A program made the translations under genes and the position numbers. DNA of 41,466 nt from Candidatus Woesearchaeota archaeon (GTDB lineage: Archaea > Nanobdellota > Nanobdellia > Woesearchaeales > GW2011-AR9): the NCBI GenBank assembly GCA_016214025.1, contig JACRPH010000019.1, positions 1 to 41,466 on the forward strand, in the 5' to 3' direction. Below are positions 1-41,466 of the stretch, piece by piece. How positions within the stretch are numbered: the first letter of the stretch is position 1; the number at the start of each line of letters is the position of its first letter. The notes beneath the pieces are model-generated. The model made no database searches. It was given only the letters and a program-made list of their open reading frames with translations, and was not told the origin of the DNA.

Positions 1-570
1 ATGGGTTTCTGCCAGCGAGTGAAAAATAAGGAAAGTGAAGAGCAGGAATGCCAGTAGGAAGAACAGGTTTATTACCTGCCAGGCTAAAGTGTATGAAGTT
101 CCAGTTAAGGGAATTAACAGGTTTCCGGTCAGGCGGAAGAAGGTGTAAATTAAGAGGTAAATGAGAAAGAATAGTATTAATAGCAACGTCATCATGTTCC
201 AGCGCCAGAAGTTGAGCCAGGAGAATTTCTGAGCAGTAAGTTTGCTCCAGATGGACTTTTGGGCTAAGGAGAACAGCATTAAGATAATCGCGATTAAGGC
301 TATTCCTCCCCCTACGAACATGACGGTAAAGATTTTTATCTTGCTCAGGAAGTCTTTAGCAGTTTCTTCGGTGCCGGAGAGAAGCATCAGTTTTAGCTCA
401 TCGGGAGTTTTTCCGTTGCTGATGGCATAAGCTTTAGAAGTAAGGATATTTCCAAAGGCGAGAATAATTAGTACGATAGCGGCGACGGCTGCTGCTTCTA
501 ATATGAATGTGTACCAGAAGCTACGATTTAGCTTGAACGAGTGCAGATAGTGTTGCAGGGCAGGGTTCAT
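1..570 (-). CDS. multi-pass membrane protein, C-terminus cut by window edge
   Basis: Reading the minus strand from the ATG at 570, the frame stays open for 190 codons to the window edge. Four hydrophobic segments are visible, at about residues 18-42, 78-100, 122-142 and 165-185. A short amphipathic start (MNPALQHYLHSFKLNRSFW) precedes the first. The loop between segments 1 and 2 is polar and Lys-rich. I see no catalytic motif and do not recognise the family. It starts 11 bp after the stop of the 55-aa membrane ORF, so the two are probably co-transcribed. Uncertain: total length and function. Confidence 0.7.
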   Translation of the reverse strand, partial: MNPALQHYLHSFKLNRSFWYTFILEAAAVAAIVLIILAFGNILTSKAYAISNGKTPDELKLMLLSGTEETAKDFLSKIKIFTVMFVGGGIALIAIILMLFSLAQKSIWSKLTAQKFSWLNFWRWNMMTLLLILFFLIYLLIYTFFRLTGNLLIPLTGTSYTLAWQVINLFFLLAFLLFTFLIFHSLAETH

Positions 571-581
571 GAGTGGGTGGG

Positions 582-749
582 TTATTTATTTAAATCATTT
601 ATTATCATATTTATTAGTGAAACAATGGCGGTGATAATTCCGTTGGTTTGAGCTTCTAGTGTGCTGGGAAGCGTGGTCAAGGTATAAACCAGCCATGCCA
701 CACTTGCACCATAAATTAACACTTTAATTAATCTTTTGGTCTCAACCAT
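582..749 (-). CDS. small membrane protein, 55 aa
   Basis: A 55-aa ORF begins MVETKRLIKVLIYGASVAWL. It has two hydrophobic stretches (about residues 8-24 and 37-50) and a C-terminus ending in NDLNK. A weak TATA-like stretch (TCTTTAAAG) lies roughly 20 bp upstream of the ATG. The spacing to the following membrane gene is 11 bp on the same strand, which supports a two-gene unit. No family is recognised. The support is topology, context and codon use similar to the neighbours. Confidence 0.5.
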   Translation of the reverse strand: MVETKRLIKVLIYGASVAWLVYTLTTLPSTLEAQTNGIITAIVSLINMIINDLNK

Positions 750-1115
750 GTTCAAAGCACTTTAAAGATTCCCAACCGCTTCATACCATTTCATGTTTAT
801 CACCTTGTTGTTTGTCTTTTAATAAGAGCCAAATTGACATAACGCTAGGACATTTGGCTTTGCTTTAAGTTCTGCAACTATTTTTTTAACATGTTAACTT
901 GGAATATGAGGGGATATAAAAATGTTTCTTAAGCTATGTGCTAAATTCATCTTTAAATCAATAATTTTAACCCTTACCGGTATTCCTCTAAAGTTTCCGT
1001 AGAGCGTATTCCAGCTTTGGCGGCTTCTTTCATCATCTCATTTAAACTCGACAGCGGTCTCGTAATATCAAATGCGTTTGATATACGGTTATCCCTGCCT
1101 TCTTAGCCGCTTTAT
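750..1115 (-). other. gene-poor stretch with antitoxin-like relic
   Basis: I see no intact gene here. In two minus-strand frames there are short similar remnants, KAAKKAGITVYQT (about 1075-1115) and KEAAKAGIRSTETLEEYR ending at 974. They resemble the C-terminal helices of UPF0175-like antitoxins (inference). An inverted repeat, GCCAAAT...ATTTGGC, at about 828-859 can form a 7-bp stem. The stretch lies downstream of the truncated toxin-like ORF and is best read as decayed toxin-antitoxin sequence. Confidence 0.3.
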
Positions 1116-1289
1116 CTAAAGAACATTTCTGGTTATAGGCTCACTATAACAATTTTCTCCGCCACTCAGATGTTCTTGGCGCAAAGGATTTTCTTTAATC
1201 TTCTTCTTTTTCTTGTAGAAAATCTCCAAGTCGGGGGTAGAGAGCTTATCCAAGCCACTAAAGAAGTCCGGATGCTCTTTTACAGACAT
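1116..1289 (-). pseudogene. truncated RelE/ParE-like toxin remnant
   Basis: A 57-aa ORF contains KIKENPLRQEHLSGGENCYS followed by EPITRNVL and then a stop. The pattern K-I-K-x-N-P...H-L-S-G-x-x-N-C-Y-x-E-P-I-T-x-N is typical of the central strand region of archaeal RelE/ParE-superfamily toxins. These normally continue with a strand such as RLIYYVEG and a C-terminal catalytic stretch of about 25 residues, and that half is missing here. Its ATG overlaps the end of the upstream 52-aa ORF by 32 nt, the usual antitoxin-toxin arrangement. I infer that it is a decayed, inactive toxin. Confidence 0.5.
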
Positions 1290-1416
1290 TTATTTCCATT
1301 ATTCTTTTCCTTACAATTTCATCGGTAGACAGAAGTTCTTCTACATCTGCGGCTAGAGTCTCCATGTCTAAGAGTATCTTTCCAAGCATTTCTCGGGGTA
1401 CGGCTATGGTTTCCAT
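1258..1416 (-). CDS. antitoxin-like small protein, 52 aa
   Basis: The ORF starts METIAVPREMLGKILLDMET and is acidic and helical through residue 42 (ADVEELLSTDEIVRKRIMEI). Short acidic helical proteins in front of RelE-like ORFs are usually antitoxins. The last ten residues (NVCKRASGLL) are read out of frame over the start of the toxin ORF, so the original C-terminus may have been different. The assignment rests on gene order and composition only. It may be part of a dead module, because its partner is truncated. Confidence 0.4.
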   Translation of the reverse strand: METIAVPREMLGKILLDMETLAADVEELLSTDEIVRKRIMEINVCKRASGLL

Positions 1417-1468
1417 CTTAAAGTGTTAGATTTTAGGGTGATTTATTAATCTTTTGCTATGTTTTCAG

Positions 1469-2275
1469 ATATTCATCTCTACTTCGAGCTAATCATTTTA
1501 ACTTTTTTCTTCTGTTCTGGTTCAGATAAATAATTTTCATCACTGATTATAGATTTTCCTATTTTTCTTTCTGCATCTTTCCTGGCATTTCCTGCCACTT
1601 CACCGCCTTCTTTGGCAGCACTTTTGTTTTCATCAAAACCAATTGCATCTTTATTTTTAGTGATTTCTGTGGTGACCCTTTCACCCAGCATGGTAAAAAT
1701 CAGCTCATTCATATGGTCGCGTAAGTTTTCTTTCTTAAGTCCTTTTAATTTCTTGTATTCGCTGGGAGTCATACCGAAAGTGGCTTTAGATATTTCTGCG
1801 GTTAGGATAGCATATTCCCGCTCTGTTTTGACTTCTCTTTTTTTCCACTCATCGGTTAGCTCGTCCCTGATGGCAATTCCACGGACTCTCTTTTCTACCC
1901 AATCGTCAGAGTAGCCTTTAAGCTTGTACAGTTCTTTCATCCGTTTTTGGGCTAGTTCTGGGTTTTGGATCTCCTGGACTCGTTCATACCCCACTTTAGC
2001 CAACCACAACTTAAAAGGCTCGGCTTTGGATGAAGGGATAGATTGAACTATTCTAAATGCTCCCTCGGTGTTAACACAGTTCATCTTCTGCTTTCCTCCA
2101 CTTTTGAATATATTGCTTTGGATCAGTTGAATCGGTCAAAACAGCTACGATATCTTCTATTACAAACCACCATTCATTATTGTACCATGTTTTTCTTACT
2201 ATCTTTCCTTCAAATATGGCTAAAGCGTTTTCAGAGGGATTCATGTTATATATTCATCTCTACTTCGGGCGAGCT
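1469..2275. repeat. imperfect direct repeat flanking the BRO gene
   Basis: An 18-bp exact repeat, ATATTCATCTCTACTTCG, occurs at 1469-1486 and at 2250-2267. It extends to CGAGCT on both sides with a 4-nt gap. The right copy is the last codons of the secreted-protein gene (SSSPEVEMNI). The left copy lies past the BRO C-terminus and supplies its last codons and stop. The arrangement looks like a target duplication around an inserted gene. Confidence 0.6.
1479..2244 (-). pseudogene. BRO-N/antirepressor family gene, broken by internal deletion
   Basis: The N-terminal part reads MNPSENALAIFEGKIVRKTW and runs through EDIVAVLTDSTDPKQYIQKW, a clear BRO-N (phage/viral antirepressor, DinD-like) start. 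It stops at 2071. The rest continues in another frame from 2084 with NCVNTEGAFRIVQSIPSSKA and a C-terminal part (YERVQEIQNPELA..., GERVTTEITKNKD, EGGEVAGNARKDAE) typical of the same family. The residues that normally link the halves (about 25-30, ending in the region before NCVNTEG) are missing, and the deletion shifts the frame. The intact family is DNA-binding and linked to viruses or mobile elements. The ATG follows the stop of the secreted-protein gene by one base. Confidence 0.75.
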
Positions 2276-3154
2276 TGAGGTTACGGAGCTGGTTCGGTCG
2301 GAGCCGCCGTATTCTACTTGGCCTTTGGTGCTGGGGATGAAGTCAGCGCAGATGTCGTTTATTTCGTCTCCTTCAATGTCTATCATGGTGGTGTAGAATC
2401 TGATGCATACTTCATTATAATTTTCTTTTAGATATCTTACAATTACTCCGCCATCAGAATTGCCGTTCTTTAGTTCTATGACTTGTTCTTTAGGGGTGCC
2501 GACTTTTTTGAAGATCCAAGTAGATTTCTCTCCGGTTAGCTCTAAGTTTAATTTTACGGCGATGCCATCTTCATCTACGTATGGAGTATTGGCTTGGTCA
2601 CTGGGTGCAGTTACTCCCCAGGTGATTTTGTAGAAGTAGCCTTTAACTGGTTCTTCGGTGTCAGCTTCTCCGTCTTCGTCCTTATCTTCGTAACAGAAGT
2701 CATTTACGCATACTTGGAGTTTGGCGCATTTCCATTCCTGCTCTGTTTCTGGATCGGTTTCTCTTTCGCATAAGATAGGTGATTTGGTGTCGCTCTTTTC
2801 AGCTTGGATGGAGCCTACCGATTGGGCAGTTCCGTAAGGATCGAGGATAAAAACAGCAGATTGTCCGGGGGATTTGGAACGTTTAGCTTCGTCGTAGTCG
2901 CAGGCTGCTCTCATGGCTTCTCCATTAACGTCTAATAGGTTTATGCCCCTCACGGTGAAAGCATCCACAAGATCGGTATTAGCCCATTTGATCCAGCTTT
3001 GAGTGATATCCGGCATCAATAAGTTAGAGAGAGCTTGATAGCTGCCGAGACGCTCCATGAACTTGCCGAAGGCTCCGGCGAGGGAAGCTCCCGCTTGGAT
3101 TTTTTGATACCAATTGGTTTGGTCGGCAGTCTGAGGAACTTGGGTTACCTGCAC
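2246..3154 (-). CDS. C-terminal part of large secreted protein (third frame)
   Basis: The frame is open from a GTG at 3154 for 302 codons. The start is probably not a real initiation site: the same reading continues a longer protein whose upstream part lies in another frame ending at 3024. Residues about 8-45 (QTADQTNWYQKIQAGASLAG...) form a helical segment. The remainder contains two Cys pairs (about 133-160, CAKLQVCVNDFCYED) and an acidic calcium-loop-like DKDEDGEADTEE, consistent with an extracellular beta domain. A one-base frameshift around 3160-3175 separates it from the preceding part. The BRO gene starts one base after its stop. I do not recognise the family. Confidence 0.55.
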   Translation of the reverse strand: MQVTQVPQTADQTNWYQKIQAGASLAGAFGKFMERLGSYQALSNLLMPDITQSWIKWANTDLVDAFTVRGINLLDVNGEAMRAACDYDEAKRSKSPGQSAVFILDPYGTAQSVGSIQAEKSDTKSPILCERETDPETEQEWKCAKLQVCVNDFCYEDKDEDGEADTEEPVKGYFYKITWGVTAPSDQANTPYVDEDGIAVKLNLELTGEKSTWIFKKVGTPKEQVIELKNGNSDGGVIVRYLKENYNEVCIRFYTTMIDIEGDEINDICADFIPSTKGQVEYGGSDRTSSVTSSSPEVEMNI

Positions 3155-5087
3155 AAGCTGTATTCCTGATTGTTATTGTTTCAGAGAGTGCAGCGGCATA
3201 ATCTGGGGAGTCGCCTTGGGCTTTTAGTTTATCTTCGATTGCTTTGAGTTTGACTAGAGTTTCAGATGGTGCTTCAGCTGGGGGAGCTGCTGCGGGTGCG
3301 GCTGCGGGTGCTTCACCTCCGGGTGCTGCTGCTGCTGCTGGTTTCTTGGTAATGGTAATATCAGTATCTTTGGTCATTGTTACTGGTTTAGCACCAGTTT
3401 TTAGCACTGTTCCTGACTCCATGTCACCAACATCGTAATAGGCACCATTAACATACACTACCTCTTTACCACCAACTTTTACTTGATATTCGCTGCTCAT
3501 GAGTGCTTCGGGAACCGCTGCTTTTACTGCATCTGCTGCGGTAGTTTTCTTGTTTTTATTATAATCGTATTTTAGAGTTATACTGTTAGCCGTAGCTTTA
3601 GTCGCATCTGCAGATACTCCCAGCCCCTTCAATTTAGAGGTATCTATTTCTACTGGCTGAGGTGCCGTTGGTGCTGTTCCTCCGGATTGTGTTAATTTGC
3701 TTTGTGCTTCGCTTTTTGTTTTATCTGCTGCTTTTACTTGTTCCCCCGCGTCAAATTCTTTAGTTATTGCTTCGGCTAATTGCTTCTGTAAACCTACCTT
3801 TTTTGCGGGGTCTAACTCTGCTTCTACTTTAGCACTTAATGCTTTACGCTCTACCGTTGCAAGTTCCAAATCGGTTTGCGCCTTTGCAGCTATTTTTTCG
3901 GCATCTTTCACATCTTGTTGTGCGACTTCAGTTGCTTGTGCTGCAGCTACCGCTGTTACTTCTTTCAATTTTTTTTGTGCTGCTTGTTCTGCTGTGGTTG
4001 CTGCTGATGCTTGAGCTGCTTTTGCTTGGACATCTGCGGTTGCTGCCGTTACTTTTTTCTCTGCTCCTATTTTTGCAGTGGTTGCTTGTTTTAATTCTGT
4101 GTCTGCTTTCGTCTTCATCTCATATGCTTCTTTTACATTCTTCTCGGCCGCCACTACTGCTGCATCTGCACTTTCTTTTTCTGCTGTTGCTGCTCCTTGT
4201 GCTCTTGCTTTCGCTCCTTCTAATGCCACATCTGCATTTATTTTTGCACTTTCTGCTGCTACCTTTGCTGTTTCTGCTGCTTTTACTCTCTGTGTCATAG
4301 CAGTTAATTCCACGATTTCAGCCTCTTTAGTTCTTTTTGCTCCTTCCGCTTCTGCCGTTAATGCATCCTTTACTTTGGTTTTTTGTGCTAAGGTTAATTG
4401 TGCTTTTTTCACATCTTCTTGTGCGGCTTTAACTGCTTGTTGCGCGGCTGATGCCTTCGCTTCTGCTGTCGTTGCTATAGGTGCTGTTGGTTTTGCTTCT
4501 ATCTTCGCAGGTGCCGCCGCAGTTGCCTTCGCTTTCTCCGTTTCCGTAGGCTCAACCTTAAACTCTTTCATATCCGATTTATCCTTTACTGCCGTTTCTA
4601 AGTCTTCGCCATATTTAGCTTTATACTTAACTGCAACATCGGCTTGTTCCTCCGGTGATAAACCACCCCAAATCTCCATAAACTCCTCTTCATCATCATC
4701 TGAAGTGTATCCAGATAGTAAGTTATCTAATTTTGCAGCCGTGCTTTCATACTTCTTCTGTCCTTCTTGATAGATAGCTAATTGGGTTTTAGCTCCAGCC
4801 TTGCCGTCAGGAGTACACGTTTCACCTATTGTTCCAATACAAGTTACTTCGACTTTCTTCTTGTCATCTGTCCAGCACTTATCACCCTCGCAAACGTGTT
4901 CTGACTTTCTTCTTGTCATCTGTCCAGCACTTATCACCCTCGCAAACGTGTTCTTTAGGGAGATTAGCTTTGATCCACTTCTCTTGGAATTCAGTGACTT
5001 GTTCTGTTTTACTAGTATCAATCCCCAGCGTCGTCGCTGCCTGCTGTGCTCCGCCATACTTTGCCAGCATTTGATTAGCATATTCAA
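3024..5087 (-). CDS. middle part of large secreted protein, Ala-rich coiled coil (second frame)
   Basis: The frame is open for 687 codons, but the first 60 or so residues overlap the real upstream frame, so the in-frame segment starts near 4954. Order: a Cys-containing motif EHVCEGDKCWTDDKKKV, then CIGTIGETC. A compact helical domain follows (about 100-165), then some 300 residues of Ala/Lys/Glu-rich heptad-like coiled coil (about 185-490). Next is a beta-type domain (VGVSADATKATANSITLKYD region) and a Pro/Ala-rich linker. The last 35 residues before 3024 are out of frame with the C-terminal domain. I infer a filamentous surface or secreted protein that is broken here. The long plus-strand ORFs opposite are shadows of the Ala-rich repeats. 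Confidence 0.55.
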   Translation of the reverse strand: MNMLIKCWQSMAEHSRQRRRWGLILVKQNKSLNSKRSGSKLISLKNTFARVISAGQMTRRKSEHVCEGDKCWTDDKKKVEVTCIGTIGETCTPDGKAGAKTQLAIYQEGQKKYESTAAKLDNLLSGYTSDDDEEEFMEIWGGLSPEEQADVAVKYKAKYGEDLETAVKDKSDMKEFKVEPTETEKAKATAAAPAKIEAKPTAPIATTAEAKASAAQQAVKAAQEDVKKAQLTLAQKTKVKDALTAEAEGAKRTKEAEIVELTAMTQRVKAAETAKVAAESAKINADVALEGAKARAQGAATAEKESADAAVVAAEKNVKEAYEMKTKADTELKQATTAKIGAEKKVTAATADVQAKAAQASAATTAEQAAQKKLKEVTAVAAAQATEVAQQDVKDAEKIAAKAQTDLELATVERKALSAKVEAELDPAKKVGLQKQLAEAITKEFDAGEQVKAADKTKSEAQSKLTQSGGTAPTAPQPVEIDTSKLKGLGVSADATKATANSITLKYDYNKNKKTTAADAVKAAVPEALMSSEYQVKVGGKEVVYVNGAYYDVGDMESGTVLKTGAKPVTMTKDTDITITKKPAAAAAPGGEAPAAAPAAAPPAEAPSETLVKLKAIEDKLKAQGDSPDYAAALSETITIRNTACAGNPSSSDCRPNQLVSKNPSGSFPRRSLRQVHGASRQLSSSL
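4851..4954. repeat. exact 52-bp tandem duplication causing a frameshift
   Basis: The 52-bp unit at 4851-4902 is repeated exactly at 4903-4954. It encodes EHVCEGDKCWTDDKKKV. Because 52 is not a multiple of three, the second copy is read out of frame and the first-frame ORF ends at 4882. Removing one unit would join the 460-codon and 687-codon frames seamlessly. Confidence 0.95.
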
Positions 5088-6264
5088 TATCTGCCTGCTG
5101 CTGCATCAAGTTAGCTCTCGCCGGAGAGTTAGGTATTTTAGCAATAACCTCAGGAGGAATCTGCACCCAGCCTTGTTCAGTCCATCCGATATAATTTCCG
5201 TTTGAGTCCACTTTAATAGGCTGGTCGGTGCAGATAGAGCCACAGTCTAAATCTAAGTAAGGATTTTTAGATTTATCAGTTTTGATTTCTACCTGTCCGT
5301 CGCCGGGAAGGCCAGCTACGCTAAGGTCGCCTTTCCAATTCTTTTTTTCGTCACCTGCTGGAACTTCTTTCTTTTTAAGGGGTTCTTCTTGGGGAGGGGC
5401 AGAAGGAGCGGGACCACCAGGTGTAGCAGGAGCGCCAGGTTGAGCAGCAACTTTAGGAGGTTGTGCTTCTCCTTTAGCATCAATTTCTATCTTCACTGCT
5501 TTTCCTAGATAGTCACTTTTACGCGCGTCTTTAATTTCTGATGTGGTTTGGGAACAATCTGCCTTAGTACAATATTGCCCAGGACTATCATGTTTAACTT
5601 GAACACCAACTCCGTCATCGCCAATAATGAAAAACTGCTTATCGGGGGATTGATACATCTGCTTATCGCCCCACTTTTCCTCTTTAGTGTAAGTAACTTC
5701 ATTACCTTTAGCGGTTGTTACTGTGATATCACCTTTTTGGGGATCAATAGAATAGGAAGGGGTAACAGTGGCGGCGGGTTTCTTGGGTGCTCCTTGAGGT
5801 GGGGACGGAGTGGCAGGACCGGCGGGTTGAGTTTCTGGCGTACTTTCCATATCCGTAGTATACTGTGCAATTGCTTCTTCAGTTGTAATATCTCCTCCCA
5901 AATACTTCAAAGCAATTTCGACATCTCCATTGAAAGCGCGATATAATTGAGACAATTCCTCTTTATCAAGAACACTAATTCCTGCACTTAACAATTCTTG
6001 GTCGAAGCCAATTAGGGGGTCTTCTAGTTGGATTGGGACATTCGATGCTTCCGTAGATGATTGAACTACTTCTTGTTGAAACGAAGATTGACCCTCCATA
6101 AACTTGTTCCCATCCTTATTTTGACACGCAGATTTGCAGACACATGAACTACCTGTACAATCCCAGTCTCCGCTAGCTTTGCCTTTAAATTCTTTTGTGT
6201 TAGGTAATGGAATCGTTGGAGGAGCTTTTAATTGTAAGTCGTATTTAATGTTTTCTACATACAA
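4882..6264 (-). CDS. N-terminal part of large secreted protein (first frame)
   Basis: The frame is open from a TTG at 6264 for 460 codons and out of frame with the signal-peptide leader ORF at 6255-6347. Contents: a Cys-rich start (about 30-50, DWDCTGSSCVCKSACQNKDG), a UBA/CUE-like helical stretch (about 85-125, LDKEELSQLYRAFNGDVEIA), and a Pro/Ala linker. Two beta domains separated by a Pro-rich linker follow (about 165-260 and 300-360), then a helical segment. The protein ends in RTRLRG because the 52-bp duplication shifts the frame. Either the TTG is used and the product lacks a signal peptide, or the gene is broken by a frameshift at its junction with the leader. The function is unknown. 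Confidence 0.55.
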   Translation of the reverse strand: MYVENIKYDLQLKAPPTIPLPNTKEFKGKASGDWDCTGSSCVCKSACQNKDGNKFMEGQSSFQQEVVQSSTEASNVPIQLEDPLIGFDQELLSAGISVLDKEELSQLYRAFNGDVEIALKYLGGDITTEEAIAQYTTDMESTPETQPAGPATPSPPQGAPKKPAATVTPSYSIDPQKGDITVTTAKGNEVTYTKEEKWGDKQMYQSPDKQFFIIGDDGVGVQVKHDSPGQYCTKADCSQTTSEIKDARKSDYLGKAVKIEIDAKGEAQPPKVAAQPGAPATPGGPAPSAPPQEEPLKKKEVPAGDEKKNWKGDLSVAGLPGDGQVEIKTDKSKNPYLDLDCGSICTDQPIKVDSNGNYIGWTEQGWVQIPPEVIAKIPNSPARANLMQQQADIEYANQMLAKYGGAQQAATTLGIDTSKTEQVTEFQEKWIKANLPKEHVCEGDKCWTDDKKKVRTRLRG

Positions 6265-6347
6265 TTATCAGTTGTATTGTCAGCGAAAGTAATTGTACTT
6301 AAAACTAGCAAAAACAGTACTAGTACCGAAATCAGCCTCTTTTTCAT
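6255..6347 (-). CDS. leader copy A: signal peptide ORF, 30 aa
   Basis: The ATG at 6347 opens MKKRLISVLVLFLLVLSTIT and continues FADNTTDNCM before a stop. The Lys-Arg start, hydrophobic core and FA-D cleavage-like site make a standard Sec signal peptide. The sequence through TDNC matches leader copies B-F, but the following block GVWGSIKCFLWG is replaced by the start of the large secreted protein in another frame. The upstream 50 bp match those of leader E: both follow the stop of a DUF1016 gene. It overlaps the downstream TTG ORF by 10 nt. Confidence 0.6.
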   Translation of the reverse strand: MKKRLISVLVLFLLVLSTITFADNTTDNCM

Positions 6348-6375
6348 GGATTTAAGCCAGATATTCTTCTCGGGT

Positions 6376-7386
6376 TTAAATTAGTTTCCTAATCTCCTTT
6401 TCTAATTCTTCTTTGGAGGGCAAGTAAAGCTTATACTTTGATACAAACAACTGGTTGGAAATTCCACCTAAAGCATATTCTACAAAAAAGTTATTTTTCT
6501 CTGCAGCGAGAATTATGCCTATCGGCTCTCCATCCCCTACACCCATCTCTTCCTTTTTAAAATAATTCAAATACAGATTCATTTGCCCAATATCATTATG
6601 ATCAACTTTGCCGATTTTTAAGTCAATCAGGACAAAACATTTCAGAATACGGTGGTAAAACACCAAATCCACATAAAAATGCTGCTGATTAAGAGTTAAT
6701 CGGTATTGGCGTGCAACAAAAGTAAATCCTTTCCCCAGCTCCAGCAGAAACATCTGTAGATTATCTATGATTTTTTGCTCAAATTCTTTCTCAGTAAGCT
6801 CATGCTCTTGAGATATACCCAAAAATTCAAGCACATAAGGATCTTTCACCATATCCTTCGGAGAAGAAACTGATTGCCCTTTAGTCGAGAGAGCTAAAAC
6901 TTTATTCTTATCTTTACCTAAAGCTAACCTCTCAAAAAGCATAGAGTTAATCTGCCTAGATAGCTCTCGGACGCTCCACTTCTCATTTAAGCATTGCTTC
7001 TCGTAAAAACTCCTCGATAAGTCATCAGATACATTTAATAATTCGCAATAATGTGACCAGCTTAATTTTCCAGACGCTGTCTGGATTTTTGGGTATTTGG
7101 TAAAAAAGAATCTCATCAGATAGGTATTGCTTCTGCTGAACCCTTTCCCATACCGGAGCTTCAAATCTTGGGATATCTTATCTAATAACTTACTCCCATA
7201 CTCTGCTTTCTCTTTCCCTTTTTGTTCATATTCAACAATTCTCTTTCCGATTTCCCAGTAAGTTTGGACTAAAGTTTGATTGATCTGGTAAAATGTTTTT
7301 TGTCTGGCCTTTTCTAAGAGAAGACCAATAGAAGAGATTAAAGAATTATACTCTTCTTCTGTTGGAATTAGCTCTTTAAGAGTCAT
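6376..7386 (-). CDS. DUF1016/YhcG-type PD-(D/E)XK nuclease
   Basis: The protein has 336 aa, the usual family size. The N-terminal DUF1016_N helical domain (about 10-165) includes YWEIGKRIVEYEQKG, GKGFSRSN and LSWSHYCELLNVSDD. The C-terminal nuclease domain (about 185-336) contains HFYVDLVFYHR followed by FVLIDLKIG. That gives the catalytic pattern D...(D/E)-x-K, here D-L-K where most members have E-L-K. It ends PSKEELEKEIRKLI, identical in form to its paralogue at 12614. It starts two bases after the stop of leader B, so translation is probably coupled. The family is frequent in DPANN and bacterial accessory DNA, and a role in DNA cleavage or junction binding is inferred from the fold. Confidence 0.85.
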   Translation of the reverse strand: MTLKELIPTEEEYNSLISSIGLLLEKARQKTFYQINQTLVQTYWEIGKRIVEYEQKGKEKAEYGSKLLDKISQDLKLRYGKGFSRSNTYLMRFFFTKYPKIQTASGKLSWSHYCELLNVSDDLSRSFYEKQCLNEKWSVRELSRQINSMLFERLALGKDKNKVLALSTKGQSVSSPKDMVKDPYVLEFLGISQEHELTEKEFEQKIIDNLQMFLLELGKGFTFVARQYRLTLNQQHFYVDLVFYHRILKCFVLIDLKIGKVDHNDIGQMNLYLNYFKKEEMGVGDGEPIGIILAAEKNNFFVEYALGGISNQLFVSKYKLYLPSKEELEKEIRKLI

Positions 7387-7388
7387 AT

Positions 7389-7583
7389 TTAATCCCCCAC
7401 CAACGCCTCTCCTCCTCTATCCCACCAGCTCATTCCAGCTCTATTATCAGGGTCGCCCCACAGAAAACACTTAATAGAGCCCCACACTCCCGCACAATTA
7501 TCCGAAGTTTCAGCCTCAGCAAAAGTAAACGTACTCAAAACTAGCACAAACACCAAAAGTACACCAAATAACCTCTTTTTCAT
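7389..7583 (-). CDS. leader copy B: secreted small protein, 64 aa
   Basis: Signal peptide MKKRLFGVLLVFVLVLSTFT is followed by the conserved mature part DNCAGVWGSIKCFLWGDPDN and RAGMSWWDRGGEALVGD. Two Cys flank a Trp-rich segment. A TATA box at 7609-7618 lies 30 bp upstream of the ATG, so the mRNA is nearly leaderless. The stop is two bases from the ATG of the DUF1016 gene. Six copies of this leader occur in the window, always just in front of a different gene. It could be the preserved 5' part of a once larger secreted protein or a functional micropeptide; the sequence does not decide. Confidence 0.7.
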   Translation of the reverse strand: MKKRLFGVLLVFVLVLSTFTFAEAETSDNCAGVWGSIKCFLWGDPDNRAGMSWWDRGGEALVGD

Positions 7584-7608
7584 GGATTTAAGCTAAGTAA
7601 TATTCAAT

Positions 7609-7618
7609 GTATTTTAAA
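7609..7618 (-). promoter_or_regulatory. TATA box for leader B operon
   Basis: TTTAAAATAC on the minus strand is centred 30 bp upstream of the leader ATG and preceded by an A/G-rich BRE-like AAAGC. The same spacing occurs in front of leaders C and D. Confidence 0.6.
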
Positions 7619-7641
7619 GCTTTACTCTCTTACATTCAACC

Positions 7642-7674
7642 GTATCGGACGCATATCGGACGCATATCGGACGC
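7642..7674. repeat. triple 11-bp repeat after AlbA_2 gene 1
   Basis: There are three units of (G/A)TATCGGACGC on the plus strand, at 7642-7652, 7653-7663 and 7664-7674. They lie directly 3' of the AlbA_2 stop at 7678. The 11-bp period is about one helical turn, so three identical sites would face the same side of the DNA. Confidence 0.85.
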
Positions 7675-7677
7675 AGG

Positions 7678-9018
7678 CTATTTTAAACTATAAAATACTT
7701 TTTTCCCGGTTCCCTCTCTTTTAATTAATCCCTTCCTCAATAGCTCATTAATATCTCGATTAGCCGTGTCTTTCACCACACCCGCCAGTTCACAATATTC
7801 TTTACTCGTAATCTTTCCTTTTTCTCCTATAAACTTCACTGCCTGTCTTTGCCTTTCATTCAAATTTTTAATCTCTTCTTCAGTTACTTTGTATTTTCTT
7901 AAAGTAACTACTAAATTGTTGGAGATTATCTCAAATAAAGGCTCTGGTAACCCATTACTTAAACATTCTTTAATAATTCTATTTGTGCCTGTCCCCCACT
8001 GCTCAATAAATTTAATCAGGAAAAAATGTTTTGCAATCAAAGGATTCTTGGGAATAGAATCATGTTTCTTTCTCAAATCATCCACAGATAGCCCATTGGG
8101 TAAAAGACCGCAACCCCACACTTCAATCCTATCATCAAAAATTCTAACTTGTACATTACATGAAAATTGATAATCCCGATGACATAGGGCATTAGTAATT
8201 GCTTCCCTAACCGCTTCGATTGGATATTCCCACGTTTCTACTCTTTCTGTTCCAACAATCTTAGCATGCAGTTTAATATGTTCTTTTACGAATTCAACTG
8301 CATTTTCCCTTTGGTCAATAATATTTCCTCCAAAAACTTTCATATCAATAAACTCTAAAGGTTCAATTCCCTTAAATCTGGCACATCTTATTTCTGCCTG
8401 CAAAAAGAAAGTTTGTGGATTTTTACCGAACAATAGAATTGCAGCATTAGTCAACCTTTCCTCTCTCATTAACTTTAATCTCTCTAAAGCTTCTTTCAAT
8501 GGAGTTTCAGGCTCAATATCAAAATTTCTTTCTGCTTTTGCCTTCCTTAAAAACCACTTCACTTTCTCTTCATCAATATCATTTAAGGTCGCTTCTTTGC
8601 AGATTAGTTCCGTATAATTATAATCAACACTTTCTTTAGCCAGCTTTCTTATCTCTTGACTGCTAAGCCTCTTGTTTGTTTTTCCCACTCTCTTGAAAAC
8701 CATATTTTTCTCAAACACCGGCTTACTCTCGTTTTCTTCAACCTCGATAGATAAAACTTCTTTCCCTGCCATCTTCACAAACTCTACCGATGGAAAAACA
8801 ACCGGATCCGTATTCTGCTTTATCTCATTAGTCAGATTTTCAATTTCTTTGCCTTTGATCGTAACCCCAACCACTTCCTTTACAGTTCCATCTTTATTTT
8901 CTCCCACACCCACCAGAATTTTCCCGCCTTTCGTGTTAGCAAAAGCTGAAATGGTTTCCAGAATTTCATTTATTTCTGCTAAGGACTTCTTGAACTCTAC
9001 CGTCTGGCTTTCTTTCAT
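7678..9018 (-). CDS. AlbA_2/Schlafen-like ATP-binding regulator 1
   Basis: The start is taken at 9018 (MKESQTVEFKKSLAEI), not the in-frame ATG 39 bp upstream, which falls inside leader C. The product has 446 aa. Order: an AlbA_2 (DUF4/Schlafen-type) nucleic-acid-binding domain (about 1-115) with TVEFK and NTKGGKILVGV; a linker; a GHKL/HATPase-like domain (about 185-370) with ITNALCHRDY and GTGTNRI; and a C-terminal winged helix (about 385-446, ERQRQAVKFIGEKGKITSKE). It ends KREGTGKKVFYSLK. The ATG overlaps the leader stop as ATGA. The first 95 residues are almost the same as in its two neighbours, then they diverge. A DNA-binding regulatory or defence role is inferred. Confidence 0.85.
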   Translation of the reverse strand: MKESQTVEFKKSLAEINEILETISAFANTKGGKILVGVGENKDGTVKEVVGVTIKGKEIENLTNEIKQNTDPVVFPSVEFVKMAGKEVLSIEVEENESKPVFEKNMVFKRVGKTNKRLSSQEIRKLAKESVDYNYTELICKEATLNDIDEEKVKWFLRKAKAERNFDIEPETPLKEALERLKLMREERLTNAAILLFGKNPQTFFLQAEIRCARFKGIEPLEFIDMKVFGGNIIDQRENAVEFVKEHIKLHAKIVGTERVETWEYPIEAVREAITNALCHRDYQFSCNVQVRIFDDRIEVWGCGLLPNGLSVDDLRKKHDSIPKNPLIAKHFFLIKFIEQWGTGTNRIIKECLSNGLPEPLFEIISNNLVVTLRKYKVTEEEIKNLNERQRQAVKFIGEKGKITSKEYCELAGVVKDTANRDINELLRKGLIKREGTGKKVFYSLK

Positions 9019-9167
9019 ACATCTCCTTTCCCCGTCAAATTCCCCCACAGAAAACACTTAATAGAGCCAAAGAAGCCAGCACAATTATCAGTATTCTCGT
9101 CAGCAAGTGTAATTGAACTTAAAACTAGCAAAAACACCATTAGTACGCTAAATAACCTCTTTTCCAT
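9015..9167 (-). CDS. leader copy C: secreted small protein, 50 aa
   Basis: Signal peptide MEKRLFSVLMVFLLVLSSIT is followed by DNCAGFFGSIKCFLWG and then NLTGKGDV. Relative to copies B, E and F, the block after CFLWG (DPANRAG...WWDR) is replaced by NLTGKGDV. The stop is formed by the TGA that overlaps the AlbA_2 start codon (ATGA). A TATA box lies at 9191-9202. The ORF is too short to appear in many automatic annotations. Confidence 0.65.
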   Translation of the reverse strand: MEKRLFSVLMVFLLVLSSITLADENTDNCAGFFGSIKCFLWGNLTGKGDV

Positions 9168-9190
9168 GGTATTAAGCTAAGTAATACTCA

Positions 9191-9202
9191 TTATATTTTA
9201 AA
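9191..9202 (-). promoter_or_regulatory. TATA box for leader C operon
   Basis: TTTAAAATATAA on the minus strand is centred about 29 bp upstream of the leader ATG at 9167. A conserved upstream block (GTTTTAAATGGCTCAAGAAG) is shared with leader D and with relic copies near 14.0 and 14.6 kb. Confidence 0.6.
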
Positions 9203-9276
9203 GCTTTTTCTTCTTGAGCCATTTAAAACACCCGTGGTTTAGTGGGTTATTCAAAACCATCTAACCTAAACCAACT

Positions 9277-9309
9277 TTGCACCGCATTTGCACCGCACTT
9301 GCACCGCAT
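9277..9309. repeat. triple 11-bp repeat at a relic AlbA_2 3' end
   Basis: There are three units of TTGCACCGCA(T/C) at 9277-9287, 9288-9298 and 9299-9309. The last unit touches the stop codon of a relic C-terminus (see 9309-9379). The same unit, also three times, ends AlbA_2 gene 3 at 11011-11043. Confidence 0.85.
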
Positions 9310-9379
9310 CAAGCAGCAACGTAATAAATGCTCTTCCCTGCCCCTACAACTCGGGTAAGTCCACAATGTTCTTTACTTG
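9309..9379 (-). pseudogene. relic C-terminus of an AlbA_2 winged helix
   Basis: On the minus strand this reads SKEHCGLTRVVGAGKSIYYV then AA and a TGA. It is a homologue of the last 25 residues of AlbA_2 gene 3 (KGVGKSIYYTAA). It sits downstream of the stop of AlbA_2 gene 2 and has no body of its own. It is probably left over from replacement of one AlbA_2 3' half by another. A near-identical copy lies at 14059-14200. Confidence 0.7.
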
Positions 9380-10752
9380 TTCCGGATACTTCCGGATACT
9401 TCCGGATACGGTTTATACCGAACCAACCTCGCTTTTCCTTCCTTGAGCAGCAAGCCTAGCGAAACCAACTTGGAAATATCTGCTCTTGCCTGCCGGTCAG
9501 TAACACCAAACATCTGAGCGTAAACTTCAGATTTAATATCCTCATGCGACTTCAGATACTCTAAGAGCTGGACCTGTCTCTGGTTAAGTTCTCCCTGAAA
9601 CCGTTCCAAGACGTCTAATGTTGCCCGATAAATCGTCACCAGAACAGCATCACCAAAATCTTTAATATCTGGAAGCTTAGGTTTTAAAGAGTGATTCTTG
9701 TATTCCTCCATGATACGGTCCCAGCCTTCACCCAGCTCTTCAATATATTTTAGTTTATTCAAAACTCTGACCAGCGTCGGATTTCTTGATTTTTGCATAT
9801 TAATAATGTTTTTAGGAGTAATGCTGCCGGGCAATCCTCCAGGGTTGTAGTATTCAATCCGGTCATAGAACATTTTAATAATAATCTTCCCTCGTTCTGC
9901 ATAATCTCGATGAGCAACAGCATTGACTACTAATTCCCGAATGGCAAAAAGGGGATATTCAGGAATATCTTCCCTTTGTACTTTATGGGGATGAAGTTGG
10001 GACATCAAAGCAATATGATTTTTTATATACTCCTCTGTTTTGTCTATTTGGTCAAAGACATTTCCAGAGAACTCTTTATAGTCTAATTTTTCTGTTCCCA
10101 CCGTATTGCCTTTATATCTTGCTACGGCAACAATTGCGTAAGGAAAATACTTTTGGGGGTTTTTACTAAACAATAAGAGCCCTGCATTTGCTAATTTGTT
10201 ATTTTTAAGACAGCCCAAACTCTGCAACAATTGTCTGGGCTTACTTAAAATCTTTGATCCAAAAATTCGTTCATATTGTTTAATAAAGTTCTTGACAAAG
10301 TCTAAGTCTATATCTTTTAGCGTGGCTTCTTCACAGGGCAGCTCAGTAAAGCTATAATCTATGCTTTCTTTAGTCATTCTCCTGATTTCCTGGACTGAAA
10401 GCTTTCTATTCGTTTTTCCCACTCGCATAAATGTATTTCCTTTTGCAAAAACCGGTTTTGTATCACACTCTTTTAGGGTAATCAGAACAACGTCCTTCCC
10501 TTCCATCTGCGTAATATCTATGGAAGGAAAAATCACCGGATCGGTATTCTGCTTTATCTCATTAGTTAAATTCTCTATTTCCTTGCCTTTAATGGTAATT
10601 CCAACCACTTCCTTTACAGTTCCATCTTTATTTTCTCCCACACCCACCAGAATTTTCCCGCCTTTCGTGTTAGCAAAAGCTGAAATGGTTTCCAGAATTT
10701 CATTTATTTCTGCTAAAGATTTCTTGAATTCTACCGTCTGGCTCTCTTTCAT
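9373..10752 (-). CDS. AlbA_2/Schlafen-like ATP-binding regulator 2
   Basis: The start at 10752 overlaps the stop of leader D as ATGA. The product has 459 aa. AlbA_2 domain about 1-115, nearly identical to gene 1 up to about residue 90. HATPase-like domain about 190-370 with VVNAVAHRDYAERG and LGEGWDRIMEE. C-terminal winged helix about 395-450 (LNQRQVQLLEYLKSHEDIKS). The last residues, YPEVSGSIRNK, are encoded by the three 10-bp repeats at 9380-9409. The body differs strongly from gene 1 and is closer to gene 3. Role inferred from domains: nucleic-acid binding with ATP-dependent regulation. Confidence 0.85.
   Translation of the reverse strand: MKESQTVEFKKSLAEINEILETISAFANTKGGKILVGVGENKDGTVKEVVGITIKGKEIENLTNEIKQNTDPVIFPSIDITQMEGKDVVLITLKECDTKPVFAKGNTFMRVGKTNRKLSVQEIRRMTKESIDYSFTELPCEEATLKDIDLDFVKNFIKQYERIFGSKILSKPRQLLQSLGCLKNNKLANAGLLLFSKNPQKYFPYAIVAVARYKGNTVGTEKLDYKEFSGNVFDQIDKTEEYIKNHIALMSQLHPHKVQREDIPEYPLFAIRELVVNAVAHRDYAERGKIIIKMFYDRIEYYNPGGLPGSITPKNIINMQKSRNPTLVRVLNKLKYIEELGEGWDRIMEEYKNHSLKPKLPDIKDFGDAVLVTIYRATLDVLERFQGELNQRQVQLLEYLKSHEDIKSEVYAQMFGVTDRQARADISKLVSLGLLLKEGKARLVRYKPYPEVSGSIRNK
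9380..9409. repeat. triple 10-bp repeat inside the 3' end of AlbA_2 gene 2
   Basis: There are three exact units of TTCCGGATAC at 9380-9389, 9390-9399 and 9400-9409. They lie inside the last codons of the gene. The 10-bp period changes the reading frame at each unit, so selection is probably on the DNA and not on the peptide. A two-unit version occurs at 14151-14170. Confidence 0.85.
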
Positions 10753-10901
10753 ACATCTCCTTTCCCCGTCAAATTCCCCCACAGAAAACACTTAATAGAG
10801 CCCCACACTTCCGCACAATTATCAGTATTCTCGTCAGCAAAAGTAATTGAACTCAAAACTAGCAGAAACACCATTAGTACACCGATGAACCTCTTTTCCA
10901 T
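10749..10901 (-). CDS. leader copy D: secreted small protein, 50 aa
   Basis: Signal peptide MEKRFIGVLMVFLLVLSSIT is followed by DNCAEVWGSIKCFLWG and NLTGKGDV. It has the same length as copy C and ends in the same way, with its stop overlapping the AlbA_2 start as ATGA. DNA identity with copy C is very high and continues about 280 bp into the AlbA_2 gene. Confidence 0.65.
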   Translation of the reverse strand: MEKRFIGVLMVFLLVLSSITFADENTDNCAEVWGSIKCFLWGNLTGKGDV

Positions 10902-10924
10902 GGTATTAAGCTAAGTAATACTCA

Positions 10925-10936
10925 TTATATTTTAAA
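10925..10936 (-). promoter_or_regulatory. TATA box for leader D operon
   Basis: TTTAAAATATAA on the minus strand is about 29 bp upstream of the leader ATG at 10901. The region from here back through GGGTGTTTTAAAGGGCTCAG is almost the same as upstream of leader C. Confidence 0.6.
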
Positions 10937-11010
10937 GCTTTTTCTTCCTGAGCCCTTTAAAACACCCGTGGTTTAGTGGGTTATTCAAAACCATCTAACC
11001 TAAACCAACT

Positions 11011-11043
11011 TTGCACCGCATTTGCACCGCATTTGCACCGCAT
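11011..11043. repeat. triple 11-bp repeat overlapping the stop of AlbA_2 gene 3
   Basis: There are three exact units of TTGCACCGCAT at 11011-11021, 11022-11032 and 11033-11043. The last base is part of the AlbA_2 TGA stop. The position and period match the repeats of the other AlbA_2 genes, but the unit sequence differs. Confidence 0.85.
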
Positions 11044-12401
11044 CAGGCAGCGGTGTAATAAATGCTCTTTCCTACTCCTTTCTGCTTAATCTGCTTAAGC
11101 GTCTGTAACTTGGATAACTCTCGCAGTGCTGTATCTTGGGAAACATGAAGCAATTGTGCACAACTGCCAGTGGTGATCATCCCTTCTTTCTGAAGAGATT
11201 GTAAGATTACTTTCTGCCTTTCTGTAAGAGTTATCACCTCTTTCTTTTCTTCAAATTTATCACGTGTCGAATACAGAGTTACTAAAAAACTGTACTTATC
11301 TGCTTCTATCTTTGGCATCTGTGGATGGAGAGGATGCTTCTTATGCTCATCAATTATCTTGTTCCAACCTTCACCTAACTCCTCAATATATCTTACCTTT
11401 GCTAAAACGTTAGCAACAATTGGATTTCTGGAATATTGTTTACTTAAGATATTTCTTGAGTTAATGCCTTTCGGAAATCCCCCAATATTATAAATCTCCA
11501 ACCGGTCTTTAAATAATTTAACTATTACTTTACTCCCCTGTTCCGAATAATCACGATGGCAGGCAGCATTAGTTACTAGCTCTCTAATGGAAAACAGCCC
11601 ATACTCTGGAATATCTTCCCTCTGAACGCGATAAGGGTGCTGCCGGGACATAACCACAATATTCTCTTTGATATATTTGTCACAGGCATCTATCTGCTGA
11701 AACAGGTTTCCGGTAAATTCTTTATAATCTAACCTCTCTGTACTCTCAACTTCACGTTTATATCTCGCTGCAGCAATGTAAGCATTCATTAAAAATTTCA
11801 GAGGAGTTTTGCCAAACAAGAGGATTCCAGCATTAGTTACTTTCTGCCCTTTAAGACACTGGAGTGATTCCAGGAATTCTTCTGGTTTACCGATTACTTT
11901 CCTCTCAGAAATGGATTCGTACAAAGGGATAAATTCTTTCCTCACAAAATCCCAATCGATATCTTCCATCTTAGCATCTTTACATATCATATCAGTAAAA
12001 CTATAATTTACACTCTCTTTAGTTAAATTCCTTATTTCATCAATACTGAGTTTAATACTGCTTCGCCCAACTCTTTTATACGCTCTTCCTTTGGCAAACA
12101 CCGGCTTGCTTTGATTTTCTTCAACTTCTACAGACAAAACCTCTTTTCCACCCATTCTTACAAACTCTATCGACGGAAAAATAACAGGGTCGGTATTCTG
12201 CTTTATCTCATTAGTTAAATTCTCTATTTCCTTGCCTTTAATGGTAATTCCAACCACTTCTTTTATGGTCCCATCTTTATTTTCTTCAATCCCGACCAGA
12301 ATTTTCCCGCCTTTCGTGTTAGAAAATGCTGAAATAGTTTCTAAAATTTCATTTATCTCTGCTAAAGACTTCTTGAACTCTACGGTCTGGCTTTCTTTCA
12401 T
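11043..12401 (-). CDS. AlbA_2/Schlafen-like ATP-binding regulator 3
   Basis: The start is taken at 12401 (MKESQTVEFKKSLAEI), four bases after the stop of leader E; the upstream in-frame ATG at 12416 lies within the leader. The product has 452 aa. AlbA_2 domain about 1-115 (NTKGGKILVGIEENKDGT), HATPase-like domain about 190-370 with VTNAACHRDYSEQG and LGEGWNKIIDE, and winged helix about 395-452 (LTERQKVILQSLQKEGMITT). It ends GKSIYYTAA. The N-terminal 90 residues are nearly the same as in genes 1 and 2. The body is most like gene 2. Confidence 0.85.
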   Translation of the reverse strand: MKESQTVEFKKSLAEINEILETISAFSNTKGGKILVGIEENKDGTIKEVVGITIKGKEIENLTNEIKQNTDPVIFPSIEFVRMGGKEVLSVEVEENQSKPVFAKGRAYKRVGRSSIKLSIDEIRNLTKESVNYSFTDMICKDAKMEDIDWDFVRKEFIPLYESISERKVIGKPEEFLESLQCLKGQKVTNAGILLFGKTPLKFLMNAYIAAARYKREVESTERLDYKEFTGNLFQQIDACDKYIKENIVVMSRQHPYRVQREDIPEYGLFSIRELVTNAACHRDYSEQGSKVIVKLFKDRLEIYNIGGFPKGINSRNILSKQYSRNPIVANVLAKVRYIEELGEGWNKIIDEHKKHPLHPQMPKIEADKYSFLVTLYSTRDKFEEKKEVITLTERQKVILQSLQKEGMITTGSCAQLLHVSQDTALRELSKLQTLKQIKQKGVGKSIYYTAA

Positions 12402-12405
12402 GCAT

Positions 12406-12585
12406 CTATGCCTCACTCCTATCCCACCAGTTCATACCGGCACGATTAGCTGGGTCGCCCCACAGAAAACACCTAATCGAGCTCCACACTCCCGCACAAT
12501 TATCAGCAGTATCAGCAGCAGCAAACGTAATTGAACTCAAAACTAGCACAAATATCAAAAGTACACCAGTAAACCTCTTTTTCAT
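12406..12585 (-). CDS. leader copy E: secreted small protein, 59 aa
   Basis: The start is taken at the ATG at 12585 (MKKRFTGVLLIFVLVLSSIT). A TTG 12 bp upstream would add MLKS but would spoil the N-terminal charge pattern shared by all copies. The mature part has DNCAGVWSSIRCFLWGDPAN and RAGMNWWDRSEA. It lies 28 bp after the stop of the second DUF1016 gene. The upstream 45 bp match leader A. Confidence 0.65.
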   Translation of the reverse strand: MKKRFTGVLLIFVLVLSSITFAAADTADNCAGVWSSIRCFLWGDPANRAGMNWWDRSEA

Positions 12586-12613
12586 GGATTTAAGCAAGAT
12601 ATTCTTCTCAGGT

Positions 12614-13690
12614 TTAAATTAGTTTCTTAATCTCCCTTTCTAACTCCTCTTTGGAAGGTAAATAAAGCTTGTACTTTGACACAAATAATTTATTTGGCAT
12701 CCGAGATAAAGCAAACTCAACTTGTACTTTATCTTTACCAGTGCATAAGACAATTCCAATCGGTTCATTATCTCCCTCTTTGTTCAGCTCTTTGCGCACA
12801 TAATTCAAATAAAAATTAAGCTGTCCGCTATCCTCCGGCTTAAATTTTTCGGTCTTAAGTTCAATTACCACGTAACACTTAAGATAAATGTTATAAAATA
12901 ATAAATCTATGTAAAAATGGTCGTTGTCTAAAGTAAACCGTTTCTGCCTCGCCACAAAGCTAAACCCTTGCCCTAATTCCAGCAAGAACTTCTGTAAATC
13001 ATCCAAAATTTTAGTCTCCAGTTCTTTCTCAGAATATTCTTTCTTTGACTCCAAATCCAAAAACTCCAAAACATAAGGGTCTTTAATAACATCTTCTACC
13101 GTTTGAGGAACAAGAGAGGCAGATTCACGTTTAATTAATGATTTTTTATTTTTGCTTAATAAAAGCCGTTCATAATGTAAAGAGTAAATCTGCCTTTTTA
13201 GATCTCGAACACTTAAGTTTTCCTGTTCTGCGTACTTCTCGAAATAAGTCCTCTTCTTTTCCTCATCAATTTTGATTAATTCACAATAATGGGTCCAAGT
13301 AAGTTTAAATTCCAATTCGCCAGTCGCTGACTGTTGAATCTTATTTTTATAAGTCAAATAAAATTGGCGCATATTCCTTAAATTACTAATGCTAAAGCCT
13401 TTTCCCAATTCTTCCGTTAAAATTCCAGACAGTTTTTCCAGCAAGAAAGATCCATAATCCGCCCTCTGTTTGCCTTTCTGCTCTTCTTCAACAATTTTTT
13501 GACCTATTTTAAAATAAGCACGAAGCATTTCCTGATTGACAAACTGAAACGCACTATTCTTCGCTTTAGCTACAATCTGCTTAATCTCTTGAAGTAAATT
13601 TCCAAATCCAATGATATTTTTATTCATGGTATGTTTTGTTTGACTCCAACTCAATTGGTGAGACACTGTCTGACTTTTTGAAGAAACCAT
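12614..13690 (-). CDS. DUF1016/YhcG-type PD-(D/E)XK nuclease, second copy
   Basis: The product has 358 aa from the ATG at 13690, one base after the stop of leader F. The family start may be the Met at 13627 (MNKNIIGFGNLLQEI). The 21 extra residues include SQTVSHQLSWSQ, which looks like a displaced copy of the internal LSWSHYCEL region. DUF1016_N about 22-185 (IGQKIVEEEQKGKQRADYGS, LTWTHYCELIKIDEE). Nuclease domain about 205-358 with HFYIDLLFYNI and YVVIELKTEK, giving the full D...E-x-K site. It ends PSKEELEREIKKLI. It is a clear paralogue of the gene at 6376, but only moderately similar, so the duplication is not recent. Confidence 0.85.
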   Translation of the reverse strand: MVSSKSQTVSHQLSWSQTKHTMNKNIIGFGNLLQEIKQIVAKAKNSAFQFVNQEMLRAYFKIGQKIVEEEQKGKQRADYGSFLLEKLSGILTEELGKGFSISNLRNMRQFYLTYKNKIQQSATGELEFKLTWTHYCELIKIDEEKKRTYFEKYAEQENLSVRDLKRQIYSLHYERLLLSKNKKSLIKRESASLVPQTVEDVIKDPYVLEFLDLESKKEYSEKELETKILDDLQKFLLELGQGFSFVARQKRFTLDNDHFYIDLLFYNIYLKCYVVIELKTEKFKPEDSGQLNFYLNYVRKELNKEGDNEPIGIVLCTGKDKVQVEFALSRMPNKLFVSKYKLYLPSKEELEREIKKLI

Positions 13691-13691
13691 T

Positions 13692-13880
13692 TTAATTCCC
13701 CACCAACGCCTCCGTTCTATCCCACCATCCTTTCCCCGCACGATTAGCCGGATTCCCCCACAGAAAACATTTAATTGAGCCCCACACTCCAGCACAATTA
13801 TCGGTAGTATCAGAAGCAGCGAAAGTAGAACTAATTAAAACTAACAGTACTAATAATCCTGCGCTCTTTTTAACATCCAT
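13692..13880 (-). CDS. leader copy F: secreted small protein, 62 aa
   Basis: A shorter signal start, MDVKKSAGLLVLLVLISSTF, is followed by the same mature part DNCAGVWGSIKCFLWGNPAN and RAGKGWWDRTEALVGN. It is the most divergent leader in its signal peptide and upstream region, yet nearly identical in the mature part. That argues the mature peptide, and not only the signal sequence, is conserved. Its stop is one base from the DUF1016 ATG. Confidence 0.7.
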   Translation of the reverse strand: MDVKKSAGLLVLLVLISSTFAASDTTDNCAGVWGSIKCFLWGNPANRAGKGWWDRTEALVGN

Positions 13881-14058
13881 CTCTTTTTAAAGTCAGTAGT
13901 TTATTGGGCTTTATTAATCTTTTCTCCAGCCAGATGTTATTGTGCTTCTTGACCGAAGCTGACCGAAGTTTAAACTTCAGATTTATTCTCCGGTTTCGCG
14001 TCAAAGCTTTTTCTTCCTGAGTCCTTTAAAACCACCCTGATTTTTGGGATCATCTAAC

Positions 14059-14200
14059 TTGCACCGCATTTACACCACATCAGGCAGCGACGTAATAAAT
14101 GCTCTTCCCTGCTCCTACAACTCGAGTAAGTCCACAATGTTCTTTACTTGTTCCGGATACTTCCGGATACGGTTTATACCGAACCAACCTCGCTTTTCCA
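14059..14200. repeat. second copy of the 9277-9441 relic segment
   Basis: This segment is almost identical to 9277-9441, which covers the relic C-terminus, its 11-bp repeats and the 3' end of AlbA_2 gene 2 with its 10-bp repeats. Each repeat array has lost one unit here: two units of the TTGCACCGCAT type at 14059-14080 and two of TTCCGGATAC at 14151-14170. Confidence 0.75.
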
Positions 14201-14401
14201 TTCCACCTTTACACTATATTTCTCATGAGTTTTTAAGGTTTATTGTCAAACTGCTTTTTTCGGACATTATTTCGGACATCTATTTCCCTTTAAAATAGGC
14301 CCTCTTTGTTTTCCCTTTCTTTTCTTCAATCTTTTGCTTCAAATTTCCTAATTGCTCATTAAAACAGACCAGCCAACACTGGTTCTCATCTCAATTAACA
14401 C

Positions 14402-14434
14402 TTGCCGATATCCTGCCGATATCTTGCCGATATT
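14402..14434. repeat. triple 11-bp repeat without an intact gene
   Basis: There are three units of (T/C)TGCCGATAT(C/T) at 14402-14412, 14413-14423 and 14424-14434. The period is the same as at the AlbA_2 3' ends. It probably marks the 3' end of a lost gene. Confidence 0.8.
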
Positions 14435-14792
14435 TGTCTTTTAAATTATTCAAACCATGCATTTTCCAAACGCTGTCTGGATTTTTGTTTTTGACCGAAG
14501 CTGACCGAAGTTTAAACTTCAGATCTTTTTCCTGCTCCGTCAAAGCATTTTCTTTCCGAGCCCTTCCTGAGCCCTTTCTGAGTCCTTTAAAACACCTTTT
14601 GGTTTAGTAAGTTATTCATCTATACTCAAACCGGCCTTGCACCGCATTTACGCCGCAACAGAATAAATACTTGCATCCCCTACTTTCTCTTAATCGCTCA
14701 TCAATCATTCACTAATCGCTCAGTTAAAGGCTCACTTTACCCCCCCCGTCAGCACCACTAGATAAATTCGGGCGACACTGTAGCCCATTTTA

Positions 14793-15020
14793 CTAATTAA
14801 ACCAATTGGTGAAACAGTGTCTCACCTTTTGAAAACAACCCCATTTCCGAGACAGTGTTGCGGAATTTGGGTTTACCAAGTAAAACTTTCGCATTTTCTC
14901 TAATAAAGTATCTACATTATAACTCCAGCTTAATTCAGCAGACAGTGTCTGCCATTTTAGAAAGTAAAAACTCCTTGCCAGATAGTCAGATATATTTAAT
15001 TTAAGCGCAGTAATATTCAT
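14793..15020 (-). pseudogene. scrambled DUF1016 fragment
   Basis: A 75-codon ORF begins MNITALKLNISDYLARSFYF and contains KWQTLSAELSWS and MRKFYLVNPNSATLSRKW. All three blocks are recognisable parts of the DUF1016_N domain, but in the reverse of their normal order (normal: MRKFYL, then QTLS..LSWS, then L.ISD.LARSFY). It has no nuclease domain. Its ATG directly abuts the stop codon of the 1115-aa secreted protein. I infer a rearranged remnant. Confidence 0.6.
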
Positions 15021-18000
15021 TTATATTGCAGCCACCGGCTCTGGTGGAGATGCTGGCTGAGAAGGAGCCGCTTCGCTGGGAGGTGCACTTTCTGGTTCAC
15101 TTTCTTCCACCGGCGCATAATCTTTTCCGCCAGTTAATTCATCTGCGTCGATACTGTCTGCCATTTTACAATATGGAGAACCGGTAACGTCGGGACGGTT
15201 CTTGAAGGCGCCAATAATGGAATTAACTATGTCTAACGCTTTGTTTATTCCCGCGGTGACTTTGCAAGTGATTAATAATGGTCCACCCCCCGTAGTAAAA
15301 CAGAAAGTAAAACAAGCAGCGGTCTCAGTTAGAGTAATCAATCCCATTGGTGAGGTAAACGCTGATTTAATCATTTGTCCAATCTGCCCTAATGCTCCAA
15401 GAAATGGAATTAAATCCATTACTGGGCCCCATACAAACTCACACATTTGCAAATCGTATAATTTGTTGCAGCTGTCTATCGTGGCGATTCCTTGCGGAAC
15501 TTCTCGGCCATAACAAACTATTTTCCTGCAGTGAATTTCACGGGCTTTATCAATATTGAATATAATTCCGGGCAAGCATAATCCCGCGATTGAAAGATAC
15601 ATATTTTCATATAATGAAGCAGAAGTTCCTAAGAGTTCCCGACCGGTGTAGCGGTTATAATTTTTTAATACTGCTGCTTGATAATCTCCATACCACCCCA
15701 AATGATCGGGGTCTGGATTGCAATTCAATATTTGTAAAGGTATTTGGATATACTGGATGTACTCCCAGCCGGCGCCAGTATCAGTCTCATAAGCGAGGCA
15801 ACTACCTCTTAATCCAGCGCCAACCCCTGCCAAAACACCACTTTTCTCATATGCATCTGCATTTGCTGTAGCAGTTCCACTAATCAAATCTATTATCTGA
15901 TTCACCGTAATAATTATTTTCAGAATATTGAAGATATAATTTATCCAATCTAAAGCTATTTTCAAATAATTAAGAACATTAGCAAACTTCATAAAACCAG
16001 AACCTTTCAGCTCCTTCACCTTATCCGCCAAGTTCTCATCTATCGCTCCTAACTTCGAAAATCCAAATGGAACCGATACAATCACATCCTGCATTTCTGC
16101 TGCAGCTAACGCATCTTTGCCAACTTGAGAATAGAGCTTGAACTTGCAAGTATACTTCGCTTCTACTGTCGATATCTCTGCCTTCTTAGACAACCCAAAT
16201 AAACCTCTGCCTTCAAATGGAGAGAATTCCAGGGTGAACATCGTCTTTACCGGAGATACAGCTCCGTCGGCCATACTGCCTCCGTACATAACCGAACGGG
16301 AAATTTCCGGCGCAGGCTCTTCGCCTTCTTTAGCACAGCTGTTAGGTATCAATTCTACCGAAAGAACTTTAGTATTAGGATGAGAAGTTTTAAATCGGAT
16401 CTCCAACGGCATTCTGGTGTAAGCTACTTTTGTAGCGTCTAAATCCACAAAATCTAATTTAGGAACAACTTTATCCACTTCCCAATAATCTGGGTTGTCT
16501 TCTACACTCAAACCCAATAAATCAAAACTATAAGTTCCTTCCTGAGCTTTAGTCTCCATATTCTTAGCCGATTCCGGCCACGAGTCAGCCATATTACCGG
16601 CAGTATCAGTAACTACAACTTCCAACTTCACATTCTTCTCCGGACCAGATTTTATCGCTTCAGTTTCAACTTCACAGAACCACTTGGTAGTATCATTGCT
16701 GCGTTCACACGACTGCTCCGCATCAAACACCTGCCAGCCCGCGCCCAAGTCACGGGTATATGGCCCTTCCGGGAATTTAGTCTCCGCATCCATTGCAATA
16801 TCATTTAAATTAACTAATATGAACGCCCCGCTGCTTTCAATAATAGTAGTTTTAATCTTAATTTTATCATTGGACTGGAAATAATCTTTATCCCCGATAT
16901 CAGATGTACCATAAAATTCCAGCTTTTCTACTTTAGGCGGAGAATTATCGGCCACAATTTCAATCTCCGGCATCGCTCCCACATTGCCTACTTTATCTTC
17001 AAACTTAGACAGTCCCACTCGAAGCACTCCACCAGAACTAAGCGAAGCGCCAAAGTCCCAATAACAATCAAAAGTAGATTCAGTCTGATTGCACCCAGTA
17101 GGCGGCTCGTACTGTGATTTACCTAACGCGCCCATATTAGCGCGCACATCTTCAGCAGCCATGCCCGAGCCTTGCTCATTAGCTTTCAAAATCAATCGGT
17201 TCTCTCCCGCAACCCCTTTCATCTTCACATAACTCTTGCCCTCAAACTGCCGTTCCGTTCCAAAGAATGAAATTTCCGGAGCAGAAGTATCTTCCACTAA
17301 ATCCGTATTCAACGTCTCTTCTACTGTATTCTCGTATTCATCAATAGCAGTTACTTTCAATGCTACTGTACTAAAAGGATGTACTTCAATATTACTCCAT
17401 TCACAATGCCACAGCTTATCCACTTCATCGTCTAAAGAGCAGGAAGCTTCTTCTCCAGTTAATTCAGCTTGGTCAGAATAAGCAGTTACAATCGGAGTAG
17501 TAGTTTCCAGCACATCTAGTTTAATATCTGTCTGCACATTATATGGGCCAATGAATTTGCCCAAAGAAGTAAAATTTAACGTATCTTTAACTAACACTGG
17601 AGCTACAAAATCAGTTTTAAACGTAGCCAGGGGCAAATTAACCGACTTATGCCCCAGCCAATCTTCCGCAGAAACTTTAATGCGGCGAGTGCCTTCTCCT
17701 TCCAGTACTGCCTGCAATTTACCTCCAAATTTAGTATCGTCTTTAAAGGTGTAACTTGCAGTATGCTCTTCCAGTTTAAAATCAGTAATGCTCTGTAATA
17801 TGGCATTAGAATCGGCATCAATAATATCGAGCTGTTTCAACCCTACTGCAGGCACCCCTGCTTTTTTATCGGTAACTGTAAAATCAATAATTACATCACC
17901 TTTCTCCTGCTTGGCGCTCAAAGAAGAAATGGTTGGAGCAGAGCCATCAGCGCGGATGTAATCTCCCCACTGAGCCGAATCCGGTACTCCAAACACATCC

Positions 18001-18368
18001 AAAAATTCATACACCACATTAAAGGCATATTCTGCTTCTTTAATTCCATCTGTTAGAGGGCTGATATACTGGCAAGTCTGGCCTAAAGTGCCTCCGGAAC
18101 AGGAGCTAAATACGGCTTCATTATCGCCGATCTTTAATTTAACTTTCTGGGGGTCAATAGTAGTATCATTAACACCAGTAATTAACGCTTCTACCGTCCA
18201 CACATCTCCTTGCGCATCAAGATAATTCTCAATTCCACCCGTGCCGGAATTCTTAGTTATCTTTACCTCAATGCTGGCCAAAGCATCGGCAGAATAAAAT
18301 GGCATACTAATGACTAAAGCGATTATGAACAGTCCGATGAAGCTCCATGATTTTTGTGCGTTTATCAT
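15021..18368 (-). CDS. giant secreted/envelope protein with Ig-like repeats, 1115 aa
   Basis: The N-terminal signal or anchor segment is at residues about 10-30 (SFIGLFIIALVISMPFYSAD). Several beta-sandwich repeats of the Ig/Big kind follow (about 35-700), with recurring DxxxPxI and VTAxDxxxN phrases (VTDKKAGVPAVG, VTAIDEYENTVEE, VVTDTAGNMADS) and scattered Cys pairs. A hydrophobic helical part begins at about 800 (NVLNYLKIALDWINYIFNIL), and another at about 985-1070, followed by an acidic Pro/Ala tail. Such proteins are common in DPANN envelopes; a surface or adhesion role is inferred. It starts one base after the stop of the 841-aa gene and forms an operon with it. Confidence 0.75.
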   Translation of the reverse strand: MINAQKSWSFIGLFIIALVISMPFYSADALASIEVKITKNSGTGGIENYLDAQGDVWTVEALITGVNDTTIDPQKVKLKIGDNEAVFSSCSGGTLGQTCQYISPLTDGIKEAEYAFNVVYEFLDVFGVPDSAQWGDYIRADGSAPTISSLSAKQEKGDVIIDFTVTDKKAGVPAVGLKQLDIIDADSNAILQSITDFKLEEHTASYTFKDDTKFGGKLQAVLEGEGTRRIKVSAEDWLGHKSVNLPLATFKTDFVAPVLVKDTLNFTSLGKFIGPYNVQTDIKLDVLETTTPIVTAYSDQAELTGEEASCSLDDEVDKLWHCEWSNIEVHPFSTVALKVTAIDEYENTVEETLNTDLVEDTSAPEISFFGTERQFEGKSYVKMKGVAGENRLILKANEQGSGMAAEDVRANMGALGKSQYEPPTGCNQTESTFDCYWDFGASLSSGGVLRVGLSKFEDKVGNVGAMPEIEIVADNSPPKVEKLEFYGTSDIGDKDYFQSNDKIKIKTTIIESSGAFILVNLNDIAMDAETKFPEGPYTRDLGAGWQVFDAEQSCERSNDTTKWFCEVETEAIKSGPEKNVKLEVVVTDTAGNMADSWPESAKNMETKAQEGTYSFDLLGLSVEDNPDYWEVDKVVPKLDFVDLDATKVAYTRMPLEIRFKTSHPNTKVLSVELIPNSCAKEGEEPAPEISRSVMYGGSMADGAVSPVKTMFTLEFSPFEGRGLFGLSKKAEISTVEAKYTCKFKLYSQVGKDALAAAEMQDVIVSVPFGFSKLGAIDENLADKVKELKGSGFMKFANVLNYLKIALDWINYIFNILKIIITVNQIIDLISGTATANADAYEKSGVLAGVGAGLRGSCLAYETDTGAGWEYIQYIQIPLQILNCNPDPDHLGWYGDYQAAVLKNYNRYTGRELLGTSASLYENMYLSIAGLCLPGIIFNIDKAREIHCRKIVCYGREVPQGIATIDSCNKLYDLQMCEFVWGPVMDLIPFLGALGQIGQMIKSAFTSPMGLITLTETAACFTFCFTTGGGPLLITCKVTAGINKALDIVNSIIGAFKNRPDVTGSPYCKMADSIDADELTGGKDYAPVEESEPESAPPSEAAPSQPASPPEPVAAI

Positions 18369-18369
18369 T

Positions 18370-20895
18370 TTAGTTGTAAGTTGGAGTTAACGAATTATAT
18401 GCCCATGCTTGCTTAGACAAGTTGCCTGCTTGTGCTGCTACTTGTATACTTTCCATTACTCGGCCATTTACATTTATTTTTCTATCATCGCATACCTCAA
18501 ATAAACATCCTGCAAACGGAACACAAGTGTAACCACCACATTCTTTATCGATGCTTTCAAATACTTCTGGTGTAGACAAAATATCTTGCGTCAACACATA
18601 AAAAGTTATGTCACGAGCAGTATACAAATCTTGAGGTGTTATCGTTATATAGGTTGCAGGAACATCAAATTCTACTCCTCCGCTCATGAATTGATCCATC
18701 TTGGTTCCTTCCATATCATAACAGGTTTCTTTAGTCCAGTCTGTAAGCAAAAAGTTCATCTCAAAGCGGTTGCATCTTTTTTCTGCAGCAATCTTTAATT
18801 CTTTGTTCATAAAAGAAGTTCCGCTAACTTTATACACTCCGGGAACTAAGCGGACTTCAGTAGTTTCATTTCCTCTTACTTTAAATGAAGCAGAAAAAGG
18901 ATCACTCCTTAACCGCGGATTAATATCGCTTACTCGCTCCAACATTATTACTGCTTCCTCTTCCTGAGCCAGCGGCTTAGCTTTATCCATAAAATAAAAC
19001 TCGTGCTTCTTGCTTTTGCTTCCTTCTACGTTCAAGTCATATACTTTTTCGCCAGACTCAAACAATCCCTGCTCCTGATTAAAGAAACATCTTCTTTTGC
19101 CTAATTCACATTCTATATCTTTGTAGGGAATTAACGCTAAGCTTGGACCCAAAGTATATTCACAACTCAGCGGAGTAACACACTCTTTCAGCTCTTTCTT
19201 CTTCACCGTAACATTAATGTATTTAATCCGATGCAGTTCAATAACTTTTGCTGGCTGTATTCCTTCTACTGCATATCCTATTAGTGCCGTGCTGTTCTTG
19301 AGCTTGTACGTATCAATAGGATAAAAGTCAGTAAGATAATCTTGTTTTATCAAGCTAAGCATTCCGCCATAAACTGCAGGATAATTGTCTTCAAACACCC
19401 CTTCATTGTTAGTAAGTCCCATATCGCAGTCTATCTGTTCGGGGATGGAGAAACCAATCTTTACCAGTTCAATAGGCTCTTTGGAGAAACTATCTACCAC
19501 TACGGTTTTTAATAATCCGGTCTGCTGATGCTCCTCACCGCAAGCAAGTGGAGAAATAGTCTTAGGATAATATTCTTGGGTTTTATTAGGAATAGCTGGA
19601 GCATTATTTCTGATATTTCCTTCTAATGCAAATACAAAACTATATCCCGCACCGTCAAAAGCATATTTGTCTTTCAGCGTGACTAAAGTGGGAAAAGAAG
19701 CATCGTAATGAGTTTCATAACGCTGATAATTAAAATCAAGCACGCCAAAGGCCGAGATGTGCTGGCTTTCCGGCTTGATTACACCATCTTCGCTATTCGC
19801 TTTAAAATAGGGCAGCCAGCCAAAATAATCAAAACTTACTTCTAAATCATCTGCTCCAGTGAGCGTCAACACCGCATTATCTGCTACTCTTTGCGCCAGA
19901 ATATTCCCTTCCGGAAAAGTAGCGTGATAAAAATTGCTGCTGCCTAAGAACCGCAGCATAGGAATATATGAAGTGAGCAAGTCTTTATACTTCTGCTGTA
20001 AATCAACTTCTGACCATGAAAATGCTGATACGGGTTCGTAAGTAACCTCAGAAATAGGTGGGAAGTACTGCGGATCAACTTTGGAATACACTGCAATCAA
20101 TTCTAATCCATGCTTCTCTAAGAAACTAAAGTTCTGTTCCGTAGCTGCAATCAGATTAGCAATCTCATAATAATGCTTCAGCTGCAAGGGAATTTTGGCA
20201 TAAAATTGGGTGAATTCAGTTTTAGCATCACCTTTCTGTGCTGAGAGAGGCATACTTAACGTAAAGATAACATTATTCTCTCCCACTTTTACGCTGACTT
20301 TTTTGTCTTCTATTTGTTCAGATAAATCAATCTCAAATCCCTGCTGAGTGAACGGAGTGTAATTATCCAAGCAATTATCTAATCTTTCTTTTACAAATCG
20401 GGCTAATTGCGCTTCAATGCTCATCACCCCATCGTCTTTGGCATATAATTTGGGCGCTAAAGAGCTATACACCACTTTATCCGCTTTATTCTTTTCGATA
20501 TTGTAATGCCAATATGGTACTTTTATGGGCTCTAAATCAATTCCATCCGCTTCAGTTGGATCAGATGCAGAAAACTTTCCCGCTAAATCCGGATAAATAT
20601 ACCCGCCTTGCTGGCCCAGAATTAACAAACCTCTTTTGCCAATTTGTTGTATGCAATTTTCAGTGTAAGAACGAAGAGGCTGGAATTCAGCCGGAACTTG
20701 AGCGAGGGCTGGTTCAACTTCTTCGGAGATTTCTTGAGTAACTCTTGTCTGAGTGAAATACATAATAGCTGCAAACGCAAACAGCATTAAGATGCCCACA
20801 ATAATAAATACGGTAACCTGCCCTTTTTTGTTAGAGCTATTACTGAAAATACATTTAGAACTACCACTATCCGTACTCCTCTTTTTACTTGCCAT
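18370..20895 (-). CDS. membrane-anchored envelope protein with pilin-like N-terminus, 841 aa
   Basis: The N-terminus reads KKGQVTVFIIVGILMLF at about residues 24-40. This resembles class III (type IV pilin-like) signal sequences with a positively charged, Gly-containing cleavage region before a hydrophobic helix. The body has mixed alpha/beta extracellular character, with carboxypeptidase-regulatory-like segments (about 460-560: LLKTVVVDSFSKEPIELVKI, LTNNEGVFEDNYPA) and several Cys clusters, including CGGYTCVPFAGCLFEVC near 795. A TATA box 31 bp upstream gives a short leader. It is paired with the 1115-aa protein, suggesting that they form one cell-surface complex (inference). Confidence 0.75.
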   Translation of the reverse strand: MASKKRSTDSGSSKCIFSNSSNKKGQVTVFIIVGILMLFAFAAIMYFTQTRVTQEISEEVEPALAQVPAEFQPLRSYTENCIQQIGKRGLLILGQQGGYIYPDLAGKFSASDPTEADGIDLEPIKVPYWHYNIEKNKADKVVYSSLAPKLYAKDDGVMSIEAQLARFVKERLDNCLDNYTPFTQQGFEIDLSEQIEDKKVSVKVGENNVIFTLSMPLSAQKGDAKTEFTQFYAKIPLQLKHYYEIANLIAATEQNFSFLEKHGLELIAVYSKVDPQYFPPISEVTYEPVSAFSWSEVDLQQKYKDLLTSYIPMLRFLGSSNFYHATFPEGNILAQRVADNAVLTLTGADDLEVSFDYFGWLPYFKANSEDGVIKPESQHISAFGVLDFNYQRYETHYDASFPTLVTLKDKYAFDGAGYSFVFALEGNIRNNAPAIPNKTQEYYPKTISPLACGEEHQQTGLLKTVVVDSFSKEPIELVKIGFSIPEQIDCDMGLTNNEGVFEDNYPAVYGGMLSLIKQDYLTDFYPIDTYKLKNSTALIGYAVEGIQPAKVIELHRIKYINVTVKKKELKECVTPLSCEYTLGPSLALIPYKDIECELGKRRCFFNQEQGLFESGEKVYDLNVEGSKSKKHEFYFMDKAKPLAQEEEAVIMLERVSDINPRLRSDPFSASFKVRGNETTEVRLVPGVYKVSGTSFMNKELKIAAEKRCNRFEMNFLLTDWTKETCYDMEGTKMDQFMSGGVEFDVPATYITITPQDLYTARDITFYVLTQDILSTPEVFESIDKECGGYTCVPFAGCLFEVCDDRKINVNGRVMESIQVAAQAGNLSKQAWAYNSLTPTYN

Positions 20896-20920
20896 AATTT
20901 AGGAGGAAGAAAAGAAGGTA

Positions 20921-20930
20921 GATATATAAA
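20921..20930 (-). promoter_or_regulatory. TATA box for the envelope operon
   Basis: TTTATATATC on the minus strand is centred about 31 bp upstream of the ATG at 20895. It shares the divergent intergenic region with the toxin-antitoxin promoter. Confidence 0.65.
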
Positions 20931-20943
20931 GGTTTCCCGAAAG

Positions 20944-20953
20944 ATTTAAATAA
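20944..20953 (+). promoter_or_regulatory. TATA box and SD for the toxin-antitoxin pair
   Basis: ATTTAAATAA lies 47 bp before the ATG at 20991. A Shine-Dalgarno GAGGAG at 20979-20984 is six bases from that ATG, which decides the start over the later in-frame ATG at 21015. Confidence 0.6.
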
Positions 20954-20990
20954 AACAAGTATTTACCAGTTTATACAAGAGGAGATTGCG

Positions 20991-21227
20991 ATGGTTTCCA
21001 AAGAAGAATTAGTGATGACTAAGCATGCGCAGGACGAAGCTATGGATGATGGTATATCCCGCATAGAAATTGCAGAAGCCCTTACCAGAGGTCCGAAAGT
21101 ACCAGGGGGCAGCCATTTCATAACCGTATATCGGCACTTTACTGTTATTTATGAAAGAATGCCTGATGGAAAGTATAAAGTGATTACGGTTCACTTGGGA
21201 AGGCCAAAACATTGGAGAGGGAAATAA
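20991..21227 (+). CDS. DUF4258 toxin-like protein
   Basis: The 78-aa protein has the DUF4258 pattern: a helix with HAQDEAMDDGISRIEIAEAL, then a strand-rich part with HFITVYRHFTVIYERM and VITVHLGRPKHW. DUF4258 is a RelE/BrnT-like small RNase fold, usually the toxin next to a YgiT-type zinc-finger antitoxin. The His in TKHAQ and the C-terminal HW are likely functional by family analogy. The antitoxin gene follows two bases later. No active-site proof can be drawn from sequence alone. Confidence 0.75.
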   Translation: MVSKEELVMTKHAQDEAMDDGISRIEIAEALTRGPKVPGGSHFITVYRHFTVIYERMPDGKYKVITVHLGRPKHWRGK

Positions 21228-21229
21228 CC

Positions 21230-21559
21230 ATGAAATGCACTAATTGTAATGCAGGAACGTACGAGCGGAAGAAAATTCCCTACGTATTCCTAGGAGAAAA
21301 AATAGGACTGTTTGACGCTTTGGTATGTGTTAGTTGCCACGAGACTATTTTTGAATCGGGGGTTTCTGACCAAATAGAAGCCGAAGTGAAGAAACGTGGC
21401 CTTTGGGGTTTGCGCGCACGTACGAAAGTAGCAAAAGTAGGAAACGCATTAGATGTTCGAATTCCCAAATCATTGGCTGAATTTCTTTCATTAAAGCAAG
21501 GGCAGGAAGTCATTCTGGAGCCAATTGACAAGAATAAGCTACAGGTAGTTATGAGTTAG
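21230..21559 (+). CDS. YgiT-type zinc finger / AbrB antitoxin
   Basis: The start is taken at 21230 (MKCTNCNAGTYERKK), three bases after the toxin stop; the in-frame upstream start inside the toxin gene is ignored. The product has 109 aa. A YgiT/MqsA-type zinc ribbon occupies about 1-45 (CTNC...CVSC). The C-terminal AbrB/SpoVT-like swapped-hairpin domain is at about 65-109 (KVGNALDVRIPKSLAEFLSL, GQEVILEP). The AbrB domain takes the place of the HTH found in classical MqsA and should bind the operon promoter. Confidence 0.8.
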   Translation: MKCTNCNAGTYERKKIPYVFLGEKIGLFDALVCVSCHETIFESGVSDQIEAEVKKRGLWGLRARTKVAKVGNALDVRIPKSLAEFLSLKQGQEVILEPIDKNKLQVVMS

Positions 21560-21576
21560 TTAGAATACTGTTTTGC

Positions 21577-21654
21577 TCACTCCGAAAGCCCTATCGCTCC
21601 TACTACAATTCCCACTCCTCCTAAAGCCAACATTCCTATTCCTACTCCAAACAT
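21577..21654 (-). CDS. possible 25-aa Gly-rich membrane peptide
   Basis: The ATG at 21654 opens MFGVGIGMLALGGVGIVVGA and IGLSE before a stop. It is one hydrophobic Gly-zipper-like helix with an acidic end. It overlaps the 3' end of the Cys-motif gene by 13 nt in another frame. There is no clear ribosome binding site. Chance is a real alternative at this length. Confidence 0.3.
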   Translation of the reverse strand: MFGVGIGMLALGGVGIVVGAIGLSE

Positions 21655-21974
21655 AGGTGATTCAAAGCAGGCACTGGTATTTTCTTATGCCACCTACAGT
21701 ATCCATTATACTTCGCTTTATTCAGGCAGTTAGTTCCATCACGGCACAAGCCACAGCACAATCCATAGCTGGACTCAGGAGCGACTGAAACCCCTAAATA
21801 AGCTCCTTTCTGCGCTTTAACTGCATCCTCTTCTTTTTCTTTAAAGGGTATTTTTTGGGCTTTAAGTGTGAAAAAAACCATTTTTAACCTCCATCTGACC
21901 TTTAAGCTACCTATTTCTACTTCTAAGCAACGCTGGCCTACTTTAACCGTGTTATCTCTCCGAAGTAAATACAT
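21642..21974 (-). CDS. small Cys/His-motif protein, 110 aa
   Basis: The ATG at 21974 lies 28 bp downstream of the centre of a strong TATA box, which supports this start; an internal Met (MVFFTLKAQKIPF) is the alternative. The C-terminal region has CRDGTNCLNKAKYNGYCRWH, a C-x5-C-x9-C-x2-H arrangement like the zinc-binding motif of DUF5763-type proteins often found near restriction or phage genes. An upstream CCGLC adds further ligands. The function is unknown; nucleic-acid binding is a reasonable inference. Confidence 0.6.
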   Translation of the reverse strand: MYLLRRDNTVKVGQRCLEVEIGSLKVRWRLKMVFFTLKAQKIPFKEKEEDAVKAQKGAYLGVSVAPESSYGLCCGLCRDGTNCLNKAKYNGYCRWHKKIPVPALNHLCLE

Positions 21975-21995
21975 AACCTTTGTCTCACATAAGTA

Positions 21996-22005
21996 GTATA
22001 TATAC
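21996..22005 (-). promoter_or_regulatory. TATA box for the Cys-motif gene
   Basis: GTATATATAC is palindromic and centred about 27 bp upstream of the ATG at 21974, which suggests a leaderless transcript. Confidence 0.6.
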
Positions 22006-22117
22006 TTTGGGGCAATAGGTTATAATAGGTATATACCTGGACAAAATGTATCTTGCCCTGTAAAAACAACCTTTACTTCCAGCAAAATCTTTATACTTCT
22101 TTGCTCTTCCCTTAGAA

Positions 22118-22363
22118 ATGCACCTTCAAAGCGCTCTCGGATTGTGCGGAATAGCCGTAATGCGTTCGGTATTAGAAGCACAATTTGGAATCAAAACAGA
22201 AGAGAACGAATTGATAGAAATAAAAATATTCGACCCACGTGTGGGATTAAGAGAATACAGCACTGACGAGTTTGATTTAGTGTGGAAAAGTAACGACGAG
22301 AAATGGTTTTTAGTGGCAGTGCCAAAAGAGATAAAACTAAACTTGAAAGGAAAATATTTGTAA
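22118..22363 (+). CDS. short C39-peptidase-like protein, 81 aa
   Basis: The N-terminal part LQSALGLCGIAVMRSVLEAQ followed by FGIKTEENELIE resembles the first helix of C39-like cysteine peptidases, with Cys9 at the catalytic-Cys position. The catalytic His/Asp half (about 70 more residues) is absent, and the C-terminus (DFDLVWKSNDEKWFLVAVPK region) is different. A TATA-like TCTTTATACTT lies about 30 bp upstream. It may be a truncated peptidase or an unrelated small protein. Confidence 0.4.
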   Translation: MHLQSALGLCGIAVMRSVLEAQFGIKTEENELIEIKIFDPRVGLREYSTDEFDLVWKSNDEKWFLVAVPKEIKLNLKGKYL

Positions 22364-22389
22364 AAAAAATACTGAAAAATAACAAAACG

Positions 22390-22517
22390 TATTTGTTTAG
22401 CATCTTCAAAATTCTCGAAGTAACAATCGCAGAGCGGTATCCCCGTAGGGGGCAACCCCCTGCCGCTCTTGCTGAACAAACTCTAAAGAATTTTGACTTG
22501 ATGATGCTAAACAAATA
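22390..22517 (+). repeat. structured repeat element, copy 1
   Basis: The ends TATTTGTTTAGCATC (22390-22404) and GATGCTAAACAAATA (22503-22517) pair perfectly over 15 bp. Inside are a second stem, AAAATTC/GAATTTT, and a central hairpin GAGCGGTA/TGCCGCTC enclosing CCCC and GGGGG runs. A second copy with compensating base changes lies at 35989-36120. It begins three bases past the rps7 stop. It could be a small RNA, a MITE-like element or a terminator. The covariation favours selection on RNA structure. Confidence 0.75.
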
Positions 22518-22520
22518 TCT

Positions 22521-23120
22521 TTACTTACTGCTGGCCGCCTGCCTTTCTGCATCCCTCTTCTTGGAGATGGCTGCACTCTTGGCACTACATTGGTACGCAG
22601 AGATGATCTCTTCAGCTAAAGCATCTTCAATCTTGACTTTCTTGTTGAAAGATTTAGTATAAGCCCCTTGAGTCATATATCGAAGGGCTAAATCAACTCT
22701 TCTCTGGGGAGCTACATCTACTGCTTTAGGATACCTTGCCCCGCCGTATTCGATAGAAATAACTTCTTCCCGGGGAGCAGCATTTTCAATCGCCTTAACT
22801 AAAATCGCTACGGGATTCTGTTTTAATTTCTGTTCGCATTTAGCCAGAGCTTGCTCCACAATCTTCAATGCCAGAACTTTCTTCCCGCAGTTGTGCCCGG
22901 AGCTGATGAAATGCTTTTTGCTTTTGTGGCCAGGAATCATGAGCTTGCTGGCTAATCTTTCTACGATAAACACATTAGACTTGTGGAAGCGGTTGCCGGC
23001 ATATCTTGCTCCCGTTTTGGGCAGAATAGTAGGCTGCAAAGTAATGTATTTAGACAATCCTAAATCTGCTACAGTTATTTTGTCTGCGCTCCAGCGGTTG
23101 AAACATTTGATATCAGCCAT
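22521..23120 (-). CDS. rps7: 30S ribosomal protein uS7
   Basis: The 199-aa protein has the archaeal uS7 pattern: N-terminal extension FNRWSADKITVADLGLSKYI, core AILVKAIENAAPREEVISIE and RVDLALRYMTQGAY, and the C-terminal helix EEIISAYQCSAKSAAISKKR. It binds the 3' major domain of 16S rRNA in the 30S head. It is the last gene of the operon; EF-2/EF-1A, often next in archaea, do not follow. A structured repeat starts directly after its stop. Confidence 0.95.
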   Translation of the reverse strand: MADIKCFNRWSADKITVADLGLSKYITLQPTILPKTGARYAGNRFHKSNVFIVERLASKLMIPGHKSKKHFISSGHNCGKKVLALKIVEQALAKCEQKLKQNPVAILVKAIENAAPREEVISIEYGGARYPKAVDVAPQRRVDLALRYMTQGAYTKSFNKKVKIEDALAEEIISAYQCSAKSAAISKKRDAERQAASSK

Positions 23121-23127
23121 GTTAACT

Positions 23128-23547
23128 TTACCTTCTTGCCTTCTCTATTCTTCCTCTCAATAAGGCATCTAAGCTTTGATCATTAACTCGAATTACCTGC
23201 CAGCGAATACAAGGCAAATCTCCTTTAGCTCTTCCCATTTTCCCGCCGATGCATTCTACGATAACTTCATCGTGCTCGTTTATCATCTTCTGCGCCCCGT
23301 CTCCAGGCATGAATGCGGTTATCTGCTTCCCGTTTTTGATTAATTGGACTCTCGCGCATTTTCTCATCGCAGAATTGGGCTGTTTGGCTTCAACTTGAAT
23401 CTTTTCTAATACAATCCCTTTAGCTTGGGAAGAGCCGCTTAAAGGATCAAATTTCTTCTTGAGCTTAGATCTTTTACCTAGCCTGAACTGGCTTCTTCTT
23501 TTCATCAGCTTCCGTGCTGCTTTCAGTCCTTTTGATTTTCCGGCCAT
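23128..23547 (-). CDS. rps12: 30S ribosomal protein uS12
   Basis: The 139-aa protein contains the invariant decoding-centre motif [15 protein letters not shown] and the second loop [19 protein letters not shown]. The length and the N-terminus ([16 protein letters not shown]) are archaeal/eukaryotic uS12. It lies seven bases before rps7 and after nusA, the standard archaeal order. Confidence 0.96.
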
Positions 23548-23553
23548 GTTGAA

Positions 23554-23982
23554 TTAGTGTAAGTCTAATACCTTAACTTCATTTATGCTGAAAAAGCGCT
23601 TTACCGCCCTATTGAGCAATTTAATGTTCTTGCCCCCCCTGCCTATTAATAAACTTTTTGTTTTTCGGCTCTCATCCCTAATCAGTATATCGCTGCCTTC
23701 CTGCACCACTTCAGCGACAGCAGCAGGGTAGATAAAGCCGCGCACAAACTCCAGGACATTATCGCGATATTCAGTGATTCGGATTCTTTTTCCTAATTCT
23801 TCGCTCAGGCGTTTTATATTCATCCCGCCTTTTCCGATAGCTTTACCCAATTCTCCGGGAGCTACGATGAAATAAATGGTTTCTTCCTCTTCATCCATAA
23901 AGCTGTCTTTAACTTGCACTCCGGCGATTCTCTCCAACCTAGAAGACAACGCTAATGCATTTTGGTCTAACTTCAGTCTCAT
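23554..23982 (-). CDS. nusA: archaeal NusA-like KH protein
   Basis: The 142-aa protein is two KH domains without the S1 domain of bacterial NusA, the usual archaeal form. GxxG-type loops are visible as IGKGGMNIKRL (about 52-62) and IGRGGKNIKLL (about 116-126). It lies between L30e and uS12 as in other archaea, and binds RNA during transcription or ribosome assembly (family knowledge). Confidence 0.93.
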   Translation of the reverse strand: MRLKLDQNALALSSRLERIAGVQVKDSFMDEEEETIYFIVAPGELGKAIGKGGMNIKRLSEELGKRIRITEYRDNVLEFVRGFIYPAAVAEVVQEGSDILIRDESRKTKSLLIGRGGKNIKLLNRAVKRFFSINEVKVLDLH

Positions 23983-23984
23983 CC

Positions 23985-24272
23985 TTATTCCTCAGTTACT
24001 CCCAGAACCGATACTAAAAAGTTCTTCTTGCAGAAGACACCCAATTCTTCGTTGGTATATTTTAGTTCTATTACAGGAATAGAAGCCAATTGAGCATAAT
24101 AGGAAATGTCTTCCCGAACTCTCTGGGGGCAGTTGCTGGACAAGAACACTTGGCGCAAAGTGCCATTCTTAATTCCTTTCAGCACTACCTCAGTGCCGAT
24201 GATAGCTTTCTTTTCTTGAAGCTTGACTTTTAACGCTTTAAGGTCCTCTTCAACTATTTTCTTCTTTGCCAT
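23985..24272 (-). CDS. rpl30e: 50S ribosomal protein L30e
   Basis: The 95-aa protein has the L7Ae/L30e RNA-binding fold: GTEVVLKGIKNGTLRQVFLS, SNCPQRVREDISYYAQLA and the end ELGVFCKKNFLVSVLGV. It starts a second transcription unit: a TATA box lies in the 86-bp gap after rpoA2. Confidence 0.94.
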   Translation of the reverse strand: MAKKKIVEEDLKALKVKLQEKKAIIGTEVVLKGIKNGTLRQVFLSSNCPQRVREDISYYAQLASIPVIELKYTNEELGVFCKKNFLVSVLGVTEE

Positions 24273-24300
24273 GTGTCTTTAGTGTAATAATTTTGAGTGT

Positions 24301-24310
24301 TATTTATAAA
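24301..24310 (-). promoter_or_regulatory. TATA box before rpl30e
   Basis: TTTATAAATA on the minus strand is about 33 bp upstream of the rpl30e ATG, inside the rpoA2-rpl30e gap. It suggests that the ribosomal part of the operon can be transcribed separately from the RNAP part. Confidence 0.65.
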
Positions 24311-24358
24311 GTTACGGTTTGTTTTTTGTGGGGTTTGTTTTCTTAAATTTATTTCAAC

Positions 24359-27034
24359 CTATTTCATCTTAGTAACCAGGCTGGGCAGTCCGGTGCCAAT
24401 GGGAACTGGCTGGTTAATCATTACATTTTCAACTACTGAAGTGAGATAATCAACTTCTCCTTCCAACGCCGCAGTTATCAAATGCTTGATGGGCGTTTCA
24501 AAGCTGGCTCGGGCTAACACGCTGGCTTTCTCACTTACTACACCATAACGGGTAATGCCTTTAACTGTACCGCTAGCACACATAATATCAGATACTAACA
24601 TTACGTGCCTTACATTAACGTTAAGCCCCTGCGCTTCGATAACTTTGTAAACTTCATTAATAATGGCCTGCCGAGCTGCCTCAATGCCTAAAACTTCATA
24701 AATTTCATAGATATCATTAGTAGTTGTCCTTTGAATATCCACTTCGGGCAGAGCCAAAATCTCTTTCAGGTTGGTCCCAGCCGTAAGTATTACTAACTCT
24801 TCATCACGTTTTACGGGAAGCACTTGTTTTATTCCTTTAATCCCTTTAATCTTAATCACTCCAATTTTCTCTTTGAGCGCATAGACTTTTTTCACTTCTT
24901 CGGCTTTGCCTTTGTGGGTGAAGATTACCTCATCATCAGCTGTGCCTATCTCAAACCCTTTAGCCTTTGCTTTTAACAGCTTGGCCATCTCTTTAGTTGA
25001 TAATTCATGGTCAGAAAGCACTTCTAGATTGAATTTAACCTTAAGCGTCTGCTCAAAGATATTGACGGAATATTCCGAGACTAAATCTCCTACTTTGGTT
25101 TCTTTAATCTTTGCTGCAAATCTCTTCACCGCATCAGCATCTTTGGCCGTAGCTCCCTGAAAATGAATTTCCATCATCGGCGTACTTATTTCCTTTCTGG
25201 AATCAAACACTTCAATTATTCTAGGCAGTCCAGTGGTGACGTTCATTTCTGATACTCCTGCAAAGTGGAACGTGTTAAGGGTATTATGAGTAACAATCCC
25301 TTCAAAGGTAGTAAATGTTTCCAGATCTTCAACGGAGAAATCGTAGACAAATCCGGTTGTTGGAGCAGCCATTTCCAAAGAAGTTATCTCATCCCAGATA
25401 ACATCAGAATTCACTGCGGTTAGAAGCATCTTCAACTCTGAGTCTATATTTATCTTTTGTTCCTGTGCCACCTGCTCAAAGAGAGTAAGATACTTTTTCA
25501 GCGCCTGCCTTCCTATTTTTTGTTTTCGAGTGAATTTATGCAGTAGCCGTGAGGGGATATGAAAGCGTTGTCCAAGTACTGAAAGTACGTTTCCCAATCC
25601 CGAAATCATGTCAATACTATCGTAGCTCGTTTTGGTGGCAGGCAACTGAGTCAATTTTTCGAGGGAAGCTCTTTTTGGGGGAATTACTGAGTCTATCTGT
25701 TCCAAGAACGTTTGAGCATAACGATACGAAATCGAAAGTGTGTCTTGACGCTTGTTTTTTCCTTTTACAGCAAATATCCCCAGTTGAGTAAGCAGAAGGG
25801 CAATCCCATTAAGGAGCTCCGGAGAGCAGGAACTTACTCGGATGACTTTCCGCGATACATTTACATTCCCGTCGCCATCGAAGTATGCCTGAAGCAATCC
25901 CCTGACAAATGAAGAATGGCCAGAGTAGGCAACATGAGGTACGTATTTATGGTGTGCTCCTCGTCCGCACATGGTGTTCAGCAAATCGGCAAGAAGGGTA
26001 GAGTATAGGAGAAGCGAAGTGCTTTTACCATATTCTCCTAGTTCATATTTTATCTTATAGTGAATGTTGTATTGCTGGGCAAACCCAATCACTTGCTGTA
26101 AATATTCATCTGAGATATTGGATATAGCAACATAATTTTTTGTATGCGTTCCTTCGGCGAGATATGCGCCAATAAGAAAACCAAACTGGAAATCAAGCGG
26201 CATAATTTCCGGAAGGGCGGCTGCCCCGCGGTGTTGGTGCATATACACACATTCTTGTTGCAGTTGAGATGCTGCGCGCCCTTGCACATAATTGTTGATT
26301 TGCTCATAGCTTCGAAGTGGAAGAATGAAGCCCTGCTCTTTGTTCATTGCTTTTCGCAGTTCACTCTCGTACACATACTGCGCCGGTGGAAGATGTTCTT
26401 TAAGGTTCAGAAATTGATTGCTGGTGAGATTGTCCATCCGCCGTACCACCGGAATTCTATCGCCGAGCTTAAGAGTGGAACCGGCAATGGGAACGACACG
26501 GTTGTTTTTTCTAATAACGAAAGAATGGTAGGGGGTAGCGGTAATAGTTCTCTTGCTTCTAGTTCTTATTTTGAGTAAAGCTGCTGGTGAAGGATGCCGG
26601 CTCACTGCAGTCACTTTTTTCCATTCTATCTTTTCATGTGGACTTAATGCGGGCACAAAAAGGGCCATATTACTGGTGTCGCCTACTTCTGAATTTCCAT
26701 TTTTACGAATATCATTCTTTGTTTCCAGCACCTGGTCAATAAATTCACCAATCTTCACTATCTTAATCTTATTTTGATGTTTTACTATAACTTTTTCTTC
26801 GGAATCTAAACTCATCTGCGTCCCGGGCTCGCCGATGCTTTCTGCGCTTACTAAACCTACACTTTCTCCCGGATGCACTCTGGCCCGATTATATAGTAAG
26901 GATACTTTCTCTAATATTTTAGTGAGCTGCTCTTTAGTTACTTCATTAGGAACTATTTCTTTAAGTTCAGTGATTATGGGCTGTGGAAGCTTGCCCGCAA
27001 AACTTTCGATGTATTCTTCGTGCTCTTTTCTCAT
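24359..27034 (-). CDS. rpoA2: RNA polymerase subunit A'' with intein
   Basis: The precursor has 891 aa. The extein (residues 1-74 and 585-891, 381 aa after splicing, normal for A'') has VHPGESVGLVSAESIGEPGT and, after the intein, TLNTFHFAGVSEMNVTTGLP and VMLVSDIMCASGTVKGITRY. These are the bridge-proximal and C-terminal parts of the RNAP largest subunit. It overlaps rpoA1 by four bases (ATGA). Without splicing the intein would disrupt the trigger-loop-adjacent region, so splicing must be efficient. Confidence 0.96.
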   Translation of the reverse strand: MRKEHEEYIESFAGKLPQPIITELKEIVPNEVTKEQLTKILEKVSLLYNRARVHPGESVGLVSAESIGEPGTQMSLDSEEKVIVKHQNKIKIVKIGEFIDQVLETKNDIRKNGNSEVGDTSNMALFVPALSPHEKIEWKKVTAVSRHPSPAALLKIRTRSKRTITATPYHSFVIRKNNRVVPIAGSTLKLGDRIPVVRRMDNLTSNQFLNLKEHLPPAQYVYESELRKAMNKEQGFILPLRSYEQINNYVQGRAASQLQQECVYMHQHRGAAALPEIMPLDFQFGFLIGAYLAEGTHTKNYVAISNISDEYLQQVIGFAQQYNIHYKIKYELGEYGKSTSLLLYSTLLADLLNTMCGRGAHHKYVPHVAYSGHSSFVRGLLQAYFDGDGNVNVSRKVIRVSSCSPELLNGIALLLTQLGIFAVKGKNKRQDTLSISYRYAQTFLEQIDSVIPPKRASLEKLTQLPATKTSYDSIDMISGLGNVLSVLGQRFHIPSRLLHKFTRKQKIGRQALKKYLTLFEQVAQEQKINIDSELKMLLTAVNSDVIWDEITSLEMAAPTTGFVYDFSVEDLETFTTFEGIVTHNTLNTFHFAGVSEMNVTTGLPRIIEVFDSRKEISTPMMEIHFQGATAKDADAVKRFAAKIKETKVGDLVSEYSVNIFEQTLKVKFNLEVLSDHELSTKEMAKLLKAKAKGFEIGTADDEVIFTHKGKAEEVKKVYALKEKIGVIKIKGIKGIKQVLPVKRDEELVILTAGTNLKEILALPEVDIQRTTTNDIYEIYEVLGIEAARQAIINEVYKVIEAQGLNVNVRHVMLVSDIMCASGTVKGITRYGVVSEKASVLARASFETPIKHLITAALEGEVDYLTSVVENVMINQPVPIGTGLPSLVTKMK
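25283..26812 (-). other. intein with LAGLIDADG homing endonuclease in RpoA''
   Basis: Residues 75-584 of the precursor (510 aa). It begins with Ser (SLDSEEKVIV) and ends in VTHN, followed by Thr as the +1 extein residue. Block B T-x-x-H is at 167-170 (TPYH). The DOD endonuclease motifs are at 286-295 (LIGAYLAEG) and 379-389 (GLLQAYFDGDG). Blocks F/G read YDFSVEDLETFTTFEGIVTH. All splicing residues are present, so it is probably active. The insertion site is the invariant GEPGTQM/TLNTF of A'', a site known to host archaeal inteins. Confidence 0.95.
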
Positions 27035-29601
27035 TTTGCTCCCCCCATTACGTCATGAACAATGCTTTTTACATCCAATATCCCGTTCTTGGTTTTGGAT
27101 ACATCCAAGCCGTCTTCACCGTACATAAACTGTACAATCCTGCCGCTGGCATCCCTTACTGAGCCGTCGTATTCAACTTTTAAGTCCTGCATGGCATTAG
27201 ATAGTCTCCGATACAAATAACCTGATTTAGGTGTTCTAAGAGCAGTGTCCATTAAAGCGTCTCTTCCAGTCATCGCGCCGAAGAAAAATTCATTTGGTGT
27301 AAGCCCGCTTTTGAAATTATTTCTAACAAATCCTCTTGCTTTAGGCCCCAAGTCGTTTTTCTTAAAGTAAGGCAAGGTTCTTCCATTATAGCCTCTTTCA
27401 ATTCTCTTTCCACGCAGAGCTTGCTGCCCCACCACCGCAGTCATCTGAGCGATGTTAAGCGGGTTTCCTCGGGCACCGCACTTGGCCATCACTACTGCAG
27501 CGCTATCTTTAACTTGCTTAACCGCAATATCTCCGGTCTTGTTTCTGGCTTTGTTCAATGCTTCCAAAATCCTTAACTCCAAGGTCTCATGCAGGCTTCT
27601 TCCCGGCAGGGGCTCAAGCTCGTTAGCATAATAAGCATCAATCAGAGATAAAGCATCTTTTTCCGCTTTGTTAATCGTTTCCTGAATTTCAGCCCTGGCT
27701 TCAGGAGTTAGATCTAAATCGCCGATGCCCATAGAGAATCCTCTTCTTGCTAGTACAGTACATCCTAATTTGGAAATCTTTCCTAATAAGTCGGCAGTGA
27801 AAGCTTCTCCATACCTTTCGTAAATGTTTCTAAGCATTAATCCTTTTTCATGCCCCAGGCTGGCTTGATCCATATTGCCACTTTTCAGCTGTCCGTTAAC
27901 TATCTTAACTTCATTTCCGGCTTTATCTTTTCCGGCGTAATTGAAATCTGAAGGCAGCAATGCCGAGAATACTTCCTTTCCATCAACTTTGTCTTTATGG
28001 GACAGCGCAGACAAATCATCCACGCCGCTCGCGTATAATAAGTCCAACGCTTCTTCCCGGCTTAACACCAGCTCTTTAGTAAGCAGGTAATTTCCAGTGA
28101 TGGCATCATGAATACAGCCGACTACACTTAATCCGTACCTGGGACTGATGATCTGAGTTTCTACTGACATTAATATCTGAGCCTCAGCACGGGCTTCTTC
28201 ATTTTGAGGAACATGCAAGTTCATCTCGTCTCCATCAAAGTCAGCGTTGTAAGGGGCGCATACGGCTGGATTTAATCTGAACGTATTCCCCGGTAAGATT
28301 TTTACGCGGTGGCACATCATACTCATTCGATGCAGAGAAGGCTGGCGATTGAAGATACAGATATCTCCGTCCTGCAGGTGCCTTTCTACAATATAGCCCA
28401 CTTCCAGCTCAGCCAGGATTTCGTCTTTAGTTTCAGCGGTGATGGTTTTTCTTCGCCCATCGACCTTGATGATGTAATTGGCGCCAGGATATTTCTTAGG
28501 GCCATTTTCTACCAATTTTTTAAGATACTCTTTATTCCATTCAGTGACTCTTACCGGGATGGTTAAAGTTCTGGCCATAACCTGAGGCACGCCAACTTCA
28601 TTCATTCCAATTAAAGGATCAGGACTGATGACTGTACGCGCAGAGAAATCAGTTCTCTTACCGGCCATGTTATGCCGGATACGCCCTTCTTTGCTTTTGA
28701 TTCTATCAGTTAGGGTCTTCAGTGGCTGTCCGCTCCTATGACGAGCCGGAGGCAGCTGCGGGACTTCGTTATCAAAGAAAGTGGTGACATGATATTGCAG
28801 TAAGTCCCATAAATCTTCAATTATCACTTCGGGAGCGCCAGCATTAATGTTCTCAAAGAGACGCTGGTTAATTCTAACGATATCTCCCAACTTATGCGTT
28901 AAATCGTCTTCACTCCTCTCTCCCGATTCCAAAGTGATGCTGGGCCTCATGGTTACCGGAGGAATCTGCAGCACGGTAAGTATCATCCATTCCGGCCTGA
29001 ATCCTGCAGCATATCCAAACATGACCAAATCTTCTTCAGGAATTTTCTCTAGCCGGGCCCTTACTTCTATGGGAGTAATTCTAACTTCCCCTTCATAAAA
29101 ATTATACGGCTTTTCTAATTTAATAATATCTAATTTCTTTTCACAATGGGGGCATTTGTCTTTGATTTTGTGCTTGTCTACAATATCTTTGACTTTTCTC
29201 CTGCGGGCTTCAAGACCCTCTTCTTCTCCGATTTTGTCCAAATTAACTAAATATTTTTTTAAGTTGGTTTCGGGCACCAGCACATGGCCGCAGTATTTGC
29301 AGGTTGACCTTAACATGTTGTAGATCTGGCGCACGAATAAAATGTGAATCACCGGGCGGGCTAATTCAATGTAGCCGAAGTGCCCGGGGCATTCTTTCAG
29401 TTTCTGGCCGCAGGTTTTGCACCTTAATCCTGGATCAATAACACCTAAACGAATGTCCATCAACCCTCCGTCTACGGGATAGCCTTCTTTATCATAGAGT
29501 TCAGGAGTCACAATCTTGGCTGAAGCCATTCCCGTAACTTGTTTAGGCGAAAATAACCCAAAGGAGATGTTTTCAATTTTTTTGTGTACGTTAATGGCCA
29601 T
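27031..29601 (-). CDS. rpoA1: RNA polymerase subunit A'
   Basis: The 856-aa protein has the catalytic Mg-binding motif YNADFDGDEMNLHVP (about residue 450). The N-terminal zinc site is CKTCGQKLKECPGHFGYIEL, with further CKYCGH and CPHC pairs. Also present are RFRQNLxGKRTDFSARTVIS-type sequence (here NMAGKRTDFSARTVISPD) and the bridge-helix-side GARGNPLNIAQM. The length is normal for archaeal A'. Its Shine-Dalgarno (GAGGTT) precedes the ATG. Confidence 0.97.
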   Translation of the reverse strand: MAINVHKKIENISFGLFSPKQVTGMASAKIVTPELYDKEGYPVDGGLMDIRLGVIDPGLRCKTCGQKLKECPGHFGYIELARPVIHILFVRQIYNMLRSTCKYCGHVLVPETNLKKYLVNLDKIGEEEGLEARRRKVKDIVDKHKIKDKCPHCEKKLDIIKLEKPYNFYEGEVRITPIEVRARLEKIPEEDLVMFGYAAGFRPEWMILTVLQIPPVTMRPSITLESGERSEDDLTHKLGDIVRINQRLFENINAGAPEVIIEDLWDLLQYHVTTFFDNEVPQLPPARHRSGQPLKTLTDRIKSKEGRIRHNMAGKRTDFSARTVISPDPLIGMNEVGVPQVMARTLTIPVRVTEWNKEYLKKLVENGPKKYPGANYIIKVDGRRKTITAETKDEILAELEVGYIVERHLQDGDICIFNRQPSLHRMSMMCHRVKILPGNTFRLNPAVCAPYNADFDGDEMNLHVPQNEEARAEAQILMSVETQIISPRYGLSVVGCIHDAITGNYLLTKELVLSREEALDLLYASGVDDLSALSHKDKVDGKEVFSALLPSDFNYAGKDKAGNEVKIVNGQLKSGNMDQASLGHEKGLMLRNIYERYGEAFTADLLGKISKLGCTVLARRGFSMGIGDLDLTPEARAEIQETINKAEKDALSLIDAYYANELEPLPGRSLHETLELRILEALNKARNKTGDIAVKQVKDSAAVVMAKCGARGNPLNIAQMTAVVGQQALRGKRIERGYNGRTLPYFKKNDLGPKARGFVRNNFKSGLTPNEFFFGAMTGRDALMDTALRTPKSGYLYRRLSNAMQDLKVEYDGSVRDASGRIVQFMYGEDGLDVSKTKNGILDVKSIVHDVMGGAK

Positions 29602-29670
29602 GTGGTTAACCTCGGGGATTAATTTTAAGGTTTAATTTGTATTTGGGGTTTAGTTTTTAATATTTTATTT

Positions 29671-31473
29671 TCAATATTTAGTTTTCAAGTTAAGCTGGGG
29701 ATATATGCCCAAGGTCTTAATTTCATCCAGCATGAGCTTAAAGGCATAACTCATCTCGATGTCACTGACGGTAATATCTTCTCCGCATAATAAGCAGTAG
29801 CGGCGATTTTTATAATTGTCTTCTACTGCTACCTGTCCGCATTTTTCACATACAGGAATGATTATCTTGTCGGAATCAAATCTTTCTTTCAATAACAGCG
29901 AAGCCCCATGAGCAATGAAAGTGTCTTTTTCCATCTCCCCTAATCTTAGCCCGCCTTCTTTGGCTTTACCTTCAGTGGGCTGCCTAGTCAGGAGCTGTAT
30001 TGGTCCTCGAGCTCTGGACTGCATTTTATTGGCGACCATATGCCTTAATCTTAAATAATACATATTTCCTACGAAAATCTTAGCCAGCATCCTTTTACCG
30101 GTTCTTCCGTCATAGAATACTTCAGTTCCATCTTCTCTAAATCCGCATTCTACTAGTTCTTTACGCAGTGCATCTTCTTTCTCTGCTTCGAATAAAGTGC
30201 CGTCAACATATCTTCCGGCCATGGCGCCTAATTTTCCACCGATTAATTCTAATAGATGTGATACGGTCATTCTGGTAGAGATGCCGTGCGGGGTGAAAAT
30301 AACATCAGGAACGATTCCAGAAGCAGAGAACGGAACATCCCCAAAGTTCACCAGCATTCCTACCACTCCTTTCTGCCCGTGTCTTGATGTAAACTTGTCT
30401 CCTATTTCAGGAACGCGCTCGTCTCTTAAGCGCACCTGCACTAATTTATTGCCTTCTTCATTCTCAGTGATTACTACAAAATCAGCCACGCCTTTCTCGC
30501 CGTGCTTTAACGAGATAGAGCTTTCCCGGCGGATAGCAGCAGAGAGATTATATTCTTCCAGGCTGCTCAAGAATCGGGGCGGGGAAGTTCTTCCGATTAC
30601 TACATTGCCTTCATCAACTTTTGCTTCGGGATGTATAATTCCATCTCCTTCTAAGAAACGGTAGTCGTGTTCGCTTCTGTACCCTTTAACATCTTTGTCC
30701 GGAACTGAAATCTCATCCATTAACCCGCCGGAGTAGCGCAATTCTTCTACGTTGATGGGCCGGAAATAAGTGCTTCGGGCTAATCCCCGATCTACTGAAG
30801 CCTGGTTTAACAAAACCCCGTCTTCCATGTTGTACCCATCATAACACATTATAGCTAAGGTCATGTTCTGCCCGGAGGGATGCTCTTCATAATTAGTAAC
30901 ATCATGAATTTTAGTCTTAACGATAGGCAATTGCGAATAATGCAATACGCTGGTATCCATGTCCATGCGCAGATGGTAATTAGCAGCGTAGAAACCTAAA
31001 GCTTGCTTCTGGTTCTTGCTCCCGATGATTAACCGTGAAGATTGGTTGTAATTGCCAAAGGGGACTAAAGCGGTAGCCACGCCACTGATAGAACCGGGAG
31101 TTATTTCCAGATGAGTGTGTTCAGAAGTTAAATCAGCCTCGTCGTAAGCAATTAGGGCATTTTCCTCTTCTCCGGTATCTAAGTATTCAATTATTCCCTG
31201 CTTGACCAAATCACTCCAACTCAATTCGGCGTCTTTTAATTGCTTAAGATGCCTTTCGGTCAGCAGAGGTTTGCCTTCTTTGACTATAATCAACGGCCTC
31301 CGGGCACGACCCTCGTCAGAAGAAACGTGTATGCTTTTAGTCGCCGGCTCTAAGAATATATTTACATTTTCAGAAAGAGCTCCTTTCCGGCGTAAGTCTT
31401 TCACGTCTTCAGCAAAAACGGTTGCATCTTCTACTGAGCCGATGAATCTTGAGTTGAGGTATACTTCTGCCAT
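29671..31473 (-). CDS. rpoB1: RNA polymerase subunit B' (C-terminal half of B)
   Basis: The 600-aa protein has the beta-type motifs MCYDGYNMEDGVLLNQASVD, GDKFTSRHGQKGVVGMLVN and the C-terminal LLTRQPTEGKAKEGGLRLGE, plus a zinc finger CEKCGQVA...CLLCGED. It is encoded separately from B'', as in euryarchaea and several DPANN. The gap to rpoB2 holds four TTGTAATT-like microrepeats. Confidence 0.96.
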   Translation of the reverse strand: MAEVYLNSRFIGSVEDATVFAEDVKDLRRKGALSENVNIFLEPATKSIHVSSDEGRARRPLIIVKEGKPLLTERHLKQLKDAELSWSDLVKQGIIEYLDTGEEENALIAYDEADLTSEHTHLEITPGSISGVATALVPFGNYNQSSRLIIGSKNQKQALGFYAANYHLRMDMDTSVLHYSQLPIVKTKIHDVTNYEEHPSGQNMTLAIMCYDGYNMEDGVLLNQASVDRGLARSTYFRPINVEELRYSGGLMDEISVPDKDVKGYRSEHDYRFLEGDGIIHPEAKVDEGNVVIGRTSPPRFLSSLEEYNLSAAIRRESSISLKHGEKGVADFVVITENEEGNKLVQVRLRDERVPEIGDKFTSRHGQKGVVGMLVNFGDVPFSASGIVPDVIFTPHGISTRMTVSHLLELIGGKLGAMAGRYVDGTLFEAEKEDALRKELVECGFREDGTEVFYDGRTGKRMLAKIFVGNMYYLRLRHMVANKMQSRARGPIQLLTRQPTEGKAKEGGLRLGEMEKDTFIAHGASLLLKERFDSDKIIIPVCEKCGQVAVEDNYKNRRYCLLCGEDITVSDIEMSYAFKLMLDEIKTLGIYPQLNLKTKY

Positions 31474-31528
31474 TTTTATTAGTCACTCCAATTATTGTAA
31501 TTTGGTTGTAATTGTAATTTAATTGTAA

Positions 31529-33001
31529 TTATAATGCCTCTTTTAGGTTAAGTCCTTTAATTTTTTCCATTACTGCATTCTCATCAGTCACTTGTGATAT
31601 TGAACACAGCATCGATAAATTTTTTCTCAAGCCGATGTTAGTTCCTTCCGGGGTTTCGATAGGACATAATCTTCCCAGATGGGTACAATGTAATGCTCTT
31701 GCTTCAAAGTTCTCCTGCGAGCTGGACAACGGGCTTACCACCCTCTGCAGGTGTGAGATCATGGCAATGAAATTAGACCGGTCTAACCTTTGAGATACTC
31801 CCTGCCTGCCGCCGGCCCACTCTCCGGTAGCCATAGCTGAATACATCCTGGAGGTAAGCAGTTTGTCTCTGATAATTACTCTGACTGAAGGCAGTTTTCC
31901 TCTTTTGATGATCCTCTGAAAATTGTATAATACATCTCCTACCAAAATTTTAAAGTTAACCCGGAATAAGTCTACCAATAGCTCTCCGCTCTGCCGGATT
32001 CGCTTGTTCATGTAATGATCCTTGTCATCAGCAGGAATTATCCCGGAACTGATGTCAATGAACCTCTTGAGCATCTTGCATAAATTCCTGGCTTTAGCTA
32101 ATCTGCTTTTAGCGTCCATCCCTAAATTCGGAAAAAGGTATTTGTCCAGGATTTCTTTAGTCCGGTCTATTCTTATCTCTCTAATTTGAGCGATGCCGAC
32201 GTGCTTAGCAACATAATCCAAAGCATCATCTTGGGTTTTGATGTCTACAAATTCAAACAGGTTTAGTACGACTTCATCATAATTTTTGTCCTCGGACACT
32301 GCGCGCATGATCTCTTCGTCTTTGATTAAGCCTAAGGCTTTGACGACCATTACGATAGGCATGGCCTTTACCCGGGTGAAAGTGATATAATAAAGTCCGT
32401 CTTTCTTGCGCTCGAAATTGTGAGGTATTTTATATGAGCCTTTAGCCGCAAAGAATCTTCCGCTTATTTCTCCTCCGTCTCTTTCTACCATGAAGTTATT
32501 AGCGGCTAAATCTTCCATGTTGACGATGGACCTTTCGGTTCCGTTGATGATGAAATAACCACCGGGGTCAGTCGGATCCTCGCCGTGCTTGATGAGGTCT
32601 TCTCTGTTCTTCTCATACAGGTTGCAGAATTTACTTTTGAGCATTATAGGCATTTTTCCTACGTCTGCCACAAAATTTTCCCTTTGCACATCATTGATAT
32701 AAGTGCTTACTTCTAGATATATGGGGGCGTAATAAGTTATCTTTCTCAATCTGGCTTCCATGGGATAAATGGCTCTTTTACTGCCGTCAGCTTCAGTTAT
32801 CTCGGGTTTGCCCACACTGATTCTTCCGAAGCGGATCTTGAATTTTTCAATGTTATGCGGGATTATGGCCGGCTCAGCTTCTTTGTTCTCTTCAACTACT
32901 TCCTGCATTCCATGTTCGATAAAATTATTGAAAGATTGGATATCGCTGTCTACAAATCTCTTTTCTTCATAATATTTTTTTACTAAGATTGAGCGGTCCA
33001 T
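31529..33001 (-). CDS. rpoB2: RNA polymerase subunit B'' (N-terminal half of B)
   Basis: The 490-aa protein includes FIINGTERSIVNMEDLAANN, the rifampicin-region homologue LDRSNFIAMISHLQRVVSPL, and CPIETPEGTNIGLRKNLSML at the split point. Together with B' it reconstitutes the RNAP second-largest subunit. It lies 11 bp after rpoH. Confidence 0.96.
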   Translation of the reverse strand: MDRSILVKKYYEEKRFVDSDIQSFNNFIEHGMQEVVEENKEAEPAIIPHNIEKFKIRFGRISVGKPEITEADGSKRAIYPMEARLRKITYYAPIYLEVSTYINDVQRENFVADVGKMPIMLKSKFCNLYEKNREDLIKHGEDPTDPGGYFIINGTERSIVNMEDLAANNFMVERDGGEISGRFFAAKGSYKIPHNFERKKDGLYYITFTRVKAMPIVMVVKALGLIKDEEIMRAVSEDKNYDEVVLNLFEFVDIKTQDDALDYVAKHVGIAQIREIRIDRTKEILDKYLFPNLGMDAKSRLAKARNLCKMLKRFIDISSGIIPADDKDHYMNKRIRQSGELLVDLFRVNFKILVGDVLYNFQRIIKRGKLPSVRVIIRDKLLTSRMYSAMATGEWAGGRQGVSQRLDRSNFIAMISHLQRVVSPLSSSQENFEARALHCTHLGRLCPIETPEGTNIGLRKNLSMLCSISQVTDENAVMEKIKGLNLKEAL

Positions 33002-33012
33002 TTTTCCTCCAA

Positions 33013-33249
33013 TTATCCTTCTACCACCACCCGATAATATTCAGATGCTCCTGCAGTTTTGCTTTTGCGCTCTATTTTGATTATATCACCGGTTTTTACG
33101 TCAAGTTTCTTTAGGGCGGGGTCATCAGTCATAATTTTGGGAAGAGAAAGAGCCTCTACACCATATTTCCCCAGCATCTTGCTTTTCTCAGATTCGCTGA
33201 GCTTGGTGTGTTTGGGAACAAGGTGGTGTTTGGTTACGTCAAACGTCAT
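33013..33249 (-). CDS. rpoH: RNA polymerase subunit H
   Basis: The 78-aa protein (Rpb5 C-terminal-like) has HHLVPKHTKLSESEKSKMLG and LPKIMTDDPALKKLDVKTGD plus IIKIERKS, the full archaeal RpoH core. It is the first protein gene of the RNAP operon. A GAGG Shine-Dalgarno precedes it. The 3' end of tRNA-Lys lies only 26 bp upstream, so there is little room for an independent promoter. Confidence 0.96.
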   Translation of the reverse strand: MTFDVTKHHLVPKHTKLSESEKSKMLGKYGVEALSLPKIMTDDPALKKLDVKTGDIIKIERKSKTAGASEYYRVVVEG

Positions 33250-33275
33250 TTTTATTTCCTCAGGATGAAAATATG

Positions 33276-33387
33276 CGGGCCGGACGAGACTTCCGGACAG
33301 GTTTATGCTGATATTCGGACTCGCGACCTCTTGATTTCGTTGCTTGCCTTAAAAGTCAAGCGCTATACCAAGCTAAGCTACCGGCCC
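33276..33387 (-). tRNA. tRNA-Lys(TTT) with two introns
   Basis: The acceptor GGGCCGG/CCGGCCC pairs perfectly. D-arm GCTT...TAGC; anticodon stem CTTGA/TCAAG with loop C-T-TTT-A-A interrupted by about 14 nt. T-stem GCGAG/CTCGT with the loop TCCGAA...T interrupted by about 24 nt. Removing both gives 74 nt with discriminator G. No CCA is encoded. It lies directly upstream of rpoH. Confidence 0.8.
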
Positions 33388-33392
33388 ATATG

Positions 33393-33523
33393 CGCTCTGG
33401 CCGGGACTTTCTTGCAGCAACCCATACGGTGATAGTTTGCCTGCTATTTGAACCCGGGTCGGGGCCTTGCTATGCCGAACAAGCTCGACAGGGCCCCATG
33501 CTAGGCCGCTACACTACCAGAGC
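33393..33523 (-). tRNA. tRNA-Asp(GTC) with two introns
   Basis: Acceptor GCTCTGG/CCAGAGC, discriminator G. Anticodon stem GGGCC/GGCCC, loop CTGTCGA (anticodon GTC) with an 18-nt intron. T-stem CCGGG/CCCGG with a 40-nt intron in the TTCAAAT loop. The mature length is 73 nt. It is separated from tRNA-Lys by five bases, so the two are co-transcribed. Confidence 0.82.
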
Positions 33524-33530
33524 TTTCGCC

Positions 33531-33597
33531 AAGCATTACCGTATCTATGCCCTAGAATTGATGATTCCGAGGAATAGAATAGTTAATACCCATGCTT
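33531..33597 (-). ncRNA. structured leader upstream of tRNA-Asp
   Basis: AAGCAT at the 5' end pairs with ATGCTT at the 3' end. Next, GTAT pairs with ATAC and CTAT with ATAG, with a 3-nt TAA bulge between the last two. The first base sits about 24 bp downstream of a TATA box, so it would be the very 5' end of the tRNA-Asp-tRNA-Lys-rpoH transcript. The function is unknown; it could be a small stable RNA or a processing leader. Confidence 0.4.
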
Positions 33598-33616
33598 TGT
33601 GGTTAATCCAGGGTTT

Positions 33617-33626
33617 TATTTATAAA
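33617..33626 (-). promoter_or_regulatory. TATA box for tRNA-Asp/tRNA-Lys/RNAP operon
   Basis: TTTATAAATA on the minus strand. It is the only strong TATA box upstream of tRNA-Asp, tRNA-Lys and rpoH. The predicted start near 33596 coincides with the start of the structured leader. Confidence 0.6.
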
Positions 33627-33677
33627 GCTTTTGGTGGATTTGAGGGGGAATAGAATTGGTCTTTTTAAATAAAATGA

Positions 33678-33861
33678 GTCCCCGCTCCCGGACTCGAACC
33701 GGGGATTTCGAGTAGGAAATCAATCAAGATCGCCTGTCACTCGGTCCCGGCTATCTACCTTTCATCCAGAGCATTAATGCTTCGTCTGGCAGCGAACTTA
33801 TCTTTAGCTTGTGATAAACCACACACAGCCGAGGGTTCTAGCCACTAAACTAAGCGGGGAC
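33678..33861 (-). tRNA. probable tRNA-His(GTG) with two introns
   Basis: GTCCCCGCT at the 5' end pairs with AGCGGGGAC at the 3' end (9 bp, including a possible G-1:C73). D-arm GTTTAGTGGCTAGAAC. Anticodon stem CTCGG/CCGAG. After removal of about 77 nt the loop reads CTGTGGA, the archaeal tRNA-His consensus. T-arm CCCGG TTCGAGT CCGGG. A second insertion of about 31 nt sits between the anticodon stem and the T-stem. The extra A between the 7-bp acceptor and C73 does not fit a standard histidine tRNA, so the identity is not certain. A TATA box lies 24 bp upstream. Confidence 0.55.
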
Positions 33862-33880
33862 AATGGTAAGAATAGTGGCT

Positions 33881-33890
33881 TATTTATAAA
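33881..33890 (-). promoter_or_regulatory. TATA box for tRNA-His
   Basis: TTTATAAATA on the minus strand, centred 24 bp upstream of the 5' end of the tRNA at 33861. Confidence 0.65.
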
Positions 33891-33913
33891 ATTTTAGTTA
33901 AACTTTACAATAA

Positions 33914-33925
33914 CATTTATTAATA
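33914..33925 (+). promoter_or_regulatory. TATA-like box for tRNA-Gly
   Basis: CATTTATTAATA is centred about 28 bp upstream of the 5' end of tRNA-Gly at 33948. Confidence 0.45.
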
Positions 33926-33947
33926 ATTCTCTTTTCTGGGCTTTGGT

Positions 33948-34081
33948 GCGGTGGTAGTATAGTGGTTAGAAGTCTGAAAAGACTGACTAATATGTGACCT
34001 TGCCACGAGTGATCTCGCAATGAGGTCGCGGCCGGGGTTCGAAGCGATAAATAAATATCGTCGAAAGTCCCCGCCACCGCA
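33948..34081 (+). tRNA. tRNA-Gly(GCC) with three introns
   Basis: Acceptor GCGGTGG/CCACCGC, discriminator A. D-arm GTATAGTGGTTAG...AATAT is interrupted by about 20 nt with its own AGTC/GACT hairpin. Anticodon stem TGACC/GGTCG, loop TTGCCA-A (anticodon GCC) interrupted by 17 nt. T-stem CGGGG/CCCCG with a 24-nt intron in the TTCGA...GT loop. The mature length is 73 nt. Confidence 0.82.
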
Positions 34082-34121
34082 GTCAATTTTATTTTCTGTG
34101 TGGTTTAATAAGAAAAAATAA

Positions 34122-34311
34122 TGGCCCCACCGGGACTTTCTGCCGAAATCTGCAATTAATAGACTGCAATCATCGGCTTTTGAACCCGGAACCTCTGCTT
34201 AACTCGGGAAGTGCGTTTGTTTAGAACGCGCCCATATAAGAGCAGCGCTCTAGTTCCCTAAACTGTTATCCGATTAACGAATAAGAGTTTACCAGGGTAA
34301 GCTATGGGGCC
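34122..34311 (-). tRNA. tRNA-Ile(TAT) with three introns
   Basis: Acceptor GGCCCCA/TGGGGCC, discriminator A. D-stem GCTT/GAGC interrupted by about 39 nt in the loop. Anticodon stem CTGCT/AGCAG with the loop CTTATA-A (anticodon TAT) and a 34-nt intron. T-stem CCGGG/CCCGG with a 43-nt intron in the loop. The mature length is 74 nt, so introns make up 116 of 190 nt. The TATA-like TTTTAAATTA is about 26 bp upstream. Anticodon identity depends on the intron being at 37/38. Confidence 0.72.
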
Positions 34312-34385
34312 ACGTTAAGCGGATTATTGCCGTAATTTAAAAGGTTTTCCAGAGTTGACCAACAAAAGTAGGGATTTAGTATTAA

Positions 34386-35081
34386 CTATCGTACACTCTT
34401 TAACTGAACTTTCAAATTAACTGCAGTTACCGGAGTGGGCCTGGAGTTAGGAACAGCGTGAATCATCTTTTTTCTTAAAAGGTCAGAGGTTAATTCTGTT
34501 ACTAAACCTATGGTGTCCATCAGCTTTTCTGCGAAACCGCCACCGGTATATTTACCCGTTCCGTCTTCACCAACCACAAAGTAAATTGGTTTTCCTTGCG
34601 ATAAATGAATTGCAGGAATGATATAAATTGTAACTCCTTCCGGTTCATCTCCTGGTGTGAGCCAGTCAGTTAAGTGCCTCCCTTTTAGTAATTCAAATGA
34701 AAGGGTCTTGAAGCCAGGGCGAAAGTGGAGGGAAGCAGGAAATTCAGGAAAAGCACTTTTGACAAAACCACTGTTTAAGGAAATTATTTTCCCCTCCAAC
34801 AGCAAACGGCATTCGCTTTTAATTATGCTTTGAACATGCGCAGTAATATCTTGCATCAATTCATTAAATGGATATAATTTTCCATAGCTCCAACTAAGAT
34901 CATAATTCTTTTCCAGCATATTTTTGCAGTGTAGATAAAATGCAGTAATTACTTTTCCAGAATGAGCTTTCATTTCTGCCAGCATATCCAGAGTTATTTT
35001 TGAATCTAATTCTTTGGAAAGCGGTTTTGAAATTACTTTAGAAGTTCCATTAAAAAGTTTAAGCTCGCCTCTTTTGTTCAT
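34386..35081 (-). CDS. hypothetical protein, 231 aa
   Basis: I do not recognise this protein. It starts MNKRGELKLFNGTSKVISKP. The first 100 residues are helical (LDMLAEMKAHSGKVITAFYL, FNELMQDITAHVQSIIKSEC). The second half is beta-rich, with FRPGFKTLSFELLKGRHLTD, YIIPAIHLSQGKPIYFVVGE and a Gly-rich turn DGTGKYTGGGFAEKL. There are no transmembrane segments or signal peptide. It is the only protein gene between the tRNA cluster and the HTH regulator, 53 bp downstream of the latter on the same strand. Confidence 0.65.
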   Translation of the reverse strand: MNKRGELKLFNGTSKVISKPLSKELDSKITLDMLAEMKAHSGKVITAFYLHCKNMLEKNYDLSWSYGKLYPFNELMQDITAHVQSIIKSECRLLLEGKIISLNSGFVKSAFPEFPASLHFRPGFKTLSFELLKGRHLTDWLTPGDEPEGVTIYIIPAIHLSQGKPIYFVVGEDGTGKYTGGGFAEKLMDTIGLVTELTSDLLRKKMIHAVPNSRPTPVTAVNLKVQLKSVR

Positions 35082-35134
35082 AGCTAACTAAATTTGAACT
35101 GATTATTAAAGGTTGCGTGGAGATTTAAGTACTT

Positions 35135-35971
35135 TCACCGAACTATCTTTTCCATCTCTTCCAATCTTTTATCCGCTCCCACCGAGGCTGAAAACATCTT
35201 CCAGAATACTTTAGAAAGCCATTCTGTCCATTCTTTGTCTTTGATAGTGTAAAAAATAAATACACGCTTATCTAACTCACCCATCTTTCCCGTTGGTTCT
35301 TTGACCTCTTTAATGCGGAATACTTTCCCGTCGATAATGAAAGCTCTAAGCGGATGCTCTCTGTGCTTGATTTCAATATTTTCTTTGCCATGCTTGAAGT
35401 TCAGCGAAAGAATCTTCTGGATGTTATCTCTTCCAGACAAATCGATGCGGCAGAGTATTTTAATAGTAACATTTCTCTTTACCAACAGTTCGATAACCTG
35501 AAAGAGAGTTTTATTCTTGTGCTTCAGGTACAAGAACGAAAGGTTGCCGGAAAAGATAAGCAGCTGCTTTTCGGTTTTTTCGAGCAATCCAAATAATTCT
35601 TCTAAATCTTTGGTGTTCTCTTCTTTCTCTTCTATGTGGGCGACTTTATTTTTAGTGGAGACGTGCTGAAATATATCAAAGGCAGAGAAGTCTTCTTTTT
35701 TTCGCGCGCGGAGGATCTCTTCTTCCAGCCGTTCCTGAAATACCGAATGGCTTATCTTTTCCATACTGGCCCAAAACACAATCTTTAATGCTCCTCGAGT
35801 TCCGCCACGGAAAGTGCGGGTGGAAATAGTTCCAAAGTTCTTTTCAATTTCTTTGACGTAACGGTCAGCAGTTCTCCAATTCTTGTTGAGCAGCTGGGCA
35901 ATCTCTTGGATAGAACGAGGCTTGGCATAGACAAAGTCTTCGAGCTTCTTGGTGGTGGTGGAATCGAGCAT
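35135..35971 (-). CDS. HTH transcriptional regulator, TrmB/PLD-like, 278 aa
   Basis: The N-terminal winged helix (about 1-65) contains IQEIAQLLNKNWRTADRYVK. An effector-like domain of about 145-275 has LLIFSGNLSFLYLKH, VTIKILCRIDLSGRDN, HREHPLRAFIIDGKVFRIK and WTEWLSKVFWKMF. This is the arrangement of archaeal TrmB-like regulators with a PLD-type sensor domain, but the sugar-binding residues cannot be judged. The structured repeat copy 2 ends 18 bp upstream of its ATG and may carry its control region. Confidence 0.65.
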   Translation of the reverse strand: MLDSTTTKKLEDFVYAKPRSIQEIAQLLNKNWRTADRYVKEIEKNFGTISTRTFRGGTRGALKIVFWASMEKISHSVFQERLEEEILRARKKEDFSAFDIFQHVSTKNKVAHIEEKEENTKDLEELFGLLEKTEKQLLIFSGNLSFLYLKHKNKTLFQVIELLVKRNVTIKILCRIDLSGRDNIQKILSLNFKHGKENIEIKHREHPLRAFIIDGKVFRIKEVKEPTGKMGELDKRVFIFYTIKDKEWTEWLSKVFWKMFSASVGADKRLEEMEKIVR

Positions 35972-35988
35972 TGGAAAGTATCTTTACT

Positions 35989-36120
35989 GTGTTTGTTTAG
36001 CATCTTCGAAATCCTTGCCGGTGTAATTGTGGGAGCGACATCCCCGTATGGGGCAAGTCCCCCTGTCGCTCTTGAAGGATTAATCGAATGGATTTCGACT
36101 TTATGATGCTAAACAAACAC
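35989..36120 (+). repeat. structured repeat element, copy 2
   Basis: The 16-bp ends GTGTTTGTTTAGCATC and GATGCTAAACAAACAC pair perfectly. The second stem is CGAAATCC/GGATTTCG, and the central hairpin is GAGCGACA/TGTCGCTC around CCCCGTATGGGGCAAG. Compared with copy 1 at 22390, at least four stem positions change on both sides so that pairing is kept. Here it fills the gap between the divergent HTH regulator and the radical-SAM operon. Confidence 0.75.
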
Positions 36121-36177
36121 TCTTAGTTTATAATTCTTGCTATACTACAACACTATAGACAATTTTTGTACAGAAAT

Positions 36178-36187
36178 TAGTATATAT
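36178..36187 (+). promoter_or_regulatory. TATA box for the radical-SAM operon
   Basis: TAGTATATAT lies about 67 bp upstream of the first ATG at 36249 and just outside the structured repeat. Confidence 0.5.
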
Positions 36188-36234
36188 TCTACAACTCCTC
36201 TAAGGGGTATGAACATAAATTGGTGAGAAAAGAT

Positions 36235-36242
36235 GGAGGTGA
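36235..36242 (+). promoter_or_regulatory. strong Shine-Dalgarno site
   Basis: GGAGGTGA is a full anti-16S match, six bases before the ATG at 36249. It is the strongest SD in the window, where most other genes have none or a short GAGG. This suggests high translation or a foreign origin of the operon. Confidence 0.8.
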
Positions 36243-36248
36243 ATTGAA

Positions 36249-37202
36249 ATGGGAAGAACTGAAGCCGAAAAAGAGAAATTAGAGAAAGAAGCGCTAGTTG
36301 CCAAAAAGCGTTTAAATGAGGCAAAAGAAAGAGATCTCTATGACCATAGGAATATAAGCCTTAGCTTGGGTTATTGCAAAGAGGGCAGATATATCCCCAA
36401 CAAAGACATTTCAGGAAAATTTCTAACGGAGACAGAAGTATTAGCATTAAGGAAAGACCACTGTATTTTCTGCAATACTGAATTAGATACGATAGAAACA
36501 GTATCTATTAATACCCATGCTTGGATAGATGATAACATGAATACGGGCTCCTCCGAAAGGCTGGTAATAAAGTATGTGGTGGCAGAAGATTCCTATTACT
36601 TCAATGTTGATTTCTCAGAAGGGCTAGCTCAAAGCATCCTAAGCCACCGCAACCGGCTGGAAAAAGAACTGGTCAAGCAAAAGAACAGGGAATTAAAACA
36701 ACTTCTGCAGGAATGGTCAAGCCTGCCACTCCCCCGGAAACAAAAAGCTGTAGCCGTGGAAGCTCTCTCACAAGATTGGTGTAATGAAAATTTAGGGGAA
36801 AGCCACTTTGGTAGATGCTATAAATTAAGCCATTTGGTTGACAACGCCGTTTACCACTTATACTTGGGAGATTTGAATTCTGTTTGCGCAAGGGATTCTA
36901 AGACAATACCGTCGGAAGGCCGGTCTTTCCCCTACTATTTTGATTGGTATGAATTTAAGTTTTCCCCGCAGGGGTTGAAGAGCCATCAGAAGTGCTGGCC
37001 ATTTGAAATTCCGACCCAGGATACCAGAATCAAAACTACTTATGGTGAATTCTTAGCGTGCTTAAAGAAAAATCCGCTGTTTGTAAAATATGATTCTCAA
37101 TTTCCACAATTCAAAACAGCTTGGAAATGTGCTTCAACCCAAACGTTGGAGATTATTGCTAACAGCTATACACTTGCTGATGGAGTGAAAATGGGGGGAT
37201 GA
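36249..37202 (+). CDS. Cys-motif protein of the radical-SAM operon, 317 aa
   Basis: I do not recognise the family. A charged N-terminal helix (about 3-30, AEKEKLEKEALVAKKRL) is followed by a zinc-type knuckle CIFCNTEL at about 74-81. A beta region comes next (ERLVIKYVVAEDSYYFNVDF), then a second charged helix (about 133-175) and a C-terminal half with Cys-rich spots (DWCNENLGESHFGRC, HQKCWPF). No signal peptide. It is the first gene before two radical-SAM paralogues, eleven bases ahead of the first. It may be their substrate, partner or accessory protein. Confidence 0.7.
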   Translation: MGRTEAEKEKLEKEALVAKKRLNEAKERDLYDHRNISLSLGYCKEGRYIPNKDISGKFLTETEVLALRKDHCIFCNTELDTIETVSINTHAWIDDNMNTGSSERLVIKYVVAEDSYYFNVDFSEGLAQSILSHRNRLEKELVKQKNRELKQLLQEWSSLPLPRKQKAVAVEALSQDWCNENLGESHFGRCYKLSHLVDNAVYHLYLGDLNSVCARDSKTIPSEGRSFPYYFDWYEFKFSPQGLKSHQKCWPFEIPTQDTRIKTTYGEFLACLKKNPLFVKYDSQFPQFKTAWKCASTQTLEIIANSYTLADGVKMGG

Positions 37203-37212
37203 AGAAAACAAC

Positions 37213-38079
37213 ATGGCCTGCATAGGAAAAATTTACAGCGTTTCAGCACTAGTGGGAAATGGAACGTGTAATGCCAATTGTGATTTCTGTTCAGGGAAGT
37301 ATCTGAGGCCTCAAGCCATGGAAAACCAGAACTATTCCAAGAATCTGGAAGCGGCAATTAAATTATCTGCACGTTATGGCGGCTGGTCGCTGTCATTAAC
37401 CGGAAGCGGAGAGCCAACTTGTGATCCAAATGCGTTAACCAAAGCATTGGAAGTGTATAACAAATGTGCGGACCAAGGAGCGTACTTTCCCAATGTTAAT
37501 TTATTTACTAATGGGATTTTATTTGGCGACGAAAAGTTCTGTGATGAATATTTGGACCCATGGAAGAAACTGGGACTAAACAATATAGCTGTATCGATAC
37601 ATTCTGTAGATGAAACAGAACAAGCGGAAGTTTACAACTTGAAAAGTTACCCACCATTAGAGCAGATAGTCAGCAACATTAAAGCTCATGGTTTGGGGGT
37701 GAGAGCAACGTTGTTACTTAGAAAAAATGGAGTGGATGATTCTGATAGATATGAAAGCGCAGTTAAAACTCTGATTGACGAAGGAATTGATAATATCACT
37801 TCGTGGCCAGTAGGCAATCCAGATGGAACACGAAACGAATATACTCCCTCACGATTAGGCATATTTAAGATAAAAAGATGGCTGCATCACAATGCCAAGC
37901 TGTGCCATGGGCATGTGTGGGGCGGTGGAGTGTATGACTACAAAGGAAATATTCTGAGAATTACTGATTACGTTACTAAACACAATCCAAATAAAGATTT
38001 TGTAAGGCAATTAGTGGTATTCCAAGACGGAACCGTTGCTTATTCTTGGATAAGAGAGGGAGCATTATGTATGAAATGA
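37213..38079 (+). CDS. radical SAM protein 1, 288 aa
   Basis: A CxxxCxxC cluster motif CNANCDFC at residues about 19-26 binds the [4Fe-4S]-SAM centre. It is followed by the GGE-equivalent GSGEPTC (about 63-69) and TIM-barrel strands VNLFTNGILFG, IAVSIHSVDE and VRATLLLRKNG. At under 300 aa it is a minimal barrel without a SPASM or Twitch extension. It ends VVFQDGTVAYSWIREGALCM. The substrate is unknown. It overlaps the next gene's start and is a paralogue of it (about the same length and motif spacing). Confidence 0.85.
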   Translation: MACIGKIYSVSALVGNGTCNANCDFCSGKYLRPQAMENQNYSKNLEAAIKLSARYGGWSLSLTGSGEPTCDPNALTKALEVYNKCADQGAYFPNVNLFTNGILFGDEKFCDEYLDPWKKLGLNNIAVSIHSVDETEQAEVYNLKSYPPLEQIVSNIKAHGLGVRATLLLRKNGVDDSDRYESAVKTLIDEGIDNITSWPVGNPDGTRNEYTPSRLGIFKIKRWLHHNAKLCHGHVWGGGVYDYKGNILRITDYVTKHNPNKDFVRQLVVFQDGTVAYSWIREGALCMK

Positions 38080-38906
38080 GTAAAGAAAAAAGGGAGGAAA
38101 AGCTGATAAATTCATTGAAGAGCTTATCCCTGTTTGTCGGAACCGGCCAATGCAACGCTCATTGCGCTCACTGTGCAGGCAGAGCCCACCGGAAATATGC
38201 CCCTACAGAAGATGGAATCATAAACAGAGATTTAATTTATAACACCATTAAAAGCTGTTATGGGCAAGGAGCAAGAAGTTTATCTATAAGCAGCAGCGGA
38301 GAGCCGACTTTATCTCCACTGGCAGTTACAACTGTTCTCCAGCTGATTCATGAGTGTAGAAAAGAAGGAATTGAATATTCACCAATTAATCTTTATTCTA
38401 ACGGAATCAGGATTGGTAAAGACAAAAAGTTTTGCGACACTTACCTGCCCAAATGGAAAAGTTATGGGCTTACTACGATTTATGTGACTATCCATGATGT
38501 TGATGAAGAAAAGAATGCTAAGATTTATGGTGTAGAAAGTTATCCAAATTTGGAAGTTGTAGTATCAAGAATACACTATGCAAACTTGTTAATGAGGGGG
38601 AATTTAGTTCTTAGCCGGAAAACAATCGGTACTTTTGAACAGTTTGTTTCGACCGCAGATTATTTGAGGAAAATTGGAGTTGATTGCATTTCTGCGTGGC
38701 CAGTTAGAGGTGCGGATGATAAAGTTGATTCAAGATTATCCCCTCTGGAAAGCGAGTTGGATAAGATAGAGAATTGGGTGGAGAATAATCAGGGTGATGG
38801 ATTTATAGTAAAATTATTAACGGAGAAAAGTAGAATTATGTATCAAACCGGCCAGAAGTTGACGCTATTCCCCGATGGAACTCTTTCTAATACTTGGTGT
38901 AATTGA
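38067..38906 (+). CDS. radical SAM protein 2, 279 aa
   Basis: The start is taken at 38067 (MYEMSKEKREEKLINSL), inside the previous gene and preceded by GGGAG; an ATG at 38076 overlapping the stop as ATGA is the alternative. The cluster motif is CNAHCAHC at about 30-37, followed by SSSGEPTLS (about 74-82), INLYSNGIRIG and IYVTIHDVDEE. The C-terminal phrase LTLFPDGTLSNTWCN parallels FQDGTVAYSW of protein 1. The pair has clearly duplicated and diverged. The product and pathway are unknown. Confidence 0.83.
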   Translation: MYEMSKEKREEKLINSLKSLSLFVGTGQCNAHCAHCAGRAHRKYAPTEDGIINRDLIYNTIKSCYGQGARSLSISSSGEPTLSPLAVTTVLQLIHECRKEGIEYSPINLYSNGIRIGKDKKFCDTYLPKWKSYGLTTIYVTIHDVDEEKNAKIYGVESYPNLEVVVSRIHYANLLMRGNLVLSRKTIGTFEQFVSTADYLRKIGVDCISAWPVRGADDKVDSRLSPLESELDKIENWVENNQGDGFIVKLLTEKSRIMYQTGQKLTLFPDGTLSNTWCN

Positions 38907-39030
38907 GAGATTAGTATATCCCAAAACAATGCTATCAGCAATAACCTACTTATAAACCTCCCTGACTTTTTTCACCACCTTTATAAATAAGCCCCGAAAT
39001 TGCTTTTTCTCACTGGGCGGTTAATGCAAA

Positions 39031-39040
39031 GTTATATAAA
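39031..39040 (+). promoter_or_regulatory. TATA box for nnrD
   Basis: GTTATATAAA, with an expected start near 39062 and a 50-nt leader. The SD GAGGT at 39102-39106 is eight bases before the ATG at 39115. The rest of the 208-bp gap from 38907 holds nothing else I recognise. Confidence 0.55.
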
Positions 39041-39114
39041 GCCTAAAAAAAGCCTCTGCTTAAAAGATTTAGGAAACTCATAAACTAAATTCAGCATAAC
39101 TGAGGTACATTCAC

Positions 39115-39966
39115 ATGAATATCAACCAAATAAAAAAATTAATGGACCGGAAGAAGACCTCTCATAAAGGAGAAAACGGCTACGCTTTAATCGTCGGCGG
39201 TTCGGAAGAGTATGTAGGAGCAGTCAGCTTGGCCGGGTTAGCCGCCTTGAGAACCGGATGTGATGCGGTTACTATTGCCGCGCCGGAGAAAGTAGCGTGG
39301 GCAGTTAATAAATTCTGTCCGGATTTGATGACTTACAAAGTCAAAGGCAGCCATTTCAATATCAAGAATGCCAAAGAGATGGTGAAGTATGCCGATAAAT
39401 TTGATGCAGTGCTTATCGGAAACGGAGCTACCCGAAAAGCAGACAAGTTCTGCCAATATTTTGTAAAGAAGTCGCCTAAATTAAAAGTAATTGATGCTGA
39501 TGCGTTAAAGTCGCTTTCGTTCAAAGACTTCCATAATGCTATCCTTACCCCGCACGAGACCGAGCTGGAAATAATGTTGGTAAATAGCGGAAAAGAATTT
39601 CTGCTCCCTAAATTAAAGGAAGCCAATGCCAAAGAGAAAGCGGAAATATTACAGGGCAACCTGAGATACTTCTTGCAGAACAATAATGTACTGCTGTTGA
39701 AAGGCCCTACCGATATAATTGTTTCCCGCAACAAGATTGCATTTAATAGAACCGGGAACCAGGGTATGACTAAAGCCGGAACCGGAGATGTTCTGGCCGG
39801 GTTAGTGGTAGGATTTCTGGCTAAGACCAAAGACCAGTTCAAGAGCGCAGTAGCGGCTGCTTATGTAAATGGGTGGTTCGGAGATCAGCTGTTGAGACGA
39901 AAGAAGGGATATACTTTTATTGCGTCAGATATTTTAGAAGATTTGAAGAAGCTGAAAGGGAAGTAA
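39115..39966 (+). CDS. nnrD: ADP-dependent NAD(P)H-hydrate dehydratase
   Basis: The 283-aa protein is the YjeF C-terminal (carbohydrate-kinase-like) domain alone. Motifs: GENGYALIVGGSEEYVGAVS (about 19-38), TIAAPEKV, DAVLIGNGATR, KVIDADALKSL, AILTPHETELE, VLLLKGPTDII and the catalytic NRTGNQGMTKAGTGDVLAGL (about 216-235). It repairs hydrated NADH/NADPH. The epimerase (YjeF N-terminal, NnrE) domain that is often fused is absent here and may be encoded elsewhere. Confidence 0.93.
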   Translation: MNINQIKKLMDRKKTSHKGENGYALIVGGSEEYVGAVSLAGLAALRTGCDAVTIAAPEKVAWAVNKFCPDLMTYKVKGSHFNIKNAKEMVKYADKFDAVLIGNGATRKADKFCQYFVKKSPKLKVIDADALKSLSFKDFHNAILTPHETELEIMLVNSGKEFLLPKLKEANAKEKAEILQGNLRYFLQNNNVLLLKGPTDIIVSRNKIAFNRTGNQGMTKAGTGDVLAGLVVGFLAKTKDQFKSAVAAAYVNGWFGDQLLRRKKGYTFIASDILEDLKKLKGK

Positions 39967-39982
39967 GAAGAAGAAGTAAACT

Positions 39983-41086
39983 TCACAACCCCAGCACCAC
40001 TTTCTTACCTTTCAAATCTACGCGGACTAACTTTTTAATGCGTTTTAATTCTTCTCCAATCTCGCCCCATTCCATCGTCTTACGCATCTCTTTGACAATG
40101 CCCAGCATCTTCTGGAGGGAAGCATAATTCTCGTAAATCAGCTCCCCGATACGTTTATTTTCAATGATGGCTTCTTCCGCTTTCTTGATACTTTCTTCCT
40201 GCTCCGCCGCAATTCTTTCCAGGGATTTAATTTTCTGCTCATAGGGAGAAGCTTTCGCCAACGGGTTTAATTCATCAATCGCTTCGTTGTAAGTATCGGT
40301 TACTCTTGCCGGCTCGATTCCTAAGAGCTTAAACGGAGTGATATCCTCGGGATAGACATAGCCGTGGGTGTCTTTTAGTTTACTAATTATATCCTGAAGC
40401 GCGTTGTGAATCGGAACAACCCATGAATCAGGAACTTCTTTTGGAACTTTATTTTTATCTATTCCCGCTAATTTGCATACTTCTTCAGCATATAAGCCAC
40501 CTAAGCCCATTTCCGTCGCTATAAATGTAACTAAGTTGCGCCTATCGCTTTTACGCAATAAATTCTTAAGCTGGTCTTTGGTGAGGCTAAGATAATTTAC
40601 ACTCAACGGCGGAGGAATATATTTCTCTCTCGGTTTTATTATACGGTCTTTCCATTCCCGAGATTCTAATGCCGTGATGATAACCTGCTCTTTATCGGTT
40701 AGGATAATATTGCCGATGGAGAATAGTTCGATTATTAAGTATAATTTTTGTTGGGATTTGCTTCTTTCTAGGATATTTTCTACTTCGATACTTACAATTC
40801 TTTCTGCATCTTTTTGGGAGATGGAAGAGATAATCCCTCCGGCGAGATATTTTCTGAGCTGCTGGCAGAATCCAGAAGGCTTGTCAGCAGTATCTTTAAT
40901 TTTGGTGAGGCACATCAATTTTCCGGGAATGATTTTTAACAGCTGTTTCCCTTCTCCGGAGACGTGCAGCTGGAGCAGCAATAATCCGTCGCTGTAATAC
41001 ACTTGGGAGATTTTACTTCTGGCTAAAAATTGCAGCTCTTTGACTATGGCTGCCAGTTCCAGCGAGGAAAGGGATTTCTTGTTCAT
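39983..41086 (-). CDS. NFACT/RqcH-like protein lacking the NFACT-R domain
   Basis: The start is taken at 41086 (MNKKSLSSLELAAIVKELQF), because a TATA box sits at 41110-41120, inside the longer ORF that begins at 41131. The product has 367 aa. The NFACT-N domain (about 1-210) has ISQVYYSDGLLLLQLHVSGE, SGFCQQLRKYLAGGIIS and LGLGGLYAEEVCKLAGID. A coiled coil runs over about 275-345. It ends VRVDLKGKKVVLGL, exactly where the NFACT-R (DUF814) domain would begin in full-length RqcH (about 600-700 aa). In archaea and bacteria RqcH acts in ribosome-associated quality control. Here the C-terminal half is either separate or lost. Confidence 0.8.
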   Translation of the reverse strand: MNKKSLSSLELAAIVKELQFLARSKISQVYYSDGLLLLQLHVSGEGKQLLKIIPGKLMCLTKIKDTADKPSGFCQQLRKYLAGGIISSISQKDAERIVSIEVENILERSKSQQKLYLIIELFSIGNIILTDKEQVIITALESREWKDRIIKPREKYIPPPLSVNYLSLTKDQLKNLLRKSDRRNLVTFIATEMGLGGLYAEEVCKLAGIDKNKVPKEVPDSWVVPIHNALQDIISKLKDTHGYVYPEDITPFKLLGIEPARVTDTYNEAIDELNPLAKASPYEQKIKSLERIAAEQEESIKKAEEAIIENKRIGELIYENYASLQKMLGIVKEMRKTMEWGEIGEELKRIKKLVRVDLKGKKVVLGL

Positions 41087-41109
41087 GTATGGAAAGAAAC
41101 AATCAGAAG

Positions 41110-41120
41110 TATATATAATT
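41110..41120 (-). promoter_or_regulatory. TATA box for the NFACT gene
   Basis: AATTATATATA on the minus strand is centred 29 bp upstream of the ATG at 41086, giving a nearly leaderless mRNA and deciding the start. Confidence 0.65.
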
Positions 41121-41151
41121 AACCGACGCATTTATTCATAATATAAACAAT

Positions 41152-41262
41152 AGCGCCCGGAGGGACTCGAACCCTCGAATGATCGCTGTCTTCTTTTCAT
41201 TGCCTTTCGGCTCATCCTAGCGGATCTGCAGGCGATTACCTTAGCCGCTTGGTGACGGGCGC
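41152..41262 (-). tRNA. tRNA-Cys(GCA) with one intron
   Basis: Acceptor GCGCCCG/CGGGCGC, discriminator T as usual for Cys. D-arm ACCAAGCGGCTAAGGT. Anticodon stem ATCGC/GCGAT with the loop CTGCAG-A (anticodon GCA) and a 38-nt intron. T-arm GAGGG TTCGAGT CCCTC without an intron. The mature length is 73 nt. Confidence 0.88.
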
Positions 41263-41289
41263 TTAAATAGTGTTTTAATATGATTTCTT

Positions 41290-41299
41290 TATATAATTT
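41290..41299 (-). promoter_or_regulatory. TATA box for tRNA-Cys
   Basis: AAATTATATA on the minus strand is centred about 32 bp upstream of the tRNA 5' end. Confidence 0.5.
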
Positions 41300-41466
41300 T
41301 CGAAGTAAAAATTCAAGAGCTAAGTATTATAATTTCGTATTTCCATTCCGGTCTATGACCGGTGGCGTAAAATTCTTGTAGTTTAACGTATTTCTAAAGA
41401 AAGAAGACAAGAAACAAAAGCCATTAGGCCCTTGTTTTCCTGTAAACAAGCCTTGTTTAGCGGTAG
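41300..41466. other. terminal stretch without a recognisable gene
   Basis: I see no ORF. There is a hairpin CCGGTC(TAT)GACCGG near 41357-41371 and another, CTTGTTT...AAACAAG, near 41432-41451. TTGTTTAGC at the very end recalls the start of the structured repeat ends, but there is too little sequence to tell. Confidence 0.3.

What the first reader, a model, noticed from the sequence alone, without database searches (positions are those of the whole stretch)
7642..14434. Helically phased triple repeats at AlbA_2 3' ends
Each AlbA_2 gene ends in or next to three tandem 10-11 bp units: 7642-7674, 9380-9409 and 11011-11043, plus relic arrays at 9277-9309 and 14402-14434. The unit differs from gene to gene, but the copy number, period (about one helical turn) and position are kept. 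Protein-level selection is unlikely, because the 10-bp array changes frame at each unit. They look like gene-specific operator or iteron arrays, perhaps read by the winged helix at the C-terminus of the same protein.
Basis: partly seen in the sequence, partly recalled or inferred. Interest (0 to 1): 0.75.

Follow-up and report, generated by a model that had tools for sequence, protein, structure and literature searches.

The report
Toxin-like genes carrying their own binding sites
Toxin-like enzyme genes (Schlafen-type and Fic) in archaea and bacteria carry, inside or just after the gene, about three copies of a short DNA word that changes in step with the DNA-reading helix of the same protein, so each gene appears to contain its own protein's landing site and matched protein-DNA pairs could be read straight from genomes.

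Summary
The repeats are real: three perfect 10-11 bp triplets at the three AlbA_2 genes' 3' ends (0 per shuffled window) plus decayed relics. They are not local. In other genomes 70 of 114 relatives with the same winged helix (wHTH) have a 10-12 bp tandem array right after it (shuffle rate 0.35%). A sister class has the array just before the wHTH (90 of 100). Fic genes with this wHTH and bacterial homologues have arrays too.

The unit co-varies with the wHTH. The columns that best predict unit similarity are the first residues of the recognition helix and of the helix before it, found independently in both classes. In the sister class Glu at helix position 6 goes with a GG core (34/34) and Lys with CCC (16/19, p=6.5e-11); on a tree built without the contact residues, 9 of 12 residue switches fall on the branch where the unit switches. 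Like helices also match like units on opposite strands and in different effector families, which points to double-stranded DNA rather than peptide or RNA.

Best reading: each gene carries the DNA site of its own wHTH in cis, a portable reader-plus-site module. Autorepression by roadblock, or tethering of a toxic effector, is inferred, not shown.

The parts
7643..7675 (-). Array 1: 3 x 11 bp TGCGTCCGATA (coding strand), just after the stop codon of gene 1
   Evidence: same unit with the same recognition helix in G338 (L182) and as 2 copies in G125/G271; no other copy in the own genome
7678..9057 (-). Gene 1: SLFN_AlbA_2 + HATPase_c_4 + wHTH (459 aa)
   Evidence: Pfam
7681..7866 (-). wHTH of gene 1, recognition helix ..VVKDTANRDINEL..
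   Evidence: wHTH alignment; AlphaFold2 helices and wing
9380..9409 (-). Array 2: 3 x 10 bp GTATCCGGAA (coding strand), in the last codons of gene 2, a new frame in each copy
   Evidence: DRQAR helix with CCGGAA resembles DRMAR/ERTAR/DKTAR with CCGAA elsewhere
9373..10791 (-). Gene 2: SLFN_AlbA_2 + HATPase_c_4 + wHTH (472 aa)
   Evidence: Pfam
9406..9591 (-). wHTH of gene 2, recognition helix ..VTDRQARADISKL..
11010..11043 (-). Array 3: 3 x 11 bp TGCGGTGCAAA (coding strand), at the stop codon of gene 3
   Evidence: L245 with helix SNDTSLREL has AAATGCGGTTT
11043..12416 (-). Gene 3: SLFN_AlbA_2 + HATPase_c_4 + wHTH (457 aa)
   Evidence: Pfam
11046..11231 (-). wHTH of gene 3, recognition helix ..VSQDTALRELSKL..
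9276..9309 (-). Relic array (gene 3 type unit) behind a truncated wHTH reading ..SKEHCGLTRVVGAGKSIYYVAA*
   Evidence: reading of the sequence
14151..14170 (-). Relic: 2 copies of the gene 2 unit, followed by the same truncated wHTH tail
14403..14433 (-). Relic array, unit about GATATCGGCA, 2.8 copies

Best explanation
The array is the DNA binding site of the winged helix encoded next to it. Each effector gene (AlbA_2/HATPase_c_4 or Fic, fused to a C-terminal wHTH) holds about three copies of its own protein's site, spaced about one helical turn apart so that several protein molecules can sit on one face of the DNA. Supported here by sequence evidence: the unit and the DNA-facing residues of the wHTH evolve together, in archaea and bacteria, with different effector domains, on either strand, before or after the wHTH, with the unit switching on the same tree branches as the key residue. 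Inferred: the site acts in cis on its own gene. Most simply, bound protein blocks transcription through the gene and/or parks the toxic enzyme on its DNA, keeping its dose low.
For: Enrichment: 70/114 class B wHTH genes against 0.35% in shuffles; 90/100 class A genes; all ten strong arrays in a 343 kb own-genome sample sit at such genes (placed). Covariation, class B: Mantel p=2e-4; top helix columns 35, 20, 31, 32 of 62 (z 6.7, 4.8, 2.9, 2.6; family-wise 95% bound 3.3, so the first two are significant alone). In the model of gene 1 these are residues 405 (start of helix 405-412) and 416, 417, 420 (first turns of recognition helix 416-428). Class A: top columns 31, 30, 28, 15, 48, 27, the same structural positions plus the wing. 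E with GG 34/34, K with CCC 16/19, p=6.5e-11; 9 of 12 residue switches coincide with unit switches on a tree built without contact columns. Either strand: L181 SARTANREL TTGGCGAGAT and L239 SERTANREL AAATCTCGCC are the same 10-mer reversed; L189/L120 likewise. Across effectors: Fic TKRTATRDL AAGGGACACA and AlbA_2 SKKTATRDL AAGGGGACAT; Fic SRDTANRDL and HATPase-type SRDTANRWL share CGTCAGATT. Across domains: Aliarcobacter TVKGIEWQ AAACTAGGGTAA and archaeal TVKGVEWQ AAAACTAGGGAG. A plasmid homologue cut off before the wHTH has no array (L305). Cis only: no second gene 1 array in the own genome; no excess of units upstream of 27 genes (2 against 0.9 expected).
Against: No binding or expression data. 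About 40% of class B genes, including a large DPANN subgroup with the wing GSYRGAYYVL, have no detectable array, so the arrangement is not obligatory or the site has moved. Three K genes break the GG/CCC rule in class A, one of them with an array that probably belongs to a neighbour. Post-stop arrays cannot lower their own gene's output by simple promoter occlusion. Homogeneity of copies could also come from slippage. Some gene pairs with no shared contact residues also have similar units, part of which is chance, since the similarity measure allows any rotation and either strand.
Confidence: 0.82

Rival explanations
1. Protein-level linker or tail: 12-bp repeats are a flexible 4-aa repeat (VEKT, VGEK, VNGG) between domains, and 3' arrays are harmless tails.
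For: Most class A arrays are 12 bp and in frame (83/90); within coding sequence the period tends to 12.
Against: 10-11 bp arrays change frame and 26 of 38 class B arrays of at least 2.6 copies span or follow the stop codon. The encoded peptide follows the DNA word, not the reverse: TREK and TTQK differ exactly as CTAGGGA and CTACCCA, in step with Glu/Lys in the recognition helix.
Confidence: 0.04
2. The array is read as RNA in the transcript (for example a repeat antitoxin RNA as in type III toxin-antitoxin pairs, or an mRNA operator for the AlbA_2 RNase).
For: AlbA_2/Schlafen domains are RNases by family; arrays are transcribed; orientation is constant in class A.
Against: Matches on opposite strands (L181/L239, L189/L120); the covarying residues lie in a wHTH recognition helix, not in the RNase domain; Fic genes without an RNase domain have the same arrays.
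Confidence: 0.05
3. Recombination or integration hot spots: arrays are att-like sites or slippage marks left when 3' ends are exchanged.
For: In the window the wHTH and array are the part that differs between units with similar flanks (u3/u2: no similarity over the wHTH, 94% identity resumes behind it); many decayed arrays lie in 13900-14700; relics are contracted to 2 copies.
Against: Does not explain unit-to-helix covariation or spacing near one helical turn; no recombinase tied to the arrays was seen.
Confidence: 0.04
4. Same binding, different output: the array gates the downstream genes of a defence operon (hsdR, hsdS, hsdM, BREX genes) rather than its own gene, or works as a sensor that holds the effector until DNA is degraded.
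For: Homologues lie directly upstream of hsdR, hsdS, hsdM or between brxC and pglX; 32 of 60 class A genes overlap or nearly touch the next gene; a 2026 survey lists Schlafen-kinase-wHTH proteins as widespread BREX-linked candidate suicide effectors (PMC12839542).
Against: Many carriers are not in defence operons, including the window; no expression data.
Confidence: 0.3

Closest known systems
Centromere iterons of plasmid partition: ParR-parC, TubR-tubC, AspA-pNOB8 centromere
   Same: Short direct repeats (10-bp repeats for ParR) bound by small DNA-binding proteins; TubR is a wHTH that also represses its own operon (PMC5016525, PMC9178275); AspA is among the wHTH fold hits of the gene 1 model.
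   Different: Those sites lie upstream of the operon and serve a partition motor.
TcpK boxes at oriT of pCW3 (wHTH on tandem 9-bp boxes)
   Same: A wHTH protein binding tandem short boxes (PMC6137059).
   Different: TcpK binds through its wing and serves conjugation; here the recognition helix co-varies with the unit.
DIP2311 (PDB 3LMM) and the SLFN_AlbA_2/HATPase_c_4/wHTH family (COG2865)
   Same: Same architecture; best fold match (E 6.7e-20) and sequence match (2.2e-13).
   Different: No DNA site for this family turned up in the papers I could search.
Autoregulated toxin operons (type II toxin-antitoxin)
   Same: Toxic effector and DNA-binding part under autogenous control (general knowledge).
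   Different: Here the site is in or after the gene rather than at the promoter, and reader and effector are one protein.

Membership tests
SLFN_AlbA_2 + HATPase_c_4 + wHTH proteins (COG2865-like) | AlbA_2, HATPase_c_4 and C-terminal wHTH in one protein | tested here: met
   Pfam hits over cut-off for all three window genes
SLFN_AlbA_2 + HATPase_c_4 + wHTH proteins (COG2865-like) | RNase or other catalytic activity of the AlbA_2 domain | not testable with these tools
   No assay; family annotation only (PMC12839542)
Iteron-type DNA site (ParR/TubR/AspA/Rep kind) | Direct repeats close to one helical turn apart | tested here: met
   Periods 10, 11, 12 (non-redundant class B 10/32/16; 9/21/8 at 2.6 or more copies); 10-11 in 24 of 26 arrays that span or follow the stop
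Iteron-type DNA site (ParR/TubR/AspA/Rep kind) | Read by a cognate DNA-binding protein encoded next to it | tested here: inconclusive
   Strong covariation with recognition-helix residues but no direct binding test
Iteron-type DNA site (ParR/TubR/AspA/Rep kind) | Site upstream of the operon, with a motor or replication gene | tested here: not met
   Arrays are in the linker or at the 3' end; no unit excess upstream
Type III toxin-antitoxin RNA repeats | Repeats act as single-stranded RNA upstream of the toxin | tested here: not met
   Arrays at the 3' side or in the gene; similar helices match the reverse complement
Autogenous transcriptional operator | Binding changes expression of the own gene | not testable with these tools
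   No expression data

The most novel reading that the evidence does not exclude
A cross-domain class of toxin-like effectors carries reader and DNA site as one exchangeable cassette, giving a readable recognition code for winged helices; the effector is held inactive on its own gene and is set free when that DNA is lost or destroyed, so the gene itself works as the antitoxin or as a sensor of genome damage.
Probability: 0.15. Interest if true: 0.95.

Novelty: new variant of a known kind. Interest (0 to 1): 0.85.

Why it matters
Autoregulators with repeated operators are known, but a site placed beside the codons of its own reader, in or after the gene, shared by unrelated effector families in archaea and bacteria, is not described in the literature I could search. 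Because every gene comes with its own site, genomes become a natural library of matched winged-helix and DNA pairs. That makes a recognition code for wHTH proteins testable (already visible as Glu with GG, Lys with CCC), and gives a concrete lead on how Schlafen-type and Fic effectors, including those in restriction and BREX operons, are controlled.

Tried and rejected
Protein-linker, RNA-repeat and recombination-site readings were tested against frame, strand and covariation and set aside (see rivals). A second operator at the promoter: units are not in excess upstream of 27 full genes. Other genomic targets of the gene 1 array: none with up to 3 mismatches in the own genome. Viral contigs: two scans gave 9 and 0 relatives, so viruses are not a main source. 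The gene 1 AlphaFold model has a poor N-terminal part (mean pLDDT 67.7) and was used only for the wHTH. Literature searches found no prior account, but most subscription papers and bioRxiv preprints are outside the library; a cited preprint on bacterial Schlafens could not be read. The first bacterial plasmid hits looked array-poor with the strict detector; other relatives and a relaxed detector showed arrays.
Full report
OBSERVATION. On the coding (minus) strand they read TGCGTCCGATA x3 just behind the stop of gene 1, GTATCCGGAA x3 in the last codons of gene 2 (a different frame in each copy), and TGCGGTGCAAA x3 at the stop of gene 3. The genes are SLFN_AlbA_2 + HATPase_c_4 + wHTH. Shuffled windows gave no such array in 40 trials. 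About 343 kb of the own genome (1.43 Mb, 85 contigs; 14 AlbA_2 genes) held ten strong arrays, all at genes or gene pieces with this kind of wHTH; half of that sample was chosen around AlbA_2 genes, the other ten regions were arbitrary and had none.

THE FEATURE IS GENERAL. Homologues were gathered from the phylum and order of the window and from an archaeal class reached through a Methanosarcinales MAG. Two wHTH classes appear. Class B, the window type (wing like GKGRGxYYxL), has the array right after the wHTH: 70 of 114 genes have at least about two copies at period 10-12, against 0.35% of shuffled flanks. Class A (wing like GPDKGGHW) has it in the linker just before the wHTH: 90 of 100. Fic proteins with a class B wHTH have it too: the L016 Fic gene (Pfam Fic 1.6e-21) has 3 x 12 bp behind its stop, and all 11 Fic loci with this wHTH show a tandem repeat there, 8 of them with at least 2.6 copies. 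Bacterial plasmid homologues have class A arrays (Aliarcobacter, Arcobacter, Parabacteroides, Emticicia, Runella), and a Rhodothermus one a class B array; an E. coli plasmid homologue that ends before the wHTH has none. So the arrays go with the wHTH, not with the effector.

PERIOD. In class B, arrays that span or follow the stop codon are 10 or 11 bp in 24 of 26 cases; those wholly inside the coding sequence are 12 bp in 6 of 12, and class A coding arrays are 12 bp in 83 of 90. Free of the reading frame, the spacing sits at one helical turn; in frame it moves to the nearest multiple of three. Copy number is mostly near three.

COVARIATION. Unit similarity (any rotation, either strand) follows recognition-helix similarity (Mantel p=2e-4). 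Column by column on 58 non-redundant class B genes, the best of 62 columns are 35, 20, 31 and 32 (z 6.7, 4.8, 2.9, 2.6; only the first two exceed the 95% family-wise bound of 3.3). In the gene 1 model they are residues 420, 405, 416 and 417: the first turns of the recognition helix and the start of the preceding helix. Class A, aligned and analysed separately, gives columns 31, 30, 28, 15, 48, 27 (z 8.8 to 6.0), the same structural positions plus the wing. At class A column 30 (the equivalent of class B column 35), Glu goes with a GG core in 34 of 34 genes and Lys with CCC in 16 of 19 (p=6.5e-11). The chemistry is the expected one, Glu towards cytosine and Lys towards guanine on the other strand (established knowledge of protein-DNA contacts). 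On a tree built without the contact residues Glu/Lys changes 12 times and the unit 11 times, 9 times on the same branch (p=1.2e-10), so shared ancestry is not the explanation.

EACH WINDOW ARRAY HAS AN OUTSIDE MATCH. Gene 1, VVKDTANRD with TGCGTCCGATA: G125 and G271 genes with VVKDTANRD have TTGCGTCCGAT twice. Gene 2, DRQAR with TCCGGAA: DRMAR, ERTAR and DKTAR genes have CCGAA. Gene 3, SQDTALREL with AATGCGGT: L245 SNDTSLREL has AAATGCGGTTT.

DNA, NOT PEPTIDE OR RNA. Arrays change frame or follow the stop. L181 (SARTANREL, TTGGCGAGAT) and L239 (SERTANREL, AAATCTCGCC) carry the same 10-mer on opposite strands, and L189/L120 do likewise. In class A the peptide follows the DNA word (TREK and TTQK mirror CTAGGGA and CTACCCA).

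IN CIS. No other copy of the gene 1 double unit exists in the own genome with up to 3 mismatches, and units are not in excess upstream of the genes. The three paralogues have similar leaders and N-terminal parts, but genes 2 and 3 have no detectable DNA similarity over the wHTH, with 94% identity resuming behind it. Reader and site thus appear to be exchanged together, which would explain the odd position of the site. This is inference.

MECHANISM. Supported by sequence evidence: the array is what the wHTH of the same gene reads. Inferred: several copies stack on one face of the DNA inside or behind the gene and block transcription through it (about 0.45), tether the effector (about 0.2), or gate downstream genes of defence operons (about 0.3). 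The effectors belong to families with toxic members; Schlafen-kinase-wHTH proteins are reported as widespread BREX-linked candidate suicide effectors (PMC12839542), and many homologues here sit next to hsdR, hsdS, hsdM or BREX genes.

LIMITS. No binding or expression data; MAG-based sampling; about 40% of class B genes lack a visible array; novelty was checked only in open-licence papers.

Noticed in passing
window 7389-7583, 12406-12597, 13692-13880 and leaders near 9020-9170 and 10750-10911 (minus strand): Small ORFs with a signal peptide and a repeated DNCAGxxGSIKCFLWG motif precede each AlbA_2 or YhcG gene; they look like truncated N-termini of a secreted protein whose longer version follows a class A AlbA_2 gene in another genome (L129 downstream ORF).
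   Followed up: partly
window 6376-7386 and 12614-13795: Two DUF1016/YhcG PD-(D/E)XK nuclease genes flank the AlbA_2 genes in the same cassette series; no arrays were found at their ends.
   Followed up: partly
window 13900-14700: A graveyard of at least five different decayed arrays and truncated wHTH ends, pointing to fast turnover of these cassettes at this locus.
   Followed up: partly
L306, L269, L267 (Deinococcus, Azotobacter BREX, Synechococcus hsdS-hsdR): A third C-terminal domain (IPDKPNSRLQKYRLT type) also has 12-bp arrays in its linker (CCCCCCAAGTCA, GAGTCGCGGCTA, TCACCACGGAAG).
   Followed up: no
L265:434-463: Palindromic 10-bp unit CTTCCGGAAG x3 upstream of a DUF4062 gene next to an AlbA_2 gene on a Hymenobacter plasmid; AAAGGGCTCAC x2 lies 121 bp behind the AlbA_2 stop, the same unit as archaeal L145.
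   Followed up: no
L170, L227, L173, L174: Near-identical wHTH genes whose arrays seem to be mid-turnover: TGGGTAAAAA copies next to 8-bp arrays (AATAGTCT, AAATGGTG).
   Followed up: no
L248:2123-2180: Two adjacent 10-bp arrays (CGGATTTACA x2.7 and TTAATCTGCG x2.8) with no wHTH gene recognised nearby.
   Followed up: no
window 4851-4954: Perfect 52-bp tandem duplication where two ORFs overlap (3024-5087 and 4882-6264, minus strand); the first has no Pfam match.
   Followed up: no
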